This document shows, in pieces, positions 1-64,000 of a DNA stretch of 64,000 nucleotides. The stretch spans positions 806,001 through 870,000 of the forward strand of contig WIUZ02000017.1 in the NCBI GenBank assembly GCA_015956445.1, read 5' to 3'. The translations under genes and the position numbers were made by a program. Source of the DNA: Thelephora terrestris. Taxonomy: Eukaryota; Basidiomycota; Agaricomycetes; Thelephorales; Thelephoraceae. The notes below the pieces were generated by a model. It ran no database searches. It had not been told where the DNA came from and worked only from the letters and a program-made list of their open reading frames with translations. Positions within the stretch are counted from its first letter, which is position 1. Each line of letters opens with the position of its first letter.

Positions 1-416
1 AAGCCCGACAGTTCTTGTTCTCGCCCCTTTCGATGAGCTCTACGGAGCTATTGATGCCACATGCAAACATCCCGGTCTGATCGTCGTGATTTACTGCGCT
101 TCCACGTTGGTATATGCCAAATGGCGTACCTTGGGGTCGGCGACCATACTCATGGGAGCGTCTGCATCCTTCTCAAGCTCGAACTCGGATAGCAACTCGA
201 GAGAGCTATCTCCATCTAGACGAAACAATTTCTGCAGTTCAATGCTACGTCATACCGTGGACTGTCATGGTAAATTGCCCCACGTACCATCTTGTTCTTG
301 ATTCCTGCTCTACTGGAGCCTCCGCCACCTCCGAGGATTACTTCATTGGCCGAGACAAAAGCGATAGAATATACTGGGAAGCCTTTGAGCGGGTGTGATG
401 TGTGCTTTGCGCGCAT
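1..416 (-). CDS. SEC12: SEC12-like Sar1 guanine-nucleotide exchange factor (5' part, runs off left edge)
   Basis: Partial gene of a WD40 protein of the Sec12/PREB family. Sec12 sits in the ER membrane and loads Sar1 with GTP to start COPII vesicle budding. The start is ATG at 416. Exon 1 (288-416) encodes MRAKHTSHPLKGFPVYSIAF followed by a five-glycine run (ILGGGGGSSRAGIKNK), the usual opening of fungal Sec12 N-terminal blades. Exon 2 (130-231) follows a GTACGT donor and CTGCAG acceptor in phase. Exon 3 starts at 76 (TGMFACGINSS) and continues past base 1. The propeller remainder and the transmembrane anchor lie outside the window, so the membrane topology is not seen here. It is divergent from the NIPA gene with 155 bases between the two starts. 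The identification rests on about 85 residues. Confidence 0.72.
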
Positions 417-571
417 GTTCACAACGTTCAATTCCTATGGGCGATCGGAGGTGGGGACGTGGGAAATAGACTGGAAGTCGCCTTGATGACCACGGCCCGC
501 GTCCACCCACAGGGTTAACGCGCGGTTAACCCCCACTCCCCACCACCAGCCTTCACCTCCAAACCATCACC
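417..571. promoter_or_regulatory. Short divergent intergenic region between SEC12-like and NIPA-like genes
   Basis: Only 155 bases separate the two start codons, so both 5' UTRs and both core promoters must lie here or overlap. It contains a GC-rich stretch with two GGTTAAC-type repeats near 514-532. I see no TATA box. A shared bidirectional promoter is an inference from spacing alone. Confidence 0.4.
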
Positions 572-2642
572 ATGGACGTCCCAATAGGAGACGGCACTGA
601 GATTCAACTCCCAGAGATCGACAAGCGCACAGTTATCGGCGTTTCTGTCGCCATCGCTGGGAACATCCTCATCTCGCTCGCCCTCAATCTCCAGAAACTC
701 GCTCACAGACGGAGGGATTTGGCTGCCGCGCATTTCGATGGACAGAAATCGCAACAGGATAGGGTCGATACCATGAGGCTGCCTCACCCACCGATGGAGA
801 GAGTCAGAGAACTTTCACAGGAAGGCGCGGAAGAGGACCCCGACGATATAGCGGGGGGAGAGTTGGATACAATTCGTGGCCCGCGGCTGGATGCCCTTGA
901 ATCTGAATCAGAGCCTCTTCTTCCTAGGGTTTCGAGCCATGGCTCAACGGGCCGAATCACCACGAAGAAACGTGCATCACTATTCCGCACCTTCTTCCCC
1001 ACGAAGCCACCTTACTCCGCCCGACATCCTCCTGCAATGCCGGCTACTCCGCGACGACAAACACCCGCGCGTCCACCATCGATGTCGCGTTCAAGCAGCA
1101 ATACCACAACGTCCTCGAGCGTCGTATCAAATGGGAACGAGGGCGATTACCTCAAGTCTAAGCTTTGGTGAGACTTATCTACCGCTTCCCGATCTGGATT
1201 TTGACGGGAAGCAGGTGGGCTGGGTTTTTGTTGATGAACGTTGGGGAGCTCGGGAACTTCATTTCATACGCGTTCGCTCCTGCCTCCGTCGTTGCACCCC
1301 TTGGAACCGTGAGTAGGAACCGGAGTCTGCACGATCGCAAAGGCCTAATTCACGCCTAGTCTGCTTTGATCGCCAACTGTTTCTTTGCACCACTCCTACT
1401 GAAGGAACGCTTTCGGAGGGTGAGCGTATGCATGTTTTAAACCACGTGATCTTACTAAATGTGGATTTTAGGTCGAGTTTTTGGGGATATTCATCTCCAT
1501 CGTGGGTGCTGTCACCGTCGTGTTTTCGGCCAACACCTCCGATACACGCTTAGACCGCGATGCTTTGATAGAAGCCATTACACAGCAGCCATTCATCATC
1601 TATTCTATCATCTATGTCGTTGGCGCTTTCATTCTGACAGGGCTATCAGCCAGCCAATGTGCCCGCGATTGGGTCTTTGTGGATGTCGGGCTATGTGCTC
1701 TCTTTGGTGCGGGGCACGTCCTATATAACTTAGAGGGCCTCTTTTCTCATCCGCCACAGGAGGGTTTACCGTGTTGTCCACCAAAGCCTTGTCGACGCTG
1801 CTCACAATGGAATGGATAAAAGTGTTCACAGAATGGATTACTTATCCAATTGTTGCCGTAAGTTTGCTTTATCACTCTATTCATTTCATTCCCCTTAAAC
1901 ACCATCACTTCTAGGTCCTCCTTGGGACAGGAATCGGCCAAATAAGGTATTTAAACCGTGCCTTGATGCGGTTTGACAGCAAGGTAATTGGCTGGCGTGG
2001 AAGTATTGAAGTCCCACTGAAGGTCGGCTAGATCGTTGTCCCCGCACAATTCGTGCTTTTTAACCTATCTGCCATCCTTGGCTCCGCTATCCTCTATGGC
2101 GACTTTAAGGAAGCCAGTTTCCACCAGCTCGTCACCTTCTTTTACGGGTGCGCCGCGACTTTCGGAGGTGTATACTTGATCGCAGTGTCTACCGGTCTGC
2201 AAGAAGAGGAACCTACCGTTAGTGACCCTGAATCGGCCACCGCACCCCCGACGCCAGATGTTCGGTTGGGAACCGTTGGGAGGCGGAGCAGGCACCTTGC
2301 TATGTTGGACACCGTCCGGTCCTCTCCATCATTGCGTAGAAAACTGAGCACGTCCAGCATGGTCGGGTTTTCCCCAGCTCAGGTAGGTTATCCACCTCTC
2401 GAATATTTGATAGGTGTTGACTGGCCCTGTGATAGCGCCTGCTTATCGTGCACTCACCCGTCGATGACGATGACATCCAACCGGGCCCCGATACCCGAAG
2501 ATGGACGATGAGCTGGGGTGATGAAATTCCAGACCGACTCCACACCCCTAGACGCACACCCCTGGCTCAGGATATCCAACTTCCTCCGCAACGCGTTCAT
2601 CAGGACGGCGAGGAGCTCGATAACCTATTCTCCCTACATTGA
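572..2642 (+). CDS. NIPA-family magnesium transporter
   Basis: Multi-pass membrane protein of the NIPA/DUF803 family, which carries Mg2+ in animals and is common in fungi. My eight-exon model is 572-1167, 1215-1308, 1360-1419, 1472-1706, 1760-1857, 1915-1983, 2032-2382 and 2436-2642, giving 569 residues with all phases matching. The first helix is [20 protein letters not shown], followed by the family's QKLAH. A roughly 150-residue low-complexity insert precedes YLKSKLWW, and then the core follows: [55 protein letters not shown] and [19 protein letters not shown]. The C-terminal tail is hydrophilic and ends after an acidic DDDD segment. The long loop after helix 1 is poorly conserved in fungi generally. 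Substrate is inferred from family only. Confidence 0.88.
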
Positions 2643-3092
2643 CAACTGCAGAGCCTCATTTATTAGCGTTGGGTATTCATCCCACATCATGGTTCCTCTA
2701 GACCGTTATGCGCCCGTGCTAATTTTTCGCTACTCGTTGGTTATTTTTCCGTCTGTCGTATGCGCGTAATACCATTTTATACATCAAGTAGGTAACATCC
2801 TGCCGTCACTCTCCTTATAGTATTCAATCCTAGTTCACCATTGGCTTCTTGGTGATCGGTGAAATGGTCGCTTCCTGTTCCTCCGATAGTCATGATCCAT
2901 GAGCCTCGTGCCGCACTGCTCTGGAACGTTCACTCTTCGCCTTGACGTCAAAATTCGGTCAAGTCGGTGTTGTCATCGAACCACAGCGTCTTACACTATA
3001 CCCCCACTCTATCCACCACTCTCGCGTCGCGCGAAGAGTAAATATCTACCAGGCTGGCTCCCAGAACGCAGAAAAACGAACCCGCAACGTTC
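2643..3092. other. Intergenic region, no gene seen
   Basis: About 450 bases between the NIPA stop and the UPF0303 start. It should hold the 3' UTR of the first gene and the promoter of the second. Short ORFs here lack codon bias or domain signal. Confidence 0.6.
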
Positions 3093-4062
3093 ATGTTCCA
3101 TGGTTTCCAACCTATGCAACCTACAGAAACGGAGCTAGCGTCTCAAGCGCTAGCAGAAGAGTCCAACTTTAGGTTTCCCTATTTCTCCGCCAACGACGCG
3201 GTCACGTTGGGCCTGTCACTGAGGAAGAGGTTCAGAGCCTCAACGAGGTACAGCAAAGGCAAGGGTTTGGTCATTTCGGTGCAAACCATCGCTGGTCACA
3301 CGCTGTTCGCTTGCACAGTCGGGGATTTGGGCGGTGTGTCTGGTGTGGGCGATGTGAGCCTGGACAGTTGGGGTGTGTTGGAGGGAATGGTAAATGTCGT
3401 GAAGAGGACAGGTCATTCGAGTTATTACGTGGAGAAGGGGATGAGCGCGATGTCCAAGGGCCAGGCTGGCTTACAGTCTGATTTGAGGGTGTATGGAGGA
3501 GGTTAGTGTGTTCGTCTTTCCGTGTTACTGTCAGCTTTGACGTTGTTTACGCGTCTCGCATGACATTGACAGCATTTCCGATCTGGCTGGAAGTACGCAA
3601 GCACACATCCCCCCTATTTTTGTGTGGAGACGACCTCACATCTGGTATTTCAGAACGCACTATGCTGCCCTATCGCCGTAATTGCCTGTTACTCCGGTTC
3701 AAGCAAGGATGACCATCACGTACGCAGCGTGGGCTTCATGTGCAAAATTATCTTCACTGATACTGGTTGTGATACAGTTGGTCGTAACATCGATCAAGGA
3801 CTTTCTTAAGAGACTCAGGGGTGCGGAGGCGGCCTCAGTCGCATATCCCCCAACAGAAGGAACGTCTGTTCCGCGACAGATTCCAGATCCGAGTATTGTC
3901 GGACAGGAATCCCTCCGCCGGCAGTCTGGAGTAGAATACGCACCGAGGCGTGATTCCGGTTTGCAGGGTTCCGGCCAGGCTGATCATGAATCACAGGAAT
4001 GGGTGACTGAACAACGGTCGGGCCTTGATTATTCGTCCGATGAGGAGCAGGGGAGGCAGTAG
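3093..4062 (+). CDS. UPF0303 / YBR137W-like (DUF336) protein
   Basis: Four exons (3093-3501, 3573-3592, 3654-3719, 3778-4062) give 259 residues. The second exon is a 20-base micro-exon whose phase fits on both sides. The first 170 residues match the UPF0303 fold related to heme-degrading HbpS/GlcG proteins: LGLSLRKRF, GLVISVQTIAGHTLFACTVGD, LDSWGVLEGMVNVVKRTGHSS, a GGAFPIW turn, CCPIAVIACYSGSSKDDHH, then VVTSIKDFL. Yeast YBR137W belongs to this family and has been tied to the GET tail-anchored protein pathway. The last roughly 80 residues are an acidic, disordered tail that yeast lacks. It converges on RIM1 with 89 bases between the stops. Confidence 0.8.
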
Positions 4063-4151
4063 TAGATTAGGGGTGTGCGATATGGATATTAACAAGACGT
4101 CGCGCTTCAATTTGCCTCGCGAATCGAAGCATAAGATATCATAAGTTAGAA

Positions 4152-4827
4152 TTAGTGTTCCTCCTCTCCCTTGTGTTCACTGGGATACTTGAGGACACGG
4201 ATGTTTTCTGAGGTACAGTTCATTTGAGCCATTGGTCAATATAAAGGAGCTGAGGGCCTACCGTGTCTCAGGAAGATCTGACGTTGAGCATTTGGGCTCC
4301 CAGCCTGGGCATCTGGGTCAGCTTCTCGGAGTTCATAGCCAGCTTCGACATAGACGTGAGCACCCTTGGGAATGGTGCGCAGGTATGTGTTTGAGGTGGT
4401 GCTGAAAGAGAAGATGGTGTGCCATGAAGTGGTGTGAGAAGGTCGCGCTGCGTTCCGTGGTTTATGAGGGATCCTTCGGCTGCTAAAATGAGGCAGAACA
4501 CTTACTGCCGTCGGCGTTAGGGGAGACAGGGGGGTAGTTATTAGTGGCCACGGTGTATCTGGGCAATTCATGAGTGTACAGAAGGAGCAGTAGAATTGAA
4601 CGTCAGGACTCACGTTACATATTCCTTGTCTGTCTTGGTTGTACGTGTCTCTGGGGCTTTACCCAGCCGCCCAATGAGGGTGAGCTTTGCCAGGTCAGAC
4701 GCTGAGGGCCGTGACGAGGAGAAGGCCTGCAAGTTATGAAGTGTTAAACAGTGTAACGGAGGCTGAAATTTTGACGTACACGCGACCCGACGCGCAGGGC
4801 AAGAGAGGAACGGGAGATTAACATCAT
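4152..4827 (-). CDS. RIM1: Mitochondrial single-stranded DNA-binding protein
   Basis: Five exons on the minus strand (4780-4827, 4614-4726, 4506-4558, 4262-4447, 4152-4207) give 151 residues with all phases closed. Exon 1 encodes a 16-residue Arg/Ser presequence (MMLISRSSLALRVGSR) joined to AFSSSRPSA, a typical mitochondrial leader. The OB fold follows: DLAKLTLIGRLGKAPE, KEYVTYTVATNNY, DGTRPSHTTSWHT, NTYLRTIPKGAHVYVEAGYE and RQIFLRHENIRVLKYP. Rim1/SSB coats single-stranded mtDNA during replication. The third intron has an acceptor (AACGCAG) inside an otherwise open frame; using it restores the conserved DGTRP-TTSWH stretch, which settles the model. A longer overlapping ORF runs upstream of 4827 but lacks a presequence. 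Confidence 0.9.
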
Positions 4828-4949
4828 AGAATTGAGAGTCTGAGGGTGAGGTTCCGCACGCGATGTGATCGAGGCGCTCCCTCCCTGTTGTGGAACTTCC
4901 CTCACTCAACGACTACACAAAACATTCTTTGGTTTGGAAAGCGACCCCA

Positions 4950-7430
4950 ATGTCACGACATAGACTAGTCCGCAATCTTGATTACAACGGTCAGCATGAA
5001 GACCTTCTAAGGCTTATCACACTAAAGCTCAACCGATCTCCCATGGTCAACTCCTAGCTGAACTCGAGGATTATGATGGTTTTTCAGACAGCCAAGAGGA
5101 AATGACAGAGGAGCAACATGGTACGCTTCGTCACTGTCTACGTGAACTTCCCCCACCCCTTATCCTCTTACAGCACAAATGATTGATGGCTTGGAACAAG
5201 TGCGCAATATGCTGGGTGATCAAGAGCAGTCAGGGTGCACCGACCAAGCCATCAGGGATGCTCTGTGGGAGTTCTTTTTTGACGTGGAGAAAAGCGTTGT
5301 TTGGCTGTTAGGTCCGTCCTATCCCCTGCATCCAAGTTGCGTGCACTGACGCCGTTATCGCCCAGAGGAGAAACAAAAGCGAGAGGCGGCTAAGGAACGA
5401 AAGGGTGAGTTGTGTTGATATCGTTTCCCCCACTTTCCCCGTCATCCCCCTTCGTCATATGTTCGGATATGTGTTTGGGCATCAGCTATGCTGTCAGATT
5501 GATGGCAGAGAAGGTGCATATCTTTCCAATTTTCCCCCACCCATCTTGTCGCATTTCCTCCCTCCCAACGCTTGCGACCTGTCACTGACATACTTCTTTC
5601 TTGCGATGATAGATGCAGACGGAAAACCTCTACCGCCTTTACCCCCACCCGATCGCGGGGATCTCCAATACGGTCCAACGGGTATCGTTCCACCTATGTC
5701 GGTGCCTGCGCCGATGCACCATCCAGATTATGACGAGTACGCGGACGATGGAGAATATTACCACCCCGACGACTACGGTTCCGTGGATTACGGATTGGAG
5801 GGCAATCGACTAAGCACTATCAGCGAGGTGACGGAGAGGTCGGAATACCCGAAACACTATCCCTCTGCCAGGCAAGTCGTCTACCGTGACTCGATATCAT
5901 CTAATACAGAATACGGGGCTTTTCGAGGTATGTGTCGCTGCCTGTGCATTAGGAAGTGTGTTCACATCCTTGACTAAAGAATCGCGGTTCACTGCAACCC
6001 CCCTTGTATCTGCGCCCCCTCTACCTCAGGATCACGACTCGGAGTCATCATTATCCACCCCGAGGCAGCGGAACGCCTTGGGGCTGGAGATGCAGACAAA
6101 GTATGATCACCCCTCTTCCCCGCAATTGCATCACCACCAGCATTACGACCAGCGCGAAAACTGTCCCCCCTCTCCCGCTACCACGGAGTCTACAATCCCC
6201 CCTCCGCCAATAGAGAAGAGCGTTGCAGGTACTCCGAGAAAATCGAGACTAACGGAACTCGCCGATTCGAGGTCCACTATGTACAGTGCGAAGAGCTTCC
6301 AGACCTTGAGTTCCCGGTCATTCGCGGTTGACAGTGCCTCCATCCTCACATACCCTATTCTCCGTCCCTCCCCAGCTTCCCGTCTATCTCTCAGCTCTGA
6401 TTTCGCGCCTTCCGAGGCTTCTACGTCGGATTCCTCTCACATACGGCGCGCAGTTGATGCAGCGATAGAACAAGAGCGTTTGGACCAGTTCCAGGCTAAG
6501 CCTGAGGGAGACCCCGAACGGTCAACGGGCAGATCGACAGATGACGGGTCGTCTACTGCTACGGAAACTCCCCGCCCGATTTCCCAGAAACAGAGCTCTC
6601 GCGGTCCATCCAAACTCGCGCTGCTAGCACAGTCAAAGGCGAAACAAAACCCGGAGACAATCGTTTCTTGGGTACGACCGCCGTCCGCGTCTACGCGCAG
6701 ATCTCGGGTGATAGAGGCTTCGGAACACAACGTCCGCACCAAGTTTGTTACTCCCATCGGAAACGGGCCTACTGCGACGACTGCGATTACGACTTCTTAC
6801 CAATCCTTGGGCAATCTCATGTCTCGAGGCGGCTCTGGCTTGCCGCCTTCGTTTCCACCTCCGACCGACGAATCGAGGTCGTCCCCTTCCCCCGTTTCCA
6901 CAACGCACACACAGCCTCGACCGAAGTCGACTCATTCACAGAGGCCTCCTTCAGTCAGTAAATCTACATCTTCGTCTACCCCTTCCAGGCCTTCGAAACT
7001 CGCAATGAAGATTAAACAGGCCCAGCAGAGTGGAATCCCCGAGGCAGATGTCATAGAGGACATGGGGGATCATGTCAAGCCAATATTCCTCCCGACCGGA
7101 GAGCCTAATGCTACGCCATCCCCCTTCGCGTCCGTTCTCCTTGACGAGGACGAGTCTGGGAAGAAGTCACGTCGGAAAAAGGACTCAGTCCGTAAATCAC
7201 GCCGCGACAATGGAGATGCACCCTCATTGCAGACGACCGATCATACCACGAACCCACCAGCATTCGCTTTCGACGTCCCGAGTCCGGACGACGTCGTTTT
7301 CAACGCCAGGAGGGGCACATCACTCTCACACCAAGCTGATTCCCGTACTAAATCTGGCTCCTCAGCTACATCCCGTTCATCATCCCACACCGCCTCTTCC
7401 CACCCCAAGCGTGTTTCATCTGCAGCGTGA
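4950..7430 (+). CDS. Putative SKI7-like isoform of the HBS1 gene (alternative terminal exon 5980-7430)
   Basis: Exons 1-5 of HBS1 can splice through the same GTATGT donor at 5928 into a 1,451-base exon at 5980, open to a TGA at 7428-7430. The product is 681 residues: the Hbs1 N-terminal domain plus a Ser/Pro-rich disordered tail with no GTPase. Two short repeated motifs stand out (PSKLALLAQSKA and PSKLAMKIKQAQQ). Skipping this exon joins exon 5 to 7608 in the same phase, so both products are in frame. In many eukaryotes Hbs1 and the exosome-Ski adaptor Ski7 come from one alternatively spliced gene (HBS1L isoform 3 in humans, Lachancea kluyveri among yeasts). The architecture here fits that, but no transcript evidence is available. 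Confidence 0.6.
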
Positions 7431-9631
7431 CAAACTTGTGCTGATAACTGTTCCCTTTTTTTCTGCTTCTGTTTCTGGTTGATGTGCCAATTTGCTGTTG
7501 CATGTCTGTCCCCCTCGCGATCATACATCGCTGTGCTACCAATTTCAATGTCGTTCGTTCTCGATTTTTCTCCTATCTGTCGTTTGACCACGTCCCTGTT
7601 GCGACAGCCACTGCGGAGCGCGAGAAAGCTAAGAAAGCAGCCCAGCGATCCACTCAGAGCTCGAGGATAGGGACCCCACCCGTGACGCCCAAGAAGAAGA
7701 AAGGAAGTATCACTGCGGGGGGAGTTGGGTCACCTCTGATGTCTGGGGCTTCGACTCCTGTTCGCCGCCCTCTGGGAGCCGAGAAACCGGACCAACAGCT
7801 ATTGGATTTTGTTGGACTGAATTTACAGGTTGAAGAGTCACAGATTGTGGAAGAACCACCAAGGGTTTCGCTTGCACGAGAGAAACTTTTGGAAGAAGTG
7901 ACCAGGGCCTTGCAGATTGGTGTGGATAACGGAAAGAAGGGCGTAAATTTGGTTGTTATAGGTAACGTATTGACAATCACAGGGGCATCTTCGATTTATG
8001 CTCACAGGGCCATTTTAGGTCACGTCGATGCCGGAAAGTCGACCTTAATGGGGAGAATGCTCTACGAACTCGGAAAGGTTGAAGAGAAAGAACGGCTTGC
8101 AAATGAACGTGCGAGTGGGAAAATGGGTAAGAGCAGCTTCAGCTGGGCGTGGCAGATGGACGGGACGGCCGAGGAACGACAAAGGTACTGTTTTGCTTTC
8201 GGACATAAACGAGTGCTAACCTCATATCGCGTAGGGGAGTTACTATGGACATTGCTCTCAACTCATTTTCCACCCCGCATCGACTTGTAACAATTCTCGA
8301 CGCGCCTGGGCACAGAGATTTTATTCCAAACATGATTTCGGGTGCTTCGCAAGCGGATTGCGCTTTACTCGTCGTCGATGCGTCTACGGGAGAGTTCGAG
8401 GCGGGCTTCGATAGAGGAGGGCAGACGCGCGAACATCTTGTGCTGGTTAGGAGCTTGGGGGTTTCTCAGGTCGTCGTGGCTGTGAACAAGTTGGACGTGG
8501 TCGGGTGGGACCGGTCACGGTATAAGGAGATCGTGGACGCGCTAAAACCGTTTTTGCTTCAGACTGGGTTCCAGAACTCGAAAATCAAGTTTGCTCCCGT
8601 CGCTGCGATGGTTGGGGTGAATTTGATCGACAGAGACGGACCCGATGGAGCTGAGTTGAGGAAGTGGTACCAGGGACCGACCTTGATTGCCTTGTTAGGT
8701 ACGCGGTTGCACTTGAGTACCTTCAGCGATTTGACCCTTCGTATCCTGATAGATCGACTCGAACCCCCTGCCCGGGACATTACCTCACCCTTCCGGTTCC
8801 CGATTTCGAACGTCTTCAAGGGTTCTGGATCCGCCACTGGCGTTACGGGGCGTGTGTGCTCAGGTGCCGTTCAAACCGGGGAGAAACTGAGGATCGTACC
8901 GGGAGATGAATACGGTATCATAAAAAGTTGGGCAATCTCTATGTCACAGAGTCGGTGCTGTGGCTGAATACTCTGACTAGTGATTTCGTATGACGGGGAT
9001 AACATCCCTTGGGCAGCGGCTGGGCAAACTGTTACTTTGTACATGACGGCCGTCGACCCGATTCATTTGAACGTGGGGAGCATATTGTGCTCGCCGACAT
9101 CGGTGGTACCTCTTGCGACGGTTTTCACGGCGACAATCATCGTGTTCGATATCACGATGCCGATAACAGCTGGGACGTCGGTACGCCTCAATTTCTCCAA
9201 ATGACCAGTCAACTACTTCAGAATTAACGATCCTTTCGGATGTCTCGTTTCTCCTCTTACCCTAGGTCGAGTTGTTCCACCACTCGCAAGATACACCCGC
9301 TTACGTGTCAAAGCTCTTGTCAACGGTCGACCGTTCGACGGGGAAAGTGAAGAAATCCCCGAGGGTGCTAACCAAGGGCCTTTCGGCGGACGTTCAGATC
9401 ACCCTCCGCTCTGCAGGGGGCACCGGAAAGGCGTACTCGGTGCCCCTTGAGACATTCAAGACCAACAAAGAAATGGGAAGGGTTTTGATTAGGAGGGGCG
9501 GTGAAACCATTGCCGCCGGTAGGTGGCATTTCTTAGTCTTACTGCCGTGGCCTTTGTCCCACGGTGGGAAGAGGGATGACGCGTGCCTGACCTAATTCAC
9601 CGCAGGCATTGTGCTATCCATTGATGGCTAG
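4950..9631 (+). CDS. HBS1: HBS1, translational GTPase of ribosome rescue (No-Go decay)
   Basis: Hbs1 pairs with Dom34/Pelota to split stalled ribosomes. Exons for the Hbs1 form are 4950-4989, 5058-5120, 5174-5311, 5366-5404, 5613-5927, 7608-7961, 8019-8184, 8235-8698, 8753-8914, 8981-9180, 9266-9518 and 9606-9631, giving 739 residues with every phase matching. The N-terminal Hbs1 domain is seen at roughly residues 30-100 (MIDGLEQVRNMLGDQ, AIRDALWEFFFDVEKSVVWLL). The eEF1A-like GTPase shows GHVDAGKST (P-loop), QRGVTMD (switch I), DAPGH (switch II) and NKLD, followed by two beta-barrel domains and the C-terminal GIVLSIDG. A long extra exon (5980-7430) lies between exons 5 and 6; see the separate entry. 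If it were spliced in, it would add 477 codons through a poor GTGTTT donor. Confidence 0.92.
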
Positions 9632-10094
9632 GATCACAAATTGGCCCAGTTTCGTTTGGTCCGTGGTCAGCTGTTGCGCCTGACTTGGAAGAAAAAGAGG
9701 CCATGATGTAGAGGGACTCGCCATCTGTATTGTGGGTGGTAGTAGTCACGACGGGGGAGGGTTGCGCTTTATGTACAAGAAAGAGTGAAATAGAGGGACG
9801 GGAGAGAACTAGGAGACTCGGACAAATAACTAATCAACACAGAGATCATATACAGGAAGTAGCACAGATAGGAGCAATGGGGGGGGGGGGGGGGGGGGTG
9901 TCTCTATCGACAACCTACAAAGAAATCGCAGCGTAAATGCGAGAACCAAGAGATGGAAAGCAAAGCAGTCTATGTGAGGGAAAGCCAACAGGTGACGAGC
10001 GGGGAGATGATAGCAGGAGGGAGATTTGAGGCAAAGAAGGATCGAGAAGCGGAGGAAGGCGCAGGGTGTGGGCGTCCAAGTGGCGTCGTAGGGT
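9632..10094. other. Convergent 3' intergenic region with a G20 tract
   Basis: About 460 bases between the HBS1 stop and the CRP1-like stop. It holds both 3' ends and an uninterrupted run of 20 G at 9879-9898. No coding signal is seen. Confidence 0.7.
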
Positions 10095-11395
10095 TTAGTC
10101 ATGGGACTTTTCCCTGTGGTGCTCCTTGTCCTTCTCATGAGTGAAGATGTGTTTGACTTTGTGAATAAAGCTATCCCTCTTCTTCTTGAAGCTGCTTTTC
10201 CTGGAGAGGGTATTACTCGGACTCGAAGTGGGAGAAGAAGATGTTGACCCAGGGAAATATGGCCTCTTCGGTGTTGTTGGTGGGGAGGGCAACTGAGGAG
10301 GGGTTGCTGGGATAGCCGGTGGAGTGTGAGTCTTATCTTTTACAGGAGTAGGTGGAGGCTGTTGAACTGGCTCCTCTACACTGGCGATACGGTTTGTAGT
10401 CTCATCGAGCTGTTTGACCTCAGGTTTGAGTTCCTTTTTCTCTTCTTCCTTCTTCTCGACGGAGAGGGTGTTGGAAGAGGACGTGCCAGTCGAAGCCTTC
10501 CTCGGGTTGTTGATCGGGAGAGCGTGGGTAGAGGGAGTATCAATGTGCTTTGGAAGCTCGACAACCGGAGGCTGCTTTTCGACCACATTTGGATCGTTTA
10601 CTGGGACGATGACGAATGGTGACTTAAGGTTCGGAGGCGTGGGCAGAACGGCAGGGATAACTTCCGAAGGGGCCACCTTGTGGGTCTAGATAAGGGTGTC
10701 AGTGTATCAAGCAACGATAAGGAGAAAACATACCTTAGCAGGAGGCGTATCTACAGGTTTAGTGTCGTTAACCAGAGCAACGGGAACAGGCGGGGCTGGA
10801 GGAGAGGGCTCCTTCTTTTCGACGACGGGGGTTTTGTCCTTGACAGGCTGTTCGGGTTCAGCGGGGACTTTGACGCTACCCTTGTCAGTCGGCTTGAGAG
10901 TGGGAGCAGGAACTTGTTTTTCTTTCTCTTTCACCGGGACGGGGGCGATCACTGGTTCTCGTGCGGCGGGTGGGTCGTAACGGGGCGTGTCGAGTTCTTT
11001 AGGTTTCGTGGGGGCATGATATACGTTATTAACGTTTCCTCTCCAGTCGGCCTCAGTGGGCGCTTGGTCGATAGTGGCCCAACTGCCATCGATGACGAAT
11101 TTGTACAAGACCTTTTCTTCCCAGGGAACTTTGACAGTGGCAGAGAACCCAGTCGGACCCTTATTCATCCGAACGGAACGAGACCACTATTGGAAAAAAG
11201 AAAACGGGTGCTCAGGTATTTGCAAAGCGGTCGGGGGTTGTGCGGGCGTACCTGATCAAAGCTTCCGGTCACAATGGCCTCCTTGGCGTTGTATGGCCTG
11301 CAAAGAGAGGAAAAGGTTGGCCAGGGAGCAGGCGGAGGGGGGAGGGAGGCAAAGCGGACTCACCATTTGAAAACCACCTCGTGCAAATCGCTCAT
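10095..11395 (-). CDS. CRP1/MDG1-like protein with AMPK-type glycogen-binding domain (CBM48)
   Basis: Four exons (11364-11395, 11252-11297, 10734-11186, 10095-10685) give 373 residues. The first roughly 90 residues form a CBM48/AMPK-beta glycogen-binding domain: MSDLHEVVFKWPYNAKEAIV, TGSFDQWSRSVRM, GFSATVKVPWEEKVLYKFVIDG and WRGNVNNVYH. In yeast this domain heads Crp1 and Mdg1, linked to cruciform DNA binding and pheromone signalling. The remaining 280 residues are Pro/Lys/Glu-rich and disordered, ending in a basic stretch (KKKRDSFIHKVKHIFTHEK). The function in this organism is unknown. Long ORFs on the opposite strand are antisense shadows of the proline-rich part. Confidence 0.82.
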
Positions 11396-11653
11396 GGCTT
11401 AATGTTACGAAAGCTTTGGGATTTTAGAAGACTGCGAGGGTGTCAGCAGGTTCTTGAAGGTGGAAAAGAAGAGACGTACACTGATCGAGGGGTTTTGTGG
11501 GAGAGAGACCTGCTCAGAGGATGGGGAAGGAGGAAGAAAAGTGAGAGGGAAGCAATTGGGTTAAGAAGGAAGTAAAGCGGGTCGGAACACGCGACCGCCG
11601 CATTTTGTAGCCAAGTCTAGAATTTCATCCGACCTCGCTAGCTTCGCTTACTC

Positions 11654-12841
11654 ATGTCAGAACGAGGAAATATGGAGCGAGAAGAATTTCTCGACGACCA
11701 AGATCCTCTAAGACATCTCAGATCTCCGGACGCAGACGGCGTGCTCGTTCCAGCCCAACCGCCTTCAATCCTCGACCAACGCACGGATCTTTACATCCCC
11801 GGCATCAACCCCGGTGACCCAGGCATCACTGTAAAACTCGCTCTCGACGCCGCACCTGGCTGCGGAGGAATCGCTTGGCCTGCCGGGGAGGCGAGTGTCT
11901 GATTTCGAACGTTCGGTCAAGGCGTCTGGGAAATCTTATCATCGTCCTTGCGGCGCTCGATCCTCAGGTCCTCAGTTCATATCTCCTCCAACGAGGCCCT
12001 TCGTTCCTCAGAACCAAAACCGTCCTCGAACTAGGCAGCGGGACTGGTCTCGTCGGCCTCGTAGCAGGTCACATCGGTGCCGAACATGTCTGGATATCAG
12101 ATCAAAGGTCCGTCTTATAAATTGCTCACCCTTTCTCCATCTCTTCACTTTCATTTCCGAGGAGAGAGGGGGGGGGTGGTGGCTGGGCCTCGCGTGATTG
12201 TACGCTTACTTACTGCGCCCGTTTTTTTTTTGCTATCTATGCGGATACTAGTCCTCTCCTGGACATCATGCGCCAGAACGTTCGACTTAACTCTCTCTTA
12301 TCAACCGTGACCGTGGCTGAACTCAATTGGTGTGGTGCTTCGCTCTCTTTCCTCTCTCTCTCTCACCCGTCCTCGGCATCGAGCGGGCAAAGAGTGACCA
12401 TCATCGTTTTACCACTCCGTGATCTTTCTCTCATACCAGGGGTGACCCGCTCCCACCGTCTATCCCGCAAAAATTCGACGTGATCCTTGCCGCCGATTGC
12501 GTTTACTTTGAGCCGGCTTTCCCGCTCCTGGTCAAAACCCTCAAGGATCTCGTACCCGACAAATCCGTCGAGGTCCTCTTCTGTTACAAGAAACGGAGGA
12601 AGGTAAGTTTCTATCAGCTTGAATTGAGTGATCCAATCGTCTTATCGAACCGGTCTTGTGCAGGCGGATAAACGTTTCTTCGCCCTACTGAAGAAAGAAT
12701 TCACCTGGAACGAGGTGCTTATCAGAGAAGTCATTGGTTATTCCCTGCTGATCACCGACTCACTTCCAGGTCACTGATGATGTAAACCGTGAAACCTACA
12801 CACGCGAAGCGATTTCACTCCTCAGTCTTGTCAGGAAATAG
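11654..12841 (+). CDS. EFM6: EFM6-like protein-lysine N-methyltransferase
   Basis: Seven-beta-strand methyltransferase of the METTL21/EFM6 group, which methylates a lysine of translation elongation factor 1A. Six exons (11654-11890, 11968-12107, 12252-12329, 12440-12602, 12664-12714, 12770-12841) give 246 residues with phases intact. Motifs: GGIAWPAGEVLSSYLL, the SAM-binding TVLELGSGTGLVG (motif I), WISDQSPLLDIMRQN, LNWGDPLPP, DVILAADCVYFEPAFP (the family's D-x-x-Y-region) and LFCYKKRRKADKRFF. The first intron appears to use a GC donor (GAG|GCGAGT) with an AG acceptor, the only splice that restores the WPAGEVLS stretch. Confidence 0.85.
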
Positions 12842-13183
12842 GGTAAAGGTAACGTCCACTCGATTAAACGAAATATCCTCTTGGAGGTAGGGGCAGAACG
12901 AGCAACGTTAATGTCTATGTAAAAACGGATGTAGTGTATATATTATTGTATATGTGAACCCCTCCAGGGCATGTGATGAGGCGATGGGACAAGAGCACCA
13001 CAGGAGGGTAAAGTCTACAATGCAGTGAAATGGGTGAGAACCAGGTAAGATGTCTATGTACACGGAAGTCTAAAACGAAATGTTGGTTTTTCTTGATGGT
13101 CCATCTAAGCAGTGAACGGAGGGGGATATTGAAAGCCGAGGGCTTCGGTACCGCTCCGCAGAAGGGAAAAGAGCAAGTGACGG
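12842..13183. other. Convergent intergenic region, no gene seen
   Basis: About 340 bases between the EFM6 and MscS stops. It has an AT-rich segment (tatatattattgtatatg near 12937-12956) that could serve as a polyadenylation region. Confidence 0.5.
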
Positions 13184-16100
13184 TTAACCATCACCATCTC
13201 CCATTTGGCTTCCCATGACCGCCTTCTTGCTCTTCGCCCTCCTCGCCCTGAGCGCAGGAGGCTGATTTGTCGGAGGCTCAAACCCAAGCCAACTAACTTT
13301 CTCCTTCGGTCCATGCCCGTGAGCCAGCCCAGACGAGTGTTCCGGAGCCCATGGCATATGAGGGGACCGGGGCGAAGGCGGCTGTTGCTGCATATTGATC
13401 ACCGAAGAGTTATCGTCAACGTCCGAGGGGACGAAGTCGGGGTTTTCCCATAGCTGGCTACCTCTGTCGGCGTAGACGATTGGGATGGGAGATTCGGCGG
13501 CAACGATTCCAAGTTGACGACAGAAATATTGCGTTGCGGCGGCGAATGCAGTCTTGCGAGCTAGTCGGAGGCCCCAGTCCTGCCAGTTACTGCAAGACCA
13601 CGTAAGCTCATCTACACTTCCAGAGGAAAGGAAGTGGGACGTACCCGTTGTGCCCGATACCCATGGTGAACTCCAAGTGCCTCTGATAATGGATATGCTG
13701 GAATGTGACGCCCGTCGAAGGCTCAAACCATCGATGTTCCTCAGTCTTCAGCCATTCGTTCATGCAAGTCTCCAACGCCTCCAGTTTCTCCATCGAGGTC
13801 TTCCAGGCAACCTTCATCGTCAAGCCTTCAAATGTTTTCTGGGAGCGCCAACGTCAGATTTCCAGAATGTCTGTCAGACGACAAAGGCTACTTACGCCGC
13901 TGCGTCGGGCATTCGTGCTGAGCCGACCATCAAATGTCAGCGGGGAGATAAAAAGGGACGAAGGGAGGAGGCAACTTACATAAACATGTTGAATAACTGG
14001 CTGTTGGAATAATACGTCTCCGTGCCATCCGCACGGGTAAAGACGGTCGCGAACAATCCCATCTTCTTCACAACCAGGTTTTCATCTGTAACACGGCATA
14101 CGTCATAAACGGTCTCGAACGAGATAAAGCAGGGCTCGGAGGAACTCACCACCGATGAAACATCTGTCACCGGTGTCAAACGGACTGTGAAGAAACGTGA
14201 AAATACATCAGCGAACAAGGCTCCTCCCAAGGGACGCAGTGTTGCCCATTCAACGACTATTCACGTACTGGGTGACGAATAAAAACATGATCGCATCGAA
14301 AGCGCTGCTGGCCGCATTCTTGAAAATGAAACTGGCCGCGATCCCAATCGAATACACGCTGGTGAGCGACTTTTGGACATCAACGCCGAAGACGCTCAAT
14401 GAGATGAAGAACAGGACGATGAGGGCAAAGAACAACAAGATCCTATCAAGGGTCTTCAGAGCCGCACCGACATCGCGCATGCTCCTGGAAAGGAAACGCC
14501 GTTCTTTGTAAACCTTCAAGAGCACGGACTTGATCTCAGCCCTGGAGATATCCCCATTGTTGTCCTCATCAAATACCCTAAACGCCTTTCCCGCCTCTTC
14601 GGGGGTGGGAAATGCGGGGTGGAAATCCTCAGGAAGGAGATACTTCCGCCTCCCCTGCCTGAACGTGAAATAAATCGACCTAGCGAGTCGCTTTGCCTCG
14701 GACGAATTGGTCACGTCCCACACAAGGGCTTTGTCCGCGCTGTCTTTGCCCTTCAGATTCCGTGCATCGTGCAAAACAGCCGTTTTCAGCACCTTCGCCG
14801 CCTGTGTGACGACCGCGGCTGCGCCGGCATCGCCCGCATCGTGACTGTCCCGTCGCCTTGTCGGCGTGTTCGCCCCGCTTCGTGGGACCGGAGGGTAGCT
14901 ATGCACACTTGCCATAGACATGGATGGGTCCATCGGATCACCTCCAGAATTGAGAAGAAACCCAGAGCGGCGTTTCCCCTTTGACTTTGGCGAATCCTCG
15001 TTTTCGCTGTCAGCCATGTGACCGTCATCCTTGAAGCCCGTGACCGGGGAAGCGGGTCGGGAGTTCGGCCGGGATCCCGGCCTGGAGGGGACGTTGGAGG
15101 AGAAGATTGGGATACGTGCGCTCGAGGGCTTCTTCAGGTGGGATTTAACGGGCTTGTGGTCGCGAAGGGTTTCAATGACACGCAAGGCTTCGCTGACAGC
15201 GTCCAAGCGCTCCTGGTACGCGGTCCTGTGAAACGTTTGTGCGATGGCCTGTGAGATCATCCTTTGGACGCTGACAACCAGAGCCAGGAAGAACAAAAAC
15301 TGAATGGTCTCATAGACCTTCACAGGCAATGACGGAAAGCGATGATGTCAGGTGAAACTGGTCCAAATTCATCTAACCCGAAATTAAGTTACGTACTCTT
15401 AGAGTGTATGCGGCCTTGCTCGCTTGCGGATTTCCATTGTTGTAGAGCTTGTAGACCCCTTGGAAGATGATGACCCAACTGACCCACATGCTTGCTGCGT
15501 AGAAGATAGGCTTGACCGTGTTCTTGATCCCATTGAAGAGTTCAACCGAGTCCTTAACCCCTTCACTGATGTGGCCCCAGCCGATGGAGATTGAGGTAAG
15601 GAAGACGACAGGTATGAGATCAATTAGGAGCGCCAGCCACCATGACACAATGAGATTAGCGGCGGCCCAGAACAACCAAGCTTCGACGTTATTGAGAGTG
15701 TAGCGTCGTCCCTCGGTGGGATTCTTCTTGTACCAATAGAAGTGGAGGAGAATCGGTGCAGTGATGAGCAAGCCAGCGAGGAACATAGAGCCAATGAGTG
15801 AGGAAAAGAGAAAGGTGATGATCCTGAGGTAGGAGGATTGTGAACGGGAAGGTCTGGTATCGCGAGCCGAATCATGCATACCTCTTTGGACCCCAACCCT
15901 TTGGTTTATGTTTCTTGCCCATTTGTTCCTCGAATTTTGCTTCCTCGTCGACGAGGTCTTCTTCGCCACTCCAGTCGTAATTGCTGTCCTCCTCGTACTC
16001 ATCGTCGGTACCAGCGAAGGAATGTAGATCAGAGTCAACGCGGAGGATTGCCGGACGCTGAACAGGCGGGGATTTGAGGTCGGAAGGATAGTGAACACCT

Positions 16101-16495
16101 TTCAGCGGTGCTTTTTCGTCCTCCGGCATGGGGATATCGGCAGACTTTTCGTCTCTCTCGCTCAGGTTTATGCGAGACCTATAAGGTGGCGTCTGAAGCT
16201 CGGTAAAAGAACGTGAATCTAGGGCCACTTGAGAAGAAGTAGCGACTCTGTGATAGGTCGGGGGAGACTGTTGGGAGCCTTGGACTTCTTCTGTTGAGGT
16301 AACAAAGATGTCGTGTGGGTGATATCTGTAGGGACTGTTGGTACGGAGAGCGGTGGGGTCTGGGGGAGGAAGAGAAACCTCTTGGCCTGAGTCGACAGAC
16401 CTGCGGTGGCCTCGGCCAAGCGGGTCGTTTTGGAGACGAGCTGTGGACATCTGCCGGAGATGGTAGAAGGGCGAAGAAGGTGCCAGTCGGTGCAA
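13184..16495 (-). CDS. MscS-type mechanosensitive channel with EF-hand (Msy1/Msy2-like)
   Basis: Eight exons (15882-16495, 15397-15823, 14269-15317, 14153-14184, 13980-14085, 13896-13917, 13645-13838, 13184-13589) give 949 residues, all phases closed. The N-terminal 200 residues are a hydrophilic cytosolic tail. Transmembrane segments follow (FLFSSLIGSMFLAGLLI, EAWLFWAAANLIVSWWLALL, LIDLIPVVFLTSI). A disordered Ser-rich insert precedes an EF-hand whose loop DEDNNGDISRAE has all canonical calcium-ligating positions. The pore helix and MscS beta domain come next (RILLFFALIVLFFISLSVFG, VTHPFDTGDRCFID, ENLVVKKMGLFATVFTR, YSNSQLFN). Fission yeast Msy1/Msy2 with this layout are in ER membranes and shape calcium responses to hypo-osmotic shock. 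An in-frame ATG at 16450 is an alternative start. Confidence 0.9.
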
Positions 16496-17499
16496 TAAGC
16501 GAGCGAAAGTGGAGTGCAGGTTGATGCGAGGGTCCCGTTGACTACCTTGAAGTCTCCGTCGTCACCGAAGTAACACCGATTATGTAGTTTCTAACTTCCT
16601 TCCACCGAGTCGGCTGGGACACTCGACCATCTTGCTCAAACGTTGATCTTCTACTCTACCACTTGCTTGCAGGTTCGGCCTTACACGATGTCTAGGAGGA
16701 CGGCATGGCTACTGAATCAGATTGAAAGTTTGACAAATTGGCGGCGAGACCTCTTTCGTCATGCCTACCAAATGGGTTACCAAAGGCCAGACAGTAATAT
16801 CCCAGGCCACGCCGGCTCGGGGGTGACATCAGTCGCCCTGAACGCTGCATTATCGTGACTGAGTACTGATTACCTGCCGATTGTCTGGGCCTTTGAGTTT
16901 ATGCATGGAACGGCGGTCCGACGAGCGATCGGTCTTCATCTGTCCATTTCCTACCCCGGAGATCCACCCTGGAACGCATCTCGCCTTCAATACCCCGGTT
17001 TCAATTCTAGACTACCGACCCCGTATCTCATATCCTCCTATCGCCTCAATCACTGCCCAATATCCTTCACCATCGTAATCGATCTGTGCTGTAAATCTCG
17101 TGAGCAAAAACTTCCTCTTGATGACCCAATCTCACACTCGAAACGTCAATAGCCAAACCTTCGGCTCTTCTTGGGTGACAAAAATCTGTTCCATTGCCAC
17201 ATCATCCCCGGGAATGGGAAATGAATACCTGAAGGCGTCACTCTCAGTGAAGTAGGCCTCGTATTTGCGGGATCCTCACCCCACACGCGTGTCGAACGCA
17301 CCCCAGTACATCAAGAACGTGTCTGAGGCTAGGCATATTGCGTCTGCGCGTTGCACGCTACACTATGAACGCATAGCTGGTAATAGGAAATCATTTAAAA
17401 AGGGGTCCGACATCTTCACAACTCCTTCATCCCCTCCTCCATCTCCTCCCTCACTCCCTCACTACCGCTGACGATTCTTACGACTCCACCTTCGCCATA
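16496..17499. promoter_or_regulatory. Divergent intergenic region with TATA-like and CT-rich promoter elements
   Basis: About 1 kb without a supported gene. Near the right end, a TTTAAAAA element at about 17394-17401 is followed by a pyrimidine-rich stretch (ctccttcatcccctcctcc and following, about 17420-17460) immediately before the ATG at 17500. That arrangement is common in strongly expressed fungal genes. The left part should hold the MscS gene promoter. Confidence 0.5.
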
Positions 17500-18417
17500 A
17501 TGAACTACCAGGCCCCAGCGATGTACGATAGCTACAGCAACCGCTCTCTCGGTGGTCTCCGTAGCCGCAGACAGTCCTTCAGCCACGGCGCCGATCCCTA
17601 CTACTCCACCCCGATGCAACCCGTTGGCCTGCATCCCGAGGTAAGTGCTCGCCACGGAACGACACTCAACCGACGCTGATAGCCACATTACAGCAGATGT
17701 ATCAGACTCCGGGAAACATGAGCCGCTACTCTTTGTCTCCAGATCGTAAGCCCGCCTTAGCTACCCCATAGATGGTCGTGTGCTCATGTGTCATCACGTT
17801 TTTAGTCTACGACGAGGAGTTCCACGATGATCCCGGATACACCAGCAGCTATTCTACTTCCAGCAGGCGATCTCGCCGTCTTCGTCGTACCTCCACCTAC
17901 GACAGGTCCCGCTCCTCGACCCCCTTCTTGGACAGCTTCCGTCGCCTCATGACCTTGAAATTCAAGCCCAAGGGTACCCACAGGTCCGGCGTCAGCCTTA
18001 CGGAGGCCCTTGACAACATTCGCATTTCGGGTGACAAGACCTACAGCCCAAGGTCTTTGAACGCCGACAGCAGGGGAAACCTTTACATGAGGATCGTCGT
18101 ACGTATTTTTTGATAGTGTGTCAAGGAAGGTGGTGCTGATGCGGATGATTATCAGTGGACTGGCTATCCAACTTTGACTTATGAAGTTCCCATCGATGGC
18201 TATGATGGCCGAATCTCCTTGCAGACCCTCATGAGGCGTGTCGCCCGTGGATGCCTCCACTTCGTCCAAGTAGGCATTCCCTTACTAACCACCGCTTCAT
18301 TTCACTTACCGATATTCACAGTCCCGTGGTATTCCGATCCACCCAGACCGCATCATTCTCCACTCTATCGAGGAAGTCACCTCGGGAACCTGGCAGCCAG
18401 TCCTCACCGTCGAGTAA
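17500..18417 (+). CDS. Unknown basic/Ser-Tyr-rich protein
   Basis: I do not recognise a named family. Five exons (17500-17640, 17694-17745, 17806-18098, 18156-18269, 18322-18417) give 231 residues with consistent phases and good consensus splice sites, so the gene is very likely real. The N-terminal third is Tyr/Ser/Gly-rich and disordered, and the middle is Arg-rich (SRRSRRLRRTSTYDRSRSS). The C-terminal 110 residues look folded: GVSLTEALDNIRISG, LYMRIVWTGYPTLTYEVPID, ISLQTLMRRVARGCLHFVQ, IPIHPDRIILHSIEEV and SGTWQPVLTVE. Signal peptide and membrane segments are absent. The TATA-like and CT-rich upstream sequence suggests strong expression. Confidence 0.72.
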
Positions 18418-18826
18418 TCCCATTGACATCCCCACTCAGCTCGCCAAAATTCCCGGCCTCCTCGATGGAGGATTATGTCACAGAGTCACCCTCCCTTTGC
18501 CCTACATCATATCATCCATCCAACTTCAACCAGTTGACCGCTAGATGCGGTTCCTGTATTTATTATCTTGTTTGTTTGTTCCGTTGCATTTGTACCATCA
18601 GCACGTCACGAAATACACTACCAAACACAATCCTTACAAACCTTTTCATCAGCTTTAGTGTTGCGCTTCACCAATTCGGACGACGAGCACCCAGGTTTAC
18701 GCACCTGAAGCTAGGCTCATTCAACCTCCGCGAATTTTTGCTTAGTATGCGCTTGATACTCACTTATAGGCTGTCGCCTGTTCTTTCCCACGATCACTGC
18801 TTCAACACACGCCAACATTTGTCAAC
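18418..18826. other. Intergenic region, no gene seen
   Basis: About 400 bases of 3' UTR and promoter sequence between two plus-strand genes. One ORF (to 18839) continues from the preceding gene's last intron in another frame and has no domain signal. Confidence 0.5.
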
Positions 18827-20605
18827 ATGGAAGCGCTAGCGCAAGCAGTAACAGACCTAGAGTGTTCGAGCCAGCAGGTATATTCCAACTTCGTGAGCTC
18901 GTATTACCATCATCGAAGGTTCCGATTTGACTGTAATGACCCAGAGACGCGTCGATGTTGAGGAAGTGCGTGTTCATAAGCACGTCCAAGCCATCACCCA
19001 TCGTAATTACTCCTAAACCCATAATAGCTGAACGATTTAGAGCAGAGGCTTGCTCAAGTGGTCAGCCACACTCGTTCCATTCTCAACGCCGCGCGGTCTC
19101 CAGCGAGCAAGCTCCCAGCGGAGCTCCTTTCTCAAATCTTCGCGTGCCTACGCACTCCAGAGGTTCCGACACGGGATCACCCACTCGAAGACATGTGGGG
19201 AGCCTTCAACGAATCGCTGGCAACGGTCAATCTCGTCTGTCGATATTGGCGTCAGGCTGCAAAAGGGGCGAAAGATCTGTGGACCCACATCGCTGCGGTA
19301 GATGCCCCAGATCTCAGACAACTGCGCCTGATGTTCGAGTTGTTCGTCGAGAGGTCAGCATCGTTCCCGCTGAGCCTTACCGTACCACGGACGGACGATT
19401 GGGAGCACTACACCCTCACTTTCGCCAAGATGGAACCCCACGTCCACCGCCTGCAGACATTGACCATCGGTCGTCCGGGGATTGATCCCTCCAACGCCGG
19501 CTTTTTCTTTCAACCCGCTCCGCTCTTGAAAGAGCTCAGAATGGTGTGCCTTCCGGATGTTAAAACCCTCCCAGAGGTTTTTGGTGGTTCCGTCCCTCTC
19601 CTGCGGACGCTCGACCTCGTCGGATGCATGCCAGGATCCACCAATCGCTTTACCAACCTCTCTACCCTTTCTCTCGGCCCATCAAAGATCGGAAACTTTA
19701 ACGACGTACTCCTCATGTTAGAGGGAAGTCCATGCCTCGAACACCTGTATCTCCATCAGGATCTGGCCCCGGGCCAACCCCGAGCCATCATACTGAGGGA
19801 ATCCGCCAAACTCGATCACCTCAAAACGCTCTCTCTCTGGCGCTTCACAGCCGAGGAAATAATCGCGTTACTCCATTCGGTGACTCTTCCTCAACACGGT
19901 TTAGCGATGCGATTCGTGGACATACGGAGCGAGGATTCAACTTTTGCACGCATATATCCTCTAGACATCCCTCCACACTTATCCATATTCGCTGCTACGC
20001 GCCTCGAGGTTCTGATCACGCAGCTTTACTGCGCCTTCCACGCGGTTGGGGATCACTCTGCCACCGCCGTACAGTGGCATTCCAACGGCCCGTATCTTTC
20101 AACCTCCGCTGTGATGCGTCACGTCGCCCAAGGCCCTTTCAACCAAGTCAGAGAGCTGTGGATGCCGGTTCACCCAGGCGGCGTAAACATTCCACTCGAA
20201 TTCCCTGCTCTCGAATTTTTGGTCCTCGGCCGGGAGCGTTCCCTTGCGCTTGGATTTTCTAGGATGCTAGCCCCACGAGGAGAGAAGGTTCCGTCTCCGC
20301 GCATCGAGACGATTGAAATCCACGGATGTGTTGATCTGGTGATCGTGGCAGAGTTTGCGACGGTTTTCCACGACAGAGCTAATGCTGGACGTCGGCTGAA
20401 AAAGCTCAGGATGAAAGACAGGGAGACTTGCCTGGTTCCTCTAGAGCACGAGGTTGACGAGCTGGAGTTTTTGGGTGAGCTGGGTGGTGGAATGGAGCTC
20501 CCAGAGATTTGTGAGATGGACCTTGGAGAACGGTGGTTGTCTTGGAGAAGGGATCCGTCTGACCACTTGGCGTGGTATTGGCCATCCGTCCTCCCTGAAG
20601 AATAG
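18827..20605 (+). CDS. F-box protein
   Basis: The main exon (19046-20605) encodes a classic Agaricomycete F-box protein: SKLPAELLSQIFACL at the F-box start, then VNLVCRYWRQAAKGAKDLWTHI. About 400 residues of irregular leucine-rich-like beta/alpha sequence follow (LKELRMVCLPDVKTLP, LRTLDLVGCMP, LEHLYLHQDLAP). Such proteins join SCF ubiquitin ligases through Skp1 and are greatly expanded in mushrooms; targets are mostly unknown. The open frame has no ATG near its 5' end. I join it to a short first exon (18827-18877, MEALAQAVTDLECSSQQ) through a roughly 170-base intron, in phase, giving about 536 residues. That first exon is tentative; the F-box exon itself is secure. Confidence 0.78.
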
Positions 20606-22647
20606 GGATCTTCACCTTGCCTGAAGAGTTTGGTATGACTTCGCTGCGATGCGTTTTTATGTCTGGAAGCTGTAGTTCTATCTCTAGCCTTTCTCGGACT
20701 TTGTCGTGGTTAGGAGTATGGTTGGCACACGTATTCTCTTGGTGACGCATGCGCTTCGTTTCGTGAGATAGACCCAGCAGAGGCAGATTCGGGCTTGCGC
20801 TGAGCCAGGATTCTGTCGTCCTTCGAGCATTTTGACCTACGATGGGCCACAACGGACAAATCCACGGCCACGAGGGTCAGAGCTGCTCCCACCCGTCCAC
20901 GCCCAGCCGCTAGTTCTAGATACCGAGACCCTGTCACTACCTGCCCTTACTTGGGAGCCACTTATCCAAGGACTATTGCTCAATACCTGACTGTTACTCG
21001 TTGATTGCGTCGCTCGTTACCTCTATCTTAGCCACATTTTATTTCAAGTTTTAATTGATCTTATTTTCGCTGCGTGAACTGCCCGAAAAATTTCACCGGG
21101 TCCGGTGGCAACCGAGCGTACCCTTTGGGTCTGCAAGCGAACCTGATTTTATCTCTCAACGTGCGTTGCATGGCCACTGGAACGTTGATACTCTTGACTG
21201 AACGATTCTGCGTGCGAGGCACACGATCTAAAGGTTGCTGCGCGCCCCCACGCCTCGCAGCTTTTTTGCTGCCACCTCGAGTTTTGAACATGATAGCAAA
21301 AAATGATCGAAAGAGCTCCTTCCACTCTGCTGGCGCTCTTCTCACCACTATGTATCAGGATGAGCCCCATTTAAGTTTAAGTTCATGCTGACTGTTTGAA
21401 TGTGTGCAGGACTCGATCTTCGACGGAGTGGACCATGCCGATCTAGACCCTATTCTCACCGAGGCCTGTAAACTCTTTCGCAAGGAGGCGGGTGAAAGGC
21501 GGGTGGATGGGCTCAGCCTGCTCCAGTCCTCAGGGAGATTATTGGACCAGCGGCGCATGCTCCGGACGATTTATTCGCCGACCTTTCAACCGCATGACCG
21601 TGGCAGCGGTCCAGAGGAACGTCATCAAGTGGGGTAGATGGAATGCAATTTCTAGAGCTTCACACACGAATGCAAAGAAGCTGCCTGCAGGCTGGGCCTC
21701 GGTATCGTGACGTTGTGGAACACCCAGATCGTCGCTCCCAATGTTTGCCACGGTCTTTCAAAAGACGCTGACGACGTTCCTAGAATCCCAGAATGGTGCC
21801 GCGAGCATCCTTGCAGTTTTGCTTTCTATCTTTCATCTCAGTCCCTCGAAAAGGTTATGTGGATTCGGACCGTAAACACGGAGTGTGGCTATATTCGTAC
21901 CCTTCTTGCCATTGAACAACCGCTTACAGGTTTGTGGATTCTCATGGTCGGCGGTTCTCGGCTGCGGATGAACTCGGTCTCCTATATCGGTATTCAGCGC
22001 AAAGGGGGATCACCTTCACTGAAACACGTACGTGGGACTGTGTCTATCACATATTCACCTCGACATCGCAGAGACCCACGCTATTTCCGGGGTTTATCGT
22101 GATGATGCGAGCCCTCCAGCGCTGGTTTCCGACATGCGGTACAGTCGGGGAGGGACAGACTTTCGTCGTGGGTCGTTGAACATTCCCGTGATATCTCCGT
22201 CACCGAGTGCATTCCTCAGCCACTGTCAGCCAGTGATCCCGACGGTCGATCAATTCAGTTCACAATCACGTGCTAGCACGCGGGGATCCTTGTACGTATG
22301 CAAGCCTACGTGCAGTCTTCGCGCTAGCCGCGTCCGCGAGAATAACTGCGAAACAGAGCTGTCCCACTTGGCAATATTCGTGATGGTTCGGCGAAGAACG
22401 CGGCGACGCAAGGGGGGATTCCGACGACAGAGAGAAGAGTCACACGAGGGATGGAGGGAAAAGGAGCGGACGTGTTAAGCCTATAACACTGCATGAGATC
22501 TACGAGATTGACAAATAGAGGGAGATACATCAATCAGACAACCGAGGGTATGCTTGGGCTCTGGCACAGCAAGAGCCGCCCCCGAGCTTGCACATAAAAC
22601 ACGTGGACCGAAGCCAATGAAAGGGGTATTCGTGGAACAATAATTAG
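20606..22647. other. 2-kb region without a convincing gene
   Basis: It contains many short, overlapping ORFs and no recognisable domain. A 95-residue basic minus-strand ORF (21061-21348) and plus-strand pieces around 21404-22180 (for example an ELGLLYRYSAQRGITF stretch) could be remnants of a decayed gene, but I cannot link them to a family. Splice-like sites are present yet give no coherent product. Confidence 0.4.
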
Positions 22648-23456
22648 TTAGGCGAAGAAAGATGCGACAGCCACGAAACCGCAAGTCGCGAGACTGAAGA
22701 AGATGTTGGAGGAGGAGGAAAGGGCGCCGTTCAAATTTGTGCCAGTGGTCGTGGTTCCAGAGGGCTTCGAGCTGCTGCTGGTACTGCTGGAGGACCCAGG
22801 ACCGGAGCTGCTCGAACTTCCGGCGGGAGTAGAGCTAGAAGGGGGAGCTAGAGAAGTAGGAAAAGAAATATTAATTACGTAAACCATGAAAACGAACCAC
22901 GGAAAAACTTACTTCCAGCAACCTTGACTTCGAAGCGAGGAGAGATGGCGTAAACGTCGCTGTAGTTGGATGGGTTAACGAACTCGACGGCGTAACCGGT
23001 TCCGCTGTTCAAGGTCACGTTGGTGATGGTATAACTCTGTTTGAACGTGAAACCTTGGGTCAGACCTTGAAAAAACTTCGAGGTGCTCGCGTGTAAATAC
23101 CTGCGTGGAGACATCGACGTATTCGTCAACGGAAAAAGCCCCGTTGAGGACATTCACATCGCTGTTCACAATGAAGATTGAAATTGGAGTAGGATCGCCT
23201 TTAGCGTAGGTCCAGGTGATGGACTTGCTGGTGTTCTGAACCCTGTTCAAATAAACCATATTCAGGCCCTGGAGTGAGGCCCACGGAAGGACTGGCTCTC
23301 ACCAGTAGTCGTTAGTGTTGGGGCTAGTAATCTGGATTGTCGCTGTGAGATACGAGGTATGCACGGTTCAGCGGTCTGCTCTAGAATTCTTCGAATGATT
23401 TACATACCGAGAGCGAGGGCGGGAAGGGTGGCAAGAGCAGCAAAGGCGGCGCGCAT
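22648..23456 (-). CDS. GPI-anchored Ser/Thr-rich Kre9/KNH-type cell-surface protein
   Basis: Five exons (23408-23456, 23303-23342, 23101-23242, 22913-23036, 22648-22847) give 184 residues. A signal peptide (MRAAFAALATLPALALG) is followed by ATIQITSPNTNDYWVQNTS and SITWTYAKGDPTPISIFIVN, the opening of the Kre9/KNH beta-sandwich. NVTLNSGTGYAVEFVNPSN and VYAISPRFEVKVAG complete it. A Ser/Gly/Pro/Thr-rich stalk leads to a hydrophobic C-terminus (NIFFSLATCGFVAVASFFA) that fits a GPI-attachment signal. In fungi these proteins sit in the cell wall or plasma membrane and relate to beta-glucan assembly; the exact role is unknown. The frame closes only with these introns. Confidence 0.82.
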
Positions 23457-23571
23457 TTTGTTTGGGATAGGGAATGAAAGGAGTGAGCGAAAAGCTGGTA
23501 AGTGGCACGAGAGGGCTGGTAACGAGGGAAAGACGAGAACCTCTGACGGAGTTAACCTGGTGTTGATCCTG

Positions 23572-23579
23572 CTCTTATA
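23572..23579 (-). promoter_or_regulatory. TATA box of the GPI-anchored protein gene
   Basis: TATAAGAG on the minus strand, about 117 bases upstream of the ATG at 23456. Position and match are consistent with a focused core promoter of a well-expressed gene. Confidence 0.45.
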
Positions 23580-23742
23580 TTTCTCCGGCGTCAACGTGAT
23601 CGCACGCCAGTCTCACATGCTATTGCATCCGATGAAACAAGGACCGTTTCTATCATCGGGCTACAGTGTACAAGAACAAGATTACAACGCGGTCAAAAAT
23701 ACAAAAGAAGCAGCATAAGCAAATACATGATAAACTGTAAAC

Positions 23743-26700
23743 TCAATGGTCAGCATCGTAAGCACCCCCGTGAACAGCGTTAAGATGGTCGTAGATGCCG
23801 TCGTTGAACGTTTTAACGCAGATCCAACAGACATGTCCTCCGCAACGGCAATGAATATGGTTACATCCATCAACCTTCTCTATGAGGACACCGCAATCGG
23901 GACACCTCTTGACGTTCGAGTTGCCCTTCGCCCACCTCTCCAACAGCAGCTCCTGACCACTCTTCGATCCTACCAACGCGTTCTCCTCACAAGTCAACCC
24001 ACGGTGGGGCGACCTGTGACAGTGTGAACAAGTCTCGACCAAACAAGCAGGACACTGGATGACCACCGAATCCTCCTTCGATACGCGGTATATTTGTGTG
24101 CAGTCCGGTGTCGAGCAGAACCTGAATTCGTTAGGGCGCTGTTCGAGGTAGACCCTGAACGAGTTTTCGAACGTTTGCGTAAGAAGGGCAGGGGAGATGA
24201 ACCTCTCGATGACAGGGAGCGGAATCGGGGTTTGGCACCGGCCTCCGTCGCCGATACAACGGATAGGGATACTTCTGCCATCGATCGCGGAATTCAGCGT
24301 GTGCTTTAAGCACCCGGTGCAGTATACGTGTTGGCACACAAGGGGGAATGATTCAGCCGGTTCCTCGAAGCACAGTGGACAACTCTGCGACCGGTTAAGC
24401 ATAGGAGGGCGGAGGGGTCTCTTTCTCGCTTCTCCCAGGAGATTTCGCAACGCGTGCTCCGCATCGTGACCCCCTCGAACGGAGACAAAGTACGGTTTGG
24501 ACGTGGTGTGTAACCAGACGTTGTCTTCTCCCAACGTATCGCCGAGAATCTTCATGCCTCTGTGGATGAAGAACCCAACAAGGTGATCCTCAATGTTCAC
24601 CTGGAAGTCGAGCGCAGCGAGCGTTTTCATCTGCTCCTTGATCTCGCGCCGGGCGCGATTTACGGCTGCCTCGGAACCATAGACCCGCAGAACCTGCCTC
24701 GTCCTGTCGGGGCGAACGTATGCCCCGAATTGTCGTAGTAGGCGGCCGAAAAACGCAACACCCTGCCAGTTGACGAAAAACCTGTCCCAGACTTCTACAA
24801 CTTCCCCTCGAGCGATCTTCTCAACCTTCAGCTTCAGCGCCCCAACCGCTTTCTTGTCAATCCCGACCACCTGAATGAGACAGACCGGTGGGTACATGTA
24901 CCTCGTTGCCACGATATGAGCAGTTCGCTCGCGACCGTATTGACTTTCCAGTCCATCGTAAATCTCCTTCTGAGCGTCGTAATGTTCGGGGGGAATGTGG
25001 AGTGTATATTGGTGGGGAAACGCGAGGAAGAATCGTGCGTGCGTGGGGGCTAGGAAATCTAGCTCAGTGTCTTGCAACCACTGATACACCTTGTCCGCCT
25101 TTTCCCAGGCGTCGAACCGGGCCCGGACGAGAATGGTTCCCTTTTGGTAGTTTTTGATAACATCGAAGTCATCAGGCTTCAGATCGCCAATGGTTTGCAT
25201 ATGCTCCTTGAGTCCCTGCAGGACCGCGGGGACATAGTATCTCCTATGGGCAAACGTTCTGATGGAGAACGGGTTTGCAAAGCGCAGAATTTCAGGATCG
25301 GAAGTGGTAGTAGCGATGTTTGAGATGATGATGGAGTTCTTGATGAAGGTCCACGACTCATTCCCCTCCGGTCTACGCGCTAAGGTGACATGAGCGATCC
25401 GCCCCCCGCAGTAGGCACCGTTCAGAGCTTTGGCTTTCTCGATGGCAACCTCGACGGAGGGATAAATGGCTTGCACGCGCATCGAGGGGGCGAGGAAGAA
25501 GACCTCGAGGTAGGAAGATCGGTTGTATGTCCAGTCGTCCATCTGGTTATGTGTCACTATGGGAGCGAGCTCGAATTTGAGAACCTCGTCAAAGTATTTT
25601 TGCTTGTCGAGGACCTCAACTACGGTCTCCGCATGCCGAGCATCGTTGAATATGACGCTGGCCTCTTGAGTCTCCCGATCCATGCTCTTGCGTAAGATCA
25701 GTATGTGAAAGGCATCGCGATTGAAGCCAGCGGAGGTAAGGAAGGCTTCCAACTCTCCTTTCGTGGTTCTCGCGGGCAAGTTCGAGATGAGAACCCGGCA
25801 AGACTCGAGAGCCGTGGTGACTTCCTTGATCTCACACCCCGCACCAAAGACAACCTTGGTATTGTCGAAGATCATTCGATCCATTGTCTTGGCTGCTGCT
25901 TGCTCTGCTTCCATTTTCCACCTTGTGACCTATTTTTTGTGGTGTTAGCGGATTGCAGGGACGCATGACGATACAATGGATTTACCCGAGAAAGATGAAG
26001 CATTTTACACTGGGTGCGTTCGGGACAGTATCCATCATTCCATGCGGGGCACTGGGATTGGCTAGGGCCGACGTCCGACACCTGCGCGGGCGATGTGGAA
26101 GGTAGGGATTTGTTGGCTTCCTCTCTCTGTGGGGATTCTTGAGAAGTTTGCAGAGAAAAAGGGAGAGAAGCACGGACAGGGAGCCTGAAATGGAAATAAT
26201 GGCAGTCTTGACGCTCGCATTGGGATGCGAGGCCGTTTCTGCAAACCGTTCGGTTGCGGTTATTCTGTTTCGAGGATGAGGAACTAGGTGTCTACCGGGA
26301 CGAGATGCATTACCTCTGGGTGATAATATTCGCAGACTCCCTTGGTGCAACGCCCCTCGTATACTAGCCTATCGCATAAGGGTGGACAATCGGCCTGCGC
26401 AACTCAGTGTAACGCATCGTGCAGGTACCGAGAGGACTTACCAAACTGGGATCGTGGTAGTATAGACACGGGTTCTGTGAACAGCGTTTATGCAAGTAAT
26501 TCCGACAGATTCCCTGTCTCATTGGGATGATGGCTTTCTGAAAGCATGTTGAACGAAACATGAAATCTATCTCGGTCATTGAATTTACCTGGTCACACTG
26601 CACATGGGACAATTCCTGGATGGAGACCTGCTCCGGCGACACACTCTGCGGTGAAGGAGGTGCTCCGGTTCTCGGATTATCGGAGTTCTCGAACTGATAA

Positions 26701-28381
26701 TACGAGGCCTTGTCAGGCAATCGCTGTAACCAAGGTGCGCGCAAAATACCTTTTTCTTTCCATAACCCCCATTCCTGCGAGGGGAAGAGGTTCCGGACGA
26801 AGAAGGACTCGAAGGGGACTCCTGCTTAGGTGCTAGCCCCCCGCTCGGTGGGGTGACGGCGCTAATCGCCACAGAGCATGATACTACGTTTTGCGGGCGG
26901 GGCGAAACAGACCGCTTGACAGGGTCCACTTCCTGTCTCTATAGGAATCGTTGTGAGGAGTTGACATAAAAAAAGGAGATGAGGACGAACAGTAGGGAGC
27001 CTGAAGTGAAAACCGGCGCAGGGTCGACGTTCGCATCGAGAGTTGAGGGCTAACGAGCAAACCCTTCGGTAGCGGTTATTCTGTGTCAACAATGAGAGGT
27101 TGGCAGTTTTACGGGATGAGATACCTTACCTGCGGGTGGTAATTTTCGCAGAATCTCCTGTTGCAAGGTCCATCATACAACTTCGCGCACAAGGGTGGAA
27201 AACCGGCCTACGCAAATCAACGCAATGGATAGTACCGGAAGCAGGACGTCTTACCAGTTCGGGATCGTGATAGTATGGACACGGATTCTGCGAACAGGGT
27301 AGTTTATGCAAATATTTCCGACAGATTTCCCATCTTGGTGGGACTGTGTCTTTCTGAAAGCACTGTAAATGACACGGGAATATGCCTCACTCTTTGAATT
27401 TACCTGGTCACGCTGCGCAAGGGACGATTCGGGAATAGAGAGCTGCTCTGGCGGCACACTTTCCCGTGAAAGATGTACTTCAGTTGTTGAATTCTCCGAC
27501 TTCTCCGGCTGTTGATATGATACCTCGTCAAAGGGATCGCTGTACGAAGGTGTATGTATCATACCTTTTTCTTTCCACGGCCCCCATTCTTGCGAGAGGG
27601 GGACGTTCCAGACGTGGAAGGACTCGAAGGTGTTTCTTGCATGGGTGTTGGCTCTACACTGCGCGGGGTGACGGCGCTAATCGCCACAGAGGATGATACT
27701 ACGTTTTGCGGGCGGGGCGAAACAGAACTGGGGGTGCCCTTCGAGCCCTTCACACGAGAGTCATCGGAGTTGAACATCTGGGCCTCCGTTTGAGACCCAG
27801 AAACAAGCGTAGACGACCTTGATTGCCGGGAAGGGTGGGTTGGAGGCACCGGGACCTGCGACGTTTGCGGTTTTGCAGGGCGGGATGATGTGGAAGAAAC
27901 TTTCTGTCCCTGCCGCCCTGGGACAACGGGGATGGAAACCTTAAGGAGCAAAGTGGACGATAGAGTGAGCAACGTGAGGAGAGTGTATGTTCGAAGGAAC
28001 CCACAGATTTCTCCTCTTTCTTTGGTGGCTGTGGAGATGTTGGGGTAGAGGTGCTGGGGGTCGGTTGTGTTGGGAGTTTCGTGGGGTTCGGGGTGGACTT
28101 CGGTTGTTTGGAGGTCGTGGGTGTTGTTTTGAGAGGAGCGGATTGAGGCGGCTTATCAAGAACGTGCAAGAAATGTTAACGGGCACCACGCAGAAACTCA
28201 AAAAGTGACTTACCAAACTTGCAGGGTGGAAGTACGGACACTTACCACTGCACTCGCCTCTCTGATACCTTTGACAAATGGGCTTCTTACTGGGAGCCTG
28301 GATGGTCATCATGTCGCGATAAGTGTTGTAAGTGTGCAGGGACAGCGTCCCAGGCTGGATTTTCATGGCGGATGTAGCCAT
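23743..28381 (-). CDS. RNA-binding RBR-type E3 ubiquitin ligase with six CCCH zinc fingers
   Basis: The last exon (23743-25929) is open for about 728 residues. It has an RRM-like unit (CRVLISNLPARTTKGELEAF), a second (NSIIISNIATTTSDPEILRF), a KH-like stretch, then the RBR module. That module is RING1 (CPLCFEEPAESFPLVCQHVYC), an IBR (FCSTPDCTQIYRV...CPACLVETCSHC) and RING2 (RCPDCGVLIEKVDGCNHIHC). The cysteine of DGCNH is the expected thioester-forming residue. Upstream exons reach an ATG at 28381 and encode six C-x7/8-C-x3/5-C-x3-H fingers, such as CQRYQRGECSGKCPYFH, CRKYLHKLPCSQNPCPYYH and CPAWNDGYCPERTQCKMLH. The final intron joins LHLSR to VTRWKMEAEQ. Estimated total is about 1,280 residues. 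The exon boundaries of the finger region are approximate. RNA-linked ubiquitylation is inferred from domain content. Confidence 0.8.
26115..26932 (-). repeat. Copy A of an 815-bp tandem duplication inside the RBR gene
   Basis: This block aligns over most of its length with 26933-27747 at a constant offset of about 815 bases. Near-identical anchors include gtgacggcgctaatcgcc (26853 and 27668) and the following cacaga(g)..actacgttttgcggg. It encodes a linker (SPRPQNVVSCSVAISAVTP), a GKKKV tail and two CCCH fingers (CRNYLHKRCSQNPCLYYH and CDRLVYEGRCTKGVCEYYH). Confidence 0.8.
26933..27747 (-). repeat. Copy B of the 815-bp tandem duplication inside the RBR gene
   Basis: Encodes the matching linker (SPRPQNVVSSSVAISAVTP) and fingers CRKYLHKLPCSQNPCPYYH and CAKLYDGPCNRRFCENYH. 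The two copies differ by scattered substitutions, which keep the frame and the zinc ligands in both, so both appear to be under selection. Boundaries were placed by eye. Confidence 0.8.
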
Positions 28382-28604
28382 TCCGGTCCTCCAGAGAGCG
28401 AGGGTAGTGGTGGGAGATGGGGCGGATGATCGAAATGCCTCACGATGCCGGTGCGCCCGCCCGCGGTAGCCTAATAAGGGCAACACCAAATAGTCACAAA
28501 TATCAGTCATCACCCATGACTGTGCTTTCACATCCCGCGCACGTTGAGCTTAAATACGCGATGATGATAGTGGATGTCGATGGATATTCACGCATTTAAG
28601 CTAT

Positions 28605-31600
28605 TTACAAGCTATTCATGAGCTCTACCAAAGCGTCCACGTCTTTCTTCATCCCGTTAGAACTTCCTCCACCACCTGCAGCGGGAGACCGATTCTCAAT
28701 GTTAGCTCCATCTTCAGAGATTTGGCGTCCGTCATCAAGTTGTAACCAATGGTTCAGCTGTTTAGCAATTGAACGAGCTTTGAGCCGGAAGTGAGTACGA
28801 ATCACGTTCTCCCAAGGTTCTGGCGGATTTCGTAGGTTCCCCAGCATCTATCACAACTTCAGCCACATGACAGCAGACCATCTTCAAAATGGACTTACGG
28901 CTGTTCTGATAACCATTCGCCGGACGTTGGCAGAATCTACCCGGAGTGAGGAATGAATCGGTGTCGAACGTTTAAGCCTTACATGCTTTCGAAGGCGGTG
29001 TGCCACCACTTTGGGCCCAGGCTGGTTCATTGAGGTAAGGTTCTTCACAAAGAATCATCGACTGAATGGAGATCAACACCTGGAACAATCGAAAGGGTTG
29101 TTACGTGTTTTAAGCTCAGATGACGTTTAATTCTCACTTGAAGCAGTGTCGATTTGCCCGAAACCCAACCTGGGGAAATTGGGTGATTGATCGTTTGATA
29201 CTGGCTGTGGAGTGGCAGGAACAGGACGAACCAGGGCCGGACCATGTGCCGAGTAGAGACAGGCAAACCTTTCCCTCCTACGAGATAGACTCAGTGAGTG
29301 TTCACACCCTACATAAAGAAACTTACAGCGTAGAGGTTGGGGTTGAATCGATACTTCCCTCCATGTGTCTACACGGGCAGTGGTCAAGTTGTGCTTCGTG
29401 GAGTTAGCGGGGGGAAACCTACCGTCATGTATTTGACATGCGGAGGGGAGTGGTTGTATCCAGCGGGCAAGAAAATGTCAAATAAGAAACTGATGTCTTG
29501 AGCCGATCAATTCCCACCCACAAGGATCAACTTACCATCCATTCTCATAGGGCGTCCCCTCTGGACCTATAATCAGCGCCTTGATAACGTCGACCCTGGT
29601 CTCATCAACCCTTAGGAAAATCGATGAGTTCCAGGCAATGGGTAAGTTCGTTGTCAAAACAGCCAGCTCCTTCGCAATCGCCAACGACCTCTTCGGAATG
29701 TCTTGGTTTGCCATAATCCTAGCTTCCGCATCGTAATGAAACTTATAATGAACTTGTGCATCCTTCCCTTCTTGGTCCGATGGAGGGATGCTTAAGTCAC
29801 AGTACTCGAACCGGACTTTTGTTGCCCAATCAACGTATGCCTTTTGTGTCTCGGCTTCGGTTTCTGGCGTGGCGACGTACTCATGACCGGTGGAGGAGTT
29901 GGGGATACTGGGGAGTGAAGCGCGGAGCCGGCCCATGAACGGCTTGCCCTTCGCTTCTTCAAGCGCCCGGTCGATCGCTTGGACAGTTCCCTGAATGCTC
30001 CTACAGAAGGATAAAAGCTGGGCGTTCTCAGGCGACATGGCAGCGGGGTCGGCTGCCTTAGCCTTTCCTTTGTCCTCGCTCGTCATCCGCTTCTCCTCCT
30101 CCGTCGCTTCCACAACTGCAGTCTCAGGTGTGATACTCGCTTCCAAGCCCTTCAGTGCCGCTTGCGCCTGTATAAAGATTGACTCGAGGAGTTCTCTGGG
30201 TCCAGAGCTACCCTCATAGGTCAAAGTTCGCTCCCTGGTCTTCGAGGCCCCCTTGAACCCTGCGGGTTTCTTCGCAACTGGTTTAGATGATACTAGCACC
30301 ATGATTGGCATGCCCATCATGCTGGCAAGAGCTTCGTGGCGCGATATTGTCTGCAAGGATGTGAGCTCCTAGTCAAGTGAGTACTAACACCAACGCTGCC
30401 TCACTTGGAGCCACTCGAAGAGCTCGAAGTACAACACCGACCGATCAGACATATCCGCGAGCGAGTCATTCCGGAGGAGGGAGCTGCAGGTGTAATTGAA
30501 CCGCCGGCGAAGATGTGCGAGCGTCGTTGGGTGCACGAGATAGTCTGAGGTCCGACCACGGCTGATTGATGGAAGATAATCTCTGATAGCCTTCATCAAC
30601 TTTGCGATCCGCTCATCTGCTACCTTCTGAGCTTTAGCGGCCTGCTCCTGCCCTGTCGTCTGCGGGCCAGTTTAATGAGGATTAACAGATAGTCGAGTGG
30701 GACCATACGTCTTCTTTCTGTGAACCTGCATAACCGGTTCCACCTTTCGCCTTTTTCCCAGCAGGACCAGAAATTCCGTAGTCATATTCGTCAACTTCCG
30801 AAGCGGGGGAAGAATTTCCTGTTCCCGTCTTCCGTCGCTTGATATTTCGACTCTTAGATTGCGAGATATCATCGAGCACTGCTGGTGAAAACTGTTCGGT
30901 GTACTTGTTTTCAAGCATAAAAAGTCCAACGCCAAGGAGAACCCCTTGAAGGTTGGGACAATGGAACAGAATGTCTTCGTCCTTCGATTGACCCTCGGCA
31001 ATAGTTTCACCACAAGCAAGGCAGAACTGTTTGTTGCACCTTGGACACAACTTACGGACTAAACCCTTCAACCGTCGCACGTAGGCAAAGAAATCGCCCT
31101 GGGATAGAGGTTGAGAGACGGAATCGTGAGCTTAGGGGTTGGCTTACGAGGACCGGGAAGAAGTCGCCCTTGGTTCGAGCCACAGAGTAACCGCACTTGC
31201 TGGGACATTGGCAAGGATCATGGGAGAGTTCATTATACAGCGAAAAGAGGAAACCCTGTTCGCCGCCTTCGGGGCACCCCTTCATCCATTGTGATTGAGT
31301 CATTAATTTCACAGGTCCGTCTTGACCGGGGATGACGATGACCTCGGGGTCTTCCTCGACTTCGATGACTTCCTCGCGTCTGTCCTTTGAGAAGAATATA
31401 CCTGGACCGATGATGAGTGAGCATCCCTTCGAGCTAGGTCTTGTGGGTGAGACAGGGAGGAGTACCAGCGTAAGGATCCGCGGCACCAGCATGTCCATCC
31501 GCATGAATATCCATCTCTGGACCGGAATCGTAGTCGTAATCTGCACGTAGTCACATTGATACAACCGCAGAGCTACAGCCAGACTCTGACAGGACACACC

Positions 31601-31998
31601 ATCGAAGTCACCATCATCGCCGTCGCCCTCTGCGACGTCGTCATCGCTATCATCAGGGGTCTTCATTTGAATCTACCCATGAGAAAAGTAAATAACGCGG
31701 AAATGAATGCCTGGACTCACAATGTTGGTTGCCTTCCTCTTCGAGCCACTAGTATCAGCCGTGGCATCGTCCATACTGGCGTCTTCGTCTTCGTCGACGA
31801 TATGGGCGAACTTGCCCTCGAATATTTGAGAAGCAGCCTCCATCACATCTGGATACCTCTTCAACGCCGCTCGGGCTTGGGCCACCGTAGCACCCTAATA
31901 CATTATATTAGCTCCGTCAATTTGTATACCCAGTATTTTTTTGGTCGCGATCCAAGTGAACGGACCATTTCCACGAGCTGAGCGACATCGCTGTCCAT
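28605..31998 (-). CDS. Large BIRC6/UBE2O-type E2 ubiquitin-conjugating enzyme with UBA-like and Cys-rich segments
   Basis: The start at 31998 encodes MDSDVAQLVEMV, spliced to GATVAQARAALKRYPDVMEAA, a UBA-like helix set. Acidic linkers follow, then a Cys-rich stretch that looks zinc-binding (GCPEGGEQGFL, CQCPSKCGYS, LCPRCNKQFCLACGE) and resembles half of an RBR. After about 400 further residues comes the UBC fold: IPKRSLAIAKELAVLTTNLP, DVIKALIIGPEGTPYENG, FLFDIFLPAGYNHSPPHV, then GKYRFNPNLYA and EGKVCLSLLGTWSGP. The cysteine of KVCLS is the expected active site. VLISIQSMILCEEPYLNEP is the signature that follows in BIRC6, UBE2O and UBE2Z. The exon run in the UBC part (29045-29510) is phase-consistent. 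Length is about 900 residues. It lies 224 bases upstream of the RBR ligase on the same strand. Confidence 0.82.
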
Positions 31999-32135
31999 CG
32001 TTCCTAACGTGTATGGAGGGGCAATGTAAGAGGGGAGTTGTGTGGGGGTGAATGGTAGTCAAGCCGTTAAACCTGAAACCGCTTCTGCGTTGTGCCCGGT
32101 CACATGTCTCGACTTAACTTCAACGTTCAGCACCC

Positions 32136-34092
32136 ATGGCCGCGGCTGAGGTTATCGACCTCACAGGTCTCCCCTCCTCATCTCCTGTTCGCCTCCACAG
32201 CAGCGACCGAACGCATGACTCAGAACATCCGATAGGACAACCAAAAGATCCAGCGATTGTCAAGGATACAGCTGCCCCCGTCGAGGAAGGAGAACTTCCA
32301 CGGGTCGTGAAACCGACTGCCACCCCGCAAAAACAACGGAAACGTAAGAAATCTCAGCCGGACCCTGCGGCAACAAAAGAGGAGAACGTGGAGACCGGCG
32401 ACAAACGGCGAAGGCGAGGGGCTGAACGAGATGAACCGCCTCGAGGTAGTTCTCGTTCTCCGGATCGAGCTACACAAGGACACACTCTACGCGAAATGCC
32501 TCCGGAATCTCTGTTTTTCGTGGACGACCAGCCTGCGGGTATCAGGGATTCTTACGCCTCCGCCACACTGGCTGGGCCGTCCACAACTCAAAGAAACGAT
32601 GGGCTTGTGCTCCCTCCCCACGTCAATCTTGCTGGTGGATCCTCTGAAACCCATGAACCCCCTCTTACTTCCTTCTCGGACGCAGAGGAAGGCGAGGAAG
32701 ACTTCATTGATTATCTAGACGTTGATGGAGATCGTAGTGTGTGTATACCATCCACCGAGCCACTCCCACTATGTACACTGATCCAGGGAATGAAATTTTG
32801 AAAGATCGGTGTCACTCGTTATTTCCACGATACCCGCGAAATTGATGCCAAGACCCGGTTTGTCTGCAGAAACTGTGGCGAGGAAAGCAATCATAAAGCC
32901 AAGGACTGTCCTCACCAAATCGTTCGTTCCTCTGTCTTTCTCCGTAGGATCCCACCTCACAAATCGCAGTGCCTGACTTGTGGTGCAAGAAACGAGCACT
33001 CGACTCGTAGTTGTCCGATCAGCAAAACCTGCTTCACTTGTGGCATGAAAGGACACATCAACAAAACTTGCCCAAACCGATACGCTTCCCGCGATGACCC
33101 TTCGCGTGCCCTTGACGACTGCGATCGTTGTGGTTCACGGTCACATTATTCGAAGGTTTGGACACGGCAGCTTCTATCGGAGAGCACCCTAACCACCTCT
33201 GCAGGAGTGTCCGACCCTTTGGCGGATATATGACTACTTGTCCGATAAGGAGAGGGACATGACACTCAAAGACAGAGAGATGAAGAGGGACCTCGCCTCA
33301 GGTTTGGGAGGGGAAGGTTATATCGGTTCGGAGGATTGGTGTTTCAATTGTGGGGACGCGGGACATTTGGGAGATGTAAACCAACCGCCGTTGATTTGGT
33401 CGAACCAACACTGACACTGGGATCCCTAGGACTGCATCGAGACTCCCCACCAGCATGACATTCCAAGAGAGCCATCGGCATTCAGCGAGTACAACACCCG
33501 CTCTGGTCCCTTCTTTGAACTGCGCGTTTCACCCTCGAAGAAGTCAGGGAAGAAACGCCAACGTGACTTGCACGACGAGGACCACTGGGGAGACGGACAT
33601 GGGACTGTAATTCCCGTCAATGTCGGGAAACAAGGGAGAAAAAAGGAACGACAAAGGATGGAGATCCTGGATGCAAAGACGAGGGAAGATGAAGGCGACA
33701 ACTTCTTCTCAAGGAATGTAAAGGACAGGGCAACAACGAAGAAAGAACGGGGCGATCACAAAGTCAAAAATGCAGGGATTGTGATCAAGGGCGCTGCTGA
33801 AAGGTTCTCTCGAGATCCTCCGGGATACAAACCTCCTTCCTTGCAGGAGCGGTTGGGTCCCCCCCAAGATCGACGTTATGTCGATTTCCCTCGCGGTGGA
33901 GGCGACAGGCCGAAAGACGACGGCAGATATAGAGATAGGGATAGGGGAAGGAATGAGGGTCGGGACAGGGATGGAGGTAGGGGCAGAGACAGAGACAGAG
34001 ACAGAGATAAAAGTAGAGGTGAAGACAGATATCGAGACGGGGGTCGTGATAGAGGATCGAGGTACCGTGGTGGTTATCAAAGGCCACGATAA
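32136..34092 (+). CDS. AIR2: AIR1/AIR2-like zinc-knuckle subunit of the TRAMP complex
   Basis: Four exons (32136-32738, 32805-33155, 33205-33375, 33430-34092) give 595 residues. Five CCHC zinc knuckles are present: CRNCGEESNHKAKDC, CLTCGARNEHSTRSC, CFTCGMKGHINKTC, CDRCGSRSHYSKEC and CFNCGDAGHLGDDC. Air proteins bring RNA to the Trf4/5 poly(A) polymerase and Mtr4 helicase so that the nuclear exosome can degrade it. The N-terminus is acidic and disordered, opening with VIDLTGLPSSSP, a SUMO-interaction-like motif. The C-terminus carries an RD/RG-rich tail (RDRDRGRNEGRDRDGGRGRD) like those of RNA-binding splicing factors. The second intron has a weak GTTTGG donor, but it is the only junction that completes the fourth knuckle. 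Confidence 0.88.
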
Positions 34093-34127
34093 TCCGAACG
34101 TGTATTCTCTCAGTCCCTGAACGCGTA

Positions 34128-35057
34128 CTACGACGACGAAGGGATGACTTTCTTCAACCAACTGGCCCAATCATCTATCTCCTGCGTGTCTGCCGAATGA
34201 GCCAAACCAGGGTATTCTTTGAAGAAGATTCCGGGCTCGCCAGGCTCCTTAGCCTCCTTCCCTCCGATCTTCTCCAGCTCTGCCTTCGAGAACTTTCCCA
34301 TTTCCAGCGGGATTAACGGATCATCCGCGCCGTGTCCCCAGAAGATGGGTACAGTGGTTGCATGTTGCCCAAGAAGCTACAGAGGGTATATCAAACCTGT
34401 TTGTCACCAGAACGAGATTATTCCCACATACCTCTTTGACCTTTCCCCTGATGGCGAACCAGCCGCTCAGAATGGTGAGGCCAGCGAGCTTGTGTGGGGT
34501 TGTGAGACCGGTAACTAGAGTCATGGCTGCCCCTTGACTAAAACCGCCGATGACAATCCTGTCCGCTGGGATGCCCTCCTTGATCTCTTGCTCAATGAGG
34601 TTATTGAACGCATCTCTGGAATAGAGAATTCCGGTTTCATCCTCTGGGCCTTTAAAGTCAAAACTGAGAATATCAAACCTGACAACGCGAGTTGAGCTTC
34701 AGGAGTGTAAGTGACTCAGGCCGAAGCAACAAACCATCCTGGCATGGGCATTCCACCGTTTGCCGTACAGCGCACAGTAGGTCTATTAGAGTTCAGTTCT
34801 TAGTGAAGGCTTGGATGGCTTCATGGAGATTGGTCAATTACGCATGAGGGAGAACCCATTTAATGTGCTGGAAGCTCGAGTCGCGCGAGAGTTGATCCGC
34901 AACTGGCTTCCAGCCGTAGCCAGAATCACCAAGTCCCTGTGTGAAGTTTAGTATTCGAAGGGGATGAAGGAGACCGGCGACGAACATGCATGAATATCAC
35001 AGTCGCGGTATGATTCCCCTTGGGGGGGACAACCAAAAGTTTCATAGAAGTTGCCAT
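34128..35057 (-). CDS. Acyl-protein thioesterase (APT1-like serine hydrolase)
   Basis: Alpha/beta hydrolase that removes palmitate from proteins. The start is ATG at 35057 (MATSMKLLVVPPKGNHTATV). Exons join to give IFMHGLGDSGYGWKPVAD, HIKWVLPHA, TANGGMPMPGWFDI and DRIVIGGFSQGAAMTLV (nucleophile serine in GFSQG). The C-terminal part has LAGLTILSGWFAIRGKV, FWGHGADDPLIP (catalytic Asp region) and YPGLAHSADTQEIDD (catalytic His). The protein ends KKVIPSSS. All three catalytic residues are in place. It converges on the AIR gene, with only 35 bases between the stop codons, so the two 3' UTRs must overlap. Confidence 0.9.
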
Positions 35058-35399
35058 CGTCTCTGCTAGAAGCTGTTGGTATCTTGCACTAGAGGGGTAA
35101 CGACCAGAGATTACGAGGGTTGGGGGGAGAACGAGGGCCGCGTAGATGATGGCTCGAGGCAAAGATACGCCAAACATATCACATCCATCCTGAACGTGCC
35201 TGATGTCCGAATCTGTGATCTCGACTTCACGCGAAGACGAGGGTGTTCCTCCGATACCACGAAGGGGTTTCACAAATTCATCCCATTCGTAAGCGTCGAC
35301 CAGGACCGCCTTGCCTTACCGGTTTGACTCGCCGAGTGGATTGGGGTCGATCATCCGCAGCGGCCGGGTTGATGGCCTCAATTCTGTTCTCCCACCGCC

Positions 35400-36314
35400 A
35401 TGGATCGTATCTTCGGCTCATCTTCAAGTCGGAAACCCAGACCGACCCTCCAGGATGCTATATCATCCGTAAGTGAGACGCGGAATATCTGCGCACGATT
35501 CAAAGTTGATCAAGATGCTTAGACAGACACGAGGATCGGTACTATCGAAGTCAAGATTAAGAAACTCGATGGCGAGCTCGCCCGCTACAAGGAACAGATG
35601 TCTAAACTTCGGAATGGCCCTGGAAAGGTAGTCCCTCAATTCTGACCGCTGTATGACCTGGCTCACATGTTGGATTGTACAGAACGCCGTGCAGCAGCGA
35701 GCGCTGAGGACGTTAAAGCAGAAACGCATGTACGAATCCCAGCTTGGGCAGCTGGTTCAACAAACGTTCAACATGGAGTCTGCCGCCCTTGCGACCGAGA
35801 ACCTCCGTAACACGATGGCTACGGTAGATGCTATGCAACAAGCCAACAAGGAACTCAAGAAACAGTACGGCAAGATTAACATCGACAAGATCGAGGTCCG
35901 TAGGTTCGACATCGTCAAAATTAGCTCGCCTCACAAGTTAATATTTCTGTAGAACATGCACTTTGAGATGGAGGATCTCCTAGAGCAGGCAAATGAGATT
36001 CAAGAGTCTCTCGGCCAATCGTATGCTGTTCCCGACGAGTTGGATGAAGCAGATCTTGAGGCAGGTAGGTTCAAAACAGCAGACACAATCGCCTCGCCCA
36101 TTAATTCGCTTCAGAGCTCGATGCCCTTGCCCTCGAAGAGGAGGAGGAGGGACCTTCTTATCTGGCAGATCTCAACAAGGCGCCAGATTTCATTGACGAG
36201 CCCCCAGTCGAAATGGCCGAGGTATGTTCCTGATCTCTCCTCGGCCTGGCACACCTTGATGCCAATCATCTTCACTTTTAGCTGGCGCTGCCAGAGGCGG
36301 TCAAATCCACTTGA
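35400..36314 (+). CDS. VPS60: VPS60 / CHMP5, ESCRT-III-associated protein
   Basis: Six exons (35400-35468, 35523-35627, 35683-35895, 35953-36064, 36115-36221, 36282-36314) give 212 residues. The Snf7-family core is clear: MDRIFGSSSSRKPRPTLQDA, KKLDGELARYKEQMSKL, ALRTLKQKRMYESQLGQL, TVDAMQQANKELKK and MEDLLEQANEIQESLGQSY. The charged N-terminal helices and the acidic C-terminal tail (ELDALALEEEEEG) match CHMP5/Vps60, which recruits Vta1-Vps4 during late steps of endosomal sorting. Length is close to the yeast and human proteins. Confidence 0.92.
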
Positions 36315-36467
36315 AGGGTGGTACAGATTATGATTACGTGTCTCGTTTACAAGTTTGTTGAGTTCTCGTGTAACTACTTGCATGTATGCATTGTGTACTC
36401 CCCCGGATCCCGCATTTCTGACTTGATTGGTGCCGATCACATCACTTCCGCCTTCTCACCCGCCGCC

Positions 36468-37746
36468 ATGCTATCACGACAACGTCTTCACCAAGCGTCT
36501 GCTTTTGCTCGACCACTTCTGCGGGGAAAACCGCTATGTCTCTGTGCGGTTCTCAGGTCGTTATCTCGTCAACAACAGACTGCCGCGTACTCTACATCCA
36601 CACAGCGTGAAGCTGGTTCCCCGTGAGCAACCAAACCCTCCTTCTAGCTCTCAGGCTTATGCCTTCGAAAGGTCTATTCCCCCAGATTCACTTTTCTCAC
36701 AACACAACTCACCGTGGGATAAGATCTTCGAAGACATTGACAAATCCAAACCGCTTTACACCGGCAAACCGAGGGGTGGACCCTCGTCGCACTCCACTCC
36801 GACCGGGCAACAATCAAAACCGCGAAGTCACTCCATGACAGCGCGAGAGAAGAACGTTTTCCAGGAGATGTTCGACATCGTCTTCAACGCTGCTGGGGTG
36901 GTCAAGGGTACCGACTCCCAGTCCAATGTCCAGATGTTTACCCCTGCAGATGGCGTCGGGACCACTCCACAGTCCAGAGAGCTGGCAGACCTCTTCAGTC
37001 GTCTTCAAAAGAACGTCAAGAGGATGCGTTGGACGTCTGAAATCGACGAGGAGCTGGACAGGAAGAAGGAGGAGATCGAGTTGTGCGACACGGATGTACA
37101 ACTGTTAGATTGGGCTACTAGCGAAGTGTTCAAATCCCAACAACCCTCGGATACCTCTTCTCAAGCACAGGTCGCCACCCTGCACAGTAACCAACTCTAC
37201 CCACATCTCATCGCTGCGCTTATGAGGGCTTTCCGAGACAAGTTCCGCGATCCCCACCTCGCGCTTGCCATCTTCGATCACGCCAAGAACCTATCCATCT
37301 ATTCCTACGTATTTGGTTGCACGGCCCCAGCCTATAACGAACTTATCGAAACACAGTGGTTCTGTTTCCGCGACCTCAAAGGAACCCTAGACACGTTGGA
37401 AGAGATGAAAGTGAACGGAATTGAGGCCGACAACCGGACGAGGAGGATAGTCGAAACTATTCGCAGGAATGCGCCGACGATGGGGCTACTGGAGGAAGAG
37501 GATTACTTCGGGAACGGTCAAGATCGTGTGATGCACATCTTGACCCAGATCGAACTCCTGGTCAGGGGGGCTTCCTCTCCAATTCGTTCGACGGCTGTTG
37601 AGAGGAAGACGCCATCTGAGAAGTCGTGGTCAGAGAGTTGGAAATATGGCGTGGACGAGAAGTTCAGAAAGACCAAAGATGACGAGGACTGGTCGTGGGG
37701 CAGATGGGGATCACCAATCCATCCTCGGCACTTAAGCTCCGAGTAG
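36468..37746 (+). CDS. Mtf2-like mitochondrial protein
   Basis: The long exon encodes an Mtf2-type helical-repeat protein: TAREKNVFQEMFDIVFNAAG, ELADLFSRLQKNVKRMRWTS, LYPHLIAALMRAFRDKFRDP, LALAIFDHAKNLSIYSYVFG, YNELIETQWFCFRDLKGTLD and MKVNGIEADNRTRR. Yeast Mtf2 (Nam1) is needed for mitochondrial RNA processing and translation. The open frame lacks an early ATG. A second frame starting at 36468 gives an obvious targeting leader (MLSRQRLHQASAFARPLLRG). A 61-base intron (36587-36647, GTACTC...CTTCTAG) joins them in phase to give 405 residues. A 25-base intron nearer 36623-36647 would also fit and keep an AAYSTS motif. The start region is therefore less certain than the body. Confidence 0.78.
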
Positions 37747-38185
37747 GTTGTCCGTGTCGTAGGAGGAACGACATTCGTTAGCAAAAAAAAAGTCACCATG
37801 GCTTTAATGTGTCGCTAGATACCTGCACTATTGTAACTCGCCACATAATTCTACCCCATACTACAAGAAGCGGAGCATTATGCGTGACGGAGGAATACCA
37901 TTAGTTCAAAAGATAGAAGACTGAAGGGTTTTAAGGAAAGAGTTAAGACAGATGAGCTCGAAAGATTGAAAGAGCGCTGAGGAATATTTTACACCTACAC
38001 TTGAGCTAGACACGCATTACAAGAAGATGAACAAGGAATGGATTATGATTTGGGGTAACAGGGATATTTGAACCAAGTTAGAATCCGCTTGAACAGGGAG
38101 GGAGTGGGGGGGGGGGGGGGGGGGGGGGGGGGGATGACGCGATGGTAGAAGACGAGAATTGGGAACGAGGGTGATGGGTATTAGA
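37747..38185. other. Convergent 3' intergenic region with a G28 tract
   Basis: About 440 bases between the Mtf2-like stop and the RhoGAP stop. It has an AT-rich 3' part and an uninterrupted run of 28 G at 38106-38133. That run would be a poly-C run about 53 bases after the RhoGAP stop codon on the minus-strand transcript. Confidence 0.7.
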
Positions 38186-41100
38186 TTAACGGCGGCCACG
38201 GGACCCCGAGGCCCTGGGTTGCGCTTGATTTAAGGTGGCGATAGCACCGTGCCCGTGAACCGGCACGTAGTCGGGGTCTACTTCGTTGCACCTGAGGTGA
38301 AGAAGTAGGTGATAGACAAACTCTTGCTCATATCTATAGCGAGAGAGGGTGAGTAGTTGGAGACGTCATCTGCTCAGTATCGCTTACTGTGCATTATTAA
38401 AAACAACAGCCATCGAGTCTGAGTTGCATCTCAGCAGGTTCGGGGCCATTACCAACGCCAAATTGACCGGAGTCATTTTAGTAATAGCCTGTATCTTATC
38501 ATCCAAGAACAGCTGTAAGAAGCTGATCACGAACAGCACGACTCTCCTATTGATCGTCGGCAGCCGCTTCACTAGCTCAACGCAGGCTTCGGGGAGCCTC
38601 GAGCTCGACACACACACATTGTACATCTCCTCAGGAACCAACGGATCGCAGAGTTCTCGAAGCCAAAGCTTCATCAAAGATGCAAGGACGTTCGGATCAT
38701 CGACGCCCTCAAGGGTGTAATAACCTTTGTCAATTCGAAGCTTCAGTTCGGAAACCCCGTCCCCATCTCCAGGGACGCGGAAGATGCCTTCGGATTTGGT
38801 CCCACCGAGAGCGAGGATACCATCAGCGAGGAAGGGCAGGATTATGGGAATCTTCTGGGGGTATGATCGTTGTTGCAGTCGATAGATGATATCCAGAGTC
38901 TCCCCGAATATAGACGGGTTGAAAGCAGCGTCCTATGAGCAAGGATATTAAATCGGACCAGGAGCAGGGCTGCGAGGCCTTACCGATGCAGTTTCGATCT
39001 CCGCAGTTGTGGGGGCCTTCCCCCTTGGTCCTTTCTTCGAGATGAACGCCAGCCTTCTTAAACAATACTTGGCCATGACGTCCACACGTCCCTCGGAATG
39101 GGTCGTCCGCTGAGATATAAAGGATCGCAAATAGGTTTCGAAGTTTTTGGATGGCGGGAAGGTGACGAGGAAAACGCATAGGAGCTGCCATCCCTTGAAT
39201 ACACTCTCGCTGCATATTCGACGGAGCCTAATGTTCAGACGAGCTAGGGAATGTACCGCCGAAGGTTACTCACGTGCTCGGGTTCCCTATAAGTTGTTTC
39301 ACCACTTGACAATAGACCTCATCCCTGAGTTCACCGTGGGTTAGGGCTTCACCCAGCAGCCAACGTTCCTCCTCCAAGACGCCCAGAGAGCTAACCAACG
39401 ACGACGTCGACCCATTCAGGTTTACGTTGCCTGATCCGAGTGAGTCGGCCCTAGTCGCTGCCCGTTCGCGTTCCCGGTCACCCATAATCCGTTGGATGAC
39501 TTTGAACGACCGGACCGCGTTCTTGTGAAGGTCCTTGTTGAGAGAAAGCAAGGGAGAACTCAAATGTGACTATAGCCACAAGGTTAGAAAGGAGAGGCAA
39601 AGATTTTGGTACGTGAGCACCTTTTGCCAGGACATCATCTCGGCAACGGGCACGGTACGCCGGAAGATGAAACCGGTGCGATGAGTTGAGAAATATTGCT
39701 TTGCAAAATCAGACTCGACAAATTGCTGGATATCTGATTGGAGGTCTTGGGGGAGGATTGGAACTCCAGTGCTTCTCGTGGATTAGCATCGAGTCAAGAT
39801 TTGTGGAGACAACTTACCCATTGGTACGTTCTGTAGGAATCTTAGGCTTTGCTTCTCGCTCGACCAGGATGGGCTGTGCATTCAGACGTTCCTTTCCGGG
39901 TCCCATATTCATCGTAGCGTCTGAAAACGGGTCAGTAGAAGAACTTCGTCGGAAGAATTCACTGCTTACCTTGGTTAAGTACTGGCGCACTAATTTCCCT
40001 ACCGTGAAGGATGACCGGCGTCGACATACTCCGAACTGGCTGAGTAGGAGTGGTAGGGACTGAATGTGACGGTCGAAGGTGGGCAGGTTTCGGCGGGATA
40101 GCTAGATGAGCAGGGAGTTGTTTTTTTTCTGCGTAGGCTTAGTAGGAAGGTTGGACCTCAAGGACCACCAAGCAACGTACCGGGGGAGTCTAGTTTAATA
40201 TCGACGTTGTCTCGCCTCGATGTTGAGGCTGTCGCCCTCGGCGGTGAAGAGAGGAGCTCCACGGCAGCGTTTAGGCTCTGAGGTTGTGGTGAGCGGTAAG
40301 TAGAGTATGCCTTGTGTTTGGATTTGGCGCCGCCTGTTGCGTTCTTGGGCGGGCCTTCCTTGTCGTACGACGCACTCCTGAGAGTCGATGTAGATTTCCT
40401 TCGCGCCGAGGCTGCTGCGGATAGAACGGATGACGCGTCCGAAGCGGGTATCGTAGGTAGGTGGTTCACATGCTGGCTGAAACCCCCATACTGGTCGCTA
40501 GAGAATGACCGACGAACTACGTGCCTAGACTTCTTTGGAACAGGGGAACCGTTCGAAGGGGTTATCCTGCCCCCCGAGCTCTGCGTGGACGATTGCGAGC
40601 GCCTTTTCTGGTCGCGTGGCTCGGGCGAACCATCGCCTACTGGAAGACGCGGGGAACGCGTTTTTCTGGTTGTAGGCCGTTCGCTCGAGGCCGACAATCG
40701 ATTATATTTGCGGTCTTCTCGTTTTTGTGGGGGAGGAAGGCTGCCATCTTTTTGAGCGCTTGTGTTGTACCGCGCAGAGAGCCGACGAGCAAGCGATGTG
40801 TTCTGAGGGTGATACGCGTTAGAGTTGGGATTGACGTCAATGCAGAAATTTCCTTGCCTGTAAGATCCCAAGGGGGATTACAAAGGCATCTGGACGTTCC
40901 CAAACTGTTTCTCCTGTCTTGGTTTGATAATAGTAGGGAATCCCCCCGCGAGAGTCATCTGTCAATTCCCACCATTCACCTTCCTCGCTTGGCGGTAGAC
41001 TACAGCGCGAAATGTGAGCGTGTTCCAACTTAACTTAACTCAGGGAAACTCACAGGAAGCTCCCAACGGGGGGATCCCAACTGACCTCGCCAGTCGCAGG

Positions 41101-41421
41101 ACACGCGTAGAATTGAGTGTTGGTCTAGGCAGGTGATGTTTGATCTGATTGAGGATTTACATTGAACGTAGGCCATAGAGAACTACTAACCTGCGGATCA
41201 ACGAGAGTTACCCAGAAGTTAGACCCCCACTCGTCGTTTGCGCCTGCGCTGCGGTTGCTGGAGGATGATTTAGGGCGTCGGTGAGGGAGACTAGCGGAAG
41301 CAGTTTGTTTCTTTCCGTTGACTACGACGTCAGGTATTGCGATCGGCGAGTCAGTGGTGGGTGTGAGGGTGGGCTGTGGGGTGTCTGCTGGGATGGTAGG
41401 ACGTTCAGAAAGGACAGACAT
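38186..41421 (-). CDS. WW-MyTH4-RhoGAP protein (ARHGAP39/Vilse-like)
   Basis: Rho-family GTPase-activating protein. The start at 41421 (MSVLSERPTIPADTPQ) leads to two WW domains. The first is split by an intron (WVTLVDPQ/TNTQFYACPATGEVSWDPP); the second is EWWELTDDSRGGIPYYYQTK followed by GETVWERP. A long basic/Ser-rich disordered region follows. A MyTH4 domain comes next (FAKQYFSTHRTGFIFRRTVP, LHKNAVRSFKVIQRIMGD, LTHGELRDEVYCQVVKQLIG). The RhoGAP domain is C-terminal: arginine finger in SEGIFRVPGD, ASLMKLWLRELCDPLVPEEM, and MTPVNLALVMAPNLLRC. The protein ends ASGSRGRR. This order matches animal ARHGAP39/Vilse. Roughly ten introns; not all boundaries were fixed. Confidence 0.87.
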
Positions 41422-41979
41422 AATTTGCGGGTGGCAAGACGGAGGAAGTAGAAGGAGAAGCGAGGATATATGAAAGACGGTGGCTTTTGAACGCTGTCGT
41501 ACGGTGTATATTAGTCAAACTGTGAGGACTTGTCGCCGCGGTGCTGCCCTCTCGTACGTGTGGTGCGCACAGCGAGCACAACTGCTGGCAAGCGTCGGCG
41601 TAGGCGTGATGATAACGGAAAGGGCTTGGTCGGTTAAGCAACCTGATGCCATGTCATCTCAACCTCGTCACCAACCTCTCCTCACCTTCACAACGACTTA
41701 TCTAGCACCAGTCCGGCCGTATCTCCCCTTGACACGGGAGTGCACCTTGGGCTTCCAATTGACAGACTGCAGTCCCTGGCACCTTGCTACGCTTACCCCT
41801 ACGGCATATACGCTCGCAGCTCGGCTTTATTTAGAAACGACCGACTGCCACCGGCCAAGGGTGGCAACCCCGGACCAAACCTTGGGAGCATTCAATATAA
41901 GCTATGATGATAACGACCAATAGCCTCCTTGAGCGGCAATCATCTAAGCCACGATATGCGAAAAACTAACCTCCCAGCA
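41422..41979. other. Region upstream of the RhoGAP gene, no gene seen
   Basis: About 560 bases that should hold the RhoGAP promoter. The plus-strand ORFs here have no domain signal. Confidence 0.5.
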
Positions 41980-44430
41980 GCGATCCACCATGAGTGTTGC
42001 TTCCTCACCGCCCACGCCCTCGCCCATTTACAGGCAAACCAAGGTCCATGAGGCCCTCGTGAGCCCCCCTCCAAACCCTTCATCGTGAATCCTCCTTGTC
42101 CATCAGGGCACTTTAGTGGACTCAGCCAGAATGAGGTCATCGCAGGTCAATGACCGTCGATATGGTCAACCTGTGTTCGGCTTGCAGATGAACACGAAAG
42201 CAACATGTTCAGACGTTGGAACTCCAGCATGAGAACTCTGCTCGTTTTCGTGCGTTTCGTCGTTGAGAAATCCATTGTCCGGCTACTCATAAGCCCCGAC
42301 ATACAGGCAGCCTTTCTTACGGCAGTTGTTACAGCATTCGCCCTCGATTCCATGTCTGACTTCGAAGAAGACCCGAATACCCAAATCCTGCGTTCCATCA
42401 TTGCTCACTAATAACACGGGATCTACCGTCCCCAGACTCACCACCCTCAATCGTTTACGTCAATGCCTGTGGTTCCTCAACTTGGGAGCAAGCACCTGGC
42501 CATCCTTTGTCAAGAGTGGCGTGCACTTCATCTGCGAGGGAGAAAACCTGAGGACTAAGCGGATGGAAACAAAACGGCAGCGCACCCTCTAAGCGATAAA
42601 GGCGTGGAAGATGAAGACGGTTGTAGTTCCCATCTCTATCTTCCTTCATCTCTGTATTCCTCTTCTTGGCCGGTTTATGTGTCTACGATTGGCCAGCAAG
42701 AATCGAGCCTTGGGACTCGCTGTCGGCGTTCCCGCCACGATCATCGTCGTAACATACATCGTATCCACGGCGCTTCCCGTGTTCACGAACGCCCCTCTGC
42801 CTCAGGGTTGATCGAATCAGTGCTCGAGCACTTGAAGCATCCCCTCCTGGTTTTACCTTGCTCGCGGACGCATATAGCTCGGTATTCCCCTATCAAGGTC
42901 AGCCTAGCACCGACTCGATCGTCTCGCAAATCTCTACCTTTCCTCGGGCAACGTATCGTAACGCAAGACGGGCATTCAGGCGCCTGACCTTCTCCATACA
43001 TCTCAGCGTTAACACGCATCTACAGGAACACGCATTCACAAGCACACTGCTCCCCAGATTCTCCCCCTTTGGCGCGGGTATCACGCGTTCCTGCTTCTGC
43101 GAGTATGAGGGAGTTGGTCCATTGAAAGAGCTTAACATTGATCATCCGGAACAAAACCTGGAGTGGTGCGCGAGGGTTCTATATTGGCTTCTGCAAATCT
43201 CCTCAAACCAGCGATAAGTCGGGGAGGTCGTCCAAGAACTCGATAAAATCATGAGCGGCAGCGACAGACATATTCTTGAGCCTCGGTTCGTCTAACTTCT
43301 CGTGCTCTGTATATGCTGTGTCTTGTCGGACGGTTACATTAGCTCCACGAGCGGCATGTAACCATCTACCGCCCGCGGGTTTTAGCGAGGACCTTGGATT
43401 GTGCATTTTTCGTCTCTGAGAGCAGGGAGCTCATCATCCTCAAGAAAGACACATGTTTTGGTTCTGCCCGGCACGGGCAAGGATCGAGATGGTTGTCGGG
43501 AGGGTGGACAGAGGGTCTATGGTATCAGTGAAGACCTTCTGATATCGACGGTGCGCGGTCTTCACGCGGAAATGCTCGACTGGTTCAGGTCGCAAAGGCC
43601 CATCATAACCCTCCCCATTCAAGCTATCCTGTCCTCGGACCGCATTACCGCATCGAACGACCCAGACGGCGAAATTTTGGCCTATTTTCGAGACCATTTC
43701 GGTGCGCTTTGCGCTCGTTCGGGTCTCCTAAAAAGACTGCGCCCCTACCATCTCTGATAATAGAATCCCCCAGACTTTTGGACGAAAACGAGGATCTATC
43801 CCTAGTCTCATTGAACGCCCTTTGTTCGTTCAAAATCATTGGGTGGAGGGTTGCTCCTGGTTCCTTGAACATCGATCCCTCGGTTGCCGACGCATTGCCG
43901 GAATCTATAGACATGCAGTTGCGGTTGGTTCCCATCACGGAAGGCACGCTGGTGCGGTTGGCGCACAAGTTCGACGCAATTGCTTACGGGCCCGCGGTCA
44001 TGGTTCACAGGGATTGCTTCCCGTTGACTCAATCGATCTTTTACTAGGTCATTCAGCAGTGGTGTGGAGATGCGGGCGGATTGTCCATCTTCATTCGGCT
44101 CCTTGGTGGAGCGTGACCAGATACTGGGACTGGGACCCTCTGGATCCGAACATATTCCAACTTGCCCTTGCGAACCACGAGTGTCGTCTACCCTTCCTAT
44201 ATTCACTGTAGACTGCGTTGTCTACGCAGACGCAACACGACCAATCGTTAACACGCTCTCCCGGATGTGGGGACTCTTGGTCACGACGGACGGAGATCAT
44301 GATCATCTCAATCGGGTGATGAATATCAGTATTCATCCCTGGACCCCGAAGATCAAGCGTTGTATAGGTTCCTCACGGATTCACAAAGGTATGCGTTCCT
44401 CCATTGGGATACTGTCATACTTTTTGTTGA
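41980..44430 (+). pseudogene. Decayed DUF6535-like multi-pass membrane protein gene
   Basis: Fragments in all three plus frames, in the right order but interrupted by stops and frame changes, resemble a fungal DUF6535-type membrane protein. They are AAFLTAVVTAFALDSMSDFE near 42300, a RLRQCLWFLNL piece near 42460, FLHLCIPLLGRFMCLRL and LGLAVGVPATIIVVTYIVST at 42640-42770, and VADALPESIDMQLRLVPITE near 43890. FQLALANHECRLPFLYSL near 44160 and VYADATRPIVNTLSRMWGLL near 44220 follow. Some breaks may be introns, but I could not build a continuous frame. This family is expanded in mushroom-forming fungi and has no known function. The family assignment is from memory of its motif style and is moderate at best. 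Confidence 0.4.
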
Positions 44431-45160
44431 CGTGACCTTATGTCAGAGTGGTTGTCAACGACCCTTCTAGTCAGATGACGCATAGCTCTTCTGAAAGTGT
44501 GCCATAATTTTGGACGAGGCGTCCACTCTATTTCGTTACTTACAGACTGGTCGGTTGACTTCGTGTTGAGCTCACAAGGTGGGAATTTAAAATTTACCTG
44601 TTCCCCCCGGCGACCTTGCGATATATACTACTTTAAAAGTGTTCTTTACATGGGGTGACTCGGAAGTGTTCACCCCCTTCTAGTCTGTTCAAGCTCCCGT
44701 CAAGTACTTACTCGCAAGGTACACTTCCTGCCTACGGTTCCTGCCCCGGGAAGTTGGAAGTCTCCGAGCACAAGCGCTTATGGGATGCCGATGCCTCGAC
44801 TGGCGTGAGAAAGTTTGCCGTCCCTAGGCTTGGGCTTGCAATTTCTCACTTACCACGCCCTGGGGGTCGCGATACCCCTCGAGGCTCGTAAAAGGATACC
44901 CGGGCTTTGAGTGACCACTGCCCTGCTTAGAAGGTAACTCACTGTTCCGGCTTGCATCAAATTAGGGAATTGTGAACGGATACTTTCAGTGGAACTCTCG
45001 GGGTTGGGAGGCGGAGGTCAAGTCTGCAATTCGCTAACCGAAGGCTCAACGTCAACATGCAGGAAGCCGATCGGCTTCTCGTTGGCGTTTGACAGCCACT
45101 GACAGCATCTGCGCGAGCCAGTTGTGCCGCTCCCTTTAAAGGGCGAGAGAGCCAGCGAGA
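44431..45160. promoter_or_regulatory. Intergenic region with TATA-like element before the LOR gene
   Basis: About 730 bases without a supported gene. CCCTTTAAAGGG, a palindromic TTTAAA element, lies at about 45131-45142, roughly 20-30 bases upstream of the ATG at 45161. It may mark the transcription start zone. Confidence 0.4.
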
Positions 45161-45942
45161 ATGCCCCCGGTTTACGTTCTCAACCTTCCATCTCCCGTTG
45201 GCGCGACCAAGAAAATCATGGATGGGTACGCGTCCCTCTTATCCACAAATGTGCGAGTTGACTGACCCTTTCCGTAGTCCAGGTTCTCCACTTGGTGTCT
45301 TTTCCGACTATTCCAGCCACGGGGCAGAGATCTCAATCAAGATTCGGGAGGGGGAGCAGAATAGGCTGGAGATTTTCACCTCTGATGAACGGCTGTACTT
45401 GACCGTCGTTGGACGACGGGACAGTAAAATCCTGTTTGATAATCAAGGCGTAGCGGTCCTCAACGTCCGCAACAAGGCTCTGAACTTCGGTGGGGAGTAC
45501 CAGGTCAGCCAATGAAGCTATATGCTCTATCGCTCACCCCTTTCTGACCAATCGAGCACAGGTATTCGAAGGCGACGGCGACACGTTGTCATTATTCACC
45601 GTCAGGAACAAATGGTCTCTGGGTGGCCCTAGAATGGTTGCAAACCTGACAAACTTCGACGATGAGTCGGTCGAACTCCAAGTCCGGGGAAAGTTGCTGA
45701 ACAGCAGCGGGAAGATCACGCTGCACGGTCAACCTGTTGCGAAGTTCGAGGGTGGAATCCTGGAGCCAATAGCCGACCAACCAAAGAAACTGGAGACCCT
45801 CAGCAGGATGACTGTCGCGCCTTTGGGTATGTTTCCCTTGCCAATGCATTCCGCTATCCGCTTTGTTAATGCGCCATCAGTTGATGTGGCCATGGTTGTG
45901 ACCATCTTCGTGTGTTTGCAGGATATTGCTAGCAAGGATTGA
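45161..45942 (+). CDS. LURP-one-related (LOR, tubby-like fold) protein
   Basis: Four exons (45161-45225, 45278-45503, 45562-45826, 45881-45942) give 205 residues with matching phases. The beta-strand pattern fits the LOR/DUF567 family, whose fold resembles Tubby and phospholipid scramblases: SPLGVFSDYSSHGAEISIKI, RLYLTVVGRRDSKILFDNQG, SLFTVRNKWSLGGPRMVANL, VELQVRGKLLNSSGKITLHG and VDVAMVVTIFVCLQDIAS. The last helix is the buried C-terminal helix of this fold. The cellular role in fungi is not established. It lies upstream of DRS2 on the same strand. Confidence 0.72.
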
Positions 45943-46639
45943 AGATATGACAGTGTGGGTGGGACGACGGTGTGATTAATCTAGAGTATATTGTAAATTT
46001 GCGTATGTTCTGTTCACATGACGGTAGAATTCTACATAGTACATACCCTCTGCCTCAATGATTTGCGTCTTAGTAGTCGAGCTTGCGAGACCCTAGAGGA
46101 AGTCAATGGTCACGTACTGTGGAGTGGGGACTTGTGGCCTACATAGTACTGTGGCTACGTTCTCGTTTCTGACGATATCCGGTGCGATGAATCGCAACTT
46201 TTTATCACGCTGATGACTGAAGGTTCTCCGGCGCCGGCCTTCTAGAACTGTTGGATATCGGGGTTCGATTGACTCAAAGGCGATCCACTCCCATGTTTCA
46301 CTGGAAACGATGGCTAGTCGTAGTTCCTAGCAATGGCCATGAAAGGTGCGGTGCCAGAGATGGGTAAAAATTGTAAGCCGAGTGGGTACCTTGTAAGATT
46401 ACTGCAGAATTTTATCCCCGTTACCGATAACGATGTGTGTACGCACCCTCTGCTGCCCGACATTTTGAGCCTTGATATGCACCAGTTTTATTTGTCGTTG
46501 CGAGAATCGGCGCCAACTCTGATCGGGGAAACAGCCGCTATAGTTAGTCCGCATCCAGCAAAAAGTTCTCACAATCGCAACCTCCTCCGAACCAGCCTTA
46601 GATTCCGTTACCACCCCGTCCGAAGCCGTCGCCCTAACG
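45943..46639. other. Intergenic region, no gene seen
   Basis: About 700 bases between the LOR stop and the DRS2 start. It should contain the DRS2 promoter. I see no coding signal, TATA box or RNA gene. Confidence 0.5.
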
Positions 46640-49600
46640 ATGAGCGATGACTTCGTCCGCCTCGTAACTCAGGCGAACCCTGCAAATAACCAGTACCAAC
46701 AGACCAGCAATGAATATCCGCCAATGTCCTCTCGCGGCGAGCAGCAGCTCGATCCGTTCTTCGACGATGAAGATGACGATGGTCCTGACAACGCTTTCGG
46801 TCGACCGCCTCCCATGCCAATGCAATCACAGTCCTCAGGGATTCACTTGACTAAAAACGCGGCTCCCCCCGCTGGTGCTCCTCAACCTTGGTCGTTCGAT
46901 GATGAAGACCTACAACAGTCTTACCCCGGATCGACATTGCCTTCGTCCTCTAGCTCGATGCTACAGGAGAAGAAGAAGAAACGGCGAATACCACAGATCA
47001 AGTGGGAGTGGCCTTGGAAGAAGAAAGAAGAAGTGCTGACTGGGGAAAGGACAATATCCCTCAACAACCCGTCTCCCAACGACGAGTTCTGTTCCAACTA
47101 CATCACCACCAGCAAATACAACACGGCTACATTTCTGCCAAAGTTCTTGCTAGGCGCGTGTTCTTGCTAGCACTGCACCGGTCTGGTTTCTAACGTCTGC
47201 TTACCTCCAGAACAATTCTCGAAATATGCGAATTTGTTCTTCCTGTTTACTGCTTGCATCCAACAAATCCCTGGAGTCTCACCCACAAACAAATACACTA
47301 CAATTGCACCACTTTTTGTTGTACTATTCGCATCTGCATTTAAGGAGGTTCAAGAGGATTTGGTGAGCACGCCCGTGCTTGGTTGCTGCGCAAATCTCAA
47401 TCTTTTGATCTCAGAAACGACACCAATCTGACGCCGAGCTTAACTCGCGCAAAGCTAAAGTACTCAATGCTGGAAACACGTTTGACGAGAACAAGTGGGA
47501 AGATATTAGAGTGGGAGATGTCATCCGCCTAGAGAGTGATGATTCTATCCCGGCGGATTTGGTGTTAATCGCCTCGAGCGAACCCGAAGGCTTATGCTAT
47601 ATCGAGACTTCAAACTTGGATGGGTACGTGTGCTCTATGTATCTCCTGCGACTCAACGTGAGACCCCCACGCAGAGAAACCAACTTGAAGATCAAACAAG
47701 CTTCCCCACACACTTCACCCATGACTGCGCCACACTTGGTTACCGCACTTAACGGCGCTCTGCGCTGCGAACACCCCAACAACTCACTGTACACCTTTGA
47801 GGGCACATTAGAACTGACCTCCAGCACGGGCCTCCCGAAGCAAGTACCTCTGGGACCCGATCAGGTACTGCTACGCGGTGCGCAAGTTCGAAACACTCCG
47901 TGGCTGTACGGCTTGGTAGTGTACACCGGGCATGAAACAAAACTGATGAGGAACGCGACGTGAGCCGTCGGCTTACCCTGTGCCCCAGCGCTATCTCAAC
48001 CCTTTGCTTAGGGCTGCTCCCATCAAGCGAACCGCTGTGGAACGCCAAGTTAACGTTCAGATCGTGTTCTTGTTCATTCTCTTGCTCGCGTTATCCATCG
48101 GTTCTACTGTTGGCAGCAGCATCCGAGCGTGGTTCTTTTCGTCACAGCAATGGTACTTGCTGGAGACCGCTAACATCGGTGACAGGGGTGCGTCATTGTT
48201 TTTGTAGCGCTCTTGAATAGGCGCTGAACCTGCCATAGCCAAGGGATTTATTGAAGGTCGCATGGCACCCGTTTCTGTTTAGGAATTGACTGACGCATTG
48301 GATGAACAGATATACTGACATTCATTATCCTGTACAATAACCTGATCCCCATCTCTCTCATTGTCACCATGGAGATCGTCAAGTTTCAACAGGCACAGCT
48401 CATCAACTCGGATTTGGACATGTATTATCCCAAAACGGACACGCCAGCACTTTGTCGTACATCTTCTCTCGTCGAGGAACTGGGTCAAATCGAATACGTC
48501 TTCAGTGACAAGACCGGAACGCTTACTTGTAACGAGATGGAGTTCAAGTGCTGTAGCATCGCTGGTGTGGCATACGCAGAAACCGTGGACGAAAGTAAGC
48601 GGGCTGATGCTGAACTGATCGGGTCTAGCAATGGGAGTGAACAGGATGGATGGAAGACTTTCAAGGAGATGACCAGCATCCTTGAAGGCGGCGCTAATCC
48701 GTTCTCGGACCAAGCTGGACGTGGTCGGAATAAGGAAAGGGATGTGATCCACGAGTTCCTCACCCTCCTCGCTGTCTGCCATACGGTCATCCCGGAGGTG
48801 AAGGACGGAAAGCTTCAGTACCAGGCCAGTAGTCCGGACGAGGCTGCGCTGGTCGCCGGGGCGGAACTGTTAGGTTTTCAATTTCACGTAAGTCAATCGA
48901 AAACTGCAATATTACCCCGCAGGTGTTGACTCGCGGACCCAGACTCGGAAGCCCAAATCTGTCTTTGTCAATATTCAGGGGGTGTCCCAGGAATTTGAGA
49001 TCCTCAACGTTTGCGAATTCAACTCCACAAGGAAACGGATGTCCACTGTGATTCGTGCCCCAGATGGAAGGATCAAGTTGTATTGCAAGGGCGCTGACAC
49101 TGTCATATTGGAACGTTTGGGCCCAAATCAATTGTACACGGATCGAACGTTGGCTCATCTAGAGGTAAGTGAAGCTATTGTGGACCCTACACATTCTCAT
49201 GTGTGTTTCGCAGGAATATGCAACTGAGGGACTGAGAACCTTATGCGTCGCTTGCCGTGATGTTCCCGACGCGGAATATCGACAATGGTCCGCAATTTAT
49301 GACCAGGCCGCTCAGACGATAAATGGTCGCGGCGAAGCATTGGACAATGCCGCTGAGCTCATCGAGAAGGACATGTTCTTGCTCGGGGCAACAGCGATCG
49401 AGGACAAGCTTCAGGACGGAGTTCCCGATGCAATCCATACCCTACAAATGGCCGGCATCAAGGTATGGGTGTTGACGGGCGACAGGCAAGAAACCGCCAT
49501 CAACATCGGAATGTCGTGTCGATTGATCTCTGAATCTATGAACTTGGTGCGAAACTCTCATTTTGGCTTTGAGCGTCGTGATTTATCCCGCTGGCAGGTC

Positions 49601-51432
49601 ATCGTGAACGAGCAATCTGCACTTGGGACGAAAGACTTCCTTGAAAGACGGTTGATCGCGATCAAGAACCAAAGGAATACCGGAGAGCTGGAGGATCTCG
49701 CTCTGGTTATCGGTCAGTAGCTGCTTGGAGCTGGGAGTACTCGGTAGATGCTGATACCTTGTTCAGACGGCAAGAGCCTGACGTTTGCCCTTGAAAAGGA
49801 AATATCGAAAATCTTTCTGGAGTTGGCTTTGTTATGCAGAGCTGTCATTTGTTGTACGTGACCGGTTCAACCTCCCGGGCTTCAGCCTCGTTCAACGTCA
49901 TCTCTAGGTCGCGTGTCACCGCTCCAGAAAGCCTTGATCGTTAAGTTGGTCAAAAAGAACACAAGCTCGATCTTGTTAGCCATCGGGGATGGTGCTAACG
50001 ATGTCAGTATGATCCAAGCTGCACACGTCGGAGTCGGAATCTCTGGTGTCGAAGGTCTTCAGGCCGCTCGTTCCTCGGACGTTGCTATTTCACAGTTCAG
50101 ATTCCTGAAGAAGCTCCTCCTCGTCCATGGAGCCTGGAGTTATCAGCGGCTTTCTAAGCTTATTCTCTGTGGGTGTCCTGTTACCCTACGTGCCATTTAT
50201 TCCCCCTAATCGCTACATCTTAGATTCCTTCTACAAGAATATCGTGCTCTACATGACACAGTTCTGGGTGGGTGGTTAGTTGAGCGATAAGCAAGCACAC
50301 TTATTAACAAGAAGTCGATTCAGTACTCGTTCTTCAACAACTTTTCTGGACAGATCGCCTACGAGTCATGGACGCTGTCATTGTACAACGTTGTTTTTAC
50401 CGTCCTCCCTCCTTTCGTCATCGGTGTCTTCGATCAATTCGTCTCTGCCCGGATCTTGGATCGGTACCCTCAGCTCTATATCCTGGGTCAGGAGAACGCG
50501 TTCTTCACAAAGACCGCTTTCTGGCTCTGGATATTTAATGCATTGTACCATAGTCTGGTCCGTCCTGCTTGACCTCACGATTTCCCCACCTTTAACACGT
50601 TATTATCTGAAGGTCACTTTCGGGTTCTCAGTCATCCTGTTCTGGGGAGACCTCAAACAGTCCGACGGCCTGGATTCTGGCCATTGGTTTTGGGGAACAA
50701 CACTGTACCTTATTGTATTGCTCACGGTATTGGGGAAAGCCGCCTTGGTTTCAGAGTGAGTTTTTATTCACATTGGTACTTGAACGGTTCTGAGAATTAC
50801 AACCCTATAGTCTGTGGACGAAGTACACGGTAGCCGGTGTGTATCTTTGGACCCATTTTCTACACCTCAGCTTAATTCGTGTTTCACAGCCATCCCTGGA
50901 TCATTCGTATTCGCCATGGTGTTCCTGCCGATCTACGCATTGGTTGCTCCGGCAATCGGGTTCTCGACGGAGTATCGTGGTCTTGTTCCAAGGCTATGGG
51001 GAAACTCGGTTTTCTACTTCTCCCTTCTGCTCGTCCCTATCGTATGCTTGGCCCGTGACTACGTGTGGAAGTAGTAAGTGGCATAACTTCTGTTTCGTGA
51101 CCTCCCGCCCTCATGCTGGTCCCCAGCTACCGTCGAACATACATGCCAGCGTCATATCACATCGCTCAGGAACTTCAAAAGTACAACATCCCGGATTACC
51201 GGCCGCGGCAGGAACAGTACGCACATCGAGACCCGATATCAATTCCGTACGCTCATGTGATCATCCCCGCAGGTTCCAAAAGGCTATCAAGAAAGTGCGT
51301 GCTGTACAGAGGATGCGACGAAATCGTGGGTTCGCTTTCAGTCAAACCGAAAACGGGACCAAACAAGATCAGGCGAGGCTCATTCGAGCTTACGACACGT
51401 CCAAGAGCTCCGCGAGGCCCTCCGGTTATTGA
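46640..51432 (+). CDS. DRS2: DRS2-type P4-ATPase (aminophospholipid flippase)
   Basis: Large multi-exon gene for a phospholipid flippase of the trans-Golgi/endosome. The N-terminus is hydrophilic, then comes the P4 opening ([52 protein letters not shown]). The actuator domain has SNLDG/ETNLK, the P4 form of TGES, split by an intron. [17 protein letters not shown] is membrane segment 4, with PISL. The phosphorylation site is [15 protein letters not shown]. The nucleotide domain has [11 protein letters not shown] and [10 protein letters not shown]; the hinge has [13 protein letters not shown] and [20 protein letters not shown]. Segments 5-10 follow ([40 protein letters not shown]), and the end is KSSARPSGY. 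The start is ATG 46640. The motif set points to the Drs2/ATP8A class rather than Neo1. Confidence 0.93.
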
Positions 51433-51789
51433 TACGATTCCACCGCTTTTACTAGACCTTAAGTTGTGGACTTGGCTTTTCCGTGTAACCCATATATTAG
51501 CTATTACAAGGATATTATTTTATGTTTCTTTTGTTTGTCGCGGACGTTTAGTGATATACCCCACTCGTTGTCATTGCAATCGTCTGTCTTGTCCACCAGC
51601 AAAAATCCTCTAGATAACGCCTGGACGCGTTGAGGCTCCCGGTGAAACGCGATCGTACCACTTTCGGAGAGAAATTAAGCAGATCCAGATTCCACCTTCC
51701 CGCCTCTTATAAGTATTCCACCCATACAACACGTTCTTGACCATCTCAGAAAACCGGCTTATCGTCTACTTTCTACTCGTGCCACTGGC

Positions 51790-53489
<1,700 letters not shown>

Positions 53490-55901
53490 ATTGTAACTTA
53501 GAGTTTTACATTGTGTTCTGTATGTATATGCCTTTTTTGATTGCACAATTTAGCGTGTAAATAGTGAATAGGATTTCTGTCTTCGGATCCAGGAGCGGGT
53601 CTTGAGTAATCTGGATGTGGGGGTCAAGCGCAATCGCCATAGGGACTGTCACGGATGGTAGTGAATTGCGACACTCAGCTCCCCCACTCCTCTCCCGTTG
53701 CATCAAACACCAAGTCATAAGCCTTGCGGCGATAGGAAGAACGAAGAGGATGGAGGATCCTTGTCGATGTTGGCCTGGGTTACGCTCAAGCCAATCGTGC
53801 CACAAACGCTGTTCGAACAGGGTCGAAGCCAAGAGGACTGAGCTCAGCGCTTCATCGTCTGGGAGAAGGACTTGCGACGGTCCGAATTTGACGTTACATT
53901 CCCTGTTTAACCGCGTACATCGGAAGATGTGTTCCTTACAGGCAGCATCAGTAAACACACCAACATTCTCAAGCATCGCGGAGAAACTCTCTTGAGCCCA
54001 AATTCCCCCAAGATTACGCCACCGTACCCCAGCGAAGACCGAGCACCAGTTGACCCTGCGAAGACGGAGTTAGCAGCCAGAAGGAATCCTTCGGAGCATC
54101 CCCGACTTACAACGCCAAAACTTAGTTATCGACGAGAGACGTTGGTTGAGATAACGCAACGTCCTAAAAATGACCCAGCTCGAAGGAACTTGAAGATCGA
54201 AAGAAAAAAACCATCATGCCGTCGGTGATTCCCGGACACCGTCGAAATTACGAGCGAGGCCGCCTTTCGCTCCATAGTACCGCCGCGCTAAGCCTGGAGG
54301 CGATTGTTTGTGAGCGATTTGCGCCCTGTGCCAACACTATCCAATGGTGTGCACGTTCTACTGCGGGCTCTCTTTTATAGTTACTGGTACCGGCCTCTCG
54401 CGGACCCGCGGCGGTAACGAAGGTGGGGCTGGGGCCAGAGGTTCCGGTTCCAGTGGAGCTGGACATACAAACTTTCTGGGTGGTGTCAAGTCGCGAACTC
54501 TCTGGAAAATGCCCAAACCGAGGCCGCCGGACAAGACGAGTGGCGAGATCTAAAGCATCGGTTACCGCGTTTCACGAGGAGAGGGCGCTGTTGTTCCCCT
54601 TCTCAGTTGGTTTTCATCATCGAAATGCAGGGTAACTACAAGAAAGTGGGTGGCGAGCAGGTTCCATACTCGGAAGCAGATCCTGTGATCGACGCCTCTG
54701 CATTCTTCAAGGCTTTCCCGCTCAGGGGGATAATGCAGGGGACTGAACTCAATCTGGAGCATTTCCACCCACCACAGCCGCACACCACTCATTGGAAACA
54801 GCTGTATTTACATAAATCACCGCTGGTGCTCAAAACCCATTTCTTGGCTTGTCTCTCTCGTGATTAGTGGTGCGCAATCAAAATGAGAATTTTTATTCGT
54901 TAGGTACATAGGTGAAGGAGAGTGAGATCACTGGGCAAAAGCCCGCAGGGCTTTCAGGCCGAGGGAATCTGGCGTTGGACTCCTTGGAGGCCAGCTGTGT
55001 GGGCGGGAGGGTCCACGAAGCTGGCTCGGCGGCCGTATCCTTCGGTCAAGTATGAGCTGAGCCAGCGAGCGTGAAGGCGTTTGCTGGAGTGAGCGTCTTC
55101 ACGAAGAGGGTGTGGAGGGTGGGGAAAAGAGACGAGCGAAGGTGAGACGGAGACGGAGGAGATGTCCTCTGAAGTGGGACACGTGCCGGATCACCTTCCG
55201 AGCCGCAAAGACAATTGTCACAATACTCTCTTTGCATCGATCATGCTTCCCTCCGCCGAGACGGGCAACAGATCGACGAGCGGACAAGTTTGGTAATTCT
55301 GATGGGAGAAGTTGCTTCTATTGGGACGTGAAATGGAGGGAAGCTACGTGCCACTCAAACGCTTGCCATTGTGTCGTGACATGCAGGGAACCTACTCGAA
55401 TCAGTACGCACGACCGTTTGCATCCGTCGATGGTAGGTTCTCTACGGGATTCGCTGGGAGTACCTCGCTCTCAGTAACGAATGGCAGCGGAAATCGACAC
55501 ACCGTCTCGGGCCAGTTCAAGAGTCAACGTCAGCAATGTGGCTGCAGAGTTAGCGAGCAAGCGAGTCGGGACTAATATTTTCGAGCGGGGAAGTCGAATG
55601 GAAGTCATCGACAATCACCGGCACCGCCCAGAAAGACCCGTTGAAGCATCGATCGACGAGCTTCTTACCGAACAGGCGAGCCTGCCAGTGATTGATCTAC
55701 AACCCCCGCGGTCACGAAAGTTCGTTCGGAACACTGTCGTACTTTCGACCCGCTTGGCCGACGTGCCAATGCTGAGACACTGGCCCGGCTAGAGCTCAGT
55801 TGTGACCAAAAGGAGATTAATGAATGGATTTGACTTTCGGGGACGTATCCCATTCGTTTGGGGAGCGCCAATGGATGCTCGACCTATGTTCCGGGATTGG
55901 G

Positions 55902-55909
55902 TATAAAAG
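55902..55909 (+). promoter_or_regulatory. TATA box of the secreted-protein gene
   Basis: TATAAAAG about 115-120 bases before the ATG at 56023, a strong match at a typical fungal distance. Confidence 0.6.
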
Positions 55910-55973
55910 CTGCACGGTGTTCTGGTCAAAAATCTCATCGACACTTCCAGTCGCCCTCATCCCAAGTAACCTT

Positions 55974-56019
55974 CTCCAGCCTCTCTCCAGCCTCTCCAGC
56001 CTCTCTCCAGCCTCTCTTC
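55974..56019 (+). repeat. CT-rich tandem repeat in the 5' leader of the secreted-protein gene
   Basis: Four to five copies of a TCTCTCCAGCC-like unit lie just before the start codon. CT-rich leaders are common near transcription starts of highly expressed fungal genes, and such repeats can change length by slippage. Confidence 0.65.
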
Positions 56020-56022
56020 GCC

Positions 56023-56654
56023 ATGCGTTTCTCCACCATCTTCACTGTCCTCGCCGCTGGTGCTATGGCTATTGCTGGGGCTGTCCCCGAGATCGTTGCG
56101 AAGAGGTCCACCAACGACATCCAGAGCGCCTTCACCACCCTCAGCAACAAGTGCGACACCATCCTTCCCAAGTTTACCAGCTGCTCCGACAACGATTGCA
56201 CCACCACCGTTGTCGCCGAGTTGGTCGTCGCTATTGAGGCTTGCACGGCCGTTGTCAAAGGATGTGACGGCGGGGTTCCCTCTGCCGCCCTCGTTGAGGT
56301 CGTCGTTGAGGTCGTCGTTGTAAGTGGTGCTGTTCTTTCTCGTGGAGCTTCCTCCCACTCACGCGCCGTTATAGAAAATTGTAGCCGCTCTGTCCGCCCA
56401 TGTCGATGTGTGCATCGGGTGTGACGGCTTGATCGATATCTACGCTTCTGTCAACGTCGCCCTCGCCGCTTGCTTGGCTGTGGTCGTCGAACTGTGCGCC
56501 GGTTTAGCAGCCCTCCTCTCCATTGCGTGAGTTCCCTACTTCACGCTTGTCCACACCTCTCGCTAACTCTCCTTGCAGCGTCGGACTTCTCGGTGTGGTG
56601 TCTGCCTTGATCAGCTTGGACTTCACCGCGGTCCTTTCCGTCTGTTTACTCTAA
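56023..56654 (+). CDS. Small secreted cysteine-containing hydrophobic protein
   Basis: Three exons (56023-56319, 56375-56526, 56579-56654) give 174 residues with matching phases. A signal peptide (MRFSTIFTVLAAGAMAIAGA) is followed by a KR site (EIVAKRST) that could be Kex2-cleaved. The mature part has about nine cysteines in short pairs or spaced motifs (NKCDTILPKFTSCSDNDC, IEACTAVVKGC, VCIGCDGL) set in alanine/valine-rich helical sequence. There is an internal Val/Glu repeat (VEVVVEVVV) at the exon 1 end. It is not a classical hydrophobin by spacing. Related small secreted proteins are frequent in Agaricomycetes and their roles are unknown. The TATA box and CT-rich leader suggest high expression. 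Confidence 0.72.
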
Positions 56655-56716
56655 AAGTAGATTCCCTTACGATTTTCTCCTTTTACTTCCCATCCTTTTG
56701 CTTTTCCACACATCCC

Positions 56717-56852
56717 TGGCTTCTTGGGTAACACCCAAGAGGCTTGACCTATGTCAGCTTGCTGGCGCGAGTAGGATTTTTATCTTGTGCTCCCTGGTCT
56801 TCTGGGTGTCACCCAAGGACTCTGGTGAAAGTCAGCTTGTTGGCGCGAGTAG
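56717..56852. repeat. Imperfect tandem repeat with hairpin-forming arms downstream of the secreted-protein gene
   Basis: Two units about 70-80 bases long share CTTGGGT-AA-CACCCAAG or CTGGGTGTCACCCAAGG arms, then AGTCAGCTTG(C/T)TGGCGCGAGTAGG. The first arm pair can form a 7-bp stem with a tiny loop. They lie 60-200 bases after the stop, probably in the 3' UTR. Confidence 0.65.
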
Positions 56853-57279
56853 GGAGTACACACGGTAGCATGAGGATTGGTCCAGTAACGTGCCTACGTC
56901 TATGAATGCTATTTGATTTAATTCGTTTCCATACATCCCAAGTTCGCACCCTATCATTTATGGATCAGTTTCTTTCCCATAACGCACAGAGAGCAATTTC
57001 CCCCGGATGCGAAGTTCTCTAGGCCCGGGAGAGTTTCTTTGTCACAAGTAAGCCAGCACCCAAAAATGCAAGTGAACACGCTGAAAAATCGAGGGTTCAT
57101 CGTCAACAAGCTGGTCTGTGCGGCTACACAATATCCCAACGGCCACTGCGGTGCACGGACTTTGATTATCTAACCCTCGAAACTCCAGAGTGATCAAATG
57201 TTGCTAAGCGTGGGCATCTCGTGGGTTGATGGGCAAATCTGTCTGCCGCGAGCTACGGTAGGCGGGATGGCCACTAATG

Positions 57280-57960
57280 AGTGGCCGTGATTTTGACATT
57301 GGGCCTCCGAGGACCTCTTCGGGATTCGGTCTCAGGTACTGGCGGAGGAGCCTTCTTCGAGGGGAGTGGTTTTGAGTATGCGTCGCCATCGACAGGCTTG
57401 GTTTCCCTGTCAGCGATGAAGGGGGGATGGGGGTGATTACCCATCCACGACAGCTAAATCCATCCTCAGCACCGTGACGGGATTACCTTGAACCAGGTAA
57501 CGGCGTTAGCGGGCGACCGACATGTCCTCGATGATCTCCGGTTTGGTCGCGTACCCGTGTCCCCAGAGGGTTGTTCGCCCACACTTGGGACAAAAGCGCG
57601 TGACCGCCATATCCAACAAAAGTGCGCGTTTCGATACCGGCCCAAGATGATCCCATCGGGAATCGAATTATCTAGCAACCTCTGAGCAACGTCTCTTAAC
57701 GGCAGATGAGGAATGCGGCCACGAGTGGTGCTCGAAAATCTGGTTCGACGCATACCTATACGGCTTCCTGGAGAGCCCCACACAGCTCCGTCGAGAGTCC
57801 TCACGATTTCGGCTCAGAGCGCACGCAAGACGGCTTCCTTACCCCGTAGTTCGACAGCGAATCCAGGGAACTTCAGGTGACACCGCCGCGATATACCAAG
57901 AAATCTCTTCAGGCATTGTTGTCGTGACCGACTCAACGTCCATTATGTCTGTCGAATTCA
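57280..57960 (-). pseudogene. Possible decayed zinc-ribbon gene (GFA/CENP-V-like)
   Basis: In one minus frame, about 57530-57660, a segment reads LLLDMAVTRFCPKCG followed by RTTLWGHGYATKPEIIEDMS. The FCPKCG-T-LWGH pattern resembles the C-terminal zinc-binding half of glutathione-dependent formaldehyde-activating (GFA/CENP-V) proteins. A single TAA interrupts the frame, which then continues RRYLVQGNPVTVLRMDLAVV and, through a short intron, into KPLPSKKAPPPVPETES and a stop near 57280. I could not find the N-terminal CxC/CxxC part. It may be a pseudogene or a misread exon structure. Confidence 0.25.
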
Positions 57961-58639
57961 GCAGCCGTTAAAACATCCGGCCAACCCTCAAATACATTGA
58001 TCGCAAAGGCCATTACCAACATGAAAGTTTCAGCCAACGGCCGAGGGAAATTGGGAGATGGGAAGGCAGCACGTACCTGGGTTACCAGACTTAGGCTCGA
58101 TTATCACGCTCTTTCTGGGGGTCAATACCCTCCGCCTCTGCAACTTGAACCATCCGTTTTGCAGTCCATCCTTCAAGAATCCTGCAGAAGACTTCTGTTC
58201 GACTTTCCCCCCTAGTCAGACGAAAGGATGCGTAAGGCTCCCAAGAATTGCGCTCCAGAAGGCTAATCGACGTACAGGGGTTACGCTTGAGCCCCGCGTC
58301 CTTATCAAACCTGTCTACATGCATGGGGTGTGTGTGAACTACAGCGTTCAAGGCATTGTTGAGTATATGCACCAGCTTGTCACGGCATCGCAGGAGTATA
58401 GAGTCGCGAAAAGAAGGGTCGCAAAAGTCGTGCCTTGTGTGGTGAAACGAGAGGGTAGCGAATCCCAGGGCGTAGATCGGCACTCAGTTTATTATGCATG
58501 TCGAGCCTTCAACATCAAATACCAGAGCAACGAGCTACTCCCAACCCCTCCTGCCCACTCCTTCCTCCATGTTGTCGACGGTGAAGTCGACACATAATCG
58601 CCTCCAAGCTTGGCGTCGTAAAAATCCAGAGCCATAAGC
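57961..58639. other. Region without a convincing gene
   Basis: Two overlapping ORFs on opposite strands (58058-58597 + and 58091-58483 -) have no recognisable domain. At most one can be real, and neither shows splice or domain support. Confidence 0.4.
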
Positions 58640-60290
58640 CTAGAACACGACCTTCTTCCCGGCGGAAGGTACTATCGCGGCGGACTCTTTCTTTTTCATT
58701 TGCTTCTTGGCCTCCCAGGACGGATGAAGGGGCTTATCCTCTAGTCGCGGTTTCTTCGACGGAGGTTGCCCGTGCCCCCTCCCACCTCCATCAGCTTTTG
58801 CAGGAGTTCGACCTCCATACCCTGAATCGCTTTGCTTCGGAGGCTCAAAGGCCTTCTTCGTAGCCCAGCGAGGACGTTTGGCAGCAGCCTCCCGTAGACG
58901 GCGCTTCTCCTCCTTAATCTTCTGCTTTTCTGCATCCTCTTCCCGCTGCTTGACGACATGTTTCGCACCCTTTCCGTACTTCTTCTCCCAGATTCTGGAA
59001 CAGTGTATGATGAATATTCTGTCAAAAAGTAAAAACAGTCCAGCTCACGCTCTTCGGGCTCGTTGGCCTCTGCGGTTCTTTCTACCGTCCTTGCCATCCA
59101 CAGCTTCTAATTCGTCTTCTGGATCTGAGTCCCCAGTTCCAGGGATGTATCCAACTGAGAGAGAAGGAAGAAATGTTGAAGTTCCTGCTTTTCCAGAGGG
59201 CTTTGAAGCCCTCTTCTGGGCATGCGACGAGGGAAGGGGAGTATCAGAATCAGAATCAGGGGTTGGCTCTCCCTCGTCGCTCTCGGAGACAAATTCGGGC
59301 TTCAGTTTCACCTTCGATTTTGCCCTCGAATTAGGACGGTCTAGAAGGTCCGCATCCAGTATTGAGCCCGATTCTGATTCAGAGTCGGTTGATGTCATGG
59401 ATTGTCCGGTCGAAGGATTCTCATTTTGTGAGTGGACTGAGCCAGACTCCCAGCCGTCATCGTCGACGTGATGGTCAGAAGATTGGGTCTGAGTGAAGAA
59501 ATCGTCTTCCCCAGTGCCTTCCACAGCTTGACCCTCGGAATCTCCTTCCTCGTCAACTACAGCCGCATGAGTGGCACCAGAAGACTTGGCAACCGAAGGG
59601 TCGAGGATAGCCTGGAGGTCTGTTACTAATCCAGATGCACGGCCGGAAAAGGACTTGCAACTCGTCAGACGGTTCCTGATTTTCCCCTCGGCGCTCTGAG
59701 GTTCGACTGTGTAATAAGTGGTGGGAAGGGAGGGCTGGAGGGCTGTAGAGAGAAATTCTAGGACAGTCTCGTTGGTAGAGAGGGTGCGATTGTGCTTGAG
59801 TTTCTGAACGAGGGTGGCAGCAGCGAAGTGCGCTAGGTTCAGAGCCTGCAGGCGGTGAAAAAGTATGCCTTTTCTCCGAATGAGCAAAACGTACCTTGAG
59901 AGCAGCCAGCTGAGCTTCCAAATCCCGCAAAGTGTTCGCGGAATTGTGTGCGTCCGCCCCGGGTTTATCGGACGACGAACGAAGGGACTTGAGTTTCTTG
60001 ACAATGATCTGGGTTTCGTTCACCTTGGCCTGTTTGGCCAACCGCTTGAATTCTTGCAGGCTGTGATGCTTCCATGGTAAGGTTACGTTTGTTCCCTTTT
60101 CCTTCTCAACTAAGAAAACGTTCGCGTACGAGTTTACCGGGAAGAATTTGTTCGGGAGTGAGCTGGACCTGAGATCGAGGGAGGTCCTCAGTGAAAGCCA
60201 AGGAAGAGGGGATTACAGAGGAATGCCCACCCTTTCTTGAGGCGGCCTGGCTGGGCCGCTTTTTCGTTTGATGCCTCTACCCGTGCTCAT
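58640..60290 (-). CDS. BUD22: BUD22 / SRFBP1-like small-subunit ribosome biogenesis factor
   Basis: The start is ATG at 60290 (MSTGRGIKRKSGPARPPQER). Short exons then give VQLTPEQILP and VEKEKGTNVTLPWKHHSLQE, and FKRLAKQAKVNETQIIVKKL follows, a helical N-terminal half typical of Bud22. The middle is highly acidic and Ser-rich (DSESESGSILDADLL, SDEGEPTPDSDSD). The C-terminus has the basic Bud22 signature: RIWEKKYGKGAKHVVKQREE, AAAKRPRWATKKAF and LHPSWEAKKQMKKK, ending GKKVVF. Bud22 acts in the nucleolus in 18S rRNA processing. First exons are short but phase-consistent. The neighbouring genes are unrelated. Confidence 0.8.
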
Positions 60291-60735
60291 GACGGCGAGG
60301 AACAAAAGTCAAAATGTCGGAAGATCAGTCCCGATCACTCGGGCTCGAGTGGGTCAGCGTTCCCAAACTGGACCAGTGTGTATGAACCCTGCCCAGTGCC
60401 AGATCTCGGGCGTCTGTGAGAGTCTACCAAGCTCTGTTGCACTCAATATCGGTTGAATGGCCTGGGACCTCTACTGGGGTGTGAGAGAGCGGTGAAAAAG
60501 GCCCGAGTGTCTTGCTCAAACTCCGTCGAATGGGGCAACCACATCCTGGGTTGCTATACCTCCAACCGCCGCAATTGCACGCGCAAAAAGTGCGTAGATA
60601 GCTGCTCCTGCTGACGCATCTTGCGTCTGGCTCCTCAAATACGATTTGACCCATATCCTAGACTCGCGTAGAACCAACTTCGTTTATCCATTCCTGTATA
60701 TAGATATGTTGTAGAGTGCTGGGGGGTCCCGACGC

Positions 60736-63107
60736 TCAACTCTTCACATCTTTCTCGATGACATCACCTTCCAATGCTTTCTCCCTTTGCGCCTCAGCCC
60801 ATGCGGCGGCATCCTTCCTTCCTTGCGTGACGTCCACGCCGAACCATAGAACCAAACACGCAGCAGCGGAGATGGCGAAAAGGAAGGGGAAACCTTCCCA
60901 ATTATCCCCAGACTTCTCGATAATGGCCTGGATAACGTTCAGACCAAGCGTGTTGGAAGCTGTGGTCGCAAGGCCGAGCAAGCCGAAGAACTAGAAACGC
61001 ACGTATCGGTCATCTTGAGGGACTCCACGGGATGCCGCATGCACTTACCATGTTGTAGAAACCGGGAGGACATAGCTCTGCCATCATCGTCTGGGAAAAG
61101 GCAGCGTATGGTGCTTGGAAAAGCCCAAACACAACGTTATATACCCTTAATGAGGGTAACGAAAATCAGATGGCAAATTCGCTCAGTCGAGGCGAACCCA
61201 GTCAGCATACCAGAACTCCCAAGCGTTGTGAAACCCGATCTTGTTGGTCCATATCCCGAGCATCCCCCAAAAAGGGATCAAGATGGTAAAAACGTTGGTG
61301 ACCGCAAACTGAAATGACCCTTGTGAACGAAGATTTGTTATTGCCACAAACTTGGCCTACCATTCTCTTCGTAGAAAATTTCCAGCGCCGTTGGACGTAC
61401 AAGAAGCCAAAAGTACTGTTTGGCCCGTCAGTAAACGCGATGGAGCCATTGAAGTCACAGCTTGAAGGCTACCCAACGGCGGACGTGATACCCTGTACGA
61501 GCCCGAGATAGGTAATCTGGAGGAACGAAAATTGAAATTGGTCGTTTTGGCAGATGGTCACCAACGTCGTGGTGGTAACGATGCCCTATCAACAACTCGG
61601 AATCAGCGTAGCAAACGGTGGAATTGAGCTTGTGTCGTACACTTGTAAGAAGAAAGAAAGACAACAAGTAGATGAAGGTGTACGGGAGTTTTTTGTATTG
61701 CTTGGTCGCGGTCCAGACCTGAGGGGTAGCTTGAATCAGCGCCCTTTGCATCATCCAGGCTTAGTGGCCTACCTGCTTCCAGCCGATAGTCAGATACGAG
61801 GAGCCCTGTGGGATCGGAGGTCCAGGACGTGGCTGTTGGAAGATAACTAAATGATAGATTAGTTTCTTCTTCTATTACAAGTTTGATTGGCTTACACCAC
61901 CATACGCCGACGAAGACCCAGTATGAGTTGACTCTGTAAAAGCACGGTCACCAAACAGAACAAGCAAACATAACAAGCCTGTGTGGAGTCCCGACTGACA
62001 ATAGCAAGACGTAATTGTTAACCCTCGGGTTGTCTTTCAAGGGCAGCAATAAAGTCAAGTTCAGGCAGAGCGTAACAGTATATCCGATATAGCTGAGGGT
62101 CTTCAGAAGGATAAACCGAGGAGGAACAGAGTACATGCATGCAAGTGACGTACAGTGGTGGTGTTACAGATGCGGTTCTTCTCCAGGCTCTCCTCGACTT
62201 CGTACTCCTCGGTGGATATCTCCCCCTTCTCGTACCTGTCCCGAATTTGGCGGGCGTGGGGAGTACTACGAGCTAATCGTGGAAACACAGCCATGTAGAA
62301 CGCAATAGTTGCGCCGTAGGTGATAAAGCTAATCATGTAAAGTGCCATGGAGGCACCCCATCGGGACGGTTCTAACGGAATTTTGGAGTTTTTCGAACGA
62401 GCGGAGAGACACCAGTGAGAAGAAACACCCACCAGTCAAGCTGATGCTTGCATACTGTGCACACCAGCAAATCACAGTCAAAGTTAGAAGCAACCACCGA
62501 CCAAAGGTTCCGTAATCGGCAGCGGAACCGACTGTCGTGAAAATCAATGTCATGATCTGCAGCGGCGTTGCTCAGTTTTCAGGATGGGAGAAACGATGTA
62601 CGTAGACGACCATACCGCAAAGCTAATACCTGAAGCGACTAGCACCACGGAGCTGACACTCTTCGTGCCGCCTGCCCAGGGTAACACGCATTGTCCCGAA
62701 GAACTTTCTGCAGAACAAGAGGATCCTGGTCCTGCGACGGGATCGTACCCAGCGGCAAAGGCCAGAGATTGAAAAAGGGTCAACGAAAAACCCTGTCAGC
62801 ATAGGAGATGCGTTATTAAAAATCTTTCAACAATAGGAAACGCAGCCATGAGAGACCAACTCACCTGTGGCCCCGCGCCATTGTCACCACTGTAGTACAC
62901 TGAAAAATTGCTCAAGCCTTCAATGAACCAGGGTAGTCATGGGGGGCACACACAATAGTAGGACCAGAGTTCTCTCCTTGTAACTATTGGCTCCGAATCC
63001 TTATCCCCAGCAAAATCCGGCACGGTAGGTCGAATCGACGTGATGTTTGAGGCTTTGTCCCCCAGGTTAGATGTTAATTCTGTGCGGTGGTCCTCTGGTG
63101 CAGACAT
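60736..63107 (-). CDS. ATG22: ATG22-like vacuolar amino-acid effluxer (MFS superfamily)
   Basis: Multi-pass transporter of the Atg22/UMF1 family, which exports amino acids from the vacuole after autophagy. The start at 63107 (MSAPEDHRTELTSNLGDKAS) leads through REQ-type cytosolic sequence (VTRRELWSYYLYYSGDNGAG) into the first domain: FQSLAFAAGYDP, CVLPWAGGTKSVSSVVLVAS, TTVGSAADYGTFGRWLLLTL and ALYMISFITYGATIAFYMAV. The central part has LSYIGYTVTLCLNLTLLLPL and KKLPYTFIYLLSFFLLTS. The last exon is LGLNVIQAIIEKSGDNWEGF, PFLFAISAAACLVLWFGVDV, ending EKDVKS. The gene has about eight introns whose boundaries I fixed only at the N-terminal end. Confidence 0.82.
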
Positions 63108-64000
63108 GGCAAACGGTTGAGAGTGATGGAAAGCAAGTCGGTATGCCAGTGGGAATAACAGAACAACCTGAGGCTTCGAAATTCCATAAGGTGACTATAA
63201 GGAAAGTTTCTCCCAACTTCGCGTACCGGGGATTGCAATCGGTTCCCCCAATCGATATGCAGATCGTCCAGCTACTAAGAGCCACCAGTAGTTTACACTG
63301 GGCGCGGGTTATTCAACGCTTGCAGCCGCGGCAGTTTGTTCCGCTTTGCTTGTTCCAAATTTAACAACTTGTTCCGCTTCTTGCAGTCAGCCATAACGGT
63401 TGAGGCGAGAAGAGCTGATTCTATGATCGTAGGTCAATTCATCGGACCGCGTCAACATCCGGATTCGATATTTTTCGCGCGGGGGGGGGGGGTGAGAAGA
63501 TGTGTTGGTGACCGCCCACAAGGCTATACAATGTACAGACGGGCACGAACGAATATCCGAGGAAGGCAGCCTAGTAGGCCCGGGAACACCGCGAAACTCA
63601 CAGCCGGCGACCTTCCACAAATTTTGGGGATACCTTGCGTTAGAGACAATTGAACCGTGTGGGCCCTGCGGCTAGTCACTCGGTGCCAAATACGTATCCC
63701 AAATCACAATGACGGAAACAAGCAATATATACAAGGCTTTCCAGTCCAACGCCTTAGCCCTTGGGCCTTACTAGTTTATACCCATCCTTCCAATGATCCC
63801 AAGAACACACCCAGAGTAGTAAGTAATAAGTGTACGATAAGTAGGACCGGGCGAGTCCGTTCCACGGCATTCGCTCCAGAGTTTTAGTGTAACCCAGCAC
63901 GTTCTTCCTCATGATACTTTTCCACCTCCTTCATTCAATCATCTTGTCTACCAGCTGGGTCACCCACATCAGTATGTTCCCCCGGTCTCCGGATGGCTGG
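63108..64000. other. Right-edge region with a G12 tract, no gene seen
   Basis: It should contain the ATG22-like gene promoter. A run of 12 G occurs at 63481-63492. The ORFs here are short, on both strands, and show no domain. Confidence 0.5.

Follow-up and report, generated by a model that had tools for sequence, protein, structure and literature searches.

The HBS1 locus of the basidiomycete Thelephora terrestris raises the question of whether one gene might encode two proteins, the translational GTPase Hbs1 and a Ski7-like protein, through alternative use of a single donor. Other fungi and animals already provide examples of one gene serving for both Hbs1 and Ski7. Intron density and the architecture of the gene also point to a basidiomycete. 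A first-pass annotation had proposed such a dual gene here, and the proposal now has support from two exosome-binding motifs standing in order and at near-human spacing, a shared HBS1_N domain, an intact Hbs1 and a single copy in the genome; for these reasons we consider that the locus is very probably the fungus's single SKI7/HBS1 gene, in which the splice choice at 5928 would give Hbs1 or a Ski7-like protein. Positions refer to the window, i.e., the whole 64,000-nucleotide stretch of contig WIUZ02000017.1 that was analysed, and the features are collected in Table 1.

Table 1. Features of the putative SKI7/HBS1 locus, with window coordinates
Feature	Position	Strand	Remarks
Shared exons 1-4	4950-4989, 5058-5120, 5174-5311, 5366-5404	+	start codon and HBS1_N (UBA-like)
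Shared exon 5	5613..5927	+	ends in common donor GAG|GTATGT
Short intron of proposed SKI7-like form	5928..5979	+	52 nt, weak AAG acceptor
SKI7-specific coding stretch (candidate)	5980..7430	+	483 codons including split first codon, then TGA 7428-7430
PSKLALLAQSKA, first PSKLA repeat	6606..6641	+	phmmer: no match in PDB
PSKLAMKIKQAQ, second PSKLA repeat	6990..7025	+	phmmer: no SKI7 in PDB
ATPSPFASVLL, SKI7-like motif	7110..7142	+	human SKI7 counterpart ARPSAFASTLC
AFAFDVPSPDDVV, Patch 4 motif	7260..7298	+	human counterpart PFDFKSASPDDIV
Pyrimidine-rich stretch before HBS1 acceptor	7431..7607	+	AG-free run, branch-like motif
HBS1-specific exons 6-8	7608-7961, 8019-8184, 8235-8698	+	translational GTPase
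HBS1-specific exons 9-12	8753-8926, 8981-9180, 9266-9518, 9606-9631	+	translational GTPase (continued), stop TAG

Two in-frame products from one donor

Two in-frame splice choices are predicted, one for Hbs1 and one for a Ski7-like protein; the earlier statement that the 5928 donor can join either 5980 or 7608 in frame held when both joins were made. Use of the distal acceptor at 7608 would skip 1,680 nt, an interval to be compared with the 50-208 nt of the gene's other ten introns, and give Hbs1. This join (CAG|CCACT) yields a complete protein of 743 aa, so that the expectation of a normal-length Hbs1 on skipping is confirmed both by its completeness and by its Pfam and PDB matches. The product contains a GTP_EFTU domain (Pfam, E 6.3e-48) and its best PDB match is Hbs1l (439.8 bits, 1.4e-130), the best elongation factor 1-alpha chain scoring 300 bits and the best eRF3-type chain 280. 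With HBS1_N followed by an EF-Tu-like GTPase, it is identifiable as HBS1, nearer to Hbs1 than to eEF1A or eRF3. As to the species of the PDB chains, we take 5lzw to be mammalian, 3mca to come from S. pombe, 9g8m to be human, 8qca to be from yeast and the EF1A chains to be archaeal. The HBS1_N domain (residues 12-88, E 2.3e-17 in the Pfam profile search) is common to both predicted proteins, and the shared exons encode NMLGD at 5206-5220, which is similar to VLGD/E, described as a hallmark (PMC13232801).

If a proximal acceptor were used instead, whether 5980 or one of the other in-frame sites as far as 6541, HBS1_N would be attached to a disordered-looking tail that ends at the TGA at 7428-7430, before any GTPase. 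The join to 5980 (AAG|AATC) gives a product of 681 aa with HBS1_N and no GTPase, and the exon is indeed open, as first described, over 1,451 bases up to the TGA, encoding a tail of 482 aa. Chance would produce 483 open codons with a probability of 1.3e-7 (independent, identically distributed bases at the stretch's own composition), and in 2,000 simulated sequences of 1,680 bases, drawn from a first-order Markov model fitted to the stretch and read in three frames, the longest open frame had a mean of 165 codons and reached 415 at most. The reading frame does not stand out by its synonymous codon usage, the score of which was equalled or exceeded by 211 of 2,000 randomised versions.

The exact position of the proximal acceptor is a separate matter. 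At 5980 the acceptor is AAG, whereas all 11 used in the HBS1 form are CAG or TAG; it scores -2.45, below ten of those 11, and the nearest branch-like motif lies just 5 nt upstream. Nine further in-frame acceptors up to 6541 retain all the motifs described below, and five of the nine outscore 5980, the top two being 6214 and 6376; the true proximal acceptor may therefore be another than 5980, such as one of these.

Exosome-binding motifs in the tail

The key evidence for the SKI7 reading was absent from the first-pass annotation. The tail carries a Patch 4-like motif, Patch 4 being the segment that binds CSL4 (PMC7924785, PMC6143672), and upstream of it a SKI7-like motif, for which the published consensus is A+PShFAahL, likewise upstream of Patch 4 (PMC6143672); in human SKI7 this motif docks on the RRP43-MTR3 part of the exosome (PMC11540850). 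The sequence here departs from the consensus in having T at the + position and P at the h position. From the SKI7-like motif to Patch 4 there are 57 residues, against 58 in human SKI7, and the order is the same. The human and yeast counterparts were retrieved with short motif queries. With patterns composed after the sequence had been seen, Patch 4 was found in 0 of 200,000 shuffles of the tail and A.PS.FA..L in 20, each pattern occurring once in the window's six frames; looser patterns were commoner, PS.FA..[LP] turning up in 602 of these shuffles and the SPDD core in 68.

A comparison of the tail with SKI7 had been suggested. The two motifs resemble those of human SKI7, in the same order and at nearly the same spacing, but phmmer aligns nothing: searched against the PDB, the whole tail and the 681-aa protein give no SKI7 match, a 66-aa piece with Patch 4 gives no match and a 59-aa piece with the SKI7-like motif gives no SKI7. 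Because of this, the link to SKI7 rests on the motifs and their spacing. The earlier emphasis was on the two PSKLA repeats, and both are present, starting at 6606 and 6990, the only two occurrences in the window's six frames; when the tail was shuffled 200,000 times, PSKLA arose at least once in 421 shuffles and twice in none. They are not the best evidence, however, the pieces containing them matching no Ski7 in the PDB, and the idea that they are helices that bind the Ski complex, corresponding to motifs S1/S1' of Marshall et al., is offered as a lead.

The 3' end of the SKI7-like mRNA

Because the TGA is in frame and the donors for onward splicing are poor, the prediction of a SKI7-type product lacking the GTPase is also supported. 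Between 7250 and 7430 the in-frame donors are 7282, 7345, 7375 and 7411 (GTGTTT). On a weight matrix built from just the 11 donors of the gene, 7345, 7375 and 7411 score -1.95, -2.72 and -2.23, all lower than each of those 11, while 7282, with 2.06, outscores one of the 11 but would split Patch 4. The donor at 7411 had been singled out in the first-pass annotation; poor it is, but not the sole candidate, since 7345 and 7375 also follow Patch 4.

The same annotation favoured a terminal exon, in which the SKI7-like mRNA would end by cleavage and polyadenylation inside 7431-7607, as in human HBS1LV3. This would refine the dual-gene reading and not oppose it, and we give it somewhat less than an even chance. 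The stop codon ending at 7430 agrees with it, and there are precedents: human HBS1L exon 5 can act as a last exon (PMC3597508, Fig S5 legend) and the ski7-specific exon 5 of zebrafish is described as terminal (PMC7924785). Against it, these 177 bases hold neither AATAAA within one mismatch nor TGTA, whereas the 329 bases that follow the stop codon of HBS1 contain six of the former and three of the latter; this counts only mildly, because the two stretches are unequal in length and base composition (7431-7606 is 14% A) and fungal poly(A) signals are weak. The interval is pyrimidine-rich, and from 7426 to 7605 runs the longest AG-free run on the window's + strand, with a branch-like TTGAC 19 nt upstream of the AG at the HBS1 acceptor.

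Lacking a poly(A)-like signal in 7431-7607, the SKI7 mRNA may instead reach the 3' end shared with HBS1. Which form is made would then depend simply on whether the weak proximal 3' splice site or the stronger distal one is used, and the SKI7 form would have no separate poly(A) site; to this proposal, too, we give somewhat less than an even chance. If it is true, the GTPase exons would form an intron-containing 3' untranslated region of ~2 kb in the SKI7 mRNA, which would be exposed to nonsense-mediated decay, so that the level of SKI7 could depend on decay factors; and the basidiomycete-type gene, differing from the ascomycete arrangement by one added stop codon, would bridge the gap to the animal form.

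Comparison with known systems

A study of 2008 considered Ski7p to be confined to some Saccharomyces (PMC2613156), a view revised by Marshall et al., who in 2013 proposed a truncated, GTPase-less Ski7-like protein for Cryptococcus neoformans and Ustilago maydis, the Ski7-specific stretch being skipped for Hbs1 and included for Ski7 (PMC3597508). The Thelephora locus, as far as these descriptions go, is alike in all of these respects: a single gene, a Ski7-specific stretch skipped for Hbs1, and a predicted Ski7 without GTPase. As in Lachancea kluyveri and Aspergillus nidulans, one intron has proximal and distal acceptors, but the long form of those species is described as carrying Ski7 motifs plus the GTPase (PMC3597508), whereas the proximal form here would stop before it. 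Human HBS1L/SKI7 (HBS1LV3) is close in motif spacing and different in that phmmer aligns none of the tail to it and that a poly(A) site proper to the SKI7 form is not evident here.

Two other mechanisms deserve mention. SKI7 might have its own promoter and start codon within the long interval and be made without the shared N-terminal domain, as reported for Candida albicans (PMC3597508); the weakness of the 5980 acceptor and the Met residues upstream of the motifs would suit this, but several in-frame acceptors permit a shared start and the published account for the two basidiomycetes is of exon skipping and inclusion (PMC3597508), and we regard it as improbable. Improbable too, in our judgement, is a fused protein, in which the tail would act as a cassette exon, joined in turn to 7608, placing Ski7 before the GTPase. 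There is a parallel in L. kluyveri, where use of another 3' splice site, lying upstream of the part that encodes the GTPase, distinguishes the long Ski7-type isoform from the short one (PMC3597508), and in-frame donors exist here, but these either score below all real donors or cut Patch 4. An onward intron is annotated in Cryptococcus and Ustilago, and there Marshall et al. argue that it is not a true intron (PMC3597508); at the Thelephora locus the donors themselves were scored and found poor. That the tail is a frame left open by chance in a long intron, and serves no SKI7 function, would fit the phmmer result and the uninformative codon usage, but is scarcely credible given the open-frame statistics, the ordering and near-human spacing of both motifs and the precedent in other fungi (PMC3597508).

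Splice choice at 5928 within a dual gene is thus the reading we prefer, and we infer from it that both mRNAs are produced and that exosome/Ski complex binding follows for the Ski7-like protein. The locus combines the two exosome-binding motifs with an in-frame stop codon and lacks a good donor for onward splicing; it adds another case that is most easily read as a Ski7 without GTPase, like that of animals.

The rest of the genome

Viral and prokaryote contigs held no relatives of the locus in a close-relative search, as expected for a fungal gene. In the assembly, HBS1_N occurs at one place (six-frame profile search), as does the tail protein, whose other four matches have E values of 0.036 or worse; for the GTPase exon there are six additional matches, with 30-63% identity over parts. 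A separate SKI7 or HBS1 paralogue is apparently absent, as far as a six-frame search of the assembly sees. The Pfam profile TPR_22, which we take to represent a possible Ski3 family, had no match anywhere, and the controls likewise had none, so that its silence carries no information. The EXOSC1 (CSL4) family, the Ski2_N family and a pelota-like locus are all present in the genome.

Two predicted forms of one gene

When the donor at 5928 is joined to the acceptor at 7608 (the HBS1 form), the predicted protein carries HBS1_N (residues 12-88) and EF-Tu GTPase domains in Pfam, and its top PDB match is Hbs1l (5lzw_jj, 439.8 bits), ahead of 3mca_A (355 bits) and of the highest-scoring elongation factor 1-alpha (300 bits). 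Skipping therefore yields an ordinary Hbs1, which the first-pass annotation had described as of normal length. The interval removed is 1,680 nt long, against 50-208 nt in the other ten introns. When the same donor is joined to the acceptor at 5980 (the SKI7-like form), 482 whole codons are open up to a TGA at 7428-7430, and HBS1_N is the sole Pfam domain of the 681-aa protein. Chance does not easily explain this open frame; its iid probability is 1.3e-7, and 2,000 sequences simulated from a Markov model fitted to the stretch reached 415 codons at most.

SKI7-like motifs in the alternative stretch

The stretch contains an SKI7-like motif, ATPSPFASVLL, and a Patch 4 motif, AFAFDVPSPDDVV. In the PDB, the human chain 9g8m_E (named Isoform 2 of HBS1-like protein) shows ARPSAFASTLCL (residues 194-205 in chain numbering) and ITPFDFKSASPDDIVKANQKKAFTR (243-267), and the yeast chain 8qca_E (Superkiller protein 7) carries NFNRPSPDDIIQSAQLNAFN. 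Both were retrieved with short typed motif queries, and the E-values of those matches (1.4, 3.9e-9 and 1.1) gauge the queries, not the window sequence. The A of the SKI7-like motif lies 57 residues from the S of SPDD in the stretch, against 58 in 9g8m_E.

With patterns modelled on the published motifs, their tolerance chosen after the sequence was seen, Patch 4 never appeared when the exon protein was shuffled 200,000 times, and A.PS.FA..L appeared in 20 of these shuffles; the looser PS.FA..[LP] and SPDD core appeared in 602 and 68. The SKI7-like and Patch 4 patterns each occur once across the six frames of the 64-kb window. The two PSKLA repeats noted at first pass are real, a double occurrence being absent from all 200,000 shuffles, and their role is unproved.

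Plain phmmer searches of the PDB with the whole stretch and its pieces, including a 66-aa piece with Patch 4 and a 59-aa piece with the SKI7-like motif, returned no SKI7. The likeness to SKI7 lies in the two motifs and their spacing. Tails of this kind have a disordered look and evolve quickly, and similarity may therefore be kept in motifs only.

The SKI7-like motif is described as docking on Rrp43 and Patch 4 on Csl4 (PMC6143672). Human SKI7 residues 555-572 are placed at RRP43-MTR3 and 602-616 at CSL4 (PMC11540850), sites that would agree with the motif spacing in 9g8m_E. One caution is that in human cells Patch 4 is reported to be dispensable for recruiting the exosome and not enough to do so by itself (PMC6143672), whereas a zebrafish Patch 4 peptide is reported to pull down the exosome (PMC7924785).

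Splice sites and the mRNA end

Scored with rough weight matrices built on 11 sites, the in-frame onward donors past Patch 4 at 7345 (-1.95), 7375 (-2.72) and 7411 (-2.23) score lower than every one of the gene's 11 donors assessed leave-one-out (lowest 0.08); the GTGTTT at 7411 is as poor as first described. The donor at 7282 does better (2.06) but would split Patch 4. Beyond the TGA, the tail frame, which is not the one used by the 7608 exon, meets a stop by 7670 without running into the GTPase. Together, the poor donors and this frame make a GTPase-less protein the likely product.

The acceptor at 5980 (AAG, with a branch-like motif just 5 nt upstream) scores lower than 10 of the 11 other acceptors. 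Ten in-frame acceptors lie at 5980-6541, all keeping the frame open and all upstream of the first motif. Of the nine besides 5980, five score higher than it does, led by 6376 (9.22) and 6214 (7.89).

The interval 7431-7607 has no AATAAA-like and no TGTA motif, whereas six and three of them lie within 329 bases past the HBS1 stop. The predicted SKI7 mRNA may thus end elsewhere, and may extend to a 3' end shared with HBS1, in which case the choice would be simply between proximal and distal acceptors. The same interval is AG-free up to the HBS1 acceptor itself, and the run at 7426-7605 (182 bases, AG to AG) is the longest on the window's forward strand; with so many pyrimidines, though, an iid model puts its probability as high as about 1%. 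The run lies just upstream of the HBS1 acceptor, and a branch-like CTGAT inside it at 7441 is possibly a distal branch point helping to regulate skipping. The longest CT-less run (AG-free on the reverse strand) is at 33890-34107, with 217 bases between sites.

Precedent and genomic context

Literature linking SKI7, HBS1 and basidiomycetes includes PMC3597508 and PMC2613156. Marshall et al. 2013 (PMC3597508) describe one alternatively spliced SKI7/HBS1 gene across Ascomycota and Basidiomycota, and propose for Cryptococcus and Ustilago a truncated Ski7 lacking the GTPase, an arrangement they liken to the metazoan gene and whose mechanism, they add, is not fully clear. The window locus resembles those genes, as there described, in being a single SKI7/HBS1 gene with a predicted GTPase-less Ski7-like form; judged from its sequence, it is a further example of the kind, in which the motifs and the layout of splice sites are clear.

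In six-frame searches across the evidently fungal genome (40.6 Mb, 60 contigs, including the window), HBS1_N occurs in one place only; the tail protein matches its own locus, and its four remaining matches have E-values no better than 0.036. For the exon encoding the HBS1 GTPase, six matches elsewhere (E 8.7e-37 to 3.2e-4, with partial alignments at 30-63% identity) are probably eRF3, eEF1A and their relatives. Among partner families, EXOSC1/CSL4 and Ski2_N were found; eRF1_3 matches two loci, of which that on contig C45 is the best pelota fit, falling, exon by exon, under the pelota family cut-off.

Seven open frames in the window were scanned with Pfam, two of them giving no match.

Features of the window, with E-values for Pfam matches
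Feature	Position	Strand	E-value	Remark
Magnesium transporter NIPA match	1472-1816	+	4.2e-8	
HbpS-like	3042-3503	+	0.0094	weak, under Pfam cut-off
SSB	4610-4912	-	0.006	weak, under Pfam cut-off
HBS1 gene	4950-9631	+		12 exons, 743 aa with the 5927-7608 join
SKI7-like motif	7110-7142	+		resembles published motif
Patch 4 motif	7260-7298	+		resembles published motif
AMPK1_CBM domain	10707-11186	-	4.6e-10	
Methyltransf_16 lysine methyltransferase	12423-12668	+	1.8e-13	

Close downstream of the HBS1 gene, a hand count gives 20 consecutive G at 9879-9898, a homopolymer that might vary in length or be prone to error.
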